Assembly (NCBI RefSeq): GCF_017355875.1
Contig: NZ_JAFEWC010000004.1
Span: 138,989-202,988, forward strand
Direction of reading: 5' to 3'
Length of the DNA stretch: 64,000 nucleotides
Source of the DNA: Aridibaculum aurantiacum
GTDB taxonomy: Bacteria > Bacteroidota > Bacteroidia > Chitinophagales > Chitinophagaceae
The number at the start of each line of letters is the position of its first letter. Within the stretch, counting starts at the first letter, position 1. Below, in pieces: positions 1 to 64,000 of this stretch. The position numbers and the translations under genes were made by a program. The notes under the pieces were generated by a model. The model was not told the DNA's origin and searched no databases. It was given only the letters and a program-made list of their open reading frames with translations.

Positions 1-1
1 A

Positions 2-1726
2 GGGGTACGCATTGGATTGACAGGAAGTGTGAATGCCGGCTTCAATCAGGGGCGGTATGGCAACCAGTTTGCGGGATTGAACCTGAACAACAGCAGTGGC
101 AAACTGAGCAGTTATATCAACCTGCAGTACACACGTCGGAAGTCGTATGATAATATCATCACCAATCGACTTTTCGCTGCTGATTCTTTGCTTAGTCAAA
201 ATGCCAATACCGTTTATCCGGGTAGTAGTTTTTATATAGGTGGCGGATTGGGATACGAGATCAACAAGAAATGGGAGATCAGCTACGATGGCCGTCTTAG
301 CCTGAACCGTTTTGATAATGCTACCATCAACAGCTCGCAGATAAATAAGATTAGCAATGGACAGTTGATCACATCGAACCTTGCTAACGTAAATAATACA
401 GGTACCAATTCAACTATTTCCCAAGCTATATCTACAAAGTACAAGATCGATAGTCTTGGCTCGGAGTGGACCAATGACTTCTCTTACACAGGTACGCCAG
501 GCAGTAGTCACCAGGACTTTGGGACTTTCTTCAATCAACCTGCTAGGGAACCTTTCTTAGGTGCTGGTGACATCAACACGCGCTTCAACTTTTTTAGCGC
601 CGCCAGTAATGTGCTTTGGAAGCTGCCAAAAAAACTAACATTGGAAGCTGGTGTTAAATCAACGGTTGCCAGCTTTAGAAATACTACGGATTTCTTCAGG
701 CAAATAAACGGCAACATGTTGCCAGATGCTGTTCGTACTGCGGCTTACCGTTACAATGAGAACATCAATGCTGCATTTTTACAAGGCTCCAAAACAATAG
801 CTGGTATAACCCTGAAAGTGGGAACAAGGCTGGAGAATACAAACATGCAAGGTAACCAGATGGTGCCCAAGGATACCTCTTTCAATATCCATCGCACCGA
901 CCTTTTTCCTTATGTGTATATCAGCCGCAACCTGATGACCATAATGAGCTATGAGCTGAGGGCTTACCTGGTGTACCGACGCACTATCAGCCGCCCTGGA
1001 TACGAGCTGCTCAATCCATTTCCGCGGTTCATAGACCAGTACATGTTTGAAACAGGAAACCCTTCTTTGCGGCCGCAGTTCACGCAGAATTACGAGGCCA
1101 ACATCTCTGTGAATGAGCGTCCCATTTTTGCGTTAGGTGTAAATGAAACAAAAGACATTTTTACAAACGTGATATACCAGGCTGACACCAGCAGGAGCCT
1201 TGCTTACCGCACCTACGACAACTTGGGCACCAACAAAGAAACTTACTTCAGGTTGATAGGTGCCATTCCGCCGGGTAAACGATATTTTATAGTAGTAGGC
1301 GGACAGTACAACCATAACTTCTATAATGGCCGCTACGAAAACAGCCCGCTGCAGTTTAAGCGCGGAAGCTGGTCAATCTTTAGTTACCAGACCTTGCGCA
1401 TCACGCCTAATACACAGTTTGTGTTGAATGGTTTTGCGCGCTTCAATGGGCAATTGCAGTTCTACGAACTCAGCTCCTTTGGCGCACTTAATCTTAGCAT
1501 CAACCAGCAGTTCCTGAAAAAGAAGTTGATGGTGTCTTTAAGTGCTACTGATGTATTCTTTACCAACAACAATAACTTCAGTCTGCAGCAAGGGACCGTA
1601 AATGCCACCGGCTACCGTGAAAGTGATACGCGCCGCTTTGGGCTGAACATCCGCTACAACTTTGGTTTACGTAAAAAAGAAGAAAATAACTTCCTGAATA
1701 TTGAAAGCCCGGAGAAAGCTCAATAG
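2..1726 (+). CDS. Outer-membrane beta-barrel receptor, 3' part
   Basis: The reading frame is open to the left edge, so the N-terminal part (signal peptide, probable carboxypeptidase-like and plug domains) lies outside the window. The visible 574 residues are rich in alternating aromatic/polar strands typical of the C-terminal barrel of TonB-dependent-receptor-like proteins (outer membrane beta-barrel family 3). A segment NPFPRFIDQYMFETGNPSLR, a conserved late-barrel feature of this family, lies near residue 340. The protein ends in a strand-like RFGLNIRYNFGL followed by a short charged tail. It probably sits in the outer membrane; the substrate cannot be told. An intrinsic terminator follows directly. 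The nearest ATG/TTG codons inside the window are not the true start. Confidence 0.85.
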   Translation, partial: GVRIGLTGSVNAGFNQGRYGNQFAGLNLNNSSGKLSSYINLQYTRRKSYDNIITNRLFAADSLLSQNANTVYPGSSFYIGGGLGYEINKKWEISYDGRLSLNRFDNATINSSQINKISNGQLITSNLANVNNTGTNSTISQAISTKYKIDSLGSEWTNDFSYTGTPGSSHQDFGTFFNQPAREPFLGAGDINTRFNFFSAASNVLWKLPKKLTLEAGVKSTVASFRNTTDFFRQINGNMLPDAVRTAAYRYNENINAAFLQGSKTIAGITLKVGTRLENTNMQGNQMVPKDTSFNIHRTDLFPYVYISRNLMTIMSYELRAYLVYRRTISRPGYELLNPFPRFIDQYMFETGNPSLRPQFTQNYEANISVNERPIFALGVNETKDIFTNVIYQADTSRSLAYRTYDNLGTNKETYFRLIGAIPPGKRYFIVVGGQYNHNFYNGRYENSPLQFKRGSWSIFSYQTLRITPNTQFVLNGFARFNGQLQFYELSSFGALNLSINQQFLKKKLMVSLSATDVFFTNNNNFSLQQGTVNATGYRESDTRRFGLNIRYNFGLRKKEENNFLNIESPEKAQ

Positions 1727-1742
1727 AGAAATAAACATCAAT

Positions 1743-1774
1743 AAAAAAACCACCCTGGACTGGGTGGTTTTTTT
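1743..1774 (+). terminator. Intrinsic terminator after receptor gene
   Basis: An 8-bp perfect stem (AACCACCC / GGGTGGTT) with a 6-nt loop is flanked by A and T runs, so the stem extends to about 13 bp. It ends the receptor transcript, and its symmetry would also let it end the convergent lipoprotein gene. Confidence 0.9.
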
Positions 1775-1791
1775 ATTTAGAGCGAACGAGT

Positions 1792-2268
1792 TTATTTAGC
1801 CTCGTTAGCTATCCTTACTTGTTCTAACCTTTTTACATAGGTCTCTATCCAGTTCTTATAAGTTCCTGTAGACTTAGCATTTCCATATTGTTTTCCTTGC
1901 AGCCTGTCTACTACATCGTAATTAAAAGTGAAGCTGGGCGCCATCCTCGACATGCCCATATTCACAGCTTCAGTGTACCTGACGGTAGTGCGAAACATGT
2001 AACGATACTTTTGCCTGTCGCTGTACTTGCTGCTGTTTATCATAGTAGGGTCAACCATTTCAAAAGGACCCGTATAAAACTTTTCGATGCTGGAATGAAT
2101 GGTCCTGTTGATATGCGTGTGGTCTGTGTTCAGCACGAGTAAAGTAGTTTGCTCTTTACCAAAATCCGGCGGCACAGCTGTTTCATTGGCAGATATACTC
2201 CTGGGGCTAGAGCAGCCAAGCAAAACAGAAATAGTTAAGGCAGGTAGCAAAGCATATAATGTTTTCAT
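1792..2268 (-). CDS. Putative lipoprotein of unknown function
   Basis: The 158-residue product starts with a lipoprotein signal, MKTLYALLPALTISVLLGC, whose lipobox cysteine is residue 19. A longer frame reaches 18 codons upstream, but that extension (HSSSNLSRNYSTRS) would bury the signal peptide, so the internal ATG is preferred. The mature part is polar and mixed alpha/beta, with TLLVLNTDHTHINRTIHSS near its start and a lysine-rich helix at the end. I do not recognise a family. It should be anchored in the inner or outer membrane, facing the periplasm or surface. It stands alone between a convergent receptor gene and a same-strand VOC gene. Confidence 0.75.
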   Translation of the reverse strand: MKTLYALLPALTISVLLGCSSPRSISANETAVPPDFGKEQTTLLVLNTDHTHINRTIHSSIEKFYTGPFEMVDPTMINSSKYSDRQKYRYMFRTTVRYTEAVNMGMSRMAPSFTFNYDVVDRLQGKQYGNAKSTGTYKNWIETYVKRLEQVRIANEAK

Positions 2269-2374
2269 AGAACGTGTACTATAATTTCGGCTCAAGTTAC
2301 TGCTGCTATGCATTATAAGCACGACATAAACTATAGCATGCAGTTAAAAAGAAGATATTGTATACAAATGAAAC

Positions 2375-2758
2375 TTACTGGGCAACAGGATCACTGTGAA
2401 GTGCTACGCGATTTCCTTCTGTATCCTGGAATACAGCCATATAACCAATCTCATCGGAGATCTGAGTCTTAGGTATAAGAATTTTCCCACCTGCTGTTTC
2501 TATTCTATCCAGCACTACCTGCAGGTCTGGGTTGCCATTAAGATAAACCAAAGCACCTGTAGTTGATGGTTGATAAAAACCGGGAGAATGGCATATAGCT
2601 CCGCCTACACCACCTGGCTCTGTAGGAAACATTCGCATGCGAAATTCCCCAAGATCCATGGGTACTAACTGTAGATCGAATATGGCTTCGTAAAATGTAG
2701 TGGCGCGTTCAAGATCCTCAGCCGGGATCTCGAACCAGTTAATGGCATTTACTTTCAT
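2375..2758 (-). CDS. VOC-family (glyoxalase/bleomycin-resistance-like) protein
   Basis: The 127-residue protein has the two beta-alpha-beta-beta-beta half-modules of the vicinal-oxygen-chelate fold: INWFEIPAEDLERATTFYEAIF at the start and GYMAVFQDTEGNRVALHS at the end. The second half carries the DTEGN turn and a C-terminal His, as is usual in small glyoxalase-like proteins. The substrate is unknown; many homologues in Bacteroidota are annotated only as VOC proteins. No signal peptide, so cytoplasmic. It reads as a single-gene unit with a non-coding gap of about 165 bp on its upstream side. Confidence 0.9.
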   Translation of the reverse strand: MKVNAINWFEIPAEDLERATTFYEAIFDLQLVPMDLGEFRMRMFPTEPGGVGGAICHSPGFYQPSTTGALVYLNGNPDLQVVLDRIETAGGKILIPKTQISDEIGYMAVFQDTEGNRVALHSDPVAQ

Positions 2759-2863
2759 AGCAGTTGTATTTGATGAAAAAGTATCCTAAGATATTCATTC
2801 ATCAACTAATGCAAATGCCCGTTCATGAAATATAACGCCAGTAACCTTAGTATCTCATTTACA

Positions 2864-2904
2864 TACCAAAGCTACCCTGCCATGTGCACAGGGTGGCTTT
2901 GGTA
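2864..2904 (-). terminator. Long hairpin, probable terminator of the E-set gene
   Basis: Two 16-nt arms (TACCAAAGCTACCCTG and CAGGGTGGCTTTGGTA) pair with a single G-U type mismatch around a 9-nt loop. It lies just downstream of the minus-strand glycogen-binding-like gene. There is no clear U tract, so its termination efficiency is uncertain; it could instead stabilise a 3' end. Confidence 0.6.
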
Positions 2905-2923
2905 GTAAAATTATCAAGGAATA

Positions 2924-3214
2924 TTAAAGGACGATCACGCTATTGTTATCACCAAACACATTTGGTTGGTGCAGGTCAGCTTCCGGCTCATTAAGCCACT
3001 GTGTAGCGTTTACGCGATATCTAAATTCGTGTTGTGTATTCTTTGGAAGAGATAGTTCGCAGGTAAAAGAACCATCTTTCTTTTTTGTCATCTCAACTGC
3101 ATTTTCCCAATCACTATTCAGACCAAGGATCTCTACTTTTTCAGCTGCTTCAGGCTTCAAGGTGAACTTTACTTTGCAATAATCTTTAGTCTTGAAATAT
3201 GTTTTTTGAACCAT
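2924..3214 (-). CDS. Small isoamylase N-terminal / CBM48-like (E-set) protein
   Basis: The 96-residue product is a lone immunoglobulin-like E-set domain of the type found in front of glycogen-branching enzymes and in AMPK beta subunits. The pattern is KVKFTLKPEAAEKVEILGL, then a WEN turn, an FTCELSLPKNTQHEFRYRV strand pair and a WLNEPEAD turn before the final NSVIVL strand. The aromatic and asparagine positions fit carbohydrate binding, but no catalytic domain is attached. No signal peptide is present. Such stand-alone domains are common in Bacteroidota and are usually annotated as isoamylase early-set proteins; their role is not established. A strong hairpin follows the gene. Confidence 0.8.
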   Translation of the reverse strand: MVQKTYFKTKDYCKVKFTLKPEAAEKVEILGLNSDWENAVEMTKKKDGSFTCELSLPKNTQHEFRYRVNATQWLNEPEADLHQPNVFGDNNSVIVL

Positions 3215-3396
3215 GATATTAATTTTAGTTAGGGTACCGTTAATACAAATATTAAAGAAAGGTAACCTTCAACATGGTTTTCAACCAAAGAATGTTTTTC
3301 ACAATATGGGGAAGAAACCTTTGCTGGTAGCGGATTTCAGCGGGTTCCCTTTATGGCTTGCAAGCGTTTTCCTATATGTAAATAAATGATGAACTA

Positions 3397-3606
3397 TCAT
3401 TTAACCGTCTTTAGAGCCTCTTCACACTCTTGTGGTGTATCGTATGGAACACCATTGCATTGTACCCACCTTCCCTGCACTCTTCTATAGCAATAATATT
3501 TTCCATCATCCTCATCTTGCTGGCATTTGTAGTTGCTGTTTCGGTTCGTGAACCGGTTTGACTGGAACAAACGAATAGAGAATTGGTGGTTCTTTTTGTC
3601 GCTCAT
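3397..3606 (-). CDS. Small hypothetical protein, last gene of an exported-protein operon
   Basis: The 69-residue product has a basic, Asn/Arg-rich first half (SIRLFQSNRFTNRNSN) and a compact second half with three cysteines (CQQDEDDGKYYCYRRVQGRW, then VQCNGVPYDTPQECEEAL gives one more). The spacing suggests disulphides or a small metal site, but no signal peptide is visible. It begins 12 nt after the stop of the upstream lipoprotein gene, so it is probably co-transcribed. No family recognised. Confidence 0.65.
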   Translation of the reverse strand: MSDKKNHQFSIRLFQSNRFTNRNSNYKCQQDEDDGKYYCYRRVQGRWVQCNGVPYDTPQECEEALKTVK

Positions 3607-3618
3607 ATACGTGAGTTA

Positions 3619-4341
3619 TTAAAGCTGGATAGTAGTTAAATATCTAAATAACAGCGCGTGCTCATCCTGCATTACTTCCTTTACAGGAAATACAACTGGC
3701 TTATATCCTCCAATTTTATTAGGGTCGAGAAAAACGATCTTTTCTACTTTGATAGAAGTGATATTTCCAAACGCAGGTTTCAAGAAATCTGGAGAAACGA
3801 AAAGCACTCCTCCCGGCCGTGTTTGTTTTCCTTGCACTACCAGCTGAAAATTGCCCGCTGGTTGTTTTACCGCCAAATCAGTAGTAAACCTGATGGACTG
3901 CAATGATGGATTAACAACGCCAAAATATGCCGGACCAAAGCCAAGGCATTCTCTATCAGGATTGAATTTAGCCGTGAAGAAAACAGCTGCATTGATATTG
4001 CTTGGCGATGTAGTTACCAATCCCAGGTAAAGCCGTGTAGCATATCCATCTACTTTATGATAGGTAACTTTTTCTTTACGTGAGCTATCATTCATCTCGT
4101 TCCACTCCAGCACATAATCTTTTTCTATATAAGCCTCTTTCAAAACCGCAGCATACATTCTGACCGACTCCAGCTTTTGTATATCCTGGTCAGGATACAG
4201 CTTTTGAGCAGCCGGCAGTAGCTGGTTGAAGAAGTGGTCTTTCCCAACATCTTTATTGAAAGAAAACGGTACCGTTTTTTGCATGCACGATTGCATTAGC
4301 AACAATGCAAGCGCCACCGGGATAAGCTTACAGTTTGACAT
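3619..4341 (-). CDS. Hypothetical lipoprotein, middle gene of operon
   Basis: The chosen ATG gives MSNCKLIPVALALLLMQSC, a lipoprotein signal with the lipobox cysteine at residue 19; an ATG 8 codons upstream would add an unhelpful DHTIIFK extension. The mature protein of about 220 residues is mostly beta-rich, with KVDGYATRLYLGLVTTSPSN and FNLVVQ-like strands, and has no motif I recognise. Its start overlaps the end of the preceding exported beta-rich gene by 14 nt, indicating translational coupling, and a 69-codon gene follows after 12 nt. It may be an accessory or partner of the upstream protein. Confidence 0.75.
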   Translation of the reverse strand: MSNCKLIPVALALLLMQSCMQKTVPFSFNKDVGKDHFFNQLLPAAQKLYPDQDIQKLESVRMYAAVLKEAYIEKDYVLEWNEMNDSSRKEKVTYHKVDGYATRLYLGLVTTSPSNINAAVFFTAKFNPDRECLGFGPAYFGVVNPSLQSIRFTTDLAVKQPAGNFQLVVQGKQTRPGGVLFVSPDFLKPAFGNITSIKVEKIVFLDPNKIGGYKPVVFPVKEVMQDEHALLFRYLTTIQL

Positions 4342-5281
4342 TTTGAAGATTATTGTATGATCCACCTATATAGTACCTGTTGATATCGCTATTTGGATGT
4401 AGTGGGTAAAGCCCGCGCACATGGATGATATCCTGCAGGCCAAACACTCTTCCGCTTTGTGTGCGCAGCGAGCCTAGTACTCCTGCATCTATGGCAAAGC
4501 CGGCAGCAGGAAAATACCGGATGTTATAAGCTGAAGCATTGTATGTGGGAGGTATTTTACTATTGCGACCGCTAACGGTAGAATCCGGCAAACTATACTG
4601 GGGCATGTTGATACCTATAACATTCGATAACTCGTACAGCAGGGGCGAGTAACCTGTAAACTGGTCGAAAGAAAATTCGAGGATATTGTAATTGCTATGG
4701 CTATGAAGGAAGGCACCAAAGCCACCTGTCCACCACCTGTCAAAGTTGTCGGCCAGCGGAAGAATATTGAATGGCGCTGCGCCATCATTGTAATAATTAA
4801 TTGAAACATTAGGCGAGGAAAAACTGAATGAACCAACCACCTGGTTGCGCTTGTTATTGTTTACAATGAAGTTGGTCCCGATCATGAGCGCGTACTTCTT
4901 GTTAGTAGCAATGTTATAATACCCACCTGTATTGATGGTGCGGTAATACTTGGTATACGGCAGGTCTTCCCAGCCATAGCCTATATGAAAAGAATTAGTG
5001 AGATCCATTTGGATATCACCAATCAATGGATTGAGATTAGCGCCGAGTGATTTGGTGTAAATACTAATTGTAGGAGCGTAACTCAGCAGCAACCTGTTGC
5101 TGTTTATACCATTGATATTATATGCTGCAAACATGCGCAGCCCAGGAAATTGCTGGCTCACCCTATAGTTCAGCGTAAGGTTACATCCTACATTGAAGTG
5201 AGAGGTAAACTGCCAATTGTCTTGTGCGGCTACAAGAAAAACCTGTGTATACAACAGTACGCTTAGAATGATCTTTTGCAT
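4328..5281 (-). CDS. Exported beta-rich protein, resembles 'polymorphic toxin type 23' group
   Basis: Starting at MQKIILSVLLYTQVFLVAAQ gives a clean Sec signal peptide cleaved after AAQ; an ATG seven codons upstream is less likely. The 317-residue product is Tyr/Asn/Gly-rich with repeated amphipathic strands, as in an outer-membrane barrel. The middle and end carry NYYNDGAAPFNILPLADNFD, EFSFDQFTGYS and GRVFGLQDIIHV. From memory these resemble Bacteroidota proteins labelled polymorphic toxin type 23, though that label may only reflect a shared beta domain. It heads a three-gene operon and overlaps the next gene. No toxin catalytic site can be pointed to. Confidence 0.6.
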   Translation of the reverse strand: MQKIILSVLLYTQVFLVAAQDNWQFTSHFNVGCNLTLNYRVSQQFPGLRMFAAYNINGINSNRLLLSYAPTISIYTKSLGANLNPLIGDIQMDLTNSFHIGYGWEDLPYTKYYRTINTGGYYNIATNKKYALMIGTNFIVNNNKRNQVVGSFSFSSPNVSINYYNDGAAPFNILPLADNFDRWWTGGFGAFLHSHSNYNILEFSFDQFTGYSPLLYELSNVIGINMPQYSLPDSTVSGRNSKIPPTYNASAYNIRYFPAAGFAIDAGVLGSLRTQSGRVFGLQDIIHVRGLYPLHPNSDINRYYIGGSYNNLQNVKL

Positions 5282-5529
5282 GATTGGACAATTGTAGATC
5301 AAACATCCATGTGAATGATGATGTTAAACTATAAAACCTATTGCTTCCTTACAAGTACATGCAGTATTTTAATCTAAAGCGTTAGCCATAGTGTAAGAAG
5401 CAAATAGGATTAGCCATTTATCATCTTCATTATCTCGTAAAGTAGGAGATTGACAGCTCATCAATTAATGAGTGCAGCTAAGGCCGATGCTATATCTTCA
5501 ATTTTTTGTAGCGTAAAATTTACCAGCAC

Positions 5530-6495
5530 ATGAATAAGCTTGTTGCCCTTGTCATCATTACCCTATTCTACCAATCATCAGCAAGCTGCCAGTTGGCGCT
5601 TCCCTATCCTTCGGTAGATGCGCAACGTGCGGCTTATGCCAATAAAAAATGGGTAAAGCCAACAAGACTGCTTGATAGCTTACAAATAGTAACGGATCTA
5701 AAGTTCCTGGCATCTGATACATGCGAAGGACGCTCCCCGGGATCGGTAGGACATGAGCTTGCAATGAAGCGGGTGATAGCACGAATGAAAGCTGCAGGAC
5801 TTGATAGCCTGGACAACTCGCTGGTGCAAACTTTTTCTGCAAGAGGACCATTCGGAAATACCACCGGCAAGAATGTTATCGGCTGGCTGAAGGGGAAAAA
5901 AGAACCTAACAAGTTCATGGTTATAAGCGCACATTACGACCATGTAGGCAAGAATAGCCGGGGTACTTTTTATGGAGCAGATGATAATGCAAGTGGTGTA
6001 GCGTGTCTACTGGCCATGGCTAAATATTTTAAAAAGAACCCGCAGCCATACTCCATCATTTTCGCTGCATTCGATAGGGAAGAAAGCGGGTTGCAAGGTG
6101 CTCACAAATTTGTAGAATACATGGATAGCACCAACAGGTTGTCTGCCATCAAGTTTAACCTGAACATGGATATGATAGCCCGTAGCGACAGCAACGAGAT
6201 GTTTGCTTCCGGCACCCGCCACTACCCGGCTTATATAAGCGTGGTAGAAAAGGTAAGGCCGCTTACCAATACTGTTTTACTAATTGGCCATGACTATGGT
6301 TCATCGCGTGAAGACTGGACAAAGCTGAGCGACCAGTTTGCTTTTCACAAAAAGAACATCCCGTTTTTGTTCGTAAGCGTAGAGGATCATGAAGACTATC
6401 ACAAACCAACCGATACAGTAGACAGGATAAACCTTAGCAGGTATATTGAGAACTGCAATATGCTGCTATTGCTGGCAAAGTCGATTTCCCTGTAG
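5530..6495 (+). CDS. M28-family zinc metallopeptidase, exported
   Basis: The 321-residue product has a signal peptide at residues 1-20 ending SSASC (signal peptidase I or a weak lipobox). The peptidase core follows the M28 order of di-zinc ligands: HYDHVG (H135, D137), GADDNASG (D151), DREESG (catalytic/ligand pair E184-E185), a later Asp in NLNMDMIARSD, and His in DYHKPTDT near the C terminus. The family comprises aminopeptidases and, in some members, glutaminyl cyclases; the full ligand set suggests an active aminopeptidase in the periplasm. It is a single-gene unit preceded by a gap of about 250 bp. Confidence 0.9.
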   Translation: MNKLVALVIITLFYQSSASCQLALPYPSVDAQRAAYANKKWVKPTRLLDSLQIVTDLKFLASDTCEGRSPGSVGHELAMKRVIARMKAAGLDSLDNSLVQTFSARGPFGNTTGKNVIGWLKGKKEPNKFMVISAHYDHVGKNSRGTFYGADDNASGVACLLAMAKYFKKNPQPYSIIFAAFDREESGLQGAHKFVEYMDSTNRLSAIKFNLNMDMIARSDSNEMFASGTRHYPAYISVVEKVRPLTNTVLLIGHDYGSSREDWTKLSDQFAFHKKNIPFLFVSVEDHEDYHKPTDTVDRINLSRYIENCNMLLLLAKSISL

Positions 6496-6522
6496 GATAT
6501 AAGTTGATAAACCTGGTTGATA

Positions 6523-6717
6523 CTAGCTCGCCAGGTTGAGCCTGCTGGCACACATAGCTGCATAAAATTTGAAAGTCTGCTTTCTCTCTTCAAAATTTTT
6601 TTGGAGATCGCTGTTGTTTCTAAAAACAAACCTTGGAAACTTCCTGTAAACATTCAATTCACGGGCTATATCAGCAAGATGGATCATCGCTTCCACTACC
6701 TCGCTATTCCTGGTCAT
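6523..6717 (-). CDS. Small hypothetical protein
   Basis: This 64-residue frame (MTRNSEVVEAMIHLADIARE at the start, ending in a CASRLNLAS tail) has an amphipathic helical pattern and codon use like the neighbours. An AGGAAAA stretch lies just before the chosen ATG; the frame could also begin 12 codons earlier. No motif, signal peptide or membrane segment is seen and no family is recognised. It is convergent with the M28 peptidase gene, leaving 27 nt between them. It could be spurious; the evidence is composition only. Confidence 0.45.
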   Translation of the reverse strand: MTRNSEVVEAMIHLADIARELNVYRKFPRFVFRNNSDLQKNFEERKQTFKFYAAMCASRLNLAS

Positions 6718-7007
6718 TTTTTTCCTAATAAGCTTATTTGGCAGGCAATACATATCATAAGTTTTTAGATTATGGATAACATCGGGGAGATGTTTGCACC
6801 ATCAAAGACAAACACTGTTCCAAAAATTTATAGTTGAATTTCCAGGAAGAAAATTGGTTAACAAGGGTTCTTTTAGAGTGCTAAACAAACATTGCGAAAT
6901 GCAGGCCTGCAGGCTTTTCCAGCGTTTTTCGCCAATAAAAAACCACCCCATTATGTGGTCAGAAGAAAAACTTACCCTTCGTAGTTTCGCTTAAAGAATT
7001 ACCCCCA

Positions 7008-7910
7008 ATGCGTTTTATCTTTTTAATCCTCTTCACGGCCTTGGTAGTACAGGGCACTGCACAAACGGTGCGTCTAGCTACTTACCGTTATGGCAATAAC
7101 AGCCGCCTTCAAAGTCTTCAACCATATGCAGATCATTTACGTAACAAATACAAGTTTGATGTTTCTATAAAAAGTTACGAGTCGGTGCACGCGCTTATAC
7201 AGGCCATGCAAAAAAATGAAGTTGACATCGCGCTGATCAACACCTTTGGTTACCTGCTGCTGGAGTCGGAGGGTAAACATAATATGCGTGCAGTCGCTAC
7301 GCTAAAAGTTACACGCCAAATATCTGATGGTTATCGCACAGCCATTATAGCTGGTCCACAGGTTACGGTTCATAAGTTGGAAGAGCTAAAGAAACTGGGT
7401 TCAAAGCTTCGCCTTACGCTGGTCAACAGGGGCTCTACCTCAGGTTACCTGGTACCACGCATGGCATTGGCTGGTGCCGGCATTCCTTCACCTGAAAGTA
7501 CTTTTAAATACGTGCTGTATAGCGAAATACATGATGCAGCTGTTGATGCGGTATTGAGCAGAATGGCTGATGTGGCCGCAGTAGGTTATTCTGAATATAG
7601 CAGGTATGTACAGCAAGATGCCTCTAACAGGAGCAAGATGCGCCTCCTCTGGTTGTCTCCTGAAATACCGTATGGACCTATCATGTTCAATAACAAAATG
7701 AGCGCGGGATTGAATGCTCAATTATTGCATTCCTTCTTAAACCTGCACAAAGAGAACGCTGCTGCTTTCGAAGCTATGAAATCTGGTTGGAGTGAAACAA
7801 AAGACGCTTCTTTCTTCTTTACAATTGATGGTAGTTACTACTCCAACTTTAAGAAATTGCTGGGCAGCGAGCATGACATCCAAAAAATGCTCAAGCAAGT
7901 GAAGCGATAA
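7008..7910 (+). CDS. PhnD-like phosphate/phosphonate-type solute-binding protein
   Basis: The 300-residue product begins with a Sec signal peptide (MRFIFLILFTALVVQGTAQ). It has the periplasmic binding fold of the ABC-transporter PhnD/SsuA-like group: RLATYRYGNNSRLQSLQPYA at the first strand, a VDIALINTFGYLLLE hinge motif, and NRGSTSGYLVPRMAL, the conserved Ser/Thr loop that contacts an oxyanion. There is no permease or ATPase gene nearby, so the substrate and any transporter are unknown; in Bacteroidota such orphan PhnD-like proteins may be sensors. A gap of about 250 bp precedes it and a small minus-strand gene follows. Confidence 0.8.
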   Translation: MRFIFLILFTALVVQGTAQTVRLATYRYGNNSRLQSLQPYADHLRNKYKFDVSIKSYESVHALIQAMQKNEVDIALINTFGYLLLESEGKHNMRAVATLKVTRQISDGYRTAIIAGPQVTVHKLEELKKLGSKLRLTLVNRGSTSGYLVPRMALAGAGIPSPESTFKYVLYSEIHDAAVDAVLSRMADVAAVGYSEYSRYVQQDASNRSKMRLLWLSPEIPYGPIMFNNKMSAGLNAQLLHSFLNLHKENAAAFEAMKSGWSETKDASFFFTIDGSYYSNFKKLLGSEHDIQKMLKQVKR

Positions 7911-7934
7911 CTTTTTTGATACATCGCATGCATC

Positions 7935-8114
7935 TTATCCTCCTTCGCCATCAGTTATCTCACTGCCTACTCTATCTGTGGCAGATGGATCTGGCTTAGG
8001 ATCCTCAGACGGATCCTGGCGGATATTTTCATTGGCTCGTGGATTCTCGTTTTGTGCCATGGGCGATGGCTTCCCTTCTTGTCCTGCCTGTTCGGCTTGA
8101 TTCTGCTGGTCCAT
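7935..8114 (-). CDS. Very small acidic, Gln/Pro-rich hypothetical protein
   Basis: An uninterrupted 59-codon frame on the minus strand encodes a hydrophilic, disordered-looking protein rich in Gln, Asn, Pro, Glu and Asp. It begins MDQQNQAEQAGQEGKPSPMA and ends SEITDGEGG. It nearly fills the gap between the PhnD-like gene and the antiporter gene. The low-complexity acidic style resembles the 196-residue protein near 39.4 kb. No signal peptide or motif. The frame is clean and the composition is protein-like rather than random, but function is unknown. Confidence 0.55.
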   Translation of the reverse strand: MDQQNQAEQAGQEGKPSPMAQNENPRANENIRQDPSEDPKPDPSATDRVGSEITDGEGG

Positions 8115-8192
8115 ATCTATGCTTTTATCTATAGGTAAAAAGGATTATGCCAATTATAAAAGGCATGGTTTTTTGAAGCTGTAGGAAACAGA

Positions 8193-9443
8193 ATGGCCAC
8201 TTATTTAATTTGTATCACCGTTATTGGTATGGCAGCATTGCTAATGGCATGGATGCCTGCTATTAGCCAGAAAACAAAAGTTTCTTATTCTATAGTATAC
8301 GTGGTCACAGGTATGATCCTCTACATGATCTTTACCAAATTGCCTGATCCTGATCCGCTGCTTCACGAGGATTTTACAGTACACCTTACTGAACTTATCG
8401 TCATCATTTCATTGATGGGTACCGGCTTAAAAATTGACGAACCCTTTGCCCCAATGACTTGGTCAGTACCTCTAAGGCTGGTAAGTATTACGATGGTTCT
8501 TTGTATAGCAGCTATGGCTGTTTTATGTAAATATGCATTAGGCATGGATTGGGCAAGCTCAATCTTAATTGGAGCATGCCTGGCGCCAACAGACCCGGTG
8601 CTTGCCAGCGATGTACAGGTAGGGCCGCCTATGGAAGGTGATAAAGGAAAAGTGCACTTTAGCCTGACAGCCGAAGCTGGTATGAACGACGGTACAGCAT
8701 TTCCTTTTACCTGGCTTGCAATAGCCGTGGCAATGCTGGCTGGTAATGAACAGCTTGATGTATGGCATTGGGTGTGGAAAGACCTTGTATACCGTGTAGT
8801 GGCAGGTGTTGCTATGGGCTTTATTATTGGTCGCATATTGGCATATTTTGTTTTCGACCTTCCCGAGCGAAAAAAGGCTATACAAATAAAGGATGGTTTT
8901 GTGGCTGTGTCTGCCACACTGTTAGTATATGGCTTTACTGAACTGGTGCATGGCTATGGCTTCATTGCGGTTTTTGTTACTGCTATTACGCTACGCAATT
9001 ACGAGATCAACCACAAGTACCACAAGAATCTGCACGACTTTACCGACCAGATAGAACGTATACTTATTGCAATAGTGCTCATCCTTTTTGGTGGTGCAAT
9101 TGTGTCCGGTTTACTAAATGCACTTACCTGGCCAATGATACTTTTGAGCCTGGCGTTCCTGCTAATTATAAGGCCTGCATTGGTGTGGCTTACTTTATAT
9201 GATATTCCTATCAACCGCAGAAAGAAATGGGCGATCGGCTTTTTAGGTATCCGCGGTATTGGCTCTTTCTTCTATTTATCATTTGCGCTTTTACAAGCTA
9301 AGTTCTCAGAGCCATCTGCTTTATGGTCCATTGTTGGATTTATCGTTCTCATCTCTATCATCATCCATGGTTTTACAGCAACCAGTTTACTGGAAAAACT
9401 TCCTACAAATAATCCACCTATAAAGGAGCAATTGAAGAGGTAA
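8193..9443 (+). CDS. Na+/H+ antiporter, CPA1 family
   Basis: The 416-residue protein is strongly hydrophobic with about 12 membrane segments. The diagnostic stretch LAPTDPVLASDVQVG (near residue 130) carries the TDP motif of CPA1 exchangers. It is followed by a GMNDGTAFPF segment that matches the ND ion-binding motif of this family. A late Arg-containing helix (GIRGIGSFFYLSFAL) is also typical. It exchanges Na+ (or K+/Li+) for protons across the inner membrane for pH and salt balance. No regulatory C-terminal domain is attached. It appears to be a single-gene unit. Confidence 0.9.
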   Translation: MATYLICITVIGMAALLMAWMPAISQKTKVSYSIVYVVTGMILYMIFTKLPDPDPLLHEDFTVHLTELIVIISLMGTGLKIDEPFAPMTWSVPLRLVSITMVLCIAAMAVLCKYALGMDWASSILIGACLAPTDPVLASDVQVGPPMEGDKGKVHFSLTAEAGMNDGTAFPFTWLAIAVAMLAGNEQLDVWHWVWKDLVYRVVAGVAMGFIIGRILAYFVFDLPERKKAIQIKDGFVAVSATLLVYGFTELVHGYGFIAVFVTAITLRNYEINHKYHKNLHDFTDQIERILIAIVLILFGGAIVSGLLNALTWPMILLSLAFLLIIRPALVWLTLYDIPINRRKKWAIGFLGIRGIGSFFYLSFALLQAKFSEPSALWSIVGFIVLISIIIHGFTATSLLEKLPTNNPPIKEQLKR

Positions 9444-9565
9444 ATTCCTTCTTAATCTTCGTCTAGATAAAAAGGTGGTTCATCCAGTAAAAAGGCACGT
9501 TCATCGTTTTCGATATATGAGATTACACATGCACTTTATATTTTTAAGTTCCTAAAAAATGATGC

Positions 9566-10666
9566 ATGAAAAAACTGTTTTTACTAACGCTCCTGTTTGC
9601 ACAACTAGCTAGTTACGCACAAACAACTTATAAAGGTTTACCTGTTATCCGTGCCAATTCTATGAAAGCTGATTACCGCTTCAACGACTGGTGGTCACGC
9701 GGCAGCTGGACCATAAGCCCTAATATATCACCGGACCCAATTGATTTTTTTGCAGGTAAAAATGATATTCAGTTTGCTTTTTACACAGATATTGATTCCA
9801 TTGCTTTTCCTGTAAACAGGGAAACAAAAAAGCAATTTTATGTACTTACTGCAAAAGGTGATTATGCACTAACAGAGGTAAGAAGCCTGCAATTAACCGG
9901 TATTGGATTTGATAATAAAGCAACATCAGAAGGATATAAATTCCAATATCAAACCAGCGCGAACAATAAATATTTACAAACCTTAAGAGAACAATACCAG
10001 CTAGACAAGGTGGTAGAAAATAAACAAACCGAAACAGAAAAAGCACTTGCCCTGCTGCATTGGGTACATAGCCAGTGGAAGCATGATGGTGACAATGAAC
10101 CAAAGAAAAGTGATGCTCTTTCCATTTTGGCTGAAGTAAAAGAAGGAAAGAATTTCAGGTGTGTTGAGTACGGGATAGTAGGAACAGCTGCAATGAATGC
10201 TATGGGTATGCCTGCGCGTGTACTGGCATTGAAAACAAAAGATGTAGAAACAACAGAATATGGTGCAGGTCATGTTTTGATGGAAGTTTTCTTAAAAGAA
10301 CATAATAAGTGGGTGCTGATGGATGGACAGTTTGATGTAATGCCGGTGCTGAATAATGTCCCGCTAAATGCAGTAGAGTTTCAGCATGCAATTGAAAATA
10401 ATTATGATGAACTGGAGTTGCGCAGCGGTGTTGGCACCAGGAAGCATAATTACGTAAGCTGGGTTTACCCATACTTATACTACTTCGATATTAAGTTTGA
10501 TAACCGCCAGCTTGTAGATGAGCAGCCTGTAAACTACAATGGTAAAAAAGGATTGATGCTGGTTCCTACTGGCGCAAAGCAACCAACCGTTTTTCAAAAG
10601 CAGTATCCTATAACTTATTGTGCATACACCAATTCTTTAGCTGATTTCTATGCTGCACCATTTTAG
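9566..10666 (+). CDS. Exported transglutaminase-like protein
   Basis: The 366-residue product has a signal peptide (MKKLFLLTLLFAQLASYAQ). A transglutaminase-like core follows around residues 155-260 with the Cys-His-Asp triad visible: NFRCVEYG (C199), GAGHVLMEV (H236) and WVLMDGQFD (D253). Such papain-like proteins can be proteases, peptidoglycan amidases or transferases, and the substrate cannot be inferred. The N-terminal 120 residues and the C-terminal 100 do not resemble a known domain to me. It should act in the periplasm or at the surface. A strong bidirectional terminator follows. Confidence 0.85.
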   Translation: MKKLFLLTLLFAQLASYAQTTYKGLPVIRANSMKADYRFNDWWSRGSWTISPNISPDPIDFFAGKNDIQFAFYTDIDSIAFPVNRETKKQFYVLTAKGDYALTEVRSLQLTGIGFDNKATSEGYKFQYQTSANNKYLQTLREQYQLDKVVENKQTETEKALALLHWVHSQWKHDGDNEPKKSDALSILAEVKEGKNFRCVEYGIVGTAAMNAMGMPARVLALKTKDVETTEYGAGHVLMEVFLKEHNKWVLMDGQFDVMPVLNNVPLNAVEFQHAIENNYDELELRSGVGTRKHNYVSWVYPYLYYFDIKFDNRQLVDEQPVNYNGKKGLMLVPTGAKQPTVFQKQYPITYCAYTNSLADFYAAPF

Positions 10667-10696
10667 CGCATATCGCTTGTAGTTGGTTGCAAATTA

Positions 10697-10747
10697 AAAG
10701 GAGCGTAAACAAGAGGAAATGATCTCTTATTTACGCTCCTATTTTTA
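10697..10747. terminator. Bidirectional intrinsic terminator
   Basis: A 10-bp perfect stem (AGGAGCGTAA / TTACGCTCCT) with A-rich left and T-rich right flanks sits between the convergent transglutaminase-like and 5'-nucleotidase genes. It can serve both. Confidence 0.85.
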
Positions 10748-10759
10748 TTGTATAAATTA

Positions 10760-12295
10760 TTACTGCTTTTGCAGGTAACGAACAATAGCCAATCGAATAT
10801 CAGAAAGTGAATTAGAAGTAGAGGTTTCAGCAGGATATACTTTTACTATATCCTTATTCTTTTCATTTAAAAAATCCATATTGGCTTCTTTACCTGTAAG
10901 CAGGAAATCGCTAATTGCTACTCTATAAGTTTTATTTGGATCTATAGATGCATTGTTGATCATCCACGTGCCATTGTTATAAGTAACAAATTCGCTGTGC
11001 AGCAAATAACCACCAATACCTGTATTCTTTCTTCCTGTTTCTAACGTTTGAATAAGCAGGTTTCCTTTCATATCTACCTCACGTATGCCGCCACCAAAAG
11101 GCATACTGCGGATGATATCATATTGTGTCACAGGTACCGGCAGTATATCATCTACACGAATGGATCCTGAATTCACAATGGCTACATCTGCCTGCGGTGC
11201 AGCTTCATGCATTGCCTTTACAATAAGGCGGGTGAGGTTAGTTGGTTGTTTACGTAAAAATTCTTCACGTCCATCCAGAGGCTCACCACTCTTCATTACC
11301 ACTGCACGTGCATCAAAACCTAAAGAGCTATAGTTCTTTTCAGCAATGTCTGTCCACTTGTTTACAACAATATTAGTCAGGCTATCGAATCCAATGGTCT
11401 CATCTATATACCGCAGTTGTGGCGTTACGGTTACTTTCCCATTCTTCCGGTTGATGAGCAGTTTATTTACATAAGCTGATTTGGCATTTGCATGCGCTTT
11501 TGTAATGTACACTTTACCTTCTTTTACAAAACGCATATTGTGCTCGTGTCCGCCCATGATAAGTGCAAGACCCGGAATTTCTTTAGCCAGCTTTTGGTCG
11601 TCCTCTACCAGCAAATGTGTAAGTGCTACCACTGCATCTACAGAATCTTTAATGCGGTTATACAAGGTTTTGGCTGTTGTCATCACGTCTGTATAGCTTA
11701 CATAATCAGCACGGTTAAAAGGCAGTGTCAAACCAATGAAACCGATCTTAGCTGTAGTACCATCAGCATCTTTTACATGCATAATATGTGTTTCAGGAAA
11801 AGCTGGTCCACCAGAAGTTCTTCTAAAAGGCTGCACCTGTCCATTGGTTTTATGAAAGGTGTTGGAAGCGATCCACATGAAGCCTGATTCATTTATTCTA
11901 TCCTGCAATTCGTTTTCCGTGATATCAAATTCATGGTTGCCAAACACCGCATAATCCATTCCTGCAACATTCATCGCTTCTACCATTTGTTTACCACGAA
12001 TTCTCTTGCCCTGGTACTGCAGGCTGTTGTAAACAGAAGGGCTCAAAAAATCACCGGCCATCACCAGGAAGGTGTTTGGGTTTTGTTGCTTGTATTCTTT
12101 TTTCAAAGCAGCTACCCGCGCCATTCCACCTTCTTTACCTGCAGCTAATGGTTGTATCTCGTACACATCGTTTACCTGTACAAATACTACTTCTATTTTT
12201 CCATCATCATTGGCGTTAGAAGGAACGTAGCCTGTAGTTTTACAAGAAGCCACAGCAAGGAAACATGCAGCTATTAACCAATTCTGTCTTTTCAT
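10760..12295 (-). CDS. Bifunctional metallophosphatase / 5'-nucleotidase lipoprotein
   Basis: The 511-residue product begins MKRQNWLIAACFLAVASC, a lipoprotein signal with the lipobox Cys at residue 18. An ATG two codons upstream is equally possible. The N-terminal metallophosphatase has its five blocks: VFVQVNDVYE (a variant of the usual D-x-H, with Asn-Asp), VMAGDFLSPS, FGNHEFDI, ALTHLLVEDD and GGHEHN. The C-terminal half (about 330-510) is the 5'-nucleotidase substrate domain, with NSGSIRVDDI and a late FLLTGKEANMDF. It should hydrolyse nucleotides or related phosphoesters outside the inner membrane. The weak first metal motif is worth noting. It is a single-gene unit. Confidence 0.88.
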   Translation of the reverse strand: MKRQNWLIAACFLAVASCKTTGYVPSNANDDGKIEVVFVQVNDVYEIQPLAAGKEGGMARVAALKKEYKQQNPNTFLVMAGDFLSPSVYNSLQYQGKRIRGKQMVEAMNVAGMDYAVFGNHEFDITENELQDRINESGFMWIASNTFHKTNGQVQPFRRTSGGPAFPETHIMHVKDADGTTAKIGFIGLTLPFNRADYVSYTDVMTTAKTLYNRIKDSVDAVVALTHLLVEDDQKLAKEIPGLALIMGGHEHNMRFVKEGKVYITKAHANAKSAYVNKLLINRKNGKVTVTPQLRYIDETIGFDSLTNIVVNKWTDIAEKNYSSLGFDARAVVMKSGEPLDGREEFLRKQPTNLTRLIVKAMHEAAPQADVAIVNSGSIRVDDILPVPVTQYDIIRSMPFGGGIREVDMKGNLLIQTLETGRKNTGIGGYLLHSEFVTYNNGTWMINNASIDPNKTYRVAISDFLLTGKEANMDFLNEKNKDIVKVYPAETSTSNSLSDIRLAIVRYLQKQ

Positions 12296-12568
12296 GAACA
12301 TGTATTTTTTAAAAATGCAAGTTAGCAGTTGTAGGAAAATGAAATCTTGATTGTAAGCAATAGTAAACAGATATTGCCGGGGAGTTAGATCATTTTTTTG
12401 TGAACGAGCAAGTATTTGAAAATGCTATCATTCAGAAATGATCGATCTATGGCTGGTTAATCATTTACATGTTATAGGCAACCTAGTATTCCCATATGCC
12501 AGGTTTTGTAAGCGGTGCATAAAATAGGCAAGCACAACATTCGCTCCTCTATCTTTATCAAAAAAGTT

Positions 12569-13216
12569 TTGGACCTACACGAAATATACCAACAGTTTGT
12601 ACTAGGCTTGTTAGCCACCACATGGTATGAAGCATTAGCAGTAGTGGCTGGCATTACCAGTGTTTGGTTTTCTAAAAAGGAGAACATCCTGGTATATCCT
12701 GTTGGGCTGGTAAATACAATTTTATACGTCTACCTAAGTATAGATGCGCAGCTGTTTGGTGAAGCAACAGTGAATTTATACTACACCATCATGAGCATTT
12801 ATGGCTGGTTGTTGTGGAGCAAAAAAGACCGGCAGCATCATCCTGTTTTACATGTTACGCATGCTACGGCTAAGGAGTGGTTACATCACCTGCTGTTCTT
12901 TGCCGCTTTTTATATAGCTATTTATGCTGCGCTGGTATATGTACAAAAAGCATTTTGGCCTGGAGCCATTCCATGGGCCGATGCACTAGCCAGTGCCACT
13001 GCATTCACTGGTATGTGGCTCATGGCAAAGAAAAAAGTGGAAAGCTGGATCTGGTGGATACTTACTAACATCGCTTCTATCCCTTTGTATTTTGTAAAAG
13101 GCTTCGTCTTTACCAGTGTGTATTATTTCATATTGTTGTTGCTTGCCTTTGCTGGGCTTGCAGAATGGAATAAAAGAGCTAAAGCAACTAAAAGAGAAGC
13201 ACTGGTAACAGCATGA
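12569..13216 (+). CDS. pnuC: Nicotinamide riboside transporter PnuC
   Basis: The protein has the PnuC fold: about seven hydrophobic segments and the family signature SVWFSKKENILVYPVGLVNT near the start, followed by the substrate-site pattern SIYGWLLW. A longer frame begins at an ATG 18 codons upstream, but the extension (HKIGKHNIRSS) is unlike PnuC. The TTG codon that gives MDLHEIYQQFVLGLLATTWY matches how this family normally starts, so it is preferred. The product takes up nicotinamide riboside across the inner membrane. Its stop overlaps the start of the downstream NadR-like kinase by 4 nt (ATGA), so the pair is translationally coupled. Confidence 0.88.
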   Translation: MDLHEIYQQFVLGLLATTWYEALAVVAGITSVWFSKKENILVYPVGLVNTILYVYLSIDAQLFGEATVNLYYTIMSIYGWLLWSKKDRQHHPVLHVTHATAKEWLHHLLFFAAFYIAIYAALVYVQKAFWPGAIPWADALASATAFTGMWLMAKKKVESWIWWILTNIASIPLYFVKGFVFTSVYYFILLLLAFAGLAEWNKRAKATKREALVTA

Positions 13217-13791
13217 AACAACAAGAAAAAAAAGTAGTGATCATAGGGCCTGAGAGTACAGGTAAAAGCACTTTGTGTGAAGCACTTGCCAACCATTACC
13301 AAACTACATGGTGTGCTGAATATGCACGTGAATATTTACTCGAACATGGTGCGGATTACACGTATGAAGACCTGGTGGTAATTGCAAAAGGACAACTATC
13401 GCTTGAAGCAACCACTATTGATCAAGCAGCGGATTTATGGCAACAACAGCCGGTAAAAAGTACACCGGTGCCGCTGGTGTTTGTTGATACAGATATGTAC
13501 GTGATGAAAGTATGGAGTGAGTTTGTTTTTGGTAAGGTGGATCCATTCATCCTGCAAAAAATAGATGAACAACATACTGACCTGTACCTGCTGTGCAATA
13601 TTGACCTTCCATGGGTGCAAGATGAACTGCGCGAATACCCCGACCTGGAAAGAAGGCAACAGCTGTTTGACATATATAAAAAGATAATGGAGAACCAGGA
13701 TGTGCAATGGGTGCTGGTAGAGGGCCCTCACGAGCAACGCATAGCAACGGCAATCGCTGCTGTTGATTTATTTCTTAGCAGCCTTACCTGA
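13213..13791 (+). CDS. NadR-like ribosylnicotinamide kinase (AAA-type ATPase)
   Basis: The 192-residue protein has a Walker A loop GPESTGKST at residues 12-20, then CAEYAREYL and a VFVDTDMYVMKVWSEFVFG Walker-B-like strand, as in the C-terminal kinase domain of NadR. The N-terminal adenylyltransferase and the HTH of full NadR are absent. It probably phosphorylates nicotinamide riboside to NMN after uptake by PnuC, trapping it in the cell. The coupling with pnuC supports this. Some homologues are annotated only as ATP-binding proteins. The last 24 nt overlap the convergent mtgA gene. Confidence 0.82.
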   Translation: MKQQEKKVVIIGPESTGKSTLCEALANHYQTTWCAEYAREYLLEHGADYTYEDLVVIAKGQLSLEATTIDQAADLWQQQPVKSTPVPLVFVDTDMYVMKVWSEFVFGKVDPFILQKIDEQHTDLYLLCNIDLPWVQDELREYPDLERRQQLFDIYKKIMENQDVQWVLVEGPHEQRIATAIAAVDLFLSSLT

Positions 13792-14502
13792 GTGTACTAG
13801 CTTCTGCACATCAGGATCTACTTCTATATTCCGCATCTGTTGTAGTACACGCGGATAGCGCCAGCTAACCCACCTGCTCATAGGAACTACTGTATATCTC
13901 TTAGGGCTTGGTAAACAGGCTATCACCATGGCAGCTTCCTGCCTGCTCATGTGTATAGCTGGTTTTTTAAAATAAGCTTGGGAAGCTGCTTCTATACCAA
14001 AAATCCCAGGACCCATTTCAGCTATATTTAGATATACCTCCAGTATCCGCTCCTTTCCCCAGATCCATTCTATCATCTTAGTATAATACAGCTCAGGCAC
14101 CTTGCGTATATACCTGCCTATACCGCTGCCTTGCCATAAGAAAACATTTTTTGCAACCTGCTGGCTGATAGTACTGGCACCGGCACCACGCACCTTTTTG
14201 CTTTTTCCCGGCTTTGCCTGCATGCTTTTCTCCAGCGACCTCCAGTCGAAGCCACCATGATCAGCAAATAGTTGGTCTTCGCTGGCCATAGCGGCAAGCT
14301 TTGGTGCCGGTGAAATTTCACTGTAGGAAACATAATCGCGCTTGAGGCCATAGCCTCCAAACAGGCTGCCGAGTTGTGTAAGCGTTACAGGAGGCATTAT
14401 CCATTTGCAAATGACTAGGTAGATATTAGATAACAGGAAGGCCCAAAGCAGTATCCTGAATACCCGCCGAAATAGTTTACCGAATAGATCTTTTACCGTC
14501 AT
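13768..14502 (-). CDS. mtgA: Monofunctional peptidoglycan glycosyltransferase MtgA
   Basis: The 244-residue protein starting at MTVKDLFGKLFRRVF has an N-terminal transmembrane helix (about 15-35) and a GT51 domain. Visible family motifs are ASEDQLFADHGGFDW with the catalytic Glu, GASTISQQVAKN, the lipid-II-side ERILEVYLN with the second Glu, and GIFGIEAASQAYF. It polymerises lipid II glycan strands in the periplasm and has no transpeptidase domain. An ATG nine codons upstream would put CRIFYC before the membrane anchor and is less likely. It converges with and overlaps the NadR-like gene by 24 nt. Confidence 0.93.
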   Translation of the reverse strand: MTVKDLFGKLFRRVFRILLWAFLLSNIYLVICKWIMPPVTLTQLGSLFGGYGLKRDYVSYSEISPAPKLAAMASEDQLFADHGGFDWRSLEKSMQAKPGKSKKVRGAGASTISQQVAKNVFLWQGSGIGRYIRKVPELYYTKMIEWIWGKERILEVYLNIAEMGPGIFGIEAASQAYFKKPAIHMSRQEAAMVIACLPSPKRYTVVPMSRWVSWRYPRVLQQMRNIEVDPDVQKLVHSGKAAKK

Positions 14503-14537
14503 GCAATAGAATATGCGGCAAGATAGCAAGCCCAGCT

Positions 14538-15089
14538 TTATGGCGTACCCAGTGGGATGTAATGAGTAGAATATTTTTTACCAACCATGTAAAAATCTTT
14601 GCGCAACTTATTGATGGTAATGCCTGCTGCCAGCGCTCCTGCTGCAGGTAAAATATTGCGTAGATTATCTTGAGCAAAGGGTGAATAATTAATGTAAAGA
14701 GAATTTACAAGATTAACAGCCAGGAAACCGCCACCACCCAATACCAGCAGATTACCTACAGATAAGGTGTTGAACTTTCGTGGCTTTGGTATGCCTGCAA
14801 TCTCCTTGAAATGTATTGAACGCAAAACCGTAGCTACGGTATCCATGCGTGTTACTCCCAACTGCGTAGGCACCTGCCTCACCACCAACTCACGAAAAAA
14901 GATACTGTCACTTTTTATATTTGTTATCTGAGTTGCTACATATTCACCACTTGAAGTAATGAACGTGGCTACAGATCCTTTGAAGAAGGTTTTTAAGGTG
15001 CGCTGGTTCTTTTTAAAAACAACAATATCACCTTGCGCCTTTGCCTGCACAACAGAGAAAAGAGATAATATAAACAACAGGTTTCGCAT
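14538..15089 (-). CDS. Hypothetical exported protein
   Basis: The 183-residue product carries a signal peptide (MRNLLFILSLFSVVQAKAQ). After it comes a beta-rich region (GDIVVFKKNQRTLKTFFKGS, then ITNIKSDSIFFREL) resembling small domains in Bacteroidota exported proteins. Residues 110-155 contain two hydrophobic stretches (LLVLGGGGFLAVNLVN and LPAAGALAAGITI), so it may be anchored in a membrane. No family is recognised. It lies 35 nt upstream of mtgA on the same strand and is probably co-transcribed with it, which suggests an envelope role. Confidence 0.75.
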   Translation of the reverse strand: MRNLLFILSLFSVVQAKAQGDIVVFKKNQRTLKTFFKGSVATFITSSGEYVATQITNIKSDSIFFRELVVRQVPTQLGVTRMDTVATVLRSIHFKEIAGIPKPRKFNTLSVGNLLVLGGGGFLAVNLVNSLYINYSPFAQDNLRNILPAAGALAAGITINKLRKDFYMVGKKYSTHYIPLGTP

Positions 15090-15198
15090 GGTTCAGTCTA
15101 GTGAGATTGATAAAAAATTCATTCCTTAAACCTGTTCGTCCATTGGCAATGAAGCTTATAAATGTGAAACAACAGTCGGTGGTTGTTCCTGCAAAAGA

Positions 15199-15834
15199 TT
15201 ATTCTATTCTATCTCCATATGCCAGTATGCCCCATGTAAGAGCAACGCCAAAACCAATTAAGATCAACCCGCTAATGCGGTTGATGATATGGATATTATG
15301 AGGTGTAAGTTTTTGCCTGATGCGGCCGGCAAGCAACACCTTAGCTATATCGAAAGCAGCCACTACTACCAGGCAAGTTGCATATACTACCAAGCGGTAG
15401 TTAAAAGATTGAACCAACAATGAGGTGGAGGTAAGCAGCCAAAATCCGATAACACTGGGGTTTAGTGTGTTCATAAAATAACCCGCCAAAAAGATCTTGA
15501 TGTAATCGTGCGTGCTGATCTGGATCACCTGCATGCCGCTTTCGTTCACAGCTATTTTTTTAAAGAAAGTAACATAAATGCCAAGAGCAATCAGCAGTGC
15601 ACTTCCTCCCAATCCTATAGCTAATTTGTAATCAAGCAGGCTACCAAATAGTTCGGTAAATAGGTTACTGGCTATCACCAATGTTATATCGCTGGCCGAA
15701 ACTCCTATGATAAATGCAAAACCACCTTTCAACCCGTTGTTGATGCTTTGCTTGAGAATAGAAAAAATTACAGGACCAACTGAAATACTCAGCATTAACC
15801 CTAAGGCCAATCCCTTTAGTAGTGCAGCAATCAT
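15199..15834 (-). CDS. LysE-family amino-acid/metabolite exporter
   Basis: The 211-residue protein has six hydrophobic helices and the LysE/RhtB signature near the start: GLMLSISVGPVIFSILKQSI, then GGFAFIIGVSASDI. A second conserved stretch is GYFMNTLNPSVIGFWL. The family exports amino acids such as lysine or threonine/homoserine; the substrate is not inferable here. It starts 9 nt after the stop of the GH3-like gene on the same strand, so the two are likely one transcript. Confidence 0.88.
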   Translation of the reverse strand: MIAALLKGLALGLMLSISVGPVIFSILKQSINNGLKGGFAFIIGVSASDITLVIASNLFTELFGSLLDYKLAIGLGGSALLIALGIYVTFFKKIAVNESGMQVIQISTHDYIKIFLAGYFMNTLNPSVIGFWLLTSTSLLVQSFNYRLVVYATCLVVVAAFDIAKVLLAGRIRQKLTPHNIHIINRISGLILIGFGVALTWGILAYGDRIE

Positions 15835-15843
15835 TCGTTCGTT

Positions 15844-17379
15844 TTACTTATTTATTACCAGCTCACCTTTCAGAAACTTCTGCCAATCTTCCAGCATCCT
15901 GCCCTTCAGTACACGTGGAAATTTATGCTGGCCTCCCACTTTACCTTTCAGCCTCATAAATTCCATGAAGTCATCCTCGGTAAGTACATCAAGAAAAACT
16001 TCCTTTAATGCACTTGTTCTTTCTACAGCATAATCGTCGTTCAGCTCTTTTAGCTTCTCATCTATTTTTACGCGCAACAGTTCTTTATCTACATTATCGT
16101 TGGTAGCTACATACCAGTGATGCGCAAAGAAATTACCATGCGGTACACCAGCCACAGTAAATTCAGGTATGCTTACATTCAGCTCTTCGCTCACCAATTG
16201 AACAGCACGGTTCATATTATCTACACTCAGGTGTTCGCCTACCAGGCTAAGGAAGTGCTTGGTGCGGCCTGTGATAATGATCTCGGCTCGTTCTTTATCA
16301 GTAAAACGTACAGTATCGCCTATAAGGTAGCGCCACGTACCTGCCGGTGTAGAAAGTAGCAAAGCATAATCTTTTCCTTCCTCCACCTGGTGCAGCATCA
16401 GCACTTCAGGATTTTCTACCACGTTGCCATCTGCATCAAAGTTCTTTTCATCAAAAGGAATAAACTCGTGGAAGATGTGAACAGAGGTAACCAGCCTCAT
16501 GCCTTTAGCATATTGCCTGTCCTGGTAAGCAATAAAACCTTCGCTGGCTAAATAAGTTTCTATGTAAATGAGTGGCTTGGCCAGTAGTTTTTCAAAACCT
16601 TTTTTATAAGGCTCAAACGCCACACCGCCATGTACAAAAAATGCCAGGTTAGGCCAGATGTCGTGAATGGTCTTCAGGTTATACCGCTGTATCACCTTCT
16701 CCACCAATAGTTGTATCCATGCAGGTACACCTACTATAAAACCAATATCCCAATCAGGAGCTTTTTCTACTATCTCATCAATCTTCTTATCCCAATCTTT
16801 TGTTTTGGCTATTCGTTTCCCTGGTTTGTAAAATGGCTGAAACCAGAACGGCGCTTTTTTTTGTGTAATACCACTGAGGTCGCCGGCGTAGTAGCCTTCC
16901 TTCTTTTGAAGATCGGTGCTACCGCCAATGGTAAGCCAACCTTTTCCGATGGATTTTACAGGAAGATCCTGGTAATACCGCAGCGTAAAAAGCTGCTTGA
17001 TCATTACCATCTTATTGCCTCGCAGCAAATCGTTGGTAACGGGAATATATTTACTGGCTGCTTCACTGGTGCCACTACTAAGCGCGTAATATTTTATTTT
17101 ACCAGGCCAGCAGATGTTGGGTTTATTTTCCAGGGTCTTGTACCACCACTCCTTGTATATCTTGTTGTAATCATATACGGGGACCAGTTGCTGAAAAAGC
17201 TTTCCCGGCTGCTTACTCATTAATATCTCGTCAAACTGGTACTTCTGGCCAAACTCCGTAAAACGGGCCTTTCGCAACAGCTTCTTCAACACCTTCTGTT
17301 GCTGCTTCTGTATATTCTTTTCGCGGAGCCGTAATACTTTGGCAATAGAGGATGGTAATTTGATATCAAAAATGGCCAT
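15844..17379 (-). CDS. GH3-like acyl-adenylating enzyme
   Basis: The 511-residue protein belongs to the GH3 auxin-responsive promoter family of the ANL adenylate-forming superfamily. Visible landmarks are YYALSSGTSEAASKYIPVT (the nucleotide-binding SSGTS loop), YLASEGFIAYQ, the TWRYLIGDTVRFT motif and GRTKHFLSLVGEHLS. Plant GH3 enzymes join amino acids to acyl hormones; the bacterial substrates are unknown. No signal peptide, so cytoplasmic. It is followed within 9 nt by a LysE-type exporter, which might export an amino-acid conjugate or precursor; this link is only an inference. The GT2 gene upstream on the same strand is 93 nt away. Confidence 0.88.
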   Translation of the reverse strand: MAIFDIKLPSSIAKVLRLREKNIQKQQQKVLKKLLRKARFTEFGQKYQFDEILMSKQPGKLFQQLVPVYDYNKIYKEWWYKTLENKPNICWPGKIKYYALSSGTSEAASKYIPVTNDLLRGNKMVMIKQLFTLRYYQDLPVKSIGKGWLTIGGSTDLQKKEGYYAGDLSGITQKKAPFWFQPFYKPGKRIAKTKDWDKKIDEIVEKAPDWDIGFIVGVPAWIQLLVEKVIQRYNLKTIHDIWPNLAFFVHGGVAFEPYKKGFEKLLAKPLIYIETYLASEGFIAYQDRQYAKGMRLVTSVHIFHEFIPFDEKNFDADGNVVENPEVLMLHQVEEGKDYALLLSTPAGTWRYLIGDTVRFTDKERAEIIITGRTKHFLSLVGEHLSVDNMNRAVQLVSEELNVSIPEFTVAGVPHGNFFAHHWYVATNDNVDKELLRVKIDEKLKELNDDYAVERTSALKEVFLDVLTEDDFMEFMRLKGKVGGQHKFPRVLKGRMLEDWQKFLKGELVINK

Positions 17380-17472
17380 TAAGCAACTTTAGATTAAGAA
17401 AAGGTTACGAAACTACATTAAAATGCAGCATTATGGTGGTTTACCTACAAAACCATACCTCCGCTGCTATAG

Positions 17473-19404
17473 CTATTGCCCTAGTTTTTTGTAATTTCTG
17501 ATAATGATCTTTAGATCGTGTGTCCATGTGTATTGCCTTGCATACCAAAGATCTATCTGGTATGCATCTGCCTGCAGCTGCTGCATGCTAGCCGGATCAC
17601 CGGTGGTGGTAAGTACACCAGGTAAAAGCTGTGGCAACCCTTTGCTGTTGCTGCTAAAGCCCACCCATGTTTTCTTATTCACTAATACCATGAGAGCATT
17701 GTACATGCTTTTAAAACCACAGAGAAGTATATGAACCGGGAAAGTAATAAGTATGAATAATGCAAGGCTCACGTCAACTATACGTTTCATGCGCCGTTGG
17801 TACGGGTGCGCCAGCTGAAACTTACCTTCCACAGAAACAAATTCGCCTGAAGTGTCTTTGGAGTCGCTGCCAACAATGCTGTGGCTGCCATTCGCATGAA
17901 AACGCACACAGACATTGGACGGAAACTGCTGGATGAGATCAATGATCTTTTTATAGCTAAGATAGCCTTGCGAAAAAATCACCTCCCGAACCCTTGTGTT
18001 CTCTATCAACAGCTGCAACTGGTCGAGCGATGTAACTGAGTTCTCTTTTGCACCATTAGCCGCTATTCGCCCCATCAACCTGTTGGCAAGGCCTGCCTGG
18101 TTAAGCAGGTTTACTATTTCCTTGTATTCATCTGCAGTAGCCACTACCAATGTTTGCTGCTGCCGCTTTTCTTCATCATCATCTTCTACCATACCCCAAT
18201 TTTGCAACATCCACCTAAACAAGGTAATGAAGGCCAAGGCCATTAGTCCACCAAAAAGTATCACGCCCCGTGAGAACCTATACTTTTCTGGTAATAAAGA
18301 ATACACTGCTAACATGACCACCGTAGCAACGATAGCGGCATAAAATGCTTTAAAGGGTTTGTACTTGTTGTCGTAAATACCGGCCAGTGTGGCTGCTACC
18401 AAAAAAACCAGCGTAAAACCCGGCAAAGAGATATTGATTAGCCGCGGGTTGAAGGCATCGCCATCGCGCACAATATTTATCCAGAGCTCATTTACCAGGT
18501 GAAATGCTGCAAGTATGAAGAGCGCATCAAATAGGGGCAGACCTATTTTAACTATAAAATTTACAACAGCCGAAACACCAGCACGCAATACAATGGCCAG
18601 TTGGATGAAGAACGTGAAAAGCCTGGCCTTGCTCCCACTATAGTGTTTGCTCACAAATATGCTCATCGCCTGGTAAAACATCTTTACATAGTTCAGGCTG
18701 CCTTTGCGTGTGCTTTCTCCTTTAAAATGAATTATGCTGCTGCCACTAAAGTAGTAGTTCTTATACCCTGCTTTTTGTATTCTATAGCTCAGGTCTACAT
18801 CTTCACCATACATGAAGAAAGTTTCGTCATATCCCTTTAGCTCAAGCAGCAGATCGCGGCGCGCCATTAGGTATGCTCCCGCCAGTACATCCACTTCATG
18901 ATTGCTATGTTCATCAAGGTAACCAAGCGAATATTTTCCAAATACACGGGATGTAGGAAACAACCGGTGCAAACCTACCAGCTTATAAAAAGAAGTAGTG
19001 GGAGAGGGAAAAGAACGTTTGCTTTCTGGTAAAAACTTACCACTACCATCCAACATTCGTATGCCTAATGCACCTGCGTCTGTATGCGATTTCATGAAGT
19101 CATAACACTTTTGCAGGCAGTCCTCGGGCAGCAGCGTATCAGGATTTAAAAACAGAACATATTCACCTGAGCACTGGTACAACGCAAGGTTATTGGCTTT
19201 GGCAAAACCAAGGTTGTCAGGACTGGCAATGAATTTTACCCAGGGAAACTTTGGCTGCAGGTACTCGATGCTTCCATCGGTAGAGGCATTATCAACTACA
19301 AAAACTTCGGCTTGCAACCCGTTGATGCTTCGGTATACTGAATGCAGGCACTGCTCCAGGAAATACCTGACATTGTAGTTTACTATGATGATGGAAACAT
19401 TCAC
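17473..19404 (-). CDS. GT2 glycosyltransferase fused to a degenerate sugar-transferase module
   Basis: Residues 1-260 form a GT-A glycosyltransferase family 2 domain: VSIIIVNYNVRYFLEQCL, VVDNASTDGS, FLNPDTLLP and FFMYGEDVDLSYRIQKAGY. Residues 265-405 hold about five membrane helices. Residues 425-530 look like the Rossmann-type domain of polyprenyl glycosylphosphotransferases. The C terminus has RRMKRIVDVSLALFILITFP and DLWYARQYTWTHDLKIIIRN, which match the first helix and last helix of a bacterial sugar transferase, but the catalytic middle of that enzyme is missing. It probably makes an envelope or surface polysaccharide at the inner membrane. The fusion may be a fixed Bacteroidota architecture. 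Confidence 0.8.
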   Translation of the reverse strand: MNVSIIIVNYNVRYFLEQCLHSVYRSINGLQAEVFVVDNASTDGSIEYLQPKFPWVKFIASPDNLGFAKANNLALYQCSGEYVLFLNPDTLLPEDCLQKCYDFMKSHTDAGALGIRMLDGSGKFLPESKRSFPSPTTSFYKLVGLHRLFPTSRVFGKYSLGYLDEHSNHEVDVLAGAYLMARRDLLLELKGYDETFFMYGEDVDLSYRIQKAGYKNYYFSGSSIIHFKGESTRKGSLNYVKMFYQAMSIFVSKHYSGSKARLFTFFIQLAIVLRAGVSAVVNFIVKIGLPLFDALFILAAFHLVNELWINIVRDGDAFNPRLINISLPGFTLVFLVAATLAGIYDNKYKPFKAFYAAIVATVVMLAVYSLLPEKYRFSRGVILFGGLMALAFITLFRWMLQNWGMVEDDDEEKRQQQTLVVATADEYKEIVNLLNQAGLANRLMGRIAANGAKENSVTSLDQLQLLIENTRVREVIFSQGYLSYKKIIDLIQQFPSNVCVRFHANGSHSIVGSDSKDTSGEFVSVEGKFQLAHPYQRRMKRIVDVSLALFILITFPVHILLCGFKSMYNALMVLVNKKTWVGFSSNSKGLPQLLPGVLTTTGDPASMQQLQADAYQIDLWYARQYTWTHDLKIIIRNYKKLGQ

Positions 19405-19519
19405 TCGCTTTACAGGACCACGAAATACGCTGTTTTAGGTTATTTATCAAAAACAATGGCTGGTGCAGCAGCTGTCGCTGGTACAATAATGGTGATTGTG
19501 GTAAACTTATATTTGCAGC

Positions 19520-20299
19520 ATGCTAAAAGAAACATTGATCAAGGCTACATACGATGGTGCCGAAGTTTTGAAGAAGTTCTTCAACGGCACTTTTACCATC
19601 AGCAACAAAGAAGGCATTAATAACCTGGTAACGGAAGCCGACCATGAATCAGAAAGAGTGATCATGGAAACGATAAAAGCGGCTTTTCCTGATCATTACA
19701 TTCTTACTGAAGAATCAGGTGAGCTAAAGATGGATAGCAATTACAAATGGATCATCGACCCCATTGATGGTACTGTGAATTTTGCTAATGGCATTCCTAT
19801 CTGCTGTGTAAGTATCGGCTTAGAAAAAGATGGCCAAATGATATTGGGTGCTGTATATAATCCTTTTTTCAACGAGTTCTTTTTTGCTGAGCGTGGCGCC
19901 GGCGCTACTTTAAATGATAAGAAGATCTCTGTTAGCGAAAAGACGGAGGTGATGTCCAGCTGCCTCGTTACCGGCTTTCCTTACACCTACCTGGATGCTC
20001 CAAATGGTCCACTCCAGATTTTTGAAAAATTCATACGCAGTGGTATACCTGTAAGAAGACTAGGTAGTGCAGCTATTGATCTTTGCTGGGTAGCCGCCGG
20101 TCGTTTTGATGGTTTTTACGAGCATAAACTACAGGCATGGGATAGCGCAGCCGGCTTTTTAATGGTAGAAGAGGCAGGCGGAAAAGTTACCGACTTCGAC
20201 GGCAACCCTTACAGCCCATACCAGCCACACATATTGGCTACCAACGGCAAAATCCACGATGAGATGCTGCTGGCGGTGAAGGGGAAATGGAAGCAGTAG
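19520..20299 (+). CDS. Inositol monophosphatase family protein
   Basis: The 259-residue protein shows the FIG/IMPase superfamily metal sites: NLVTEADHESE, ILTEESGE (Glu), WIIDPIDGTVNFANG and the C-terminal WDSAAGFLMVEEAGG. It should be a Mg2+-dependent, lithium-sensitive phosphatase of inositol phosphates or a related sugar/nucleotide phosphate (SuhB or CysQ type; SuhB-like more likely by length). Cytoplasmic. A TATATTTG sequence, matching the Bacteroidota -7 consensus, ends only 4 nt before the ATG, which would make the transcript nearly leaderless. The divergent GT2 gene starts 115 nt away. Confidence 0.88.
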   Translation: MLKETLIKATYDGAEVLKKFFNGTFTISNKEGINNLVTEADHESERVIMETIKAAFPDHYILTEESGELKMDSNYKWIIDPIDGTVNFANGIPICCVSIGLEKDGQMILGAVYNPFFNEFFFAERGAGATLNDKKISVSEKTEVMSSCLVTGFPYTYLDAPNGPLQIFEKFIRSGIPVRRLGSAAIDLCWVAAGRFDGFYEHKLQAWDSAAGFLMVEEAGGKVTDFDGNPYSPYQPHILATNGKIHDEMLLAVKGKWKQ

Positions 20300-20320
20300 A
20301 AGTTTAAAGTACAGGGTAAG

Positions 20321-20334
20321 AAGTACGAAGTACG
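20321..20334. repeat. GAAGTAC-type repeat, left flank of the four-helix-bundle gene
   Basis: Two overlapping copies of AAGTACG (AAGTACGAAGTACG) lie 53 nt upstream of the broken four-helix-bundle gene. A related inverted copy (CGTAC...ACTTCG...CGTAC) lies just after the gene, so they may bound a small element. Confidence 0.5.
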
Positions 20335-20386
20335 GTTGCATTAGCTGCAAACAGTATGTATTTTGTTTTGAACAAGCAAACAGTAC

Positions 20387-20757
20387 ATGCCTTACCTGGA
20401 CTTGAAAATCAGAACCTTCAACTTTGCTGTAAATGTTGGAAAGCTTATACAGCAGTTACCATACACTATTTAAATAAGCAGTATTGCTACCAGCTTATCA
20501 GGTGTTCTTCTTCAGTAGCTGCAAATTATAGTGCTTCGCAAAGAGCTAAATCAACGGCAGATTTCATCAATAAATTGAAAATAGTTGAAGAAGAAGCTGA
20601 TGAAAGTGTTCTATTCCTTAAGCTTCTGAAGGAGTTTAATCCTGCCTTTCAGCATCAACTTGAAGAACTTATTGCCGAAGGGACCGAACTGCTGAAAATA
20701 ATTGTAGCATCTATCAAGAAGACCAGGCTTAATACTTCAGAAAATTTTCATTCTTAA
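20387..20757 (+). pseudogene. Four-helix-bundle (S23 / IVS-type) protein, frameshifted
   Basis: The N-terminal part starts at ATG in one frame: MPYLDLKIRTFNFAVNVGKL then IQQLPYT. At 20465-20472 this frame hits TAA, while the frame one nucleotide back continues NKQYCYQLIRCSSSVAANYS, SQRAKSTADFINKLKIVEEE and ADESVLFLKLLKEF. Joined, the two parts give the family pattern of four-helix-bundle proteins related to those coded in 23S rRNA intervening sequences. Adding one T to the T run at 20469-20471 restores a single frame of about 124 codons. So either one base has been lost (pseudogene) or the assembly has an error. The family's function is not known. Confidence 0.75.
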
Positions 20758-20780
20758 ATAGTATGAGCAGGTATTCACAT

Positions 20781-20806
20781 CGTACCTCTAACTTCGCAAC
20801 TCGTAC
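20781..20806. repeat. Inverted partner of the GAAGTAC repeat, right flank
   Basis: The segment reads CGTACCTCTAACTTCG and then CAACTCGTAC. Its complement carries GTACGA, CGAAGT and GGTACG, resembling the left-flank AAGTACGAAGTACG in inverted orientation with degeneration. It lies 23 nt after the four-helix-bundle gene. Confidence 0.35.
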
Positions 20807-20823
20807 ATAACCACTCTATCATT

Positions 20824-21852
20824 ATGGAATCCCGTACCGAAATATCTACCCTTGGCGAGTTTGGTCTTATTGATCATTTGACCAAAAATTTTGAGATTCA
20901 GAATGCCTCTACTTTAGTGGGCATTGGCGATGATGCAGCTGTTATTGACCATTTTGGAAAGCAGACAGTTGTATCAAGTGATATGCTAATTGAAGGCATT
21001 CATTTCGACCTGATGTATACACCGCTAAAGCACCTGGGATACAAATCGGTAGTGGTGAACCTGAGTGATATCTACGCCATGAATGCTACTCCTACACATA
21101 TCACGCTCAACATTGCTTTCAGCAATCGTTTTAGTGTAGAAGCACTTACTGATTTTTACGAAGGAGTATATGCTGCGTGCGAGAAATACAATGTAGACCT
21201 GATTGGTGGCGATACCTCTTCTTCTCAAAAAGGGTTCATTATAAGCGTTACCGCAATAGGCGAGGTAGTGACAGAAAAAGTAGTAAAAAGAAGTGGCGCA
21301 AAAGAAGGAGACCTGCTGTGTGTATCAGGTGACCTGGGTGCAGCATTCCTTGGACTGACCCTGCTTGAAAGAGAAAAGAAGATATACCTGGAATCGCCGG
21401 AAGTGCAGCCAGATTTGGAAAATGAACAATATATAGTTGGAAGATTATTAAAGCCAGAGGCTCGTAAAGACATTGTGGAATTTTTTGAACAGGCCCAGGT
21501 ACAGCCAACAAGTATGATGGATGTGAGCGATGGTCTTAGCAGCGAGATACTTCACCTGTGCAGGCAAAGCGGCGTAGGGTGCAAGCTTCACGAAGATAAA
21601 ATACCCGTACACGAGGATGCCCGCCAGTTTGCCTATAAGCTTGAACTTGATCCAACCGCTTGTGCTTTAAGTGGTGGTGAAGATTATGAACTCATTTTCA
21701 CTATCCCGCAATCTGATTATGAGAAGGTGATAAAGAACGAGCAGATCTCCATTATTGGTTATATGACTCCTGCTGATGAAGGCTCACATATAGTTACCCG
21801 CGGCGGAAATACACATAAGCTTACAGCCCAGGGCTGGCAAGCGTTTGCATAG
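20824..21852 (+). CDS. thiL: Thiamine-monophosphate kinase ThiL
   Basis: The 342-residue protein shows the ThiL fold of the PurM superfamily: GEFGLIDHL at the start, LVGIGDDAAVI (Mg-ATP site), SSDMLIEGIHFDL, the NLSDIYAMNATPTHITL stretch, LIGGDTSSS and DVSDGLSSEI. It phosphorylates thiamine monophosphate to the diphosphate cofactor in the cytoplasm. No other thiamine gene is in the window. The ATG has a plausible short spacer; the frame has no other strong start. A lipoprotein gene follows on the same strand after 60 nt. Confidence 0.93.
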   Translation: MESRTEISTLGEFGLIDHLTKNFEIQNASTLVGIGDDAAVIDHFGKQTVVSSDMLIEGIHFDLMYTPLKHLGYKSVVVNLSDIYAMNATPTHITLNIAFSNRFSVEALTDFYEGVYAACEKYNVDLIGGDTSSSQKGFIISVTAIGEVVTEKVVKRSGAKEGDLLCVSGDLGAAFLGLTLLEREKKIYLESPEVQPDLENEQYIVGRLLKPEARKDIVEFFEQAQVQPTSMMDVSDGLSSEILHLCRQSGVGCKLHEDKIPVHEDARQFAYKLELDPTACALSGGEDYELIFTIPQSDYEKVIKNEQISIIGYMTPADEGSHIVTRGGNTHKLTAQGWQAFA

Positions 21853-21912
21853 TTTTAACAATGTGTGGATGGCCTGTCCTTTGTTCTTTTAAAAGAAATA
21901 AATAGACAGGAA

Positions 21913-22278
21913 ATGAAAAACATAATACTCATCGCAGCAGCATGGATAATGGCATTATCTAGCTGCACAAAAGAAGCAACAGCACCAGCACTTGAAGAAA
22001 CTAACAGCAATACCATAAGCATGTCGAATGGTGAAAGTGCAGAAGAAATCAAAGCAACTATAGAATGGACCGCAAGTCCGGAAGTAGACGGGTTAGGTTG
22101 GGTTTTGAGCTTACCAAAAGACCAGGTAGAAGTCCCTCTCAATCTTTCAGAAGATTACAAAAAGCATGGAATGGAAGTGATTGTTTCTTTTAAAAGAACC
22201 AACCAAAGAGTTCCGTGTCGTTGTGCAGAACCTAAGTACTATGTAGAGATAACCTCTATTCGCGTAGCCAATCCTTAA
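21913..22278 (+). CDS. Small hypothetical lipoprotein
   Basis: From the ATG chosen, the product is 121 residues with the lipoprotein signal MKNIILIAAAWIMALSSC (Cys 18), preceded by ACAGGAA. An earlier ATG 16 codons upstream is rejected because it precedes the signal with MDGLSFVLLKEINRQE. The rest is hydrophilic, with one possible beta domain (PKDQVEVPLNLSEDYKKHGM, IVSFKRTNQRV) and a CRCAEPKYYVEI turn. No family recognised. It is followed 23 nt later by an S41 protease lipoprotein gene and may be in one transcript. Confidence 0.75.
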   Translation: MKNIILIAAAWIMALSSCTKEATAPALEETNSNTISMSNGESAEEIKATIEWTASPEVDGLGWVLSLPKDQVEVPLNLSEDYKKHGMEVIVSFKRTNQRVPCRCAEPKYYVEITSIRVANP

Positions 22279-22301
22279 TAGAGGAAACGTATATTGCAAG
22301 G

Positions 22302-23813
22302 GTGAAAAGAATTGCTGTTTTACTTATACTGGCTGCAGCGGTCTATGCATTTACAGGTTGTAAAACAGGCGCTCCGGCATCTTTCCATCCAAACAACAAG
22401 TACAGTGCGCAGGTATTGCAAAACGAGCTTTCGCTGTTACAAAACATTTTAGAAGCCAATCATCCAAGCCTTTACTGGTATACGCCAAAAGACTCTTTGG
22501 ATGCTTACTTCGCATTAACCCATGCTTCCTTACAAGATTCTCTTACAGAAAAAGAGTTTAGAAATAAGGTAGCATGGGTTATTAGTAAAATAAGGTGCGG
22601 TCATACTGCAGTCAGGCATTCCAAACAATATAGCAAACACTTTAGCCGCAACCAGTCGCCGCTTTTCCCTCTGTCGGTAAAAATATGGCCCGATAGCGCC
22701 GTGATCATTGGTAACCTGAACAGGCAGGATTCTGTATTAAGACGCGGCACCATCATCACGGCTATCAACAACTACCCTATTCAAAGGATCATCGACAGTA
22801 TGTTTAGCCTGATGAGCACCGATGGCTATTCAGACAATTTCAAGTACCAGGTTATCAGCTTCAACTTTCCGGCTTATTACAAAAACACGTTTGGCCTCGA
22901 TAGCCAGTATATTATCCATTATGTAGATTCATCGGGAAGGCGGAATCACAAGGTGCTCAACAATTTTTACCCGAAAAAAGATACAACTGCACTACCGCTG
23001 GTAGTAGCACCATATAAAGTAAGCAGGCGAGACAGAATACGAATGAGTCGGCTTAGCAAGCGGAACCTGCGAATTGATACTGCACTCAATACAGCTGTAC
23101 TTTCAGTTAATACCTTTAGCGAAGGCAGGCTTCCTTCTTTTTTCCGTAAAAGTTTCAGGCGCATACGTAAGATGAAGATTGAAAACGTAGTGCTGGACCT
23201 GCGACAGAATAGTGGCGGAAGTGTATTGGCGAGTACGAAGCTGACGCAGTACCTGGTAGACAAACCTTTTAAAGTTGCAGATACTGTTGCCGCTATCAAC
23301 CGGCGGCTCACTTACCGGCAGCATATCCAGCCCTGGTTCCTGTATTGGCTAAGCATGCACCTTACGGGTAAAAAAATGAATGATGGCAGGATCCACTTCC
23401 GCTATTTTGAGAGGCATCACTACAAGCCAAAGCGCCGCAACCATTTTGATGGAAACATTTATGTAGTTGCAGGCGGATATACTTTTTCCGCTGCCACGCT
23501 TGTAACAGGTTTTCTGAAAGGACAGCAAAATGTAACAGTGGTAGGGGAAGAAACAGGCGGAGGCGCTTATGGAAATTCTGCCATGCATCTTCCTGTTATT
23601 ATTTTACCAGCCACACGTTTGCGGGTATCGCTGCCCCTGTACCGGATAGTGCTCAACAGCGACCTTCCCAAAAATGGTCGCGGCATTTTTCCTGATGTAG
23701 AAGTACCACCATCGTCTACAGCCATACAAAAAGGAGTGGACGCAAAAATGGAGAAGGTAAGAGAGCTGATTCAAGGTTCCAGTAAAGCAAATGAAATTTT
23801 ACGTTCACCATGA
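22302..23813 (+). CDS. S41-family (C-terminal processing-like) peptidase lipoprotein
   Basis: The 503-residue product starts at a GTG and has a lipoprotein signal MKRIAVLLILAAAVYAFTGC (Cys 20). After an N-terminal helical region and a PDZ-like stretch (RRGTIITAINNYPIQRIIDS) comes the S41 core: NVVLDLRQNSGGSVLASTKL, then YVVAGGYTFSAATLVTGF, which carries the nucleophilic Ser, and TVVGEETGGGAYGNSAMHLP. The Lys of the Ser/Lys dyad is not pinned down by eye. It should act on periplasmic or surface proteins. It lies 23 nt downstream of a small lipoprotein gene. Confidence 0.85.
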   Translation: MKRIAVLLILAAAVYAFTGCKTGAPASFHPNNKYSAQVLQNELSLLQNILEANHPSLYWYTPKDSLDAYFALTHASLQDSLTEKEFRNKVAWVISKIRCGHTAVRHSKQYSKHFSRNQSPLFPLSVKIWPDSAVIIGNLNRQDSVLRRGTIITAINNYPIQRIIDSMFSLMSTDGYSDNFKYQVISFNFPAYYKNTFGLDSQYIIHYVDSSGRRNHKVLNNFYPKKDTTALPLVVAPYKVSRRDRIRMSRLSKRNLRIDTALNTAVLSVNTFSEGRLPSFFRKSFRRIRKMKIENVVLDLRQNSGGSVLASTKLTQYLVDKPFKVADTVAAINRRLTYRQHIQPWFLYWLSMHLTGKKMNDGRIHFRYFERHHYKPKRRNHFDGNIYVVAGGYTFSAATLVTGFLKGQQNVTVVGEETGGGAYGNSAMHLPVIILPATRLRVSLPLYRIVLNSDLPKNGRGIFPDVEVPPSSTAIQKGVDAKMEKVRELIQGSSKANEILRSP

Positions 23814-23897
23814 GGAAAGAGTAACTAGACCATCCAGTTCGCTCCAGCTAGATAATTCCACCTGCTAGCCCACCACCTAATTTTTTGGAACTGAAGT

Positions 23898-24716
23898 TTA
23901 CTGCTCCTGCCCCTCATCATGAATGATCATGAAAGGATCGGCATCTTTCCAGAACGGCATTTTTTCACGTATGCTTTCCACTTCGGCTTTTTGGAGCGTG
24001 ATGGTAAATATGTCTTCGTCGTGTGACTTCGTGTAAAGAACTTCACCCAGCGGGTTTATCACCATGCTATCGCCACTATGGTAAATGTCTTTGCCATCGT
24101 TGCCTACGCGGTTTACCCCAATGCAGAATGATTGATTTTCTATAGCCCTTGCCTGCAACAGCGTTTTCCACCCATGGCTACGGCGCTCCGGCCAGTTGGC
24201 TACATACACCAGCATGTCGTACTCCATCGTCTTTTCGTCTTTTTCGCGCCTGCCTTGCCTGCTCCAAACCGGGAAACGCAGGTCGTAGCAAATGTTCAGG
24301 TTTATCTTCCATCCTTTTACCGAGGCTATCAACCTGCGGTTGCCGGCAGTATAATGTTCGTGCTCGTTGGCATATGCAAAAAGATGTCTCTTGTCGTACT
24401 TGCCCATGGTGCCGTTTGGAAGCATCCAGATAAGGCGGTTGTAGTAGTTGCCATTTTCCTCCACCATCAGGCTGCCGGTAAGTATCACGTTCTTTTCTTT
24501 GCTCACCTGTTTCATCCACTGCACCGTTTCGCCCGTCATCTTTTCGGCAAATTGTACCGGTCTCATGCTAAACCCCGTGTTGAACATTTCTGGTAAAATG
24601 ATCACTTCAGTTCTCTCTGTTATAGAATTGATCTTATCATCGAACATGCGCAGGTTAGCCGCTTTATCTTCCCAATGCAATGCTGTTTGAATAAGTGTAC
24701 AGGTGAGTGTAGACAT
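23898..24716 (-). CDS. Nitrilase-superfamily omega-amidase (YafV/Nit2-like)
   Basis: From the ATG at MSTLTCTLIQTALHWEDKA the product is 272 residues. A further upstream ATG would add 17 residues (NPIWFICIYKHLKKYS) that no nitrilase has. The E-K-C triad is visible: IILPEMFNTGF (Glu), GKYDKRHLFAY (Lys) and LNICYDLRFPVW (Cys). The sequence resembles YafV/omega-amidase, which hydrolyses alpha-ketoglutaramate and alpha-ketosuccinamate. Cytoplasmic. The stop of recX lies 1 nt before its start, so the two are co-transcribed. Confidence 0.9.
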   Translation of the reverse strand: MSTLTCTLIQTALHWEDKAANLRMFDDKINSITERTEVIILPEMFNTGFSMRPVQFAEKMTGETVQWMKQVSKEKNVILTGSLMVEENGNYYNRLIWMLPNGTMGKYDKRHLFAYANEHEHYTAGNRRLIASVKGWKINLNICYDLRFPVWSRQGRREKDEKTMEYDMLVYVANWPERRSHGWKTLLQARAIENQSFCIGVNRVGNDGKDIYHSGDSMVINPLGEVLYTKSHDEDIFTITLQKAEVESIREKMPFWKDADPFMIIHDEGQEQ

Positions 24717-24717
24717 G

Positions 24718-25176
24718 CTATACTTTTTTAAATGTTTGTAGATGCATATGAACCATATCGGGTTCAAAACCTTTTTGCACCAGGTAAGTTTTTGTTTTAT
24801 TCAGTTTCACCAGGTACTGCTGCCCACGCAGCGAATCCCATTTAGCCAAAGCTAATTTGGCCAAGGTGTTTTCGTATTCTTCTTCGTCAATACTTTTTAA
24901 TCCGATTTTAATACAGTAGCTGCTAACGCCTTTCTGTTTCAGTTCGTAACTGATCTTCCTTTTACCCCAATGCTTTATCCTGAACTTTCCGCCGGCATAT
25001 TGAATAGCAAATCTTTCTTCATTTAAATAATTGTCTGCTATAAGATTAGCTATTATTTCCTCCACCTGGTTCTTATACAGGCCCAGGCTGTAGAGCTTTT
25101 CTTTTACTTCAGAATGGCAGCGTTCCTGGTAGGCGCAGTAGTGTTTTATTTTCTTTAAGATTTGCTCTTCTGCCAT
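24718..25176 (-). CDS. recX: RecA regulator RecX
   Basis: The 152-residue protein has three-helix repeats typical of RecX: CAYQERCHSEVKEKLYSLGL, then LNEERFAIQYAGGKFRIKHW, GKRKISYELKQKGVSSYCI and a repeat at the end with KTKTYLVQKGF. RecX binds RecA filaments and limits strand exchange. recA is not in the window. It precedes the nitrilase gene by 1 nt, so it probably starts the operon. Confidence 0.92.
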   Translation of the reverse strand: MAEEQILKKIKHYCAYQERCHSEVKEKLYSLGLYKNQVEEIIANLIADNYLNEERFAIQYAGGKFRIKHWGKRKISYELKQKGVSSYCIKIGLKSIDEEEYENTLAKLALAKWDSLRGQQYLVKLNKTKTYLVQKGFEPDMVHMHLQTFKKV

Positions 25177-25287
25177 TTGTTTTGAACCATTAATAGTGGT
25201 TTCCCCTTAGCTTTATCAAAAGTGGCCAGTTTGTTGTTAAGCAATGCCAAAAACTTAACATCCCCCAACAAAACTAGTTAAGCTGAA

Positions 25288-25701
25288 ATGAAAAAGGAAC
25301 TGAACCCTATCGTGTGTCTTATTGATGATGATAATATCTACCAGTTGATCACTACCAAAATCATTGAAATGGTAAATCCTCAACAACAGGTAATTAGCTT
25401 TTCTAATGGCCAGCAAGCCATCGATTATTTTACCAGCCTTAGTAATGAACATACCACGCTTCCTGATATCATTTTCCTTGACCTGAACATGCCCATTATG
25501 AACGGTTGGGATTTTCTTGATGCTTTTTCTTCGCTGCAAAATCTTCCAAAAAAGATACCTGTGTACATGGTAAGTTCTTCTGTAAATGAAGACGATGCTG
25601 TACGCTCAAAAACGTATCCCGTAGTAAAAGATTTCATCATAAAACCTTTTTCTAAGGTGCAAATAAAGGAGATACTTACCACTGGGATTGGTGTGAATTA
25701 A
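25288..25701 (+). CDS. Single-domain response regulator (receiver)
   Basis: The 137-residue protein is one CheY-like receiver: acidic triad DDD at residues 13-15, phospho-acceptor D65 in FLDLNMPIMNGWDF, conserved Ser 97 in VYMVSSSV, and the Lys of IIKPFSK near residue 120. No output domain, so it works by protein contact, like the small receivers that accompany hybrid kinases. No partner kinase is adjacent; the GAF-type histidine kinase 7 kb away is a loose candidate only. A 120-bp gap with a TATCTTTG box separates it from dnaN. Confidence 0.9.
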   Translation: MKKELNPIVCLIDDDNIYQLITTKIIEMVNPQQQVISFSNGQQAIDYFTSLSNEHTTLPDIIFLDLNMPIMNGWDFLDAFSSLQNLPKKIPVYMVSSSVNEDDAVRSKTYPVVKDFIIKPFSKVQIKEILTTGIGVN

Positions 25702-25758
25702 TACCGCCGCTACAGAAGAAATACACATTTATGCATTTACCCAGCTCCGTGCTCAGGT

Positions 25759-25766
25759 TATCTTTG
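25759..25766 (+). promoter_or_regulatory. Candidate TAnnTTTG promoter box for dnaN
   Basis: TATCTTTG matches the -7 element of Bacteroidota primary-sigma promoters and lies 55 nt before the dnaN ATG. No good TTG is seen at the expected -33 position, so the call is tentative. Confidence 0.4.
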
Positions 25767-25820
25767 TGCAATTAACATTTTACTGTAGGTTTGTTTCTTT
25801 TGTTAAAACCAGATCACAAA

Positions 25821-26936
25821 ATGAAGTTTATTGTTTCGTCTTCATCCTTGCTCAAACATTTGCAGCAGATAAACGGGGTGATCAATGCCAATACGGTATT
25901 ACCCATTTTGGAAGACTTTCTATTTGAAATTGAAGACCGCAAACTGACCATTGTAGCCACCGATCTTGAGACCGTAATGAGCGTTCAGATGGATGTGGAA
26001 AGCAAATCAAACGGGCGTGTTTGTATCCCGGCTAAGATCCTGATCGACTCTCTTAAGAATATAGCAGACCAACCACTTACTTTTAATATCGATAAGAACT
26101 TTGCTGTAGAACTGACCAGCGATAATGGTAAGTATAAGGTGATGGGAGAGAACCCAGACAACTTCCCTAAGGCTCCTACTGCTGATGATACTACCCCTTT
26201 TACCATGCCTAGTGGCGCTTTGGTAACGGCTATCAATAAAACATTGTTTGCAGTAAGCAACGATGACCTTCGCCCTGCTATGACGGGTGTATTCTTCGAA
26301 CTTTCTAAAGACTATATACAGTTTGTAGCTACCGATGCTCATCGCCTGGTTCGCTACAAGCGGCTTGATGTAAAATGTCCGAAGAACGAGAATTTCATTG
26401 TGCCTAAGAAGCCGCTGAACCTGCTAAAAAATGCACTGCCTGACAACGACGATGAACTTACTGTTAGCTATAACAGCAACCATTTATTTGTTTCGCATGG
26501 CACTACACAGCTAATCTGCCGACTGATAGATGCACGTTTCCCTGATTATAAGGTGGTAATACCTACAGACAATCCATACAAACTGGTTGTTGGTAAAGGT
26601 GATTTCCAGAGTGCGCTGCGCCGCGTAAGTGTTTTCAGTAACAAAAGCACCAACCAGGTTGCTCTTACTATAAGTGGTAGCGAACTACAAATGGCTGCCC
26701 AGGATGTAGATTTTTCTTTTGAAGGAAATGAAAGAATGAATTGCCAGTACGATGGCGAAGATCTACAGATTGCTTTCAATGCGCGTTTCTTAATTGAGAT
26801 GCTGAACGCAGCTGAAACAGATGAAGTAAAAGTGGAACTGGCTACTTCTACCAAAGCAGGTATCATCAAACCAACATCAAGCGAGGATAACGAAGACCTG
26901 CTGATGCTGGTAATGCCACTCATGCTCAACAACTAA
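25821..26936 (+). CDS. dnaN: DNA polymerase III beta subunit (sliding clamp) DnaN
   Basis: The 371-residue protein starts at MKFIVSSSSLLKHLQQINGV, the usual N terminus of bacterial DnaN; an ATG ten codons earlier would add MFLLLKPDHK, which clamps lack. The three clamp domains are visible: domain 1 around NANTVLPILEDFLFEI, domain 2 with DDLRPAMTGVFFEL and TDAHRLVRYK, and domain 3 ending EDNEDLLMLVMPLMLNN, typical of the last beta strand. It tethers DNA polymerase III to DNA. A perfect intrinsic terminator follows. Confidence 0.96.
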   Translation: MKFIVSSSSLLKHLQQINGVINANTVLPILEDFLFEIEDRKLTIVATDLETVMSVQMDVESKSNGRVCIPAKILIDSLKNIADQPLTFNIDKNFAVELTSDNGKYKVMGENPDNFPKAPTADDTTPFTMPSGALVTAINKTLFAVSNDDLRPAMTGVFFELSKDYIQFVATDAHRLVRYKRLDVKCPKNENFIVPKKPLNLLKNALPDNDDELTVSYNSNHLFVSHGTTQLICRLIDARFPDYKVVIPTDNPYKLVVGKGDFQSALRRVSVFSNKSTNQVALTISGSELQMAAQDVDFSFEGNERMNCQYDGEDLQIAFNARFLIEMLNAAETDEVKVELATSTKAGIIKPTSSEDNEDLLMLVMPLMLNN

Positions 26937-26960
26937 TACGCTACTAACCATTCTTTATAT

Positions 26961-26989
26961 AAATCCTCCTGCTTCAGGAGGATTTTTTT
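26961..26989 (+). terminator. Intrinsic terminator after dnaN
   Basis: A perfect 11-bp stem (AAATCCTCCTG / CAGGAGGATTT) with a 3-nt loop is followed by a run of T residues. Confidence 0.95.
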
Positions 26990-27054
26990 ATTTTTAATAG
27001 GCTGGTCTTTGAAGGAATTGTTGTGTTGCCAGCCACGGATCGACTATCAGCTAC

Positions 27055-27073
27055 TGTTGCGTCGCACTCTTGT
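27055..27073 (+). repeat. Copy of an intergenic repeat motif
   Basis: TGTTGCGTCGCACTCTTGT occurs again at 58713-58731 with one mismatch (18 of 19 identical). After it both copies share a GCGCAGC block. Neither lies in a gene. This copy sits in the gap between dnaN and the hydroxylase gene. Confidence 0.7.
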
Positions 27074-27137
27074 ACAGCATCTCGTGGCGCAGCGCTTCGG
27101 AAGCTAAGTACATTCAGCTTAAATAATCTCTTGCCAT

Positions 27138-27971
27138 ATGTTCGAAAATATAATTGATCATTTTCAAACGCTGGAGCAACGGCCGCTAGAGCGAATGGCT
27201 TTTATAGTTGGCGGCCTGCTTATCTTCTGGATCATTGAAGGAGCCATCCCGCTGGTAAAACTCCAATACAAGCGAAACAAGTGGAAGCATGCAAGTATCA
27301 ACTTCGGCTTTACGGTTATTCATCTTGTTATTCATACTTTTCTTGCTATCATCATTGTCTTAATGAGCGACTGGTGCAAGGCTAATGGTTTTGGCCTTGT
27401 GTACTGGACAAATGCTTCTGTGTTAGGAGCCATACTGATTTCTTTCCTTGTACTGGATCTTTTTGGTGGCTGGCTGGTACACATCACCCAGCATAAGATT
27501 TTTCACCTATGGCGGTTCCATGTTGTGCACCATGCCGATAATAATGTAGATGTCACTACAGGCTTACGCCATCACCCGATAGAAAGTGTGCTGAGAGGCA
27601 TATTCTTCTTTATGGGCATCCTTGTCTCCGGCGCGCCTATGTATGCTGTCATGATCTTCCAGACGTTGCTGGTGCTGGCTACCGCATTTACACATGCTAA
27701 TATCAGGTTGCCGCGATGGATCGACAATAGCCTGAGCTACGTATTTGTTTCTCCGAATATGCACAAGGTGCACCATCACTACATGCAGCCGTATACCGAT
27801 AGTAATTATGGCGCGGTTCTTTCCATCTGGGACCGCTTGTTTGGCACCTACCGAAAACTGGATCCCAAGGATATAAAGTATGGCCTTGACAGGTACTATC
27901 CTAATGAGAAAGATGAGGATTTTAAGATGTTGCTTTTCCACCCGTTTAAGAACCAGGATTTGAAGGATTAG
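27138..27971 (+). CDS. Fatty-acid hydroxylase / sterol-desaturase superfamily protein
   Basis: The 277-residue membrane protein has the di-iron His clusters of the family: HITQHKIFHLW (HxxxH-type), RFHVVHHADNNVDV (HxxHH), TGLRHHPIE and HKVHHHYMQPYTDSNYG. Several hydrophobic helices precede them, and WDRLFGTYRK follows, a common end. It hydroxylates or desaturates a lipid, substrate unknown; in Bacteroidota these may act on carotenoids or fatty acids. A single gene, in the inner membrane. Confidence 0.88.
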   Translation: MFENIIDHFQTLEQRPLERMAFIVGGLLIFWIIEGAIPLVKLQYKRNKWKHASINFGFTVIHLVIHTFLAIIIVLMSDWCKANGFGLVYWTNASVLGAILISFLVLDLFGGWLVHITQHKIFHLWRFHVVHHADNNVDVTTGLRHHPIESVLRGIFFFMGILVSGAPMYAVMIFQTLLVLATAFTHANIRLPRWIDNSLSYVFVSPNMHKVHHHYMQPYTDSNYGAVLSIWDRLFGTYRKLDPKDIKYGLDRYYPNEKDEDFKMLLFHPFKNQDLKD

Positions 27972-28102
27972 GTTCATTTCGGGAAAATCTATTTCAGCAT
28001 CCACCTCGAAGTTTATGCTTTATCACTTGAAGTTTTACATCATTTACAGAGGTTGATTGTCCTTGTCATAACTTCATCCTTTACTCAAACTTATATTCAC
28101 AC

Positions 28103-28837
28103 ATGAATCGTGGTTCCACCATCGCCGTTATTCCTGCCCGTTATGCAGCTACACGTTTCCCTGCCAAGCTAATGCAGCAGTTGGGAAATAAATCTGTGAT
28201 CAGGCATACGTACGACAATACAAAAGCAACAGGATTATTTGATGAAGTATTTGTAGCTACCGATAGCGACATCATTTACAATGAGATTACCAGCAATGGT
28301 GGTAAGGCAGTAATGAGTATAAAGCAACACGAAAGTGGCAGCGACCGGATAGCAGAAGCAGTAGCCGACATGGATGTAGACATAGTAGTGAATGTTCAGG
28401 GAGATGAGCCTTTTGTTCAGAAGGAGCCACTGCAGAAACTGTTAGAGGTCTTTGAGGGTGAAGAGGGGCAGGATGTTCAGGTAGCATCGCTGATGCAGGT
28501 GCTTACGGAGCAGAAATTAATCAATGATCCTAACTATGTAAAAGTGGCTGTAGATAACAAGATGAATGCGCTGTTCTTTAGCCGATCAGTTATTCCATAT
28601 TCGCGCAGCAGCGAGGGCAGTATTATCTACTATGAACACATTGGTGTGTATGCTTTCAGGAAACAGGCGTTGCTCAATTTTACCAACTGGCCAATGACAC
28701 CATTGGAAAGCGCTGAAAAGATAGAATGCCTGCGGTACCTGGAAAATGGCGTCAGGATGAAAATGATAGTAACAGAGTATATGGGAGTAGAAATAGATAC
28801 ACCGGAAGACCTGGAAAGAGCTGCTAAATTGCTTTAG
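28103..28837 (+). CDS. kdsB: Kdo/8-amino-Kdo cytidylyltransferase KdsB
   Basis: The 244-residue protein matches Kds[21 protein letters not shown] (nucleotide loop), [30 protein letters not shown] and [15 protein letters not shown], then [20 protein letters not shown]. It activates 3-deoxy-manno-octulosonate with CTP for LPS core. The adjacent iron-alcohol-dehydrogenase-like gene resembles KdnB, so the real substrate could be 8-amino-Kdo. Converges with a hypothetical membrane protein, overlapping by 4 nt. Confidence 0.93.
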
Positions 28838-29337
28838 TTCTGAAGCCTGTCCAGTATGCCGTTGATCCTTTCGTAAACCAATGTTAGTTCTTCGTCGTAT
28901 TTATTAGAATTCTCTTTAAAAGCTTTATACAGCAGTTTAGCCTGTTGCACTCTTAGGTCTGCATATTCAGAAAGCAATTCACGCTTTTGATTAAGTTCTT
29001 TGTCTAGCTTGTAATTCTTGGTTGTAGCTACTTGTTTTTGAAAGCTTTGCCATTCAGGTAAAGTGCTGTCAGCTAAAATGCCTGCGGCCTGGTCCATATT
29101 CTGAACATACTGCAGCCTGCTCATTTGCTGTACAGCCTGCTCCTCCACCTTGTTCATCTGAACAAGGGTCTGTTCAAAAAGAGGTGTATCGTCGCGACGC
29201 GGCCTCAACAATAAAAATGCTGCAATAGAAGCTACCCCGGCTATACCGATAAATACTTTTTTATTCTTACTAACTATATCGCGGGTATCGTTCCAAAGTT
29301 TGATAGGATGTGGAAGTTTCCACACATTGTCGTTCAT
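28834..29337 (-). CDS. Hypothetical protein with one membrane helix and coiled coil
   Basis: The 167-residue protein has a short cytosolic start, a single transmembrane segment [20 protein letters not shown] (about 28-47), and a long predicted coiled coil with heptad-like Gln/Glu/Leu spacing ([20 protein letters not shown] onward). No signal peptide cleavage site and no known domain recognised. Its position between kdsB and the KdnB-like gene is divergent from the latter, so a shared regulatory role is possible but unproved. Confidence 0.75.
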
Positions 29338-29424
29338 ATAGGGTCCTTTCTAAAGGAGAGACCAAAAGTCGGCCATTTCCACCGCAACAATAGTATAATT
29401 TCGCATCTGTAAAAAATATAAACG

Positions 29425-30507
29425 ATGAGTAGTTTTCGCAATTTCAAAATGATTGGTTATGTGGTTTTTGGAAGAGGAAGTTTTAACCAATTGAATGATA
29501 TATTGAAACCGCATAGGAAGGATAACAGACCAATGGTTTTCCTTGTAGACAACTACTTCGAAAATGGTGCTAATGGCCTTGTAAAAAGGATCCCTGTACA
29601 GGAAAATGACAAGGTGATTTTTGCAGATGTAACGTACGAGCCTAAGACAACTTATGTAGATAGTATTGCACAACAATTAAAAGATGAATATGGAACTGTA
29701 AGCGGTGTAATAGGCATTGGTGGCGGTTCTACTCTTGATCTTGCTAAGGCTGTAAGCCTCATGATGACCAACCCCGGATCATCTGCCGATTACCAGGGTT
29801 GGGACCTGGTACAGAAAGCTGGTGTTTATAAAGCAGGTATTCCTACACTAAGCGGTACCGGTGCTGAAGTAAGCCGCACCACTGTGCTTACAGGCCCTAC
29901 GCGTAAGCTCGGCATGAACAGCGATTTCACTCCATTCGACCAAATAGTTTTAGATCCTGAATTGATAGCTAATGCACCGGTAAACCAACGCTTTTATACA
30001 GGCATGGACTGCTATATACACTGCATTGAAAGCTTGCAGGGAACATACCTGAACGAGTTCAGCAAAAGCTATGGCGAAAAAGCACTGGAACTATGCAGGA
30101 AAGTATTTTTAGAAAAAGATACATGGGATGAAGAAAGCGATGACAAGCTAATGATGGCAAGTTATGCCGGCGGTATGAGCATAGCTTATAGCCAGGTAGG
30201 TGTAGCACATGCTGTCAGCTATGGCCTTAGCTACTTGCTTGGTACCAAGCATGGCATTGGAAACTGTATCGTCATGAACCAACTGGAAGAATACTACCCG
30301 GAAGGAGTAGCGGAGTTTAAACGTATGGTTGAAAAAAGCGGTGCAGAAATACCAACCGGAATTTGCAAGGGATTGACTGATGAACAATTTGATACCATGA
30401 TAAACGTAAGCCTTGGTATGAAACCTTTATGGGAAAACGCACTTGGTAAAAATTGGGAGCAGGTAATGACGCGACAAAAGCTTCGTGATTTATACGAGAA
30501 ACTATAA
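29425..30507 (+). CDS. kdnB: Iron-containing alcohol dehydrogenase family, KdnB-like (Kdo 8-oxidase)
   Basis: The 360-residue protein is a group-III type iron-dependent dehydrogenase with GIGGGSTLDLAKAVSLM (nucleotide loop), TLSGTGAEVSRTTVL, TGMDCYIHCIES (metal ligands D and H), GVAHAVSYGLSYLLGTKHGI with the two further His. Compared with ordinary ADHs it is short, and its neighbour kdsB fits KdnB of Shewanella, which oxidises Kdo at C8 before amination. No KdnA-type aminotransferase lies next to it, so the assignment is a tentative family-level call. A short intrinsic terminator follows. Confidence 0.72.
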   Translation: MSSFRNFKMIGYVVFGRGSFNQLNDILKPHRKDNRPMVFLVDNYFENGANGLVKRIPVQENDKVIFADVTYEPKTTYVDSIAQQLKDEYGTVSGVIGIGGGSTLDLAKAVSLMMTNPGSSADYQGWDLVQKAGVYKAGIPTLSGTGAEVSRTTVLTGPTRKLGMNSDFTPFDQIVLDPELIANAPVNQRFYTGMDCYIHCIESLQGTYLNEFSKSYGEKALELCRKVFLEKDTWDEESDDKLMMASYAGGMSIAYSQVGVAHAVSYGLSYLLGTKHGIGNCIVMNQLEEYYPEGVAEFKRMVEKSGAEIPTGICKGLTDEQFDTMINVSLGMKPLWENALGKNWEQVMTRQKLRDLYEKL

Positions 30508-30514
30508 CAACGAT

Positions 30515-30537
30515 AGCCGCTTTTGCGGCTTTTTTTC
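30515..30537 (+). terminator. Intrinsic terminator after KdnB-like gene
   Basis: A 6-bp GC-rich stem (AGCCGC / GCGGCT) with a TTTT loop runs into seven T residues. Confidence 0.9.
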
Positions 30538-30604
30538 TTCTAGAAAATACCATAGCACCGCCACCATCTCAACATTCAAATCGTCTGTCCACTATCTTTA
30601 ATCA

Positions 30605-31699
30605 ATGCGTCCTCATAAATACATCAAACGGATTATTCAGCCCATTTTTACTACCGGCCGTACCAAAGAGATCCTTCATGTAAACCCAACCGTTCAACCC
30701 ATTCGTGAAGAAGCCAAAGAGATCAAGATATTTATTTACAACTACGATGGCCGCCACCTGAACGAGATGCAGGCTGAAACACCGGAAGCGTGTTTTGATT
30801 TTAAAGACACGAACAATGTAAGCTGGATAAATATCGATGGCATACGTAAAAAGGATGTAGAACTTATTTGCAGAAAGTTTGGAGTACACAACCTGATAGT
30901 GGAAGATATTTTAAGTGTTGGGCAACGGCCAAAAACGGATGAGATAGAAGGCATCATGTTTTGCCTGCTAAACATGCTTTACTTCAACGATAGACATTGC
31001 TCGGTAGAGCAGGAGCAGATAAGCATAGTGTTGGGAAAGAACTTTGTGCTCACCTTCCAGGAAGATGCAAGCCGCGACGTATTTGATTCCCTTCGTGAAA
31101 AACTACGGTTATCGTCCAGCAAGATCAGGCACAGCGGTGCTGATTACCTCTGCTATTCATTGATAGATATGATCGTTGACCACTACTTTGTAGTGATGGA
31201 AAGCCTTGGCGAAAAGATTGAACAGCTGGAAGAAGAGATCATCAGAAATACCAACACCCGTTCGCTGGCAAAGATCAATAGCCTGAGAAAAGAACTGATA
31301 GTACTAAAACGAAACGTGTCACCGGTTCGCGACCTGGTGAATGGCTTTATAAAAAGTGAAAGCGAATTGCTGGAAGACCGCACTACAAAATATTTCAAGG
31401 ATGTATACGACCATATAGTACAGGCTAATGACCTGGCGGAAAACTACCGCGATATGATGACGAGCCTGCAGGATCTGTACTTGAGTAAAGTGAACCTGAA
31501 GATGAATGAAGTAATGAAAGTGATGGCTGTAGTTACTTGCCTACTTGCACCGGCAACTGTTATAGGAGGAATCTTTGGAATGAACTTCGACATCATACCC
31601 TATGCACATAATCAATGGGGTTTTCATGTTACAGTAGGATTCATGCTACTGGTGCCTGTGATGATGTTATTCATCTTCAAAAGACGCGGCTGGTTCTAA
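30605..31699 (+). CDS. corA: Magnesium/cobalt transporter CorA
   Basis: The 364-residue protein has a long cytosolic domain with the long stalk helix (around EKIEQLEEEIIRNTNTRSLA) and two C-terminal membrane helices separated by a loop. The CorA signature is IFGMNFDI, a variant GMN motif. The C terminus is positively charged (FKRRGWF), as usual. It imports Mg2+ (or Co2+/Ni2+) across the inner membrane. Single gene, following a terminator of the previous unit. Confidence 0.93.
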   Translation: MRPHKYIKRIIQPIFTTGRTKEILHVNPTVQPIREEAKEIKIFIYNYDGRHLNEMQAETPEACFDFKDTNNVSWINIDGIRKKDVELICRKFGVHNLIVEDILSVGQRPKTDEIEGIMFCLLNMLYFNDRHCSVEQEQISIVLGKNFVLTFQEDASRDVFDSLREKLRLSSSKIRHSGADYLCYSLIDMIVDHYFVVMESLGEKIEQLEEEIIRNTNTRSLAKINSLRKELIVLKRNVSPVRDLVNGFIKSESELLEDRTTKYFKDVYDHIVQANDLAENYRDMMTSLQDLYLSKVNLKMNEVMKVMAVVTCLLAPATVIGGIFGMNFDIIPYAHNQWGFHVTVGFMLLVPVMMLFIFKRRGWF

Positions 31700-31779
31700 T
31701 TACAGTTGATTATATAAACAACAAGCATACTTACTTTATAAAACAGTAAGATCTCGTAATAGATAAGCTGAAGATATCG

Positions 31780-31971
31780 TTACCTGAATCTACTGTAAGC
31801 CAACGTAAGCAGGTCTTTTTTCCATTTAAGAAAGCGAAGGCGAAGACGAATATCATTAAGCACTGTAGCGCTTTGTTCTGTAGATAGCTGCATTTCCAAC
31901 TGTTGTATTTCTTGCTGAAGAGCATCAAGTTGCTGTCCGTGCATACCCATACCTGTAGAAGGACTATTCAT
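31780..31971 (-). CDS. Small predicted coiled-coil protein
   Basis: The 63-residue frame encodes a helical protein with clear heptads: GQQLDALQQEIQQLEMQLST, SATVLNDIRLRLRFLKWKKD. GGGAG lies directly before the ATG, an unusually close spacing, so one of the two internal ATGs (residues 8 and 10) could be the true start. A second minus-strand frame overlaps it but is hydrophobic junk by composition. No family recognised. It lies upstream of nothing obvious and downstream of the kinase gene. Confidence 0.6.
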   Translation of the reverse strand: MNSPSTGMGMHGQQLDALQQEIQQLEMQLSTEQSATVLNDIRLRLRFLKWKKDLLTLAYSRFR

Positions 31972-32088
31972 CTCCCAAAAATAGAGATCACCTCACACAG
32001 AAGAAGCCATGTTTATAAAATGGGAATAATTACAGGCTCGCCCGTACAATACACAGAACGACCGCTAAATATAAGCTGATGCAATAAC

Positions 32089-33300
32089 CTAAACTGCCTT
32101 GTTCATTTCTTGGATGAACTGTACTTCTGTGATTTGTAGCGTTACTGTAGTGCCCATATTGGGTAAAGAAGATATGAACATGTCGCCGCCGGTATGCTTT
32201 AGATACTGACGTGTAAGGAATAAACCAGCGCCCGATCCTTTTTCATTTTTTGTACCCAAAGAAGAGGCTATAGGCGAATCATTTAAAATGGTATGAACCG
32301 TTTTTTTGTCCATTCCTTTTCCATCATCTGCTACTTTTATAAGTAGTGTATCCTTCTCTTTAAAGATCCAGATATTGATATTGCCGGAGGTGGTGTACTT
32401 GTTTGCGTTGTGAAGCAAATTATTCAGCACTAGTTGAAGTCCTATTCCATCTACATAAACATCTGTATCAATGTAGCAGCTTATAGAAACCAGGTTTTGC
32501 TTGGCTTCTATATCCTTTGCTTGTAGCGCTACAGTTTCGCGAACAAGCTCTTCTATGTTATAGAACTTCATGCGGCGGCTACTGCTATGAAGAAGTTGTG
32601 TGCCCAGGTACATAAGCTTTTCAACCGTGCATATCAATAGGTCTACCCGCTCCTGCGAGTCATCTACCAGGTGTGTAAGCTCTTCCCTGCTTAGCGCGCC
32701 CTGCTGAAACAAGCCCAGCAGTTGTTGAATATTGCTAAGAGGCGTTTTTATCTCATGCGCCAGCATCGAAAGCATCAACTTGTTGATTCCTTCTTTTGAC
32801 TGTAATTCCCGCACTTCTTCCTGTGCCTGTTGAAAAGCTGCTCTTTGCTCCAGCAGTAGGTCTACCTGCTTACCTAGCAGTTGCAAGGCGTTTACCTGCT
32901 CCTCGCTTAGCTGGTGATGCTGCAAGTGAAACACGCACAAAGAACCAATGGTAGTACCCGCAGGTGATTTTATAGGAACACCTGCATAAAAGCGCAGGTG
33001 ATGTTTTTTTACCAGCGGATTGTTGCTAAACAATTCATTGGTTTCTGGCTGGTCTACTATGTATATGTTTTGCCTGGAAGCAATGGTATGAATGCAAAAA
33101 GAATTTTCTACCGGTATGTTCTTAATTGCATTGGCAGTGCCTGCTTTTGTCCATTGCCTGTTTTTATCAATAAGTGTAATAGCACTGTCGCTGGTCTTAC
33201 AGATCAGCGCGGCCATGTTCACTATATTTTGAAAAACTTCTTCATTTTCTGTATCCAGGATCTTTAATGAATAAAGTTCTTCCAGGTGCAATGGAGTCAT
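32089..33300 (-). CDS. GAF-domain sensor histidine kinase
   Basis: The 403-residue protein has no membrane helix. Residues 15-150 form a GAF domain (ALICKTSDSAITLIDKNRQW, SFCIHTIASRQNIYIVD). A coiled linker leads to the H-box MLAHEIKTPLSNIQQLL (residues 178-194) and the HATPase region with NNLLHNANKYT (N box), KVADDGKGMD (G1) and GSGAGLFLTRQYLKHTGG (G2). It is a complete cytosolic kinase with no receiver attached. The signal is unknown; GAF domains often bind cyclic nucleotides or haem-like cofactors. No response regulator is adjacent. Confidence 0.9.
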   Translation of the reverse strand: MTPLHLEELYSLKILDTENEEVFQNIVNMAALICKTSDSAITLIDKNRQWTKAGTANAIKNIPVENSFCIHTIASRQNIYIVDQPETNELFSNNPLVKKHHLRFYAGVPIKSPAGTTIGSLCVFHLQHHQLSEEQVNALQLLGKQVDLLLEQRAAFQQAQEEVRELQSKEGINKLMLSMLAHEIKTPLSNIQQLLGLFQQGALSREELTHLVDDSQERVDLLICTVEKLMYLGTQLLHSSSRRMKFYNIEELVRETVALQAKDIEAKQNLVSISCYIDTDVYVDGIGLQLVLNNLLHNANKYTTSGNINIWIFKEKDTLLIKVADDGKGMDKKTVHTILNDSPIASSLGTKNEKGSGAGLFLTRQYLKHTGGDMFISSLPNMGTTVTLQITEVQFIQEMNKAV

Positions 33301-33405
33301 TGTATGGGATTTTAGGGCAAATACAAAGCTACCGGCACTAACAGCCGTATGTTATTAAAATGAAGTAAAATCCGTTAAAAGATGATTAGTGCTTTTATGG
33401 GTGTT

Positions 33406-33753
33406 TCAGCCAGTTTTGGTGCTGGTTTTCTTTTTATTTTTCTTCACCAGGTTGAAAGAATCATCAATCATTTGCAGCACTTCTTTCCTGGGAATGGTAC
33501 CATCTACAACCACTGTATTCCAGTGTTTCTTGTTCATGTGGTAACCGGGTATAACAGCTGCATACTGCTCCCGAAGCTCAAGCGCTTTTTGAGGATCGCA
33601 TTTTACATTCACCCGGAGAGGGTGTTCATCGAGCGAAGCGAGTAAAAATATCTTCCCATCAACTTTAAAAACCAAAGTGTGCTCATCAAAAGGAAAACAT
33701 TCCTCTGCACCTGGCTTCTGGATACAATATTCACGCAGCAGTTCTATATCCAC
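33406..33753 (-). CDS. MmcQ/YjbR-like protein
   Basis: The 115-residue product from the GTG start (MDIELLREYCIQKPGAEEC) matches the usual start of the MmcQ/YjbR family. A longer ATG frame adds 18 codons but overlaps the upstream gene by 34 nt and is unlike the family. Conserved features are FPFDEHTLVFKVDGKIFLLA, an RVNVKCDP turn and GYHMNKKHWNTVVVDGTIPR. The family has a double-wing DNA-binding-like fold of unestablished role. Co-transcribed with the DUF2480 gene upstream. Confidence 0.85.
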   Translation of the reverse strand: MDIELLREYCIQKPGAEECFPFDEHTLVFKVDGKIFLLASLDEHPLRVNVKCDPQKALELREQYAAVIPGYHMNKKHWNTVVVDGTIPRKEVLQMIDDSFNLVKKNKKKTSTKTG

Positions 33754-33773
33754 CTGTACATAGTTTAAAGCAA

Positions 33774-34277
33774 TTACCGCTTCTTGAAAATAGGCACTGT
33801 ACTGCAAGGCTCGCCGTACATAATGCTTTTAACCACTGGTCTTAGTAATGAAGTGATAGCTACGTAAGCAGTTTCCGGGATAGGTACATCGCCACAACCT
33901 TTTACCACTACACGTTTGTCTGCATAATCCTCTGCTTGTACCTTACTGATATTTTGAAGAAGGACATTTTGTACCAGTTCTTTCCCGGTACCAAAAGCAA
34001 CCTCTTTTGCCACCGGCTGTAAGTTGGAAGCTACCAACATATAGGCCCACATAGGAATGATGGCATCTGCAGAGCAGGTAACTGCTACATATTTATTGCG
34101 GTATTGCTCCCAGTCGTGCGACTGCAGCGATGCTCTGAAATCCTTCTCTTTCAAAATAAGACCCATGAACAAGTAGTCCTTAAGGTCAAATACAGTTATC
34201 TCGCCTTTTGGATAAAAGTCCTCCAGGTCTATTGTAGTAAGTGCACTTTCTGTTACCCTGTTTACTATCGGTTCCAT
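33774..34277 (-). CDS. DUF2480 family protein
   Basis: The 167-residue protein is a DUF2480-type product, typical of Bacteroidota: EPIVNRVTESALTTIDLEDF at the start, then FRASLQSHDWEQYRNKYVAV, ADAIIPMWAYMLVASNL and KGCGDVPIPETAYVAITSLL. The function is not known. No signal peptide. The next gene (MmcQ-like) starts about 20 nt after its stop. The spacing suggests one transcript. Confidence 0.9.
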   Translation of the reverse strand: MEPIVNRVTESALTTIDLEDFYPKGEITVFDLKDYLFMGLILKEKDFRASLQSHDWEQYRNKYVAVTCSADAIIPMWAYMLVASNLQPVAKEVAFGTGKELVQNVLLQNISKVQAEDYADKRVVVKGCGDVPIPETAYVAITSLLRPVVKSIMYGEPCSTVPIFKKR

Positions 34278-34379
34278 ACTACAAATTTACAACAGCAGCA
34301 GGTTTATTGGTGTTAAAAGGAAATGATCTGCACGCCAAGATTGTTGAATTGCGGAATTTCTCAACCAAACCTTTAGCAA

Positions 34380-34412
34380 ATAAAAACGCCCCGCATGAGC
34401 GAGGCGTTTCAC
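34380..34412 (-). terminator. Intrinsic terminator after ppiD
   Basis: On the minus strand, AAACGCCTCGC pairs with GCGGGGCGTTT (11 bp with one G-U) around a TCAT loop, followed by a T run. It lies between the ppiD-like gene and the DUF2480 gene. Confidence 0.88.
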
Positions 34413-34432
34413 ATATTTGAATTGATATTCTA

Positions 34433-36550
34433 CTAGTAGAAATCAAACCTGTTATCAGTAACCTTAGCAGCTTTCTTAAGTGCTTCCATGCTACGGTAGC
34501 CACTCATTTGCTTGTACTGCATTTCCATTTGGCGGCGTGTATCTTCTACATTGATGCCAGTGTTTGCCTGTGCACCAACGCTTTCACCTCTTACTACGAA
34601 TACTCCACTATTACCTGCAATTGGCTCGCTGATCTTTCCCTGGAGAGACTTGTTGAAAGCAGCACCTGTTACTTTTGGTTCATTACCAATCTGGGGAATG
34701 AAAGGCTGTGCGAAACTTACACTGTCAGCACGCTGCACTGTCTGACCAGCACCTTGTGCTATAGCTTCCAATGTAGCGCCACCTTTGAACTTGGTGTTGA
34801 TAATCTGCTGTGCTTTCTTCTCGTTGATGATGAGAGGCTCAGCGCTAGGACGTGCACGGCTTACGCTCATCAATCCTTTTTCTGATACACCAGTAATAAG
34901 AGCTACTACATATTTCTCACCTACTTCAAAAGGCTCACTTACATCACCAGCCTTATTCTCGTAAATCCAACGTACCAGGCTGCGGTTTTCACCTAATCCC
35001 GGAACTGCATAATCATTAGGTTTTACGTCCATGATCTGTAGCGGCTGAAGACCTTGCTTGTTAGCATTCTCTTCAAATTGCTTTTTGTTGCGGCTTGAAC
35101 CTGCAAACTGTGAAGCAACTGCACTTGCAGCATTGATCGTAGATTGACTTGCATCAATTGGCTTAGCCAGGTAAGCTACTTTGAAGGCTGGTTCAAAACC
35201 TTTTTGGTTCAATACTTCTATATAATGGTAACCACTGTAAGAAGCGTTTTCAACCTTCACAACTCTCTTGTCGCCGGTCTTGCCATAAAAAGCAACTTCA
35301 GCAAATTCCCTGCTCAATCCACCAAATTGAGTAGAAGAGAAATCATATTCACCTCTTGTTTCTTTACTTCCCTGGTCGTCGCTATACTGAACAACCATAG
35401 AGTTGAAATCGGCACCACCCTGGATCGCTCTTTGAATACTGTCGATACGTGCTTTTGCTATACTGTCAGAAAGTGTTTCTCTTCCTTGCTCGCCTGTCTT
35501 TACCAGGATATGTCTAACCTTAACGCTATCTGGCATTTGCCTGCGGTCAATCATTTTTGCCAACACAAAATTGTTAGCATCTATATATGGTCCGTAAACT
35601 TCACCATTAGCCAGGTTCCTGATTGCATCTGCATTTGACATTTGCATTTTAGAACCTTGTGTATAACCATCAAAAAATGGTATTTCGCTGGTTACCCTGT
35701 TTATGAATCCTTCATTGTCAGTAGTAGTAGCAAATTCATCGCGAAGTGTAGACAGTTGATTTAAGATAGCAGCAGTGTCTTCTGCGCTTGCAGTTGCATT
35801 GAAGCTCACGTATGAGATACTGCGGCTTGCTTCTTCTTGCTTGAATTGTTCTGGATGTTTATTGATGTATGCTTTTACATCGTCGTCAGAAACTTTGATG
35901 GCTGTATCAGCAATGCTTGAATAAGGAACAGCTACATAAGAGAAACTAGCAATAGCATTTTGATCTGCCACAGTTTTCTCAGCCATCCACTTTGGCACGT
36001 AAGCACTTTGGCTTAGCAGGGCCATATACTTCTGGCGTAATCCCTGGCTGATAGTAGGAAGTATATATACCTCCTGGAACATTTCCAGGTTAGGATTATT
36101 CTGTTGTTTTTTGATGTTGGCAAAGTATGCCTTTGCGTCATTTACTTTAAACTCGCCGGTTGCCGGGTCAGTAAATTCATTTTTAAGCCACTGCGGAGCA
36201 TTTGGTCCAAACAATACGTCGTTCAGTTCTTTATCAGTGAATTGCAAACCCAGCTCATCGTACGCCTGCTTCATTACAATCTCATCAATGGTTTGCTCCC
36301 ATACATTTCCAATCAGTTGTTCGCGTCGGGCCTGCTGGCCATACATGGTTTGCGCTACATTGATCTTTCTCTCAAACTCATTGTGGTCTATTTTCTCACC
36401 GTTCACCTTACCTACTACAGTGCTCCTGCTTCCCATTCCTGAGCCGCGCCCTACAAAGGCATCCATTAAGATGAACCCGATCAAACTAAGGGCAATAACC
36501 GCAATCACCACAGCAGCGTATTTATCCCTGATTTTTTGAATAACCGACAT
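34433..36550 (-). CDS. PpiD-like periplasmic peptidyl-prolyl isomerase / chaperone
   Basis: The 705-residue protein has an N-terminal membrane anchor (AAVVIAVIALSLIGFILMDA, about 11-30) and a SurA-N-like chaperone region (VVGKVNGEKIDHNEFERKI). One clear parvulin domain lies near residues 345-455 (VKVRHILVKTGEQ, GADFNSMVVQYSDDQGSKET, GYHYIEVLNQKG). The C-terminal part has a second, weaker parvulin-like stretch. It helps proteins fold on the periplasmic side of the inner membrane. It faces nadA across a 573-bp gap. Confidence 0.9.
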   Translation of the reverse strand: MSVIQKIRDKYAAVVIAVIALSLIGFILMDAFVGRGSGMGSRSTVVGKVNGEKIDHNEFERKINVAQTMYGQQARREQLIGNVWEQTIDEIVMKQAYDELGLQFTDKELNDVLFGPNAPQWLKNEFTDPATGEFKVNDAKAYFANIKKQQNNPNLEMFQEVYILPTISQGLRQKYMALLSQSAYVPKWMAEKTVADQNAIASFSYVAVPYSSIADTAIKVSDDDVKAYINKHPEQFKQEEASRSISYVSFNATASAEDTAAILNQLSTLRDEFATTTDNEGFINRVTSEIPFFDGYTQGSKMQMSNADAIRNLANGEVYGPYIDANNFVLAKMIDRRQMPDSVKVRHILVKTGEQGRETLSDSIAKARIDSIQRAIQGGADFNSMVVQYSDDQGSKETRGEYDFSSTQFGGLSREFAEVAFYGKTGDKRVVKVENASYSGYHYIEVLNQKGFEPAFKVAYLAKPIDASQSTINAASAVASQFAGSSRNKKQFEENANKQGLQPLQIMDVKPNDYAVPGLGENRSLVRWIYENKAGDVSEPFEVGEKYVVALITGVSEKGLMSVSRARPSAEPLIINEKKAQQIINTKFKGGATLEAIAQGAGQTVQRADSVSFAQPFIPQIGNEPKVTGAAFNKSLQGKISEPIAGNSGVFVVRGESVGAQANTGINVEDTRRQMEMQYKQMSGYRSMEALKKAAKVTDNRFDFY

Positions 36551-36604
36551 GTTGTTATATAGCTTTTTTTAGTGGATGGCAAAAATAGGGGAATATATGG
36601 TTTG

Positions 36605-37010
36605 AACAAATTGTGGAAAACGTGCCGAAAGCCTTGTTCTTCTTGGCTTGTATATATATTGGCACAATTCTTTTATGTTGAAAACTTGAATAATCGACAT
36701 TTCCAAGAATATCTTGAATTTTTCTATCCACAGCCTCTTGTTTAAAAGCATGATTCTCTGTGGATATAGCTGGTTTTTGGCTTTCTGAATCGTGGAGACG
36801 TGGGGTCTAACTTCATTTTATTTTTCCGAAACCGGGGTAGTGGCCGGAACCGGAAGAAGTTATTCCACCTGCGCCTGCTGTTTTCAACTGCCCGCTGGAG
36901 TCTGTTTTTTTACAGCCCTTTCATTTTCCCCAACTGTTGGTAAACCTCTACAACACTTAATGATATGGTAATAGTAGCTGTGGATGGTATGTGAATATCA
37001 GTGGATAAAG
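36605..37010. other. Cluster of DnaA-box-like 9-mers (candidate origin region)
   Basis: The 573-bp divergent gap between ppiD and nadA holds no convincing gene. It contains TTTTCCACA (minus strand, 36612-36620), CTATCCACA (36724-36732), ATATCCACA (minus, 36759-36767), CCATCCACA (minus, 36979-36987) and TTATCCACT (minus, 37000-37008). The first fits the relaxed consensus TTWTNCACA, three differ from TTATCCACA at one base and one at two. An AT-rich stretch follows at 37083-37115. dnaA is not in the window, so this is a weak candidate only. Confidence 0.3.
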
Positions 37011-37020
37011 CAGCATATTC

Positions 37021-37028
37021 TACATTTG
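37021..37028 (+). promoter_or_regulatory. Candidate TAnnTTTG promoter box for nadA
   Basis: TACATTTG lies 95 nt before the nadA ATG. No clear -33 TTG is visible, so it is tentative. Confidence 0.35.
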
Positions 37029-37123
37029 CAAATAATAATTTTAGAAGTTATCCCGCTATTAACAGCCGTAATAGTAGTAGGGGTTTATATAAATAAGTGT
37101 ATTTAAATACTATTACCTGAATT

Positions 37124-38131
37124 ATGAACATCGAAGCAGCAAAAAATAAAGTAATCGAAAACGGTTTTTTGGATGTGGAAGTTGACGTTCATTTAGACCT
37201 GTTTTCGGAGATCGAAAGATTGAAGAAAGAAAAGAATGCAATTGTGCTTGCGCACTATTACCAGGAGCCTGACATACAGGATGTGGCAGATTATATTGGG
37301 GATAGCCTGGGGTTGGCTCAAAAAGCGCAATCCACAGATGCGGACATGATCGTGTTTGCCGGCGTTCACTTTATGGCCGAAACAGCCAAGATCCTGAACC
37401 CGACCAAGAAAGTTGTATTGCCCGACCTGAAAGCAGGTTGTTCGCTGGCTGACAGTGCACCAGCTAACCTATTTCGTGCTTTCAAAGAAAAGCACCCGGA
37501 CCATATTGTTGTCAGCTACATCAACTGCACTGCAGATATCAAAGAATTGAGCGATATCATTTGTACCAGCGGAAATGCAGAAGCGATCATCAACAGCATA
37601 CCTAAAGAGCAGAAGATCATTTTTGCACCAGACAAAAACCTGGGTGCTTACCTGAGCAAAAAGTTAGGAAGGGAGATGTTGCTGTGGAATGGTGCTTGTA
37701 TGGTTCACGAGATCTTTAGCATGGAGAAGATCGTAAAACTAAAAGTTCGTCATCCAAATGCTAAGGTGCTTGCACACCCTGAATGTGAAGAACCGGTATT
37801 GCGTATAGCTGATTTTATTGGAAGCACCACGCAAATACTGAAATACTCAAAGACAGATCCTGCCACTGAATTTATTGTAGCTACTGAAACCGGTATACTA
37901 CACCAGATGCAGAAAGACTCTCCTCATAAGACTTTCATACCGGCGCCACCAAATAATTCGTGTGCGTGTAACGATTGTCCGTATATGAAGTTGAACTCGC
38001 TGGAAAAGCTTTACCTGTGTATGGAATACGAAACGCCGGAGATACATATGGATGAAGCGCAAAGAATAGCTGCCAAAAGACCTATAGATAAAATGCTAGA
38101 GATCAGCAGGGCAGCCGGGTTATTAGGGTAA
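37124..38131 (+). CDS. nadA: Quinolinate synthase NadA
   Basis: The 335-residue protein is Nad[54 protein letters not shown] (first cluster Cys), [11 protein letters not shown] (second Cys) and [20 protein letters not shown] with the remaining Cys. It condenses iminoaspartate with dihydroxyacetone phosphate to quinolinate using a [4Fe-4S] cluster. nadB and nadC are not adjacent. A symmetrical terminator follows. Confidence 0.97.
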
Positions 38132-38149
38132 TCCAACTTTCGATAAAAT

Positions 38150-38184
38150 AATAAAGGCTCTTCCAATCAGAAGAGCCTTTTTAT
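38150..38184. terminator. Bidirectional intrinsic terminator
   Basis: A 10-bp perfect stem (AAAGGCTCTT / AAGAGCCTTT) with an 8-nt loop and T/A flanks separates nadA from the convergent MBL gene. Confidence 0.92.
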
Positions 38185-38198
38185 TACCCGATGTTCAA

Positions 38199-39200
38199 CT
38201 AGTAGTTATACTCAAAATTCAGCATGTCTTGTTTGTAATAACGCAGCCTTCTCCTTTTTGTAGAGATGTTTGATATTACAAATCCTAATGCTATTGCCGC
38301 ACTTACACTGAAGGCTTTCCAAACCATGCCATTGCTTGCAGCGTTTTGTTTTTCCGGAACATATACCACGCCATTTACGTCAGCCACTGCAGGTTGGTGC
38401 AGGTAGCGGCCTTGGGCAGGTAAGGCAATCTCCCTGAAGTTCTTTACAAGATGCTCGAGCGATTCTTTTAATTCTGCACCTTCCATAGGTGCACCATGGC
38501 CTGTAGCTGCAACGTTCGGATGCAGGTAGGCCAGTTTACGCACAGAAGCCTCTGCCGCATCCCAGTCGGTTGTAAAGTATTTAGGCGGACCTGATAATTC
38601 TCTTCTGTTGGTCATAGATGAGATAGCAGATTCTTGTTTGGTAGTTACAAAGGCATCGCCTGCTATCAAAATTTTGTCATCTTCTCTAAAAAGGCTGATA
38701 TGGCCAGGTGCATGACCCGGTGTATGAATGTATTTCCATCCATTTAGTCCGGGGATGGTTTCATCATTTGGTAAAACCCTTACATGTTGCCAAATATTAA
38801 TAGGAGTCTTAGGATACATAAAGGCCATTGCGGACATCATACCGCCCCCCACTGATGGATCCGGGGGTGGATAGCTCGATTTGCCTGTTAGGTACGGAAT
38901 CTCCATGTAATGGGCAAATACGGGCACTTCCCACTCCTCTGCTAACCGTGCTACTGATCCTACATGATCAAAATGCCCGTGCGTGAGCACAATACAGGTT
39001 GGTTTACTCTCTTTACCAAACAGTTTAGTGGCCATACTTTTAATCTTACCATATGACCATTTCAAACCCGCATCTATCAAAACCCAGCCTCCTGATTGCT
39101 GGTCTTCTATCATATAAAAGTTGACTATCTTGTCTTTCATACCCCATATACCCGGGGCAACTGTAAAGGCACCCGCTGGTACTTTTCTCTCTTTGTTCAT
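38199..39200 (-). CDS. Metallo-beta-lactamase-fold hydrolase with C-terminal membrane helix
   Basis: The 333-residue protein has the MBL core: VLIDAGLKWSYGKI, LTHGHFDHVGSVARL (HxHxDH), HTPGHAPGHISLF (His), ILIAGDAFVTTKQES (Asp) and ATGHGAPM (His). It is close to glyoxalase-II-like or quorum-quenching-type hydrolases, but the substrate is unknown. A hydrophobic segment near residues 290-310 (WKAFSVSAAIALGFVISNI) followed by basic residues suggests a C-terminal anchor. The single gene lies between two oppositely oriented units. Confidence 0.88.
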   Translation of the reverse strand: MNKERKVPAGAFTVAPGIWGMKDKIVNFYMIEDQQSGGWVLIDAGLKWSYGKIKSMATKLFGKESKPTCIVLTHGHFDHVGSVARLAEEWEVPVFAHYMEIPYLTGKSSYPPPDPSVGGGMMSAMAFMYPKTPINIWQHVRVLPNDETIPGLNGWKYIHTPGHAPGHISLFREDDKILIAGDAFVTTKQESAISSMTNRRELSGPPKYFTTDWDAAEASVRKLAYLHPNVAATGHGAPMEGAELKESLEHLVKNFREIALPAQGRYLHQPAVADVNGVVYVPEKQNAASNGMVWKAFSVSAAIALGFVISNISTKRRRLRYYKQDMLNFEYNY

Positions 39201-39364
39201 AAAATATTATTGATGGTTGTAGAAAAAGTTTGATGTATATCCAAACAAAAGCATGCCATAGAAGCAGCGCCAGTAGCGGGTTTTGGGATTTAAAACCTAT
39301 TGATTGATGCGGGTTGCAAAAAGGCTAGGCATATTTTTTATACCTGCTTAAGAAACAACAAACT

Positions 39365-39955
39365 ATGGCGGAAGAAAAATATGAAGACAGCCCAGGTCAA
39401 CCAACGCCTGGAGAAAATGATCCAAAAGAAGCTATTGACACTCCAAAAGAGGTAGAAGAAGCAAACGATCCCAATATTGATGAGGATTTCCCTGGCTACC
39501 CACATTACCCGGCTAAGGAAGATCTACTGAACCCGGAAAACAACAATGGAAAAGTGGACCTGGATGTGGAAAGCTTTAGCAGGAGTAATGCTATTGATCC
39601 CTTACACATAAAGAACATTGAAGGAACTTCTACTGTTGATGGAATAACTGCAGTAGAAATTGCGGAAGATGATGACAATGATATTGGTATAGTACCGGGA
39701 ACAGAGGCAGATGTTACTGCTGAAGATCTTGCTTTGCTTGGTCCACGCGATGCAGATATGGATATGGGAGAAGATGAAGAGCTGGCTGCACGTGGATGGA
39801 AACCTAAAGCTGGTACTGACTTGGACATTCCTGATGCTGACATGAATGATGTAACAGGCGATGCTATGGGACAGGGTGATGAAGAAAATAGTTACTACAG
39901 CCTTGGTTCAGATAATAAAGATGCCCTGGAAGAGAATACAGATAACAACTTTTAG
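39365..39955 (+). CDS. Acidic low-complexity hypothetical protein
   Basis: The 196-residue protein is very acidic and Asp/Glu/Asn/Pro-rich (for example EDDDNDIGIVPGTEADVTAE and EEENSYYS-like stretches), probably disordered and cytoplasmic. No signal peptide or known motif. A WKPKAGTDLDIPDADMND segment near residue 145 is the most structured-looking part. Its style recalls the 59-residue protein at 7.9-8.1 kb. No function can be inferred. Confidence 0.8.
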   Translation: MAEEKYEDSPGQPTPGENDPKEAIDTPKEVEEANDPNIDEDFPGYPHYPAKEDLLNPENNNGKVDLDVESFSRSNAIDPLHIKNIEGTSTVDGITAVEIAEDDDNDIGIVPGTEADVTAEDLALLGPRDADMDMGEDEELAARGWKPKAGTDLDIPDADMNDVTGDAMGQGDEENSYYSLGSDNKDALEENTDNNF

Positions 39956-39970
39956 ATGTAAGTATTTTCC

Positions 39971-40012
39971 AAATAGAAATGCCGGAGTTAAAGATGCCGG
40001 CAATTCTATTTA
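39971..40012. terminator. Hairpin between convergent genes, probable bidirectional terminator
   Basis: AAATAGAAATGCCGG pairs with CCGGCAATTCTATTT over 15 bp with one mismatch around an 11-nt loop. The gap lies between the acidic-protein gene and the convergent regulatory-domain gene. Confidence 0.7.
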
Positions 40013-40064
40013 TGGCAAAGCCTGATGTGTTTCATGATTTTCCGCATTAGCAGATTTACGCCAA

Positions 40065-40823
40065 CTAATCTTCCTCCTGCCTTTGAAGTACCTGCCGGTT
40101 CACCTTTATCCCTCTTTTGAAAAACTTATAAGCTTCCTGGATAAAGTGCCCAAACTCGAGGTCGTTAAGATGTACTACCATTTCGTAAGTAGGCCTGTAT
40201 TCCACCATGAAAGAATCTATCTCAGGTGAGGTAAGACCAGTGAGTTTTCGTACTAGTCCTTTATTGAACCTATGGTTGATATACTTATCCTTTTCTTCCT
40301 GTATCAATCTTCTTTGAAAAGCCATGGTAGACCTAATCTTTCTAAAACGAAACATATTGATCAGTTCATTTAGGTCTATACCTACACCAGCAGCTCCGGG
40401 TGTTGATAAAGTAGAAGTTTTTATTCCTGGTTTTGAATACCCGAAGATCTTCGCATAATCCGTTCTATTCTGGATAGAATCCATCCTGTAGTTTCTCGGC
40501 TTAACCGTTACTCCCGGCAGCTCTTGTACTTTTTTAAGAATGGAAATATCAAAAGAGTAGATGTTTGGAATGCTTGCAACAGGGTATTTGGGCGTGGCTT
40601 TATTTAAATAAGAAAAGTAGATTGAATCATTAGGGCTTACTGTTATAGAATACCTGCCAGCCGAATCTGTGAAAGTTCCCCTGCCCGAAGTAGACAATAC
40701 ACTTACAGCTTCAATAGGTGTCTTTCTTGTGATGTCGTAAACTGTACCGCTAACTACTACTTGCGCGCTTACATTATAAGCAGTTGCAAAAGCCATAAGT
40801 AAAAGTAGAAAGACCCTATTCAA
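40065..40823 (-). CDS. Exported protein with carboxypeptidase-like regulatory domain
   Basis: The 252-residue product has a signal peptide (MNRVFLLLLMAFATAYNVSA, cleaved near AQV). It is followed by a carboxypeptidase-D-type regulatory fold (VVVSGTVYDITRKTPIEAVS, GRGTFTDSAGRYSITVSPND), about residues 22-100. The C-terminal half is helical and charged (FRFRKIRSTMAFQRRLIQEE). Such domains usually sit before TonB receptors, but no barrel is attached. Function unknown; it should be periplasmic. It is preceded by a 134-bp gap. Confidence 0.82.
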   Translation of the reverse strand: MNRVFLLLLMAFATAYNVSAQVVVSGTVYDITRKTPIEAVSVLSTSGRGTFTDSAGRYSITVSPNDSIYFSYLNKATPKYPVASIPNIYSFDISILKKVQELPGVTVKPRNYRMDSIQNRTDYAKIFGYSKPGIKTSTLSTPGAAGVGIDLNELINMFRFRKIRSTMAFQRRLIQEEKDKYINHRFNKGLVRKLTGLTSPEIDSFMVEYRPTYEMVVHLNDLEFGHFIQEAYKFFKRGIKVNRQVLQRQEED

Positions 40824-40907
40824 AGTGGTTGTAGTTTGATTTTCAATATTAAATGATGCTACTGAGCTGTAAGAAACAGTAGTTTAGTTTTAACGGTGAA
40901 TTGGGAA

Positions 40908-40937
40908 TAAAAAAAGGCTGCAGATTATGCAGCCCTT
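40908..40937 (-). terminator. Intrinsic terminator after manC
   Basis: GGCTGCA pairs with TGCAGCC around a 5-nt loop. On the minus strand it is followed by a T run (seven A on the plus strand). Confidence 0.88.
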
Positions 40938-40956
40938 AAAATTAGTCGGTCATTAT

Positions 40957-42039
40957 TTACAAATACTTGTCACCAATATTTCGTTTTACTTCTGCTACGT
41001 ATTCCTTTATCTCTTGTTCCTTATCTTTTTTACAAATAAGTAATACATCGGTAGTATCTACAACAATAAAATCATCCAAACCTTGTAGTACCAATAGTTT
41101 ATCATGTGGTGCTGAGATCATACATTGGGTAGCATCTACTACCATCACTTTATCACCAGCCACTGCATTTCCTAAATAATCCTTTTCCAGGTTATCGTAT
41201 GCACTTGCCCATGTACCTAAATCGCTCCAACCAAAACTGCTTGGTATTACATATACATTCTCCGCTTTTTCCATGATTGCGTAATCTATAGATACGCTGG
41301 TACACAAAGGGTAAATACGGTCAATAGCTTCTTTCTCCTCGCCGGTATTGTACTTATCTTTTTCTGTTGCAAACACCTCAAACATTTCTGGTTGGTGTTT
41401 CTCAAAGCGATTGATAATGGTATCGGCTTTCCAGATAAAGATGCCTGCATTCCATAAAAAATCACCGCTTAATAAAAATGTTTTAGCCAGCTCAAGATTT
41501 GGCTTTTCAGTAAAAGTTCTCACTTTAAAAAGATGGTCTTCTTCTGAATTTGCCTCATGTTGAATGTAACCATAACCTGTATTAGGATATGTTGGTTTGA
41601 TACCTAAAGTAACCAGGGCATCATTGCGTTCTACAAAATCTATTGCTTTAGCACAGGTTGCTTCAAAGGCCGCATTGTCAAGTATTAAATGATCTGCCGG
41701 CGCAATGATCATAGTTGCATCCGGATCTTTTGCTAATACTTTAAAAGAGATATATGCAATACAAGGCGCAGTATTTTTCCTGCTTGGTTCCGCTACTATA
41801 TTATCTGTTGGTAATGCCGGAAGCTGCTCCTGTACAATAGAAGTATATTCTTCGGAAGTGACTACAAAAATGTTTTCTGCAGGAATGAAATTGGCAAAAC
41901 GCTCATATGTCCATTGTATAAGTGATTTTCCAGTATTCAGTATATCGAGAAATTGTTTAGGATACCCGACACGGCTCTTTGGCCAAAAGCGGCTTCCTAT
42001 TCCTCCGGCCATTATGGCAACGTAGTGGTTCTTGTTCAT
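40957..42039 (-). CDS. manC: Mannose-1-phosphate guanylyltransferase
   Basis: The 360-residue protein has the GDP-mannose pyrophosphorylase signature VAIMAGGIGSRFWPKSRVGY with PKQFLDIL, then ENIFVVTSEEY, a P-A-D-H metal motif (IIAPADHLILDN), FTEKPNLELAKTFL and WNAGIFIWKAD. It makes GDP-mannose from mannose-1-phosphate and GTP for surface polysaccharides. The bifunctional phosphomannose-isomerase C-terminal domain is absent (length about 360 rather than 470). It lies 24 nt downstream of kdsD on the same strand. Confidence 0.93.
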   Translation of the reverse strand: MNKNHYVAIMAGGIGSRFWPKSRVGYPKQFLDILNTGKSLIQWTYERFANFIPAENIFVVTSEEYTSIVQEQLPALPTDNIVAEPSRKNTAPCIAYISFKVLAKDPDATMIIAPADHLILDNAAFEATCAKAIDFVERNDALVTLGIKPTYPNTGYGYIQHEANSEEDHLFKVRTFTEKPNLELAKTFLLSGDFLWNAGIFIWKADTIINRFEKHQPEMFEVFATEKDKYNTGEEKEAIDRIYPLCTSVSIDYAIMEKAENVYVIPSSFGWSDLGTWASAYDNLEKDYLGNAVAGDKVMVVDATQCMISAPHDKLLVLQGLDDFIVVDTTDVLLICKKDKEQEIKEYVAEVKRNIGDKYL

Positions 42040-42062
42040 TATGTTATAGGGTTACTATTTAA

Positions 42063-43028
42063 TTAAACTATTCCTTCTCTCACCAGGTCGTGCAGGTGTA
42101 GCATTCCAAGGTAAGTTCCTTCTTTATTTACAACGATCAATTGGCTGATATCATGTTGGCGTAATAGTTCCAGTGCCTGTACCGCAAGTTCATCATGTAA
42201 TATGGTTTTAGGCTGAAGAGAATAAATATCAGTTGCTTTTATATTATCTAACAATACATCTTTAGTAAGCATACGCCTGACGTCTCCATCAGTTATTATG
42301 CCTTCTATTTTTCCATCGTCACTTACAACGGCTGTTGCTCCTAAACGTGTATGTGTTATCTCCATAATTATTTCACGAAGATCTGCAGTAGGAGGTACTG
42401 AGGGTTTTGCATTGTTGGGATAAAGATCCTGTACCCGCAGGTACATTCTTTTACCAAGATTACCACCAGGATGGTACTTAGCAAAGTCTTTTCCGGTAAA
42501 GCCAGCTAATTCCATCAGGCATACAGCCAGTGTATCGCCCATTACCAATTGAGCAGTAGTGCTGGTGGTGGGTGCAAGATTGTTGGGACAAGCTTCTTGT
42601 TCTACAGTGGTATTTAGAAATATATCTGCATTGCGCGCCATGTATGAAGTGGCATTTCCACCCATACCTATCAGCACGTTCCCAAAATTCTTTATTAGTG
42701 GAACAAGGACTTTGATTTCAGGACTTTCGCCGCTTTTACTTACCAGCATTACCACATCTCCGTCCTGTATCATTCCAAGATCGCCATGTATGGCATCGGC
42801 AGCGTGCATGAAAAGACTTGGTGTTCCTGTACTGTTCAAGGTAGCTGCTATCTTCTGTGCTATGATGGCACTTTTACCAACTCCACTTACAACCAATCTT
42901 CCCTTGCTTTTATTGATAGCTTCAACTGCTTTTTCAAAATCTGCATTTATGTAAGCAGCAAGTCCTGCAACGGATTGAGCTTCCATTTCTATAGTACGCA
43001 ACGCAGTCTTTTGAATGATAGGATTCAT
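42063..43028 (-). CDS. kdsD: Arabinose-5-phosphate isomerase KdsD (SIS plus two CBS domains)
   Basis: The 321-residue protein starting MNPIIQKTALRTIEMEAQSV has a SIS domain (GRLVVSGVGKSAIIAQKIAA, MLVSKSGESPEIKVL) and two CBS domains (residues 205-320, with DLREIIMEITHTRLGATAVV and EGIITDGDVRRML). It converts ribulose-5-phosphate to arabinose-5-phosphate, the precursor of Kdo. An upstream ATG three codons away is possible. It is followed 24 nt later by manC, so both serve surface polysaccharide or LPS. Confidence 0.92.
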   Translation of the reverse strand: MNPIIQKTALRTIEMEAQSVAGLAAYINADFEKAVEAINKSKGRLVVSGVGKSAIIAQKIAATLNSTGTPSLFMHAADAIHGDLGMIQDGDVVMLVSKSGESPEIKVLVPLIKNFGNVLIGMGGNATSYMARNADIFLNTTVEQEACPNNLAPTTSTTAQLVMGDTLAVCLMELAGFTGKDFAKYHPGGNLGKRMYLRVQDLYPNNAKPSVPPTADLREIIMEITHTRLGATAVVSDDGKIEGIITDGDVRRMLTKDVLLDNIKATDIYSLQPKTILHDELAVQALELLRQHDISQLIVVNKEGTYLGMLHLHDLVREGIV

Positions 43029-43310
43029 GCGGCGCAAAAATATGGGTTATGGTATGCTTTACCTAAATAGCGGCTTATATAGAGAGCATAATTTATATGA
43101 AGTTTCTGCGTTATTAGTATAATTAATCAGTTTATTAAATGGTCATTAAAGTTAAAACTTTAACAAAAGGCGGTTTTTATTGCGCCAATCGCTTTGTTAC
43201 CTTCGCTAACCTTAAAAATAAATGGAATTAGTTGCTCAAACAACCTTTTAGAGATGAGTGATTAGTGGTTTCTCCTGAAAATCTATATCTTATTTTATAA
43301 TGAACTGCCG

Positions 43311-43318
43311 AGGAGGTG
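43311..43318 (+). promoter_or_regulatory. Unusually strong Shine-Dalgarno-like sequence before recQ
   Basis: AGGAGGTG is a near-perfect anti-SD match in a phylum that rarely uses SD. It lies 19 nt before the recQ ATG and 12 nt before an ATG that opens a 12-codon frame overlapping the recQ start. The significance is uncertain. Confidence 0.35.
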
Positions 43319-43337
43319 GATCCGGAAAAAATGATAA

Positions 43338-45638
43338 ATGGCAACGACAACAAAAAAACCCGCTACTAAAAAAGCTGCTTCAAAAAAGGCGAAAGAGGTA
43401 ATTGAACCTTTAAGCCCTGGTTCCCAACAACAACATTCTTACGATATACATGCAGCATTACTGCAGTACTTTGGCTTCAATAAATTTAAAGGAACCCAGG
43501 AACAGGCTATTAATAGTCTTCTGAATGGCAACGATACTTTTGTTATCATGCCTACCGGTGGTGGTAAAAGTTTATGCTATCAATTACCGGCATTGATCAT
43601 GGAAGGTTGTGCCATCATTGTTAGCCCGCTGATAGCGCTAATGAAAAACCAGGTTGACCTGGTGCGTGGATATAGTGAAAAGGATCATGTTGCGCATTTT
43701 CTAAATTCTTCTCTTACTAAAGCGCAGCAGCGCGAAGTAAAATCTGACCTTGTAGAAGGAAGGACAAAACTTCTTTATGTGGCGCCAGAAACACTTACCA
43801 AGCAAGAAAATCTTGATTTCTTCAGTGACCTGAAGATCTCTTTTTTCGCTGTAGACGAAGCGCACTGTATTTCTGAATGGGGTCATGATTTCAGACCTGA
43901 ATACCGCAGGCTGAAAGAAATGATGACCATGATAAACCCGGATGTAGCCATTGTTGCACTTACTGCTACAGCTACACCTAAGGTTCAAAGCGATATTCTT
44001 AAAAACCTTGGACTGCGTACGCCTGCTGTTTATATCTCTTCCTTTAACAGGCAGAACTTATACTACGAGATCCAGCCTAAGGTAAAGAAGGAGCAGACTA
44101 TAAAACATATTGTTCGTTTCATTAGCCAGAACAAAGGAAAGAGCGGTATCATTTATACACTCAACAGGAAGACCACTGAGGAACTTGCTGAGATTTTAGT
44201 TGCTAATAAGATTAAAGCTGTTGCTTACCATGCAGGTTTAGATGCTAAACTTCGTGCTGAGCGCCAAGATAAATTCCTAAAAGAAGATACGCAGGTTATT
44301 GTAGCTACCATTGCCTTCGGAATGGGTATTGACAAACCAGATATTCGTTTTGTTATCCACTACAACATTCCAAAAAGTATAGAGAATTACTACCAGGAAA
44401 CTGGTCGTGCAGGACGTGATGGTTTAGAAGGAAAATGTATTCTCTACTATTCTCATAAAGATGTAGCCAAACTGGAACACCTGATGCGTGATAAGCCACT
44501 GAGTGAGCGTGAAGTGGGTGCACAGTTGATAAATGAAACTGTTAGCTACGCCGAAAGCAGTGTTTGTAGAAGAAAGATCTTACTTCACTATTTTGGTGAA
44601 GACTGGGATACCAGTAAATGTGGTGGTACCGGCGGATGTGACAACTGTGTTCCTAAAGAAAAGATAGAAGCAAAAGATAACGTCGTTAAGGTTTTGAAAA
44701 CCGTCAAAGCTTTGGATGAGCGTTTCACTATTGATTATGTTGTGAACGTGATCATTGGTAAGGCTACACCACAGATCAACATGTACCGCCATAATAATCT
44801 TGATGTATTTGGTATTGGTAAAGATGAGGATGCGCATTACTGGAATAGCCTGATCCGCCAGCTGTTGCTCGAGAACCTTTTAGTGAAAGACATTGAAGAA
44901 TATGGTTTGCTTAAGTTCACTAATACAACTGAAGTTTTCCTTAAGAAACCACAGAGCTTTGAGATAGTGCTGAACAACAAGTTTGAAGAGGCTAATGAAG
45001 ACGATGAAGAAAGCACAGATGCTGGAACGAATGTAGGCAACGCAACAGACGATAAGTTGTTTGAAATGCTGAAAGAGCTTAGGCAAACAGAAGCAAAGAA
45101 AAAAGGTTTACCACCATTTGTTCTTTTCCTGGAGTCATCGCTTCAGGATATGGCTACACTTTATCCAACTACACTAAAAGAATTGGAGAAAGTGTCGGGT
45201 GTTAGTGTAGGTAAATCGTTGAAATACGGAAAGCCTTTTGTTGAGTTGATTGGTAAATACGTAGAAGAAAATGGAATTGAAAAGCCGGATGATTTTGTAA
45301 TGAAGAGTGTTGCCAATAAGAGTAGCAACAAAATATTCATCATTCAAAATGTAGATAAGAAGATACCTCTTGAAACAATTGCCAAAACCAAAGATCTACG
45401 TTTAGATGCATTGCTGGAAGAAATGGAAACCATTGTAGCCAGTGGCACAAAGTTGAATTTAGGTTATGCAATTGATGATATGTTGGATGAAGACGAACAG
45501 GAAGAGATCATTGATTATTTCCGCAGTTGCGAAACCTCATCATTGCAAGTAGCGCAAGAAGAGCTGGCTGATGGTGGTTACGACTGGGAGCAGTTAAAGA
45601 TCATGCGAATAAAATTCTTAAGTGAATACGGTAACTAA
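43338..45638 (+). CDS. recQ: ATP-dependent DNA helicase RecQ
   Basis: The 766-residue protein has a lysine-rich N terminus ([17 protein letters not shown]), then the helicase core: FRGTQEQ-like [28 protein letters not shown] (Walker A), [20 protein letters not shown] (DEAH) and VALTATATP. The Zn module shows [14 protein letters not shown] and [10 protein letters not shown]. An RQC region is followed by an HRDC-like stretch ([20 protein letters not shown]) and a C-terminal extension with HTH-like helices, common in Bacteroidota RecQ. It unwinds DNA during repair. A perfect terminator follows. Confidence 0.95.
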
Positions 45639-45646
45639 AAAGAACG

Positions 45647-45672
45647 CCCACTCAAATGAGTGGGTTTTTTTA
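45647..45672 (+). terminator. Intrinsic terminator after recQ
   Basis: An 8-bp perfect stem (CCCACTCA / TGAGTGGG) with an AA loop is followed by a T run. Confidence 0.92.
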
Positions 45673-45715
45673 TGGAGTTTGTTCAGGATTGCATCCAAAG
45701 AACAAATTTACTCTT

Positions 45716-46240
45716 ATGGCCGAAATCACTTCAACTATTGTATCCAGGAACATAACTGGTGTTCGTCGTAGTAAAAAACTTTCTACCCGTGTTGATCTTA
45801 CACCTATGGTAGACCTGGGATTTCTCCTTATCACCTTTTTCATTTTTACTACTACAATGTCTGAGTCAAAGGCTACTACTTTAATTATGCCTGATGATTC
45901 GAAACCTGTCAATTCCAACAAACATCCGGAACACAAAACCATCACTTTTATCTTAGGTGAGAATAATAGTGTGTTTTACTATCCTGGTACTGATTTGGAA
46001 AACATGGTAAGGCTAATTAACCCAAACGATATCCGCAATTACATCATTTCTAAAAAGCAACAACTCGCGCAGGTAAATGAGCAAGACGATCTGCTTGTTT
46101 TGATCAAACCTACTACTGAGTCTACATTTTTAAACATTGTAGATGTATTGGACGAAATGCTGATCAATGATGTAAAGAAATACATGATCGTAGAAAACGA
46201 TGAGCAGGAGGTTATGCAACAAAAAAAAGTTGCATTATGA
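45716..46240 (+). CDS. ExbD/TolR-family biopolymer transport protein
   Basis: The 174-residue product from the ATG at MAEITSTIVSRNITGVRRSK has one membrane helix, STRVDLTPMVDLGFLLITFF, with the conserved Asp (MVD) of ExbD in it. A longer frame upstream runs through the recQ terminator and is rejected. The periplasmic part is about 120 residues. It normally forms a proton-driven motor with ExbB and TonB, but no exbB or tonB is beside it. The orphan gene follows recQ and precedes the small T9SS-like gene. Confidence 0.9.
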   Translation: MAEITSTIVSRNITGVRRSKKLSTRVDLTPMVDLGFLLITFFIFTTTMSESKATTLIMPDDSKPVNSNKHPEHKTITFILGENNSVFYYPGTDLENMVRLINPNDIRNYIISKKQQLAQVNEQDDLLVLIKPTTESTFLNIVDVLDEMLINDVKKYMIVENDEQEVMQQKKVAL

Positions 46241-46273
46241 TGAATAGGTGAAGCAGCTACCGGCATAAATTTT

Positions 46274-46561
46274 GTGTCATATCCCTACACACCTTTAAAT
46301 ATTTCGGTAATGCAAATCCAAGATTTCCAAACTTCTGTAGCCGAGTCTATCAGCTATCTCAGTATAGTTGCAAATAATATAGGTAAGCTTACGCTTAAGA
46401 TTTTTGACACCAATGGTTTTATTGCAAAAACTATAAGTACCCAAATAGCTCAAGGTGCTCAACTGTTAGACATCAATCTTGGAGATCTGAACGAGGGAAC
46501 ATATATCATCAATGCTTTCAATGGCGATGAATTTTTAAAGGCGTTCCGAATAACAAAATAG
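46274..46561 (+). CDS. Short protein resembling a stand-alone T9SS sorting domain
   Basis: The 95-residue frame begins at a GTG; an ATG twelve codons later (MQIQDFQTSVAES) is an alternative. The C-terminal part reads LTLKIFDTNGFIAKTISTQI, LLDINLGDLNEGTYIINAFN and ends FLKAFRITK, the pattern of a type A T9SS C-terminal sorting domain. No cargo precedes it, and there is no signal peptide. Whether it is translated as a free domain, a relic, or an unrelated beta protein is unknown. A terminator follows 26 nt later. Confidence 0.55.
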   Translation: MSYPYTPLNISVMQIQDFQTSVAESISYLSIVANNIGKLTLKIFDTNGFIAKTISTQIAQGAQLLDINLGDLNEGTYIINAFNGDEFLKAFRITK

Positions 46562-46586
46562 AAATATTGCATCTTACCCTAATATC

Positions 46587-46611
46587 AATCCTGCTTCTGC
46601 AGGATTTTTTA
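46587..46611 (+). terminator. Intrinsic terminator after small beta protein
   Basis: An 8-bp perfect stem (AATCCTGC / GCAGGATT) with a TTCT loop is followed by a T run. Confidence 0.92.
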
Positions 46612-46730
46612 TTTATACTACTTCTCAAATAGCAAAACATATTTTTCCCCAACCTTCACCTGCTACTGGATAACTTTTGTATTTTGCCCGCCATTTCTCT
46701 TTATTTATTTTACTCTAACTCTAACATGTT

Positions 46731-47675
46731 ATGTCTATTCCCGTTGTAGATCTTGCGGAATTTTTAAGTGGTGACCCGGAGCGTAAGAACGCATTTGTAC
46801 AGCAACTTGGAAATGCTTACGAAGAAGTGGGTTTTGTTGCAGTTAAGAATCATGGTGTACCTGATGAGCTTATTGCTAATCTCTATGAATATGTTCAGCA
46901 GTTTTTTTCTCTGCCTTTAGAAAAGAAATTGAATTATGAAATTCCTGGACTTGCTGGCCAAAGAGGTTATACAAGTTTTGGTAGGGAACATGCCAAAGGA
47001 AGTGAAGCGCCGGATCTTAAAGAATTCTTCCAGTATGGTCAGAATGTAGAAGATAACGATCCGATCAAATCTGAATATCCTGATAATGTGCAAGTAAATG
47101 AGGTTGCTCATTTTAATGAGACCTTGTACCAGGCATATAAGCATTTTCAGAAGAGTGGCACTTCCATGCTACAGGCTATAGCCATCTATCTTGGTGAAGA
47201 TGAACACTTCTTTGATACTCATGTTCACAATGGGAACAGCATATTGCGTTGCATTCATTATCCTCCTATCACGCAAGAGCCTAAAAGTGCTATACGTGCC
47301 GAACAACATGAAGACATTAATCTAATCACGCTGCTGGTAGGAGCCAGTGCGGATGGATTACAAATATTGACCAAGCAAAATGAATGGGTTGGTGTTACCT
47401 CGTTACCTGAACAGATCGTTGTAAATGTTGGTGATATGCTTCAACGTCTTACCAACAACAAATTAAGAAGTACAACACACAGGGTGGTGAATCCAGCAAG
47501 AGAACACTGGCACACTTCACGCTTCTCTATGCCGTTCTTTCTTCACCCGCGTAGTAATATGAGTTTGGCTTGCCTTGAAAGTTGTATTGATGAGGCTCAT
47601 CCAAAAGCTTATGAAGACGCTACAGCAGGAGAATATTTAGATGAAAGATTACGTGAGATAGGGCTTAAGAAATAA
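46731..47675 (+). CDS. 2-oxoglutarate/Fe(II)-type oxygenase, isopenicillin-N-synthase-like
   Basis: The 314-residue protein shows the DIOX_N region (IPVVDLAEFLSGDPERKNAF, EEVGFVAVKNHGVPDELI) and a jelly-roll core with the metal ligands: AEQHEDINLITLL (H and D), LRSTTHRVVNP (His) and the Arg of HTSRFSMPFFLHP. Plants and bacteria use such enzymes on amino acids, flavonoids or antibiotics; the substrate here cannot be told. Cytoplasmic. Its gene is a single unit followed by chrA. Confidence 0.9.
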   Translation: MSIPVVDLAEFLSGDPERKNAFVQQLGNAYEEVGFVAVKNHGVPDELIANLYEYVQQFFSLPLEKKLNYEIPGLAGQRGYTSFGREHAKGSEAPDLKEFFQYGQNVEDNDPIKSEYPDNVQVNEVAHFNETLYQAYKHFQKSGTSMLQAIAIYLGEDEHFFDTHVHNGNSILRCIHYPPITQEPKSAIRAEQHEDINLITLLVGASADGLQILTKQNEWVGVTSLPEQIVVNVGDMLQRLTNNKLRSTTHRVVNPAREHWHTSRFSMPFFLHPRSNMSLACLESCIDEAHPKAYEDATAGEYLDERLREIGLKK

Positions 47676-47701
47676 CAAAAGGAAATACTGAATACCAGGT
47701 A

Positions 47702-48889
47702 TTGGTTTTTATTCGCCACATATCTTTTTTGAAGGCTGTGTTATTACACAGCCTTACTGCTTTTGGTGGGCCACAAATGCATTTTGTACGAATGCATCGC
47801 TTCTTTGTAAAGGAGCACAGGTATATAGATGAAGCCGAGTTGCTAGAACTAAATGCTTTTGTACAACTCTTGCCCGGTGCTAGTAGTAGCCAGCTTCTTA
47901 CACTCATTGGTTACAAACGAGGAGGGATTTTTCTAGCTGCTATTACATTGTTCATCTGGATGCTGCCTGCTTGTATCCTCATGACACTTCTTACATTTTT
48001 ACTATCCTACGTCAATGTAGAAATGTTCAGGTATGTACAACCAATGGCTGTTGGCTTTCTTGCATTTTCTGCATTTCATAGTTACAAGCTTTTCATCAGG
48101 CACCAGGCCACATTTTTTATAATGACGGGTGCGCTTCTTATTACAGCACTTATCAGTTCTCCCTGGGTTTTTCCTTTATTGATCATAGCTGGTAGTATTA
48201 TCAGCAACTTCAGTGATAAACGCATTCCTGAACCAAAAGAGAAACCAAAGCCAATAAAGTGGGGTAATATATGGCTATTTATTTTAATATTTGTTATAGC
48301 TGGTTTTCTTAGTGAACTTGCTCGTATAAATGATTGGCAACTCAGGAAGCCTGTTAACCTGTTTGAGAATTTCTATCGTTTTGGAAGTTTGGTTTTCGGT
48401 GGGGGAGGAGTACTTATACCGATGATGTTTGAGCAGTATGTTTTAAGAGCTAAAACACGTTATTTAACTCCTGAAGAATTTCTTACTGGTGCAGGAATGG
48501 TACAGGCTTTTCCAGGACCCATATTTTCTATAGCTGCTTTTGTTGGAGGAATGGTGCTGCGCCACCTAGGGCCGGGTTACCAGCTACTGGGTGCTTTCAT
48601 TGGTTCTGTTGCTATTTTTCTTCCTAGCTTCCTGCTGGTTATTTTTTTCTATCCTATCTGGAATAAACTTAAACAGCATGTGATAGTGTTTAGGGCAATG
48701 GAAGGTATTAATGCTGTAGTGGTAGGAATTATGCTTGCTGCAACAATCTTATTATTCGTTTCCATTTCTGCTCCTTTCAACTGGTTAAACCTGTTGGCAG
48801 TTGTTTTCACCTTTGCTGCTTTACAATTCACGAAACTTCCGTCTCCTTTGATTGTACTAGCATTTTTGTTGTGGGGCTTGTTGGGCTAG
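47702..48889 (+). CDS. chrA: Chromate-transporter family protein ChrA, two-domain form
   Basis: The 395-residue protein is fully membrane-spanning with two CHR halves: TAFGGPQMHFVRMHRFFV and QLLPGASSSQLLTLIGY in the first, FGGGGVLIPMMFEQYV and GAGMVQAFPGPIFSIAAFV in the second. It probably exports chromate or another oxyanion. The frame opens with TTG; no ATG lies near, and the first CHR motif follows within 25 residues, so a TTG start is plausible. It converges with nadD, overlapping it by 4 nt. Confidence 0.85.
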   Translation: MVFIRHISFLKAVLLHSLTAFGGPQMHFVRMHRFFVKEHRYIDEAELLELNAFVQLLPGASSSQLLTLIGYKRGGIFLAAITLFIWMLPACILMTLLTFLLSYVNVEMFRYVQPMAVGFLAFSAFHSYKLFIRHQATFFIMTGALLITALISSPWVFPLLIIAGSIISNFSDKRIPEPKEKPKPIKWGNIWLFILIFVIAGFLSELARINDWQLRKPVNLFENFYRFGSLVFGGGGVLIPMMFEQYVLRAKTRYLTPEEFLTGAGMVQAFPGPIFSIAAFVGGMVLRHLGPGYQLLGAFIGSVAIFLPSFLLVIFFYPIWNKLKQHVIVFRAMEGINAVVVGIMLAATILLFVSISAPFNWLNLLAVVFTFAALQFTKLPSPLIVLAFLLWGLLG

Positions 48890-49455
48890 CTTTTGTAGTA
48901 CCTGTTTTGTTCTATCTCTTCGCGTACTTTCTCTGGAACCAGATACCTGATTGACTTATTGTTTTTTATCAGCAGCCTTACCTGTGTTGCAGATATTTCT
49001 AATAGGGGAGCATTTACAATAGTGATATTTTCTGCTGGATTCTCAACAGGGAAATTTGGCCGTTGGTATATGTATACCTGGTAATTGTTCAGGAGCAGCT
49101 CATAGTTTTTCCATTTAGTAATGTTCTGGAAACTGTCTGAACCCATGATGATGGAGAACTCGTGCTGCGGGTATTTTTCCTTTAGGTAAGTCAGGGTATC
49201 AATGGTATAGGAAGGACGAGGAAGTTTGAATTCAATGTCAGACACCTCCAAGTTTTCATCATCTTCCACTGCAAGCTTTACAAGATGTAAACGGTTAAAC
49301 TCATTCAACAAGCTCTTTGATGGCTTCAGTGGATTGTGTGGCGAAACCACCAGCCATATCTTTTGCAGGTCAGTTTTATTTTTAATAGCACTAGCAATGA
49401 TGAGGTGGCCAATGTGGATAGGATTAAAAGAACCAAAGTACAATCCGATTTTCAT
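48886..49455 (-). CDS. nadD: Nicotinate-nucleotide adenylyltransferase NadD
   Basis: The 189-residue protein shows the nucleotidyltransferase fold: IGLYFGSFNPIHIGHLIIAS (HxGH-type), SPHNPLKPSKSLL, SDIEFKLPRPSYTIDTL, IMGSDSFQNITKW and, near the end, LLEISATQVRLLIKNNKSI. It adenylates nicotinate mononucleotide in NAD synthesis. It overlaps the end of chrA by 4 nt and precedes the FeoA gene in the divergent direction. nadA and the PnuC/NadR pair are in the same window but not adjacent. Confidence 0.95.
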   Translation of the reverse strand: MKIGLYFGSFNPIHIGHLIIASAIKNKTDLQKIWLVVSPHNPLKPSKSLLNEFNRLHLVKLAVEDDENLEVSDIEFKLPRPSYTIDTLTYLKEKYPQHEFSIIMGSDSFQNITKWKNYELLLNNYQVYIYQRPNFPVENPAENITIVNAPLLEISATQVRLLIKNNKSIRYLVPEKVREEIEQNRYYKS

Positions 49456-49490
49456 AGCGAGGAGGTGAAGGTTACGACTGCTGTTGTTGT

Positions 49491-49718
49491 TTATATATCT
49501 TCTACAATGATTTTCTCAGCTTCGCTTATGCGTAAGCTCAGGTTATATCCTGCTACGGTTATAGATATAGGATCTCCTAATGGAGCTTTCTGCTCAACCT
49601 TTATCTTTTCCCCCGGCACACATCCCATCTCCATTAGCTTTATAAAAATATCATCCTTCTCAAATGAATGTATAATTACTGTCTTTCCTATTTCTACCTC
49701 TGATAGTTTCCTCATCAT
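49491..49718 (-). CDS. FeoA-like small SH3-fold protein
   Basis: The 75-residue protein shows the FeoA fold: KLSEVEIGKTVIIHSF, IKLMEMGCVPGEKIKVEQKA and ISITVAGYNLSLRISEAEKI. Two ATGs are adjacent; either is possible. FeoA normally assists the FeoB iron transporter, but feoB is not beside it. It lies 35 nt upstream of nadD on the same strand and is divergent from ybeY. Confidence 0.88.
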   Translation of the reverse strand: MMRKLSEVEIGKTVIIHSFEKDDIFIKLMEMGCVPGEKIKVEQKAPLGDPISITVAGYNLSLRISEAEKIIVEDI

Positions 49719-49791
49719 TCTATAGTTGTTGTCAAATGTATAGGGTCTGATCTTCTTTTTGTTACGAAATTTGGAACAGCAAAAACTAAAT

Positions 49792-50226
49792 ATGTCTATA
49801 CGCTTCTCTTATGCCGATGTTTCTACTATTCCTTTGAAGAACAAAAAGGTGGTTAAACTATTCATCCAGGAGCTTTTTCAACTGGAGAACAAACCTCTTT
49901 CACAACTTAACTATGTATTCTGCAGCGACGAATACCTTCTGCAGATCAATAAAGACCATCTTCAGCACGATTATTATACTGATATCATCACTTTCGATCT
50001 TACTGACCCATCTTCAGAAGGTACTATTGGGGAGATATACATTAGCGTGGATCGGGTAAAGGATAATGCTAATGATCATAAGGTTACCTCAACTAATGAA
50101 CTGTTACGGGTAATCTTCCATGGTGCCTTGCACCTGTGCGGCTATGGAGACAAAACGAATCGTGAAATAACAATTATGAGGGAAAAAGAGGATCATTATT
50201 TACGTTTATTTGAGAAACGTTTATAA
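49792..50226 (+). CDS. ybeY: rRNA-maturation endoribonuclease YbeY
   Basis: The 144-residue protein starts MSIRFSYADVSTIPLKNK; an ATG eleven codons upstream adds residues uncharacteristic of the family. The key motif is VIFHGALHLCGYGDKTNREI (HGxLHLxGYxD), which binds the zinc. A DIITFDLTD stretch is also conserved. YbeY processes 16S rRNA ends and helps ribosome quality control. The stop is 4 nt before the start of the CAP gene, so they are likely co-transcribed. Confidence 0.95.
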   Translation: MSIRFSYADVSTIPLKNKKVVKLFIQELFQLENKPLSQLNYVFCSDEYLLQINKDHLQHDYYTDIITFDLTDPSSEGTIGEIYISVDRVKDNANDHKVTSTNELLRVIFHGALHLCGYGDKTNREITIMREKEDHYLRLFEKRL

Positions 50227-50230
50227 CCTG

Positions 50231-50902
50231 ATGTTCCACGTGAAACCCCTGTTTTTCCTGTTATTACTGGCTCCTGTTCTTTCTTTTGGTCAACATTTTA
50301 GTACAAGCACCATTGAAGTTCGTGCTATGCCTAATATGCCAGCAAGAGATTTGGGTATTGAAGCCTTTTTGTACTCTTTTCCTGAAACCAAATCCATGCC
50401 TGCTGATGTTAGGGAGTGGTTTTATTGGACCAATTTCAGCAGGAGCAAGCCTCGAGTGTTCTGGGACAGTGTAGTGGCACCTATTCTTTCTACTCATCCA
50501 AACCTCAGAACCTCCTATGCAGCTAGTTTAAAGAAGGATCTTTATGCTACCGGTCCCTTAGAGATGCTGAAACCTAATGCTATTCTTTCTTCTCTTGCCC
50601 AAGCACATGCTAATGAGCTAAAGAAGCGGAATGCCCCTCCTTCTCATACTTCTCCTTCTGGTGCTACCTTCCAGGATAGGATGGTAAAAGGAGGAATAGA
50701 GAAATGTGCAGGCGAAAACATCAGTTTTGGCCCTTCTAATACCATCTTAGCCCTTGTTTTTCTATACATAGATGAAGGAATACCAGATTTGGGGCACAGG
50801 AAATCCCTGCTTAATAGTTCATACAAGGAAATGGGCGTAGGAATTTCAGCCTATAACAACGGTAGTTTTATGGTAATTCAAGACTTTTCATGTTTACAGT
50901 AG
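50231..50902 (+). CDS. CAP (SCP-like) domain exported protein
   Basis: The product from the ATG at MFHVKPLFFLLLLAPVLSFG has a signal peptide ending at FGQ and is 223 residues. The CAP domain is seen in LSSLAQAHANELKKRNAPPS, HTSPSGATFQDRM, CAGENISFGPSN and IPDLGHRKSLLNSSYKEMGV, giving the His/Glu motifs of the family. Its role is unknown in bacteria. The parS-like 16-mer overlaps the first codons (FHVKP is its translation). A perfect parS lies 11 nt after the stop. Confidence 0.85.
   Translation: MFHVKPLFFLLLLAPVLSFGQHFSTSTIEVRAMPNMPARDLGIEAFLYSFPETKSMPADVREWFYWTNFSRSKPRVFWDSVVAPILSTHPNLRTSYAASLKKDLYATGPLEMLKPNAILSSLAQAHANELKKRNAPPSHTSPSGATFQDRMVKGGIEKCAGENISFGPSNTILALVFLYIDEGIPDLGHRKSLLNSSYKEMGVGISAYNNGSFMVIQDFSCLQ
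50232..50247. other. parS-like centromere site 1
   Basis: TGTTCCACGTGAAACC matches the bacterial ParB-binding site TGTTNCACGTGAAACA at 15 of 16 positions. It overlaps the first five codons of the CAP gene. With the second site it forms a pair 681 bp apart. Confidence 0.75.
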
Positions 50903-50912
50903 CTTTTGCTGC

Positions 50913-50928
50913 TGTTCCACGTGAAACA
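50913..50928. other. parS centromere site 2 (perfect match)
   Basis: TGTTCCACGTGAAACA is an exact match to the conserved 16-bp parS consensus, lying between the CAP gene and mnmG. By chance such a sequence is not expected in 64 kb. ParB should bind it; parA and parB are not in the window. Confidence 0.9.
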
Positions 50929-50937
50929 ATTCATTTA

Positions 50938-50975
50938 AAAGATAAACCTCCTCATAGGTTTATCTTTGTTTTTTT
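50938..50975 (+). terminator. Strong hairpin with T tract directly before mnmG
   Basis: A perfect 12-bp stem (AAAGATAAACCT / AGGTTTATCTTT) with a 6-nt loop is followed by a T tract and ends 8 nt before the mnmG ATG. The right arm also contains TATCTTTG, a TAnnTTTG promoter box. It may end the CAP transcript or attenuate mnmG. Confidence 0.75.
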
Positions 50976-50983
50976 AATAGAGA

Positions 50984-52855
50984 ATGATGTTTAAAGAATA
51001 TGATGTAATAGTGGTTGGTGCTGGTCATGCTGGTTGTGAAGCAGCAGCAGCGGCCGCCAACTTGGGTAGTAAGGTGTTGTTGGTTACAATGAATATGCAA
51101 ACCATTGCCCAAATGAGCTGTAACCCGGCAATGGGTGGTATAGCTAAAGGTCAGATTGTAAGAGAAATTGATGCTTTAGGTGGTTACAGTGGTATAGTTA
51201 CAGATGCCAGCCTCATTCAGTTCAGGATGTTGAACAGGAGTAAAGGTCCTGCAATGTGGAGCCCTAGGGCACAAAGTGATAGGATGCTGTTCGCCCAGAA
51301 GTGGCGTGAAATGCTTGAAAATACTCCAAACGTTGACTTTTACCAGGATAATGTAGTGTCTATCATCGTAGAAGGAGAAAGGGCTTGTGGGGTAGTGACT
51401 GGTTTAGGTCATTCTATTCGTTCAAAATCTGTGGTTGTAACCAGTGGAACCTTCCTGAATGGCGTTATCCATATAGGAGAAAAACGTTTTGGTGGTGGTA
51501 GAATGGCAGAAAAAGCCTCTACAGGCATTACTGAACAGCTGGTTGAACTAGGTTTTGAGAGCGATAGGCTGAAAACAGGTACGCCTCCACGTATAGATGG
51601 AAGAAGCCTTGACTACAGCAAAATGGAAGAGCAGAAGGGCGATGATGAGGTTGTAGGCTTCTCTTTTATGGATGTTCCTAAGATCAAACCTGAACAACAA
51701 AGAAGCTGCTGGATAACCTATACATCTCCTGAAGTACATGAAATGCTGAAGACAGGCTTTGACCGGTCACCAATGTATGCAGGAAGAATAGAAGGAGTAG
51801 GTCCACGCTATTGCCCTAGTATTGAGGATAAGATCAACAGGTTTGCAGAGAGGGAGCGCCACCAGCTGTTTGTAGAGCCAGAAGGCTTCAATACAGTGGA
51901 GATCTATGTAAATGGTTTTTCTACCTCGTTGCCTGAAGATGTTCAATACGCAGCTTTACGTATGGTTCCTGGTTTTGGAAATGTAAGGATGTTCCGTCCA
52001 GGATATGCTATTGAATATGATTATTTTCCACCTACACAGTTGAAGTATTCCTTAGAAACCAAAAAGATCTCACACCTATTCTTTGCCGGGCAGATCAACG
52101 GTACCACAGGGTATGAAGAAGCTGCATGCCAGGGATTGATGGCTGGAATAAATGCGCATCAAAAGGCAGCGGAACTGGAACCATTCATCTTAAAAAGAAG
52201 TGAAGCATATATAGGTGTATTAATTGACGACCTCATTAGTAAAGGAACTGACGAACCTTACAGGATGTTCACCAGCCGTGCTGAATACCGTACGCTGCTG
52301 CGACAGGACAATGCAGATCTTCGTCTTACTGAACTTAGCTACAGGCTTGGACTTGCTACGCAGGAAAGAATGGAGAAGGTTCGGGATAAGCAGCATAAAG
52401 TAGAAGCGCTAAAGCTGCTGGTAAAAGATTATTCAGTAGAACCAGAAGAAATAAATCATTACCTGAAAAAGGTTGGCTCTGCACCAATCAACCAAAAGCA
52501 GAAGCTGAACCAGTTGATGCTAAGACCGTCTATAGATATGGCCGGGCTTATTTCTGCATCTCCAAAGCTGCAGGAGTTGCTCAAAGATTTTCCTGCTGAA
52601 GTGGTAGAACAAGTAGAGATACAGGTAAAGTATGATGTGTATATCAATAAAGAAAAAGAACTGGTGGCGCGGATGAGCCAGATGGAAGAACTTGAAATTC
52701 CTGAAGCTTTTAATTATGATAGAGTAATGTCTTTATCGAACGAGGCGCGGCAGAAATTTCTGAAAGTTCGTCCACGCACACTAGGACAGGCCAGTAGAAT
52801 TAGTGGTGTTAATCCTAGTGATGTTCAAATACTTATGGTATATATGGGTCGATAA
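50984..52855 (+). CDS. mnmG: tRNA uridine-5-carboxymethylaminomethyl modification enzyme MnmG (GidA)
   Basis: The 623-residue protein has the FAD-binding start YDVIVVGAGHAGCEAAAAAA, then MSCNPAMGGIAKGQIVREID, LKTGTPPRIDGRSLDYSKM and FMDVPKIKP, all typical of MnmG. The middle segment DYFPPTQLKYSLETKKI and the C-terminal helical region, ending in the QASRISGVNPSDVQILMVYM helix, are also conserved. With MnmE it modifies U34 of certain tRNAs. Two ATGs are adjacent; either could start it. The gene is commonly near the replication origin. tRNA-Phe follows. Confidence 0.97.
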   Translation: MMFKEYDVIVVGAGHAGCEAAAAAANLGSKVLLVTMNMQTIAQMSCNPAMGGIAKGQIVREIDALGGYSGIVTDASLIQFRMLNRSKGPAMWSPRAQSDRMLFAQKWREMLENTPNVDFYQDNVVSIIVEGERACGVVTGLGHSIRSKSVVVTSGTFLNGVIHIGEKRFGGGRMAEKASTGITEQLVELGFESDRLKTGTPPRIDGRSLDYSKMEEQKGDDEVVGFSFMDVPKIKPEQQRSCWITYTSPEVHEMLKTGFDRSPMYAGRIEGVGPRYCPSIEDKINRFAERERHQLFVEPEGFNTVEIYVNGFSTSLPEDVQYAALRMVPGFGNVRMFRPGYAIEYDYFPPTQLKYSLETKKISHLFFAGQINGTTGYEEAACQGLMAGINAHQKAAELEPFILKRSEAYIGVLIDDLISKGTDEPYRMFTSRAEYRTLLRQDNADLRLTELSYRLGLATQERMEKVRDKQHKVEALKLLVKDYSVEPEEINHYLKKVGSAPINQKQKLNQLMLRPSIDMAGLISASPKLQELLKDFPAEVVEQVEIQVKYDVYINKEKELVARMSQMEELEIPEAFNYDRVMSLSNEARQKFLKVRPRTLGQASRISGVNPSDVQILMVYMGR

Positions 52856-52915
52856 TCTTTTTCTTCATCAGGGAGAAAAGCTGCAAAGAAATCTTGTTAT
52901 TTCTTCTATTCCTTT

Positions 52916-52947
52916 TTGGAAATCTGGAGCAGAAGGTGTTATATTTG
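52916..52947 (+). promoter_or_regulatory. Promoter for tRNA-Phe (TTG-N21-TATATTTG)
   Basis: A TTG at 52916-52918 and TATATTTG at 52940-52947 match the Bacteroidota primary-sigma consensus with 21-nt spacing. The predicted start lies about 13 nt before the tRNA. Confidence 0.7.
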
Positions 52948-52965
52948 CAGCCCCTAAGGGGAGAA

Positions 52966-53038
52966 GGTGCGGTAGCTCAGTCGGTAGAGCAAAGGACTGA
53001 AAATCCTTGTGTCGCCGGTTCGATCCCGGCCCACACCA
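52966..53038 (+). tRNA. tRNA-Phe(GAA)
   Basis: The 73-nt cloverleaf is complete: acceptor GGTGCGG / CCACACC, D arm GCTC...GAGC, anticodon stem AAGGA / TCCTT with loop CTGAAAA (anticodon GAA at 52999-53001), and T arm GCCGG / CCGGC with TTCGATC loop. The acceptor has one C-A mismatch at position 5-68 and no encoded CCA. It lies after mnmG with its own promoter and terminator. Confidence 0.95.
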
Positions 53039-53045
53039 CAACCTA

Positions 53046-53087
53046 AAAGCTCAGAATGTAAGCGTAAAGCAACTTCTGGGCTTTTTT
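53046..53087 (+). terminator. Terminator after tRNA-Phe
   Basis: AAAGCTCAGAA pairs with TTCTGGGCTTT (11 bp, one G-U) around a 17-nt loop, followed by a T run. Confidence 0.8.
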
Positions 53088-53429
53088 GTTTTTCCTAAGT
53101 TCTTCGCTCTCCAACCTTTCTTCTTATGAGACGCTGCTTAACTAGCTTTCGGCATGCAAACAATTTAATATATTAATAAAAAATATAATTTAATTAACTC
53201 AATGATCTTAACAAGCACCCGAAGATGTACACTTCCATATATCATAGTCTGGCGTTCTTATTGTGAACTGATTAAATTAAAGGAAGATAAACGTCAGCTT
53301 GTGTGGTACCACTTTTATCTAGGTGCACAAGTATGTAGGACTTAATAAGTACGTTACGCTATGTACTTCTAACCAATTCATTTAATTGTCTACAAAAAAA
53401 TCATTATGCTGTGATGAATGGAGCTCGTA
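53088..53429. other. AT-rich non-coding stretch next to tRNA-Phe
   Basis: No frame of gene length and no structured RNA is evident on either strand. It is markedly AT-rich (for example runs at 53161-53205). It separates the tRNA from the PKD lipoprotein gene. No direct repeat of the tRNA 3' end was found by eye. Confidence 0.5.
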
Positions 53430-54113
53430 TCAGTCCCACATTATCATCACATCATAAGCAGCACCGTTCGAACGACAATCTGAACTTGGAGCAGCATGTA
53501 TGATCAAAACATCATTTTTTATTTCGTACCATTCCCACGATGCCGGACCCGTATGTATCTCGTACCAGCCAGTAGGTGGCACATAAACAGGCATAGGTCC
53601 ACCTCCGGAATACTTTGACAGAAACACTTTAATACCAGTGGTGGACGGTATTGCAGACGATAAGTTGGGAATACGCATCGTGCAGGAATCATCCCACCCC
53701 AAGCCAATATATTTTTTCATTTTGGACGAGTCCGGCAGGACTGTCACTTTCATCGTATCCCAGGAAACAGCATTATCATTGTCAGTTACTGTTAATTCAA
53801 ATTGATAAACACCCTCCTTGAGATTGGAGACAAAGGCCTCATAAACCTTCAATCCCCCAATTGTAACCGTAGTACTCATGTTTGGAGAATTTGGACCTGT
53901 TAGGTTCCGCCATTGGTAAGAGACAATGCGACCATCAGGATCAAACGAAAGCTGACCACTAAGGCGCGTAGTGTCTTGTGGCTTCATGATTGTTTGGTCT
54001 GGCCCGGCATTGGCGACGGGTACTTTGTTGACATCCGTTTCAATAACAGGCTTGCGACAAGACGTTACAATAAAAATCATTAACAAGAGATAGGTTAAAC
54101 GTGCTCTGATCAT
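53430..54113 (-). CDS. PKD-domain lipoprotein
   Basis: The 227-residue product has a lipoprotein signal (MIRARLTYLLLMIFIVTSC, Cys 19). Residues about 30-128 form a PKD-type Ig fold: VPVANAGPDQTIMKPQDTTR, LSFDPDGRIVSYQWRNLTGP, FVSNLKEGVYQFELTVTDND. The C-terminal 100 residues (from KMKKYIGLGWDDSCTMRIPN) are not recognised. Surface-exposed binding is likely. It lies 109 nt downstream of the haloperoxidase-like gene on the same strand and may share its transcript. Confidence 0.85.
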   Translation of the reverse strand: MIRARLTYLLLMIFIVTSCRKPVIETDVNKVPVANAGPDQTIMKPQDTTRLSGQLSFDPDGRIVSYQWRNLTGPNSPNMSTTVTIGGLKVYEAFVSNLKEGVYQFELTVTDNDNAVSWDTMKVTVLPDSSKMKKYIGLGWDDSCTMRIPNLSSAIPSTTGIKVFLSKYSGGGPMPVYVPPTGWYEIHTGPASWEWYEIKNDVLIIHAAPSSDCRSNGAAYDVMIMWD

Positions 54114-54222
54114 ACACTGGATTTTTAATGTTTGTAATTATTCCAATCACTTTACATCTCACCTGTAGTTCTTATCCTTCCATTTGTGGCAGGGATCGTG
54201 TAACCTCAGCTTATTAATTTTA

Positions 54223-55359
54223 TTAGCTCCGAATAATAATCTGAAGCATCCAATTGCCTGCGCCAGTCACAGGTCTCGGGGTAACAAAAGCTGGCGTTTC
54301 TGAAAGAGCAGGCAACCAGTTGGGATCACCAGTTGTATTTTCATTTCCGTCATTTGCAGCAAGGCGTATTGCAGTTTCCGGTCTCCAGGAATAAAAATGA
54401 TAGCCGGCATTAAGTTGTGAGCTGATACTTTCAGCCATTGATACATGCATAAGAGCAAATAATCTTGCCGTCTTCCACGCATCAAGCTTTTTATTTTGAA
54501 TAGCCTTTCTAACAATATTGTTCCAAATGAACGACGGCCTGTTTTCACTCCAGAATTTCCCGATCTTCTCTTCTTCTGCAGTGCGTGTACTACCAACGCG
54601 GGCACCTTTCACTTTTACTTCATTAAATTCTACAGTATACTCTGCTGAGTTAACGCCATAAGGTCCCGCGGGCCTGAACTGCTGATTGCTTTGTATCACC
54701 CAAGGCTTCATGACTGTGCCCCAGTTCGGCAGGTTTCTATTTGCAACCAATGTTTGCGTGGGTACCCAATTGGCTGCGGAAAGCGTGGAGCGATATTCGC
54801 CGGGATTAACACCATTGGGAGGGTTTGGTGAATTGATAATAAGTTGCGTAAATCCATCATTGGCCCGATTGGCAATTAATGCATCGGCAGATCGCTTTCC
54901 CAAAGCCATACCCAAGTCTTTACCTTGTCCATCCGGGATTGTTGCCAGGCTTTCAGTATACCATTGATCAAGTGGAGGATTTCCTACGAGCGTAGTCCGC
55001 TTCATGACCCAATAGGCAGCACTAGCAACTGCCGCATCAGGGTCAGCATCTTTTTGTCTTTCAAAAAAAGCATAATGCTCATACTTTGGTTTAATACTAT
55101 TTAGCGCATCGTGTACGGCAACTTGTATTCTTGCAAAAACACGGGTTCGGGCAGGTTGTGTGAACCCTGGATTTAGTACTGTAGCAGCTTTTTCATTCCA
55201 AAACATCACCATATCATTTTCAGCAAATCCGTTGTTAGATTTCATCTTTAAATCAACCTCTGGATTGACAGGGCGAGTTGGATCTTTGTCTATTTCTTTG
55301 TTACAGGAAAATAGGATAACGACTAAAACCACCGAAGCTAGGAAGAGTACTTTTCTCAT
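54223..55359 (-). CDS. Truncated vanadium-haloperoxidase / PAP2-like lipoprotein
   Basis: The 378-residue product has a lipoprotein signal (MRKVLFLASVVLVVILFSC, Cys 19). The body resembles bacterial vanadium-dependent haloperoxidase relatives: VFARIQVAVHDALNSIKPKY, ALMHVSMAESISSQLNAGYH and FYSWRPETAIRLAANDGNEN, the first PAP2 motif. After PNWLPALSETPAF the usual PSGH and the later R...H vanadate-site motifs are missing; the frame ends in about 20 unrelated residues. So it is likely inactive or a decayed gene, though a divergent non-enzymatic member is possible. Confidence 0.75.
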   Translation of the reverse strand: MRKVLFLASVVLVVILFSCNKEIDKDPTRPVNPEVDLKMKSNNGFAENDMVMFWNEKAATVLNPGFTQPARTRVFARIQVAVHDALNSIKPKYEHYAFFERQKDADPDAAVASAAYWVMKRTTLVGNPPLDQWYTESLATIPDGQGKDLGMALGKRSADALIANRANDGFTQLIINSPNPPNGVNPGEYRSTLSAANWVPTQTLVANRNLPNWGTVMKPWVIQSNQQFRPAGPYGVNSAEYTVEFNEVKVKGARVGSTRTAEEEKIGKFWSENRPSFIWNNIVRKAIQNKKLDAWKTARLFALMHVSMAESISSQLNAGYHFYSWRPETAIRLAANDGNENTTGDPNWLPALSETPAFVTPRPVTGAGNWMLQIIIRS

Positions 55360-55800
55360 AAGTCAAGTTTTATTTGTTACGGAAATTGGTCTGAACAGCA
55401 TAAAACTATATCTCGAGAAAGGCAGTTTTTGATAATTGAGACAGGCCGGTGAAGCACGAATACAGAAAGGATAATTCAGGGAGCTTATAGATTAAATTGT
55501 CTTTGATCTGCGACTAAATCGTTTTGTCGAAGACTCTGAAGCTGCAAGAATATTCCTTTGGATGAAATGTTATAGCCTTCAAGGCAGATGAAAGAATGAC
55601 TAGAGGTTTCTGATTACCACCTATTACTTTAAAGACAGGTCATCCGTATGGCTTCTTTAGAACACTGGCTAAGTTCAGATTGCTATCAAGGAAACTAGTT
55701 GTAACCGGCGCTTCCTGCCCGATGCATAATGAAATCAATAGCCGTCGTACACAGGACTAGCCGTTTCGTTGTTTTTTCTTCTGCATTACTATTCTCCTAA

Positions 55801-55836
55801 AAACAAAAAGGGCTCCTCCGTGGAAACGGAGCAGCC
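55801..55836 (-). terminator. Intrinsic terminator of the candidate small RNA
   Basis: On the minus strand GGCTGCTCCGT pairs with ACGGAGGAGCC (11 bp, one mismatch) around a TTCC loop and is followed by T-rich sequence (TTTTTGTTT). No protein gene ends upstream of it. Confidence 0.8.
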
Positions 55837-55917
55837 TCTAACGATTGCTTGCCATATGAAAGAGTTCGAATAATTTTATCTAGTGTCACCCTTAGGTGAA
55901 TAAGTGTCTTTTAAACA
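55801..55917 (-). ncRNA. Candidate small RNA, about 117 nt
   Basis: A minus-strand promoter lies just upstream and the strong terminator forms the 3' end. Between them are two further hairpins: AAGTGT / ACACTT with a 7-nt loop, then TCACC / GGTGA with a TAAG loop. No protein frame fills the interval, and the next gene on the strand starts 442 nt further on. The identity is unknown. Confidence 0.5.
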
Positions 55918-55923
55918 CTTAAA

Positions 55924-55950
55924 CAAATATACAGCCATTATCTGGTTCAA
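55924..55950 (-). promoter_or_regulatory. Promoter for the candidate small RNA
   Basis: On the minus strand TTG is followed after 16 nt by TATATTTG, a match to the TAnnTTTG consensus. The spacing is 1-5 nt shorter than the usual range. Confidence 0.5.
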
Positions 55951-56201
55951 TTATTCAATGTTGTAACATTACTACGATGCTAATCCTGCACATAAATCAG
56001 TCAATAAATTGATTTACAGATTATTAGACCGCCACCAGCTTATGATGCCCAAGATGATTTAATCATTTCGTAACATTAGGACCAAAAAGCTCTTCCTCCC
56101 ACGTTAAAAAAGTTTCAATAGCATGAAGAAGTCGCTCCACAGTTCATTCCTGGTGTTACTGTCCATCCCAGGTCAGTCAGGTTTTGAAAATAAATTTTAA
56201 G

Positions 56202-56226
56202 AATAAGTGTTAAAATGACATTTATT
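56202..56226. promoter_or_regulatory. Palindromic candidate AraR operator before araB
   Basis: A 25-bp imperfect palindrome, with arms AATAAGTGTTA and TGACATTTATT, is symmetrical at 18 of 25 positions. It sits 31 nt before the araB ATG, just upstream of a TACTTTAG -7-like box. It could be where the Nudix-type AraR encoded downstream binds; I do not recall the family's exact consensus. Confidence 0.55.
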
Positions 56227-56256
56227 ATTTTACTTTAGAACCTAATTCGCCTGCCA

Positions 56257-57966
56257 ATGAATACCCCTGATAATTATGTTATAGGAGTGGATTATGGAAC
56301 AGACTCCGTTAGATGCATAATAGCCGACACGGCAAACGGTAATGAAATAGCTTCTGCCGTTTATTATTACCCTCAATGGAAAGAAGGCTTGTACTGCGAT
56401 GCAGCCAACAGTCAATTCAGACAACATCCCCAGGATTACCTGGATGGACTGGAAGATACCATCAAGCGTGCATTGCTCCAGGCTGGTCCTGCAGTAGCTG
56501 CTAAAATTAAAGGTATTTCTGTAGACACAACAGGATCTACACCTGTAGCCGTAGATCGATCTGGTACTCCGCTGGCTTTGCTGCCGCAGTTTCGCGACAA
56601 TCCAAATGCAATGTTTGTGTTGTGGAAAGACCACACAGCAGTACAGGAAGCAGCTGAGATAAATGAACATGCAAAATCCTTTGACACCAACTACCTGCAG
56701 TTCATTGGCGGCATTTACTCATCCGAATGGTTTTGGGCAAAGCTTTTACGCATAATGCGTGAAGACGAAAAAGTAAGAGCCGCAACTTATTCGTGGGTAG
56801 AGCACTGCGACTGGATACCTTTTGTACTTACAGGAGGAAAAAACGCAGATGAAATGAAAAGAGGCATCTGCTCTGCCGGTCATAAGGCTCTATGGTCAGA
56901 GCAATGGGGTGGATTTCCTCCAAATGAATTCTTCTCTTCTCTTGATCCTTTACTGGAAGGATTTACTTCAAGATTATTTACCACAGTTTATACATCAGAC
57001 CAGGCTGCAGGAACATTAAGTGCAGAGTGGGCAGAACGTTTAGGATTATCTAAAGACGTAGTAGTAGGCATAGGAGCCTTTGATGCACACATGGGTGCAG
57101 TAGGTGGGCAGATAGAGCCTTACCACTTAAGTAAAGTGATGGGTACTTCTACCTGCGATATGCTGGTAGCTCCACCTGCAGAAGTACAGGATACTTTAGT
57201 AGCCGGTATTTGCGGACAGGTTAATGGTTCTATCATTCCGGGTATGATTGGAATGGAAGCAGGCCAGTCAGCATTTGGAGATGCATACGCATGGTTCAGA
57301 AAAGTGCTTGCATGGCCGCTACAACAAATACTTCCGTCATCAAGTATTGTAGATGCCAGTACAGCCGCTAAACTAATAGATGAAACAGTTGATAAAATAA
57401 TTCCTGAGCTAAGCAAGCAGGCAGCCAATATACCTAATGATGAAGATGCACCACTTGCTGTTGATTGGTTCAATGGCCGGCGCACTCCCGATGCCAACCA
57501 GGAACTGCAAGGTGTTATCACTGGTCTTCATTTAGGTACTGATGCACCGGCTATGTTCAAAGCTATTGTAGAAGCTACATGCTTTGGAGCCAAAGCCATT
57601 GTTGATCGTTTCAATGAACAAGGCATACCAGTAAAAGGATTGATAGGTATGGGTGGTGTGGCTAAAAAATCTCCATTCATCATGCAGATGATGGCTGATA
57701 TTATGAATATGCCGATCCGCATTCATAAAAGTGAACAAACCTGCGCACTGGGTGCAGCCATGTTTGCCGCTACAGCTGCAGGTATCTTCAATAAAGTAGA
57801 AGAAGCAATGGAAGCAATGGGACCAGGATTTGATGCTACTTATTCACCTGTTCCGGAACAAGTTTCCTTCTACGCTAAGCGATATGAGAAATACAAAGCA
57901 CTGGGTGCTTTTATAGAAAACCCTGCTGCTACCAAAGCTGATACTCAACAACTGCAACATGCCTGA
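56257..57966 (+). CDS. araB: L-ribulokinase AraB
   Basis: The 569-residue protein is an FGGY carbohydrate kinase: VIGVDYGTDSVRCIIADTAN at the start, DTTGSTPVAVDRSGTPL, then GIGAFDAHMGAVGGQI, MGTSTCDMLVAP and MGGVAKKSPFIMQMMADIMN. It phosphorylates L-ribulose to L-ribulose-5-phosphate. It starts the ara locus, with the candidate operator directly upstream. Its last 8 nt overlap araD, so translation is coupled. Confidence 0.95.
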   Translation: MNTPDNYVIGVDYGTDSVRCIIADTANGNEIASAVYYYPQWKEGLYCDAANSQFRQHPQDYLDGLEDTIKRALLQAGPAVAAKIKGISVDTTGSTPVAVDRSGTPLALLPQFRDNPNAMFVLWKDHTAVQEAAEINEHAKSFDTNYLQFIGGIYSSEWFWAKLLRIMREDEKVRAATYSWVEHCDWIPFVLTGGKNADEMKRGICSAGHKALWSEQWGGFPPNEFFSSLDPLLEGFTSRLFTTVYTSDQAAGTLSAEWAERLGLSKDVVVGIGAFDAHMGAVGGQIEPYHLSKVMGTSTCDMLVAPPAEVQDTLVAGICGQVNGSIIPGMIGMEAGQSAFGDAYAWFRKVLAWPLQQILPSSSIVDASTAAKLIDETVDKIIPELSKQAANIPNDEDAPLAVDWFNGRRTPDANQELQGVITGLHLGTDAPAMFKAIVEATCFGAKAIVDRFNEQGIPVKGLIGMGGVAKKSPFIMQMMADIMNMPIRIHKSEQTCALGAAMFAATAAGIFNKVEEAMEAMGPGFDATYSPVPEQVSFYAKRYEKYKALGAFIENPAATKADTQQLQHA

Positions 57967-58663
57967 TAAATATGCACACATCAGGGAAGAAGCATACGAA
58001 GCAAATATGCAACTCCCTAAGCTCGGACTTGTAATCTTCACTTTTGGAAATGTAAGTGCTGCCGACAGAAGCCTCGGCGCATTTGCTATCAAACCAAGTG
58101 GTGTTCCTTACGAAGATCTTTCACCCGAAAAAATGGTAATTGTAGACTTTGATGGAAAGACCATCGATGGCACGCTTCGTCCATCAAGTGATACACTTAC
58201 ACATGCTGTATTGTACAAGCAGTGGGAAAACATCTACGGCATCGTACACACACATTCTACTTACGCCACCGCATGGGCACAGTCGCAGCGCGACATACCC
58301 ATTTTTGGTACCACACACGCAGATTATAATACTGTAGATATTCCATGTGCACCGCCAATGAGCGATGACATGATACAAGGCAATTACGAATACGAAACAG
58401 GTTTCCAGATCATCAATTGTTTCAACGAACGCGGCTACGACTATAAAGAGGTAGAGATGGTGCTGGTTGGCAATCATGCACCATTTACATGGGGCAAGAC
58501 CGCAGCCAAAGCTGTGCACAACAGTGCCGTGTTGGAAGCCATTGCACAAATGGCTTTGCTTACTGAGCAGGTAAACCCACAGGCACCGCGCCTAAAGGAC
58601 AGCCTTATCAGGAAACACTTCGAACGCAAGCACGGTCCTGATTCATATTACGGCCAGTCGTAG
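57959..58663 (+). CDS. araD: L-ribulose-5-phosphate 4-epimerase AraD
   Basis: The 234-residue protein is a class II aldolase-fold epimerase: FTFGNVSAADRSLGAFAIKP, SGVPYEDLSPEKMVIVDFDG and VHTHSTYATAWAQSQRDIPI with the metal His pair, then GTTHADYNTVDIPCAPPMSD. It converts L-ribulose-5-phosphate to D-xylulose-5-phosphate, which enters the pentose phosphate pathway. It overlaps araB by 8 nt. A 276-bp gap with repeats separates it from araA. Confidence 0.95.
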   Translation: MPDKYAHIREEAYEANMQLPKLGLVIFTFGNVSAADRSLGAFAIKPSGVPYEDLSPEKMVIVDFDGKTIDGTLRPSSDTLTHAVLYKQWENIYGIVHTHSTYATAWAQSQRDIPIFGTTHADYNTVDIPCAPPMSDDMIQGNYEYETGFQIINCFNERGYDYKEVEMVLVGNHAPFTWGKTAAKAVHNSAVLEAIAQMALLTEQVNPQAPRLKDSLIRKHFERKHGPDSYYGQS

Positions 58664-58712
58664 AAGAGTGAGAGAAGTGTGGGAGCGGGCAGTAGTATAT
58701 CTATTATACTTC

Positions 58713-58842
58713 TGTTGCGTCGCACACTTGTGCCGAAGATCACTGCGCAGCCACGGCTTTATGGTAGAGCTGTTGATATAGATGGATACTGGTATAACTG
58801 TACAAGTGTCGACCCCGCAAGTATGACGGCACAAGCGCAACA
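58713..58842. repeat. Imperfect inverted-repeat element between araD and araA
   Basis: TGTTGCGTCGCACACTTGTGCC at the left is mirrored by GGCACAAGCGCAACA at 58828-58842, whose complement TGTTGCGCTTGTGCC matches with an internal deletion. A further related piece (ACAAGTGTCG) lies near 58802. The left arm core recurs near 27055. It may be a REP/MITE-like unit. Confidence 0.6.
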
Positions 58843-58913
58843 CTGATGATCCATGATCCGATGCTCGTAAACCCACATTCCTTACCAATTAAGCAGAACG
58901 CTACTATTTTGAT

Positions 58914-58938
58914 TTTTGACTTATAACTTTTGACTTAT
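58914..58938 (+). repeat. Short tandem repeat before araA
   Basis: TTTTGACTTAT occurs twice (58914-58924 and 58928-58938), with a 14-bp period, directly before the araA ATG. It leaves no room for a usual ribosome-binding site other than A/T-rich sequence. Confidence 0.75.
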
Positions 58939-58939
58939 T

Positions 58940-60433
58940 ATGATACCAAATCTTAAATCACTCGAAGTCTGGTTTGTAACCGGCAGCCAGCACCTGTATG
59001 GCGAAGAGACACTAAAGCAGGTAGACGCTCACTCTGAGCAAATTGCTAAAGCTTTGAATGCAGCATCGCAGATACCTGTGAGTGTTGTTTTTAAACCTGT
59101 AGTAAAAACTACTGAAGAGATCTATGCCATCTGCCAGCAGGCAAACGTGGCACAGAACTGTATCGGCATCATTGCGTGGATGCATACATTTTCACCGGCT
59201 AAGATGTGGATAAACGGGCTGAAGATATTAAAGAAGCCTTTGCTGCACCTGCACACACAGTTCAACCGCGACATTCCGTGGGATAGCATAGACATGGACT
59301 TTATGAACCTGAACCAAAGTGCACACGGCGATCGTGAGTTTGGTTTTATCATGACACGTATGCGCCTGAACCGCAAAGTGGTGGTAGGGCATTGGGAAGA
59401 CGAAGGCGTGCGTGACCAGATCAATACATGGGCTCGTGCTGCTGCAGGTTGGAACGACTGGCAGGGAGCAAAGTTTGTTCGCTTTGGCGACAACATGCGA
59501 TTTGTAGCAGTTACCGATGGTGATAAAGTAGAAGCAGAATTGAAGTTTGGCTTCTCGGTGAACACGCATGGTATAGGCGATCTTGTACAGGTGATAAATG
59601 GTGTTGGCGGTAGTGACGTAGATAAACTGATACAGGAATATGAAGAGCGCTATAAACTTGCTGAAGGACTAAGAAAAGGTGGACAGCATCACCAGTCGCT
59701 GGTAGAGTCAGCAAAGATCGAGATTGGCCTGCGTACATTCCTGGAGCAGGGCGGCTACAAAGGTTTCAGCGATACGTTTGAAGACCTGCATGGAATGGTG
59801 CAACTGCCAGGTATGGCTGTACAACGCCTGATGAACGAAGGTTATGGATTTGCTGGTGAAGGCGACTGGAAAACAGCGGCTCTTGTACGGGCAATGAAAG
59901 TAATGGGCAGCGGGCTGAAAGGTGGTAATGCATTCATGGAAGATTATACTTACCACTTCGATCCAAACAACCCGATGGTACTTGGTTCGCATATGCTGGA
60001 AGTAGACGAAGCATTGGCAGAAGGAGAAATAAGCTGTGAAGTACATCCACTTGGTATTGGTGGTAAAGCTGATCCGGTACGTTTGGTATTTAACTCTGGT
60101 GCAGGTCCTGCACTTAATGCATCTATAGTAGATATGGGCAATCGCTTCCGCCTGATTGTAAACGAAGTAGAAGCAGTGAAAGCTGAGCATGATCTGCCGA
60201 AGCTTCCTGTGGCACGTGTACTATGGAAACCATATCCTGATATGAAGACTGGCTGTGCTGCATGGATATATGCAGGTGGTGCGCACCATACATGTTATAG
60301 CCAAAACTTATCAGCAGAACATATGGAAGACTTTGCATCGTTTGCAGGTATCGAATATGTTTTGATAGGCAAAGAGCTTAACATGTATAACTTCAAGAAT
60401 GAACTCAGGTGGAACGAAGTAGCTTTTAGATAA
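58940..60433 (+). CDS. araA: L-arabinose isomerase AraA
   Basis: The 497-residue protein is Ara[21 protein letters not shown] at the start, then [51 protein letters not shown] and later [40 protein letters not shown] and [11 protein letters not shown]. The metal-binding Glu/His residues lie in these blocks. It converts L-arabinose to L-ribulose. The 43-nt gap to the symporter indicates one transcript. Confidence 0.97.
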
Positions 60434-60476
60434 TACCACACCACCACCTTAACTAAAACAAACACAAACCCAAATT

Positions 60477-62351
60477 ATGAACGCAGGCTTTACAACCTTG
60501 GACTATGTCATCTTCATAGTCTACGCCCTTATGATCGTTTCACTTGGCCTATGGCTCTCCCGTGGCAAGGAGGGTAAAGAGGAAAATGCAAAAGACTATT
60601 TCCTGGCTGGCGGTACACTATCATGGTGGGCTATTGGCGCATCTCTTATTGCTGCCAACATTTCCGCTGAACATTTTATCGGCATGTCTGGTTCTGGCTT
60701 TGCCATCGGTCTTGGTATTGCGGCTTATGAATGGCTTGCAGCCATCACGCTTATTTTGGTAGCAAAGTATTTACTGCCCATCATGATCGAGAAAAAGATC
60801 TACACCATGCCGCAGCTGGCAAGCGAACGTTTTGGTTCCGGTGTTAGCTTCTTCTTTTCTTTCTTCTGGTTGCTGGTTTACATTTTTGTAAATCTTACAT
60901 CGGTATCCTGGTTGGGTGCTATGGCTATGGACCAGATATTGGGCGTACCTATGACTTATGGTGTACCTGGTTTATTGCTGTTTGCAGGTCTTTATTCAAT
61001 CTATGGTGGTCTTAAGGCAGTAGCACTTACTGACGTTCTACAGGTTGTTTTCCTAATAGGTGGTGGATTGATAACAGCATGGTTTGCCCTAGCTGCAGCA
61101 TCCCCAACAGGAAGTGCATTAGATGGTTTTTCGCTGGTACTAAATAGTATCAGGCAAGATCCTGCCGATCTGCATTTCAATATGATCATCAAAGAAGGCG
61201 TAACAGCTATACCTGATGGAGCGGGTGGTTCAAAAGATCCTTATATAGATCTACCTGGACTTGCGGTGATCTTTGGTGCAATGTGGTTGATCAACATCGG
61301 CTATTGGGGTTTTAACCAATACATCATTCAAAAAGGATTGGCAGCTAAGAACCTCAATGAAGCTAAGAAAGGTTTGATCTTCGCCGGCTTCCTGAAGATA
61401 CTTATCCCGCTGATCGTTATCATTCCGGGTATCACAGCTTATTACCTTACAAAAGATCCGGCTAACATCGAGAAGTTTGGTGCTATCTCTAAAGCTGACC
61501 AGGCTTACCCATGGTTGCTTCGCAACTTTGCACCAGTTGGTGTAAGAGGATTGGCATTTGCTGCATTGGTAGCAGCAGTAGTATCATCACTGGCTTCTAT
61601 GCTAAATTCTACATCCACCATTTTTACGCTGGATATTTACAAGTCGCACATCAACAAAAATGCTGATGGTAAACAACTGGTAAAAGTAGGACGTATCACT
61701 GCATTCGTTGCATTGGTTGTTGCTATGATATCAGCACGTCCTTTATTGGGCGGACTTGACCAGGCATTCCAATACATACAGGAGTATACCGGGTTTATCT
61801 ATCCTGGTGTAGTGGTAGTATTTGGTATGGGACTACTGTGGAAGCGTGCAACCAACCGCGCTGCTTTATGGACAACTATTGCTACCATTCCTACCGGTAT
61901 AGCTATGAAGCTGGCGTTACCTGACCTTCCGTTCATTTTACGTATGGGATATGTTTGTATGATACTGATTACGCTTGCTGTATTTCTAACACTTACTGAC
62001 AACAGCAGTAATGTAAAAACAACCCCGGTAACTGAAAGAAACAGGCAGATGCAACTGAATGGTGCAAGGCTGTTTTCCATACTTGCTGTTGTTTCTTTTG
62101 TAGCAGGCCTGCTTTGGGGCACCGACTTGTTTGGTATGAGTATGGTTAACCTTGGATTTCATTCCATCTTCATGTTGACGTTCCTGTTTGCATTCCTTGC
62201 TGTGATTTTAAGTACCAATGCAACGAGCCAGGTGCAACATGAAAAAGCATACGATTTCGATCCAACTGTTTTTGAAACTGATTCAAAATTCACACTGGGC
62301 GCTATGGGTATCGTTGTCATTATTGTTAGCCTTTATGCGTACTTCTGGTAA
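60477..62351 (+). CDS. Sodium:solute symporter (SSS family), probable arabinose uptake
   Basis: The 624-residue protein has about 14 membrane helices of the SSS family. Visible motifs are ISAEHFIGMSGSGFAIGLGI, ITLILVAKYLLPIMIEKKIY, LNIGYWGFNQYIIQKGLAAK-like (INIGYWGFNQYIIQKGLAAK) and LAFAALVAAVVSSLASMLNS, the Na+-site helix. It probably imports L-arabinose with sodium, judged by its place between araA and araR. Other sugars (glucose, galactose) are transported by homologues. Confidence 0.9.
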   Translation: MNAGFTTLDYVIFIVYALMIVSLGLWLSRGKEGKEENAKDYFLAGGTLSWWAIGASLIAANISAEHFIGMSGSGFAIGLGIAAYEWLAAITLILVAKYLLPIMIEKKIYTMPQLASERFGSGVSFFFSFFWLLVYIFVNLTSVSWLGAMAMDQILGVPMTYGVPGLLLFAGLYSIYGGLKAVALTDVLQVVFLIGGGLITAWFALAAASPTGSALDGFSLVLNSIRQDPADLHFNMIIKEGVTAIPDGAGGSKDPYIDLPGLAVIFGAMWLINIGYWGFNQYIIQKGLAAKNLNEAKKGLIFAGFLKILIPLIVIIPGITAYYLTKDPANIEKFGAISKADQAYPWLLRNFAPVGVRGLAFAALVAAVVSSLASMLNSTSTIFTLDIYKSHINKNADGKQLVKVGRITAFVALVVAMISARPLLGGLDQAFQYIQEYTGFIYPGVVVVFGMGLLWKRATNRAALWTTIATIPTGIAMKLALPDLPFILRMGYVCMILITLAVFLTLTDNSSNVKTTPVTERNRQMQLNGARLFSILAVVSFVAGLLWGTDLFGMSMVNLGFHSIFMLTFLFAFLAVILSTNATSQVQHEKAYDFDPTVFETDSKFTLGAMGIVVIIVSLYAYFW

Positions 62352-62404
62352 TCTATTCTTATTGCTAAAACACCAGGTACAATTACTAAACCAGCAAACA
62401 ATTA

Positions 62405-63097
62405 TTGACTGCCCTTTCTATATATCAACAACACGATAGGCTGCTGGTAGCAGTTGACTGTATCATCTTTGGCTTTGACGGGCAGCAACTCAAGGCGCTG
62501 CTCATCAAGCGGAGCTTCGAACCAGAGATAAACAAGTGGTCGTTGATGGGTGGATTTGTACAACAAGATGAAAGTGTAGATGCTGCGGCTGTCAGGGTAT
62601 TGCAGCAACTAACAGGACTTGAGAATATATATATGGAACAACTCGGCTGCTATGGTGAAGTAGATCGGGATCCTGCCGGCCGGGTTGTTTCTATTCCTTA
62701 TTTTGCTCTTATAAAAATAGATGAACACGAAGAAGAGCTATTGGAAAAGTTCAATGCGAAGTGGTATGCTCTGGATAAAGTGCCAAAGCTCATCTTTGAT
62801 CATAATAGAATGATGAACCAGGCAATTGAACGTTTGCAACTGAAAGCATCAACACAACCTATAGGGTTTGAACTACTGCCTGAAAAATTTACCCTCACAC
62901 AACTGCAGAACCTGTATGAGGCAATCTTTGAATCATCTTTTGACAAACGAAACTTCACACGAAAGATCAACTCACTGGGTATACTGCAAAAGCTGGATGA
63001 AAAAGAAAAAGTGTCTTCTCGTAAAGGAGCATTTTACTATTTATTCGACAGGGATAAGTACAACAAGCTGCAGCACGAGATCAAGAAGTTTATTTGA
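62405..63097 (+). CDS. araR: AraR, Nudix-type transcriptional regulator of arabinose use
   Basis: The 230-residue protein has a Nudix-like N-terminal domain without an intact Nudix box (LVAVDCIIFGFDGQQLKALL, NKWSLMGGFVQQDESVDAAA, VRVLQQLTGLENIYMEQLGC). A winged-helix C-terminal domain follows (EKFTLTQLQNLYEAIFESSF, DKRNFTRKINSLGILQKLDE). This is the NrtR-like form of Bacteroidota AraR, which responds to L-arabinose. The frame opens with TTG; the first residues (MTALSIYQQHDRLLVAVDCI) fit the family. It is the last gene of the ara locus, 54 nt after the symporter. Confidence 0.9.
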   Translation: MTALSIYQQHDRLLVAVDCIIFGFDGQQLKALLIKRSFEPEINKWSLMGGFVQQDESVDAAAVRVLQQLTGLENIYMEQLGCYGEVDRDPAGRVVSIPYFALIKIDEHEEELLEKFNAKWYALDKVPKLIFDHNRMMNQAIERLQLKASTQPIGFELLPEKFTLTQLQNLYEAIFESSFDKRNFTRKINSLGILQKLDEKEKVSSRKGAFYYLFDRDKYNKLQHEIKKFI

Positions 63098-63467
63098 TGT
63101 TGCTTCTTCTCAGGTTAGATCCTAAGAATTCATCGAGTAAACAGCATATTCACCGACCGTAAAAATCATAACACTAAGTTCTTCGGGTTTATTTAAGCTT
63201 TAAAACATCTCGCAATTAGCTTTGCAAACAATTGTCTATAAAGACTATCAACAACATAGTGCTGGCTATATTACTAGACACAGAATAATCATATTGTTTA
63301 ACCTGCTACCCTATAACATGATAGTGCATGATGGACAATTATCCACATGATGTTAGTTTAGGTTGAATTTTTGTTGCTATATGAATTCTTCCTTCAAGTT
63401 TCAACTGCCTGGTGAGTTCTGTAGTTCAGCCAAAATATTAGAAAATCAACTTTTAAAATAGAATTGT
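63098..63467. other. Gap before the rhamnulose-phosphate aldolase gene
   Basis: No protein gene is evident. It holds a TAGCTTTG promoter-like box (63216-63223) and one perfect DnaA-box 9-mer, TTATCCACA, at 63339-63347. The single box alone is not evidence for an origin. Confidence 0.5.
63216..63223 (+). promoter_or_regulatory. Candidate promoter box for the aldolase gene
   Basis: TAGCTTTG fits TAnnTTTG. It would give a leader of about 240 nt. No clear -33 TTG. Confidence 0.35.
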
Positions 63468-64000
63468 ATGTCGACACAAGCTGCAACAACAACTTTTAAT
63501 CACGTCAGCTACTTGTGGGATGATGAAAAAGCAGCATCGCTTGCCGGTGATGAAGTAGGATTGCTTATTTATCGCTCCAATTTATTAGGCGCAGACCTTC
63601 GCTTAACCAACTATGGCGGAGGCAACACCTCTTGCAAAGCCGAAGCAAAGAACCCTTTAACCGGTGAGCCAACAGAAGTTATGTGGGTAAAAGGTTCCGG
63701 TGGTGACATCGGTACACTTAAGAGAAGCGGGCTGGCGGCATTGTATGTTGACCGCCTTCGTGCACTGGAGAATGTGTATCGTGGTATAGAGCACGAAGAT
63801 GAAATGGTGGAACTATTCAACCACTGCATCTACGATCTTTCTTCTAAGGCGCCTTCTATTGATACGCCTTTACATGGCTTTCTTCCTTTTAAACATATTG
63901 ACCACCTGCACCCGGATGCGGCAATTGCAATTGCTGCAGCCAAAGATGGTGAGCGCATCACGCAGGAATTGTTCAATGGAACAATAGGTTGGGTAAACTG
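63468..64000 (+). CDS. Bifunctional rhamnulose-1-phosphate aldolase / short-chain dehydrogenase, N-terminal part
   Basis: A clean frame opens at an ATG and runs off the right edge: 177 codons are visible, starting MSTQAATTTFNHVSYLWDDE. The class II aldolase region shows GADLRLTNYGGGNTSCKAEA, VKGSGGDIGTLKRSGLAALY and, later, DTPLHGFLPFKHIDHLHPDA with the metal His. This is the order found in the fused rhamnulose-1-phosphate aldolase/dehydrogenase proteins of L-rhamnose catabolism. The dehydrogenase part is outside the window. Rhamnose use is therefore likely next to arabinose use. Confidence 0.85.
   Translation, partial: MSTQAATTTFNHVSYLWDDEKAASLAGDEVGLLIYRSNLLGADLRLTNYGGGNTSCKAEAKNPLTGEPTEVMWVKGSGGDIGTLKRSGLAALYVDRLRALENVYRGIEHEDEMVELFNHCIYDLSSKAPSIDTPLHGFLPFKHIDHLHPDAAIAIAAAKDGERITQELFNGTIGWVN

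Follow-up and report, generated by a model that had tools for sequence, protein, structure and literature searches.

In the model ParABS systems, ParB loads at parS sites and spreads over the adjacent DNA, ParA moves the bound ParB, and Smc is recruited by ParB. It is common, but not defining, for chromosomal parS sites to lie near the parAB genes. The sites follow a 16-bp consensus, which we take to be TGTTNCACGTGAAACA or its palindromic variants. In Bacillus subtilis, parS-359 lies inside parB (available excerpt of PMC4442127), and in Pseudomonas aeruginosa, parS1 and parS2 are intragenic (available excerpt of PMC5521831). A Hi-C study of 12 gut bacteria, among them Bacteroides caecimuris, gives the consensus in the form TGTTTCACGTGAAACA and reports, in the sections available, that parS clusters at the origin, which is not systematically at dnaA (PMC10197239). 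Because the origin was placed there by parS plus skew, that study is not fully independent support for an origin location of the sites described below; the same sections make no mention of mnmG or Chitinophagaceae.

The window, meaning the whole stretch of 64,000 nucleotides that was analyzed, corresponds to bases 138989–202988 of contig C4 in a genome of 4,856,584 bases and five contigs. It contains two parS-like 16-mers beside mnmG, in a run of features that all read on the forward strand. The first, TGTTCCACGTGAAACC (parS1, 50232–50247), has one mismatch to the consensus, and ybeY (49792–50226) is its upstream neighbor. The second, TGTTCCACGTGAAACA (parS2, 50913–50928), is an exact match and lies between the stop of a CAP gene (50231–50902) and mnmG (gidA, 50984–52855). 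YbeY, CAP and MnmG were identified by Pfam. The CAP protein scored 48.5 bits against PF00188 (gathering score 21.1), its start resembles a signal peptide, and H136, E159 and H186 were invariant among 18 aligned proteins, these His/Glu/His residues presumably having a functional role. The ATG of the CAP gene (50231–50233) is covered by parS1 where the two overlap, and a GTG in the same frame (50240–50242) lies inside the site. Between parS2 and mnmG, immediately upstream of the latter, there is a terminator-like hairpin with a T run after it (50938–50967; fold −13.3 kcal/mol, z −5.35); a scan for such hairpins found one, with 1.2 expected from shuffled versions of the region. The original prediction had described both 16-mers at these positions, with the first overlapping the CAP start, and this description was accurate.

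When the whole genome was searched with one mismatch to the consensus allowed, parS1 and parS2, 681 bp apart, were the only places found, both at the mnmG locus. Many equal copies across the chromosome, a pattern that would speak against an origin location, were ruled out by the same search. The pair agrees with chromosomal parS in matching the 16-bp consensus at zero (parS2) and one (parS1) mismatch and in being few and clustered. Judging from the sequence, the two 16-mers are very probably chromosomal parS sites, the centromere of bacteria, and the chromosome, which is Segetibacter-like, would carry them in its origin domain.

The same genome encodes a single protein that scored over the ParB cut-off, on contig C3. 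It carries N-terminal, HTH and dimerization domains, and a ParA-type ATPase (AAA_31) is encoded 98 bp upstream of its gene. The dnaA gene is on C3 too, apart from parAB, and a full-length Smc is encoded on C1, whereas Bacteroides is said to rely on unidentified SMC complexes (available sections of PMC10197239). The locus resembles the chromosomal ParABS systems of B. subtilis (Spo0J/parS), Caulobacter and Pseudomonas in its 16-bp palindromic consensus, the clustering of the sites and the presence of ParB, ParA and Smc in the genome, and probably in its position in the origin domain. It differs from them in that the sites are tied to mnmG. They are not close to parAB, parB being on C3 and the sites on C4, and in seven one-contig genomes of the family (G021, G017, G106, G104, G049, G109 and G004, contigs taken as circular), parB and the mnmG-linked site are 0.74–3.3 Mb apart. 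If the components act as in the model systems, ParB encoded on another contig would load at parS1 and parS2 as a CTP-dependent clamp and spread across ybeY, CAP and mnmG; ParA would then move ParB, so that segregation begins with the freshly replicated origin region, and ParB would recruit Smc.

The cumulative GC skew of C4 (364 kb) had a broad minimum at ≈160–255 kb, with near-equal dips at ≈176 and ≈248 kb, and the sites, at 189 kb, fall within it. Samples from the other contigs were noisy: C3 was positive in 6/6, C1 was positive in 8/12 with the last two negative, and the one sample of C2 was near zero; C5 (1.4 kb) was left out. Eight strict DnaA boxes and no cluster of them were found on C4 with the E. 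coli-type box. In the complete genome of a relative, G021 (3.34 Mb), the skew was taken in 20 samples of 20 kb, giving a minimum at 620 kb and a maximum at 2.24 Mb. The parS sites and mnmG of this genome are at 631 kb, ≈11 kb from the sampled minimum, and the skew switches sign from the 610 kb sample to the 650 kb one. Along the rising arm, one of the samples (1.66 Mb) was negative, against the trend. As far as the skew tells, the predicted placement of the segment in the origin domain is supported, more firmly by G021 than by the genome itself, since the C4 minimum contains the sites but is broad and has two dips.

Within the genus, 10/10 genomes had a site of at most one mismatch. Measured against the standard variants, the site at the CAP start had at most one mismatch in the window and in all nine named loci with a CAP relative (seven Segetibacter and two Chitinophagales or Chitinophagaceae), and so did the mnmG-side site in the window and eight of the nine, the remaining one (L260) having two mismatches. 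The nine named loci are presumably from the same species as the other nine genus genomes, so the two sets are not independent.

Beyond the genus, we examined the matches listed, which are genomes read in context and no random sample, some short loci showing only one side of mnmG. Among these, 109 of 116 genomes had an exact site inside mnmG or no more than 1 kb from it. The family accounted for 50 of 50, the site being within 100 bp or inside in 38, and genomes with 18 other family codes for 59 of 66, all among the matches listed. In the latter 59, within the same listed matches, the site was only upstream of mnmG in 27, only downstream in 20 and on both sides in 12, so that in these 12 mnmG is bracketed. 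Outside the family, parS often begins 0–26 bp past the mnmG stop codon (e.g., L263, L292, L293 and L294). Relatives of this genome's ParB were absent from all 40 phylum loci searched (L263–L302). An exact search found no site in 27 of 99 phylum genomes, weaker sites having been sought in G004 and G033 only. Overall, parS tracks mnmG well beyond the genus while, in the family at least, parAB sits elsewhere.

The seven non-family genomes that departed from this arrangement included one (G147) whose site borders ybeY at the edge of a contig. In the other six, from families f2, f9 and f48, the site is not beside mnmG: it is ≈25–27 kb away and flanked by other genes in all three f9 genomes (L287, L288 and L289), 118 kb away in G296, and on a different contig from mnmG in G185 and G447. 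No par genes were present among the ten neighbors scanned at these exceptional sites.

The linkage to mnmG might be a matter of hitch-hiking, in which parS needs proximity to oriC, mnmG happens to lie there and adjacency itself is not selected. The proximity of mnmG to the skew minimum in G021 fits this explanation, as do the three f9 genomes, in which parS is off mnmG yet within some tens of kilobases of it. However, the site is within 100 bp of mnmG in 53 of the 66 non-family genomes (among the matches listed), which is tighter than the tens of kilobases that origin proximity needs, and we give hitch-hiking about an even chance of being correct. It concerns why the sites are beside mnmG, not what they are, and is compatible with their being origin-domain parS.

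Across the family, a site with at most one mismatch was found in 83 of 117 genomes. Loci were examined for 58 of these, and 55 have such a site on the mnmG locus, while G042, G096 and G112 have only isolated one-mismatch matches away from mnmG. Five of the 60 loci L067–L126 (L073, L077, L086, L125 and L126) contain an isolated one-mismatch match but no mnmG and were taken as background. The other 34 genomes all encode ParB, and mnmG was found in 31 of them. When the mnmG loci were scored against the four standard variants, 19 of the 30 read had a site of at most two mismatches upstream of mnmG, compared to 0.17% expected per locus; of the remaining 11, five had a three-mismatch site only and six had none at up to three mismatches. 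These six (L186, L187, L190, L191, L195 and L203) thus encode ParB but show no parS-like 16-mer in the mnmG locus read.

The overlap between parS and the CAP start was also recurrent. In 18 of 20 CAP loci, the window included, the CAP start carries an in-frame site; this count was made by homology to the CAP protein, free of any motif filter, and dropped none of the 18. The exceptions were L102, without parS, and L127, with the site just 5′ of the gene. An ATG overlaps parS exactly as in the window in 11 of the 18, and in four (L057, L060, L072 and L107) another ATG lies upstream. The last three (L056, L098 and L117) have no in-frame ATG, GTG or TTG open upstream of the GTG inside parS, and their start must therefore be this GTG or a rare start such as ATT or ATC. 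Read from the GTG, the proteins begin with M-K and a hydrophobic stretch, as signal peptides usually do. The true start of CAP is probably GTG 50240 inside parS1 (MKPLFFLLLLAPVLSFGQ...), and parS1 would in that case supply the start region of CAP, probably with both its start codon (the GTG) and the signal-peptide lysine.

CAC GTG was kept in 18/18 CAP-start sites and AAA in 17/18, although synonymous codons could take their place. Other invariant CAP residues are encoded by two to six codons each; this codon table is partly circular, as its loci were picked by the parS motif. The conservation at the CAP start looks to be at the DNA level. It had been proposed that the site forces the residues FHVKP and that site and signal peptide evolved together. 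The first proposal is only partly right: the GTG is the only ordinary start codon in three relatives, and should this start hold generally, the protein would lack FH and the site would force the lysine alone. The second is not quite right either, since the conservation appears to belong to the DNA and the gene probably begins inside the site. The sites sit in gene-dense junctions, and the DNA word would thus be accommodated inside coding sequence.

In a sister lineage, the word occupies five codons of mnmG itself. In 14 family genomes (L074, L075, L076, L078, L084, L085, L097, L099, L103, L104, L105, L111, L112 and L115), parS is at nucleotide +383 of mnmG, covering codons 129–133. It reads GTT TCA CGT GGA ACA (V-S-R-G-T) in 11 of these, V-S-R-E-T in L104 and L115, and V-P-R-G-T in L076; L076 and L115 have a second site at +1598. 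No ybeY was found in the stretch read of this basal Chitinophagaceae group. A quick MnmG tree of 85 family rows places the 14 genes in a basal part of the family, and the label needs two changes on it. L091 belongs to the same part and has neither the site nor the V-S-R-G-T residues, and no gene in the basal part of the tree spells V-S-R-G-T by other codons. Among 379 mnmG columns (M and W excluded) in which 12 or more of the 14 genes share a residue, only 11 used a single codon, four of them being parS codons 129, 130, 131 and 133; as the 14 genes were picked for carrying the site, the codon table alone is no proof of selection on the DNA. The sites at the CAP start and inside mnmG are like the intragenic parS of B. 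subtilis and P. aeruginosa in being written inside a protein-coding gene. As far as the available parts of those reports go, they are unlike them in covering the translation start of CAP and, in the sister lineage, in holding a fixed codon position in MnmG in 14 genomes.

The sites could also be primarily operators, at which ParB or some other reader of the CACGTG palindrome controls ybeY, CAP and mnmG, with the centromere role secondary. We consider this improbable. The covered CAP start in 18 of 20 loci would be in keeping with it, and in P. aeruginosa, genes next to the intergenic parS3 and parS4 are repressed by ParB, but native ParB was without such an effect on those flanking the intragenic parS1 and parS2 of that species (both from the available part of PMC5521831). 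A single operator role does not predict that the sites track mnmG without CAP, with other genes or none between, downstream of mnmG or inside it. Moreover, the 16-mer matches the general parS consensus, and ParABS is present in the genome. By analogy with the intergenic sites of P. aeruginosa, it is possible that ParB affects CAP or mnmG.

Reading the 16-mers as origin-domain parS, a known kind of element, the sites would mostly have stayed beside mnmG across the phylum, with parAB elsewhere in the family at least. This suggests a centromere staying put while its own par genes move. A more far-reaching idea, which we put forward tentatively and regard as unlikely, is that in Bacteroidota the centromere belongs to the mnmG locus as such, having remained there when parAB and dnaA moved and having become part of coding DNA (the CAP start codon and MnmG codons 129–133); ParB loading might then tie the segregation of the origin to how ybeY, CAP and mnmG are expressed. 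One DNA word would in either gene serve two constraints, a protein start or codons on the one hand and ParB loading on the other. As in the gut bacteria mapped by Hi-C, Bacteroidota included, the parS location is probably at the origin and not necessarily at dnaA (available sections of PMC10197239), and since dnaA can lie elsewhere in this phylum, mnmG together with the 16-mer would be a simple landmark for the region of the origin. We found no description of the linkage between parS and mnmG in the literature searched; most subscription papers were outside this search, which does not show absence from print.

For 4.86 Mb, a simple composition model predicted 0.005 exact matches to the four standard variants, and 0.24 places when up to one mismatch to any of them was allowed. 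In the window, there were five strand-wise matches at three places with up to three mismatches, compared to 0.58 expected, and five were reached in 0 of 100 shuffles. At two mismatches, the genome contained three further places, one on C1 and two on C3. The reversed control pattern gave as many matches as the parS pattern at up to two mismatches (six each), so the genome matches at two mismatches are background. The control also had one match in the genome at up to one mismatch; a single isolated site is therefore uninformative, while two at 681 bp, one of them exact, are informative. Chance matches to a palindrome, which this background and the one close match of the control might suggest, can be dismissed given a closely spaced pair with an exact member, kept across the genus, where so small a fraction of an exact site was expected. 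Elsewhere in the window, between 56257 and 63097, the open reading frames resemble by eye an arabinose cluster, with a kinase, an epimerase, an isomerase, a sodium-solute transporter and a NUDIX-type regulator.
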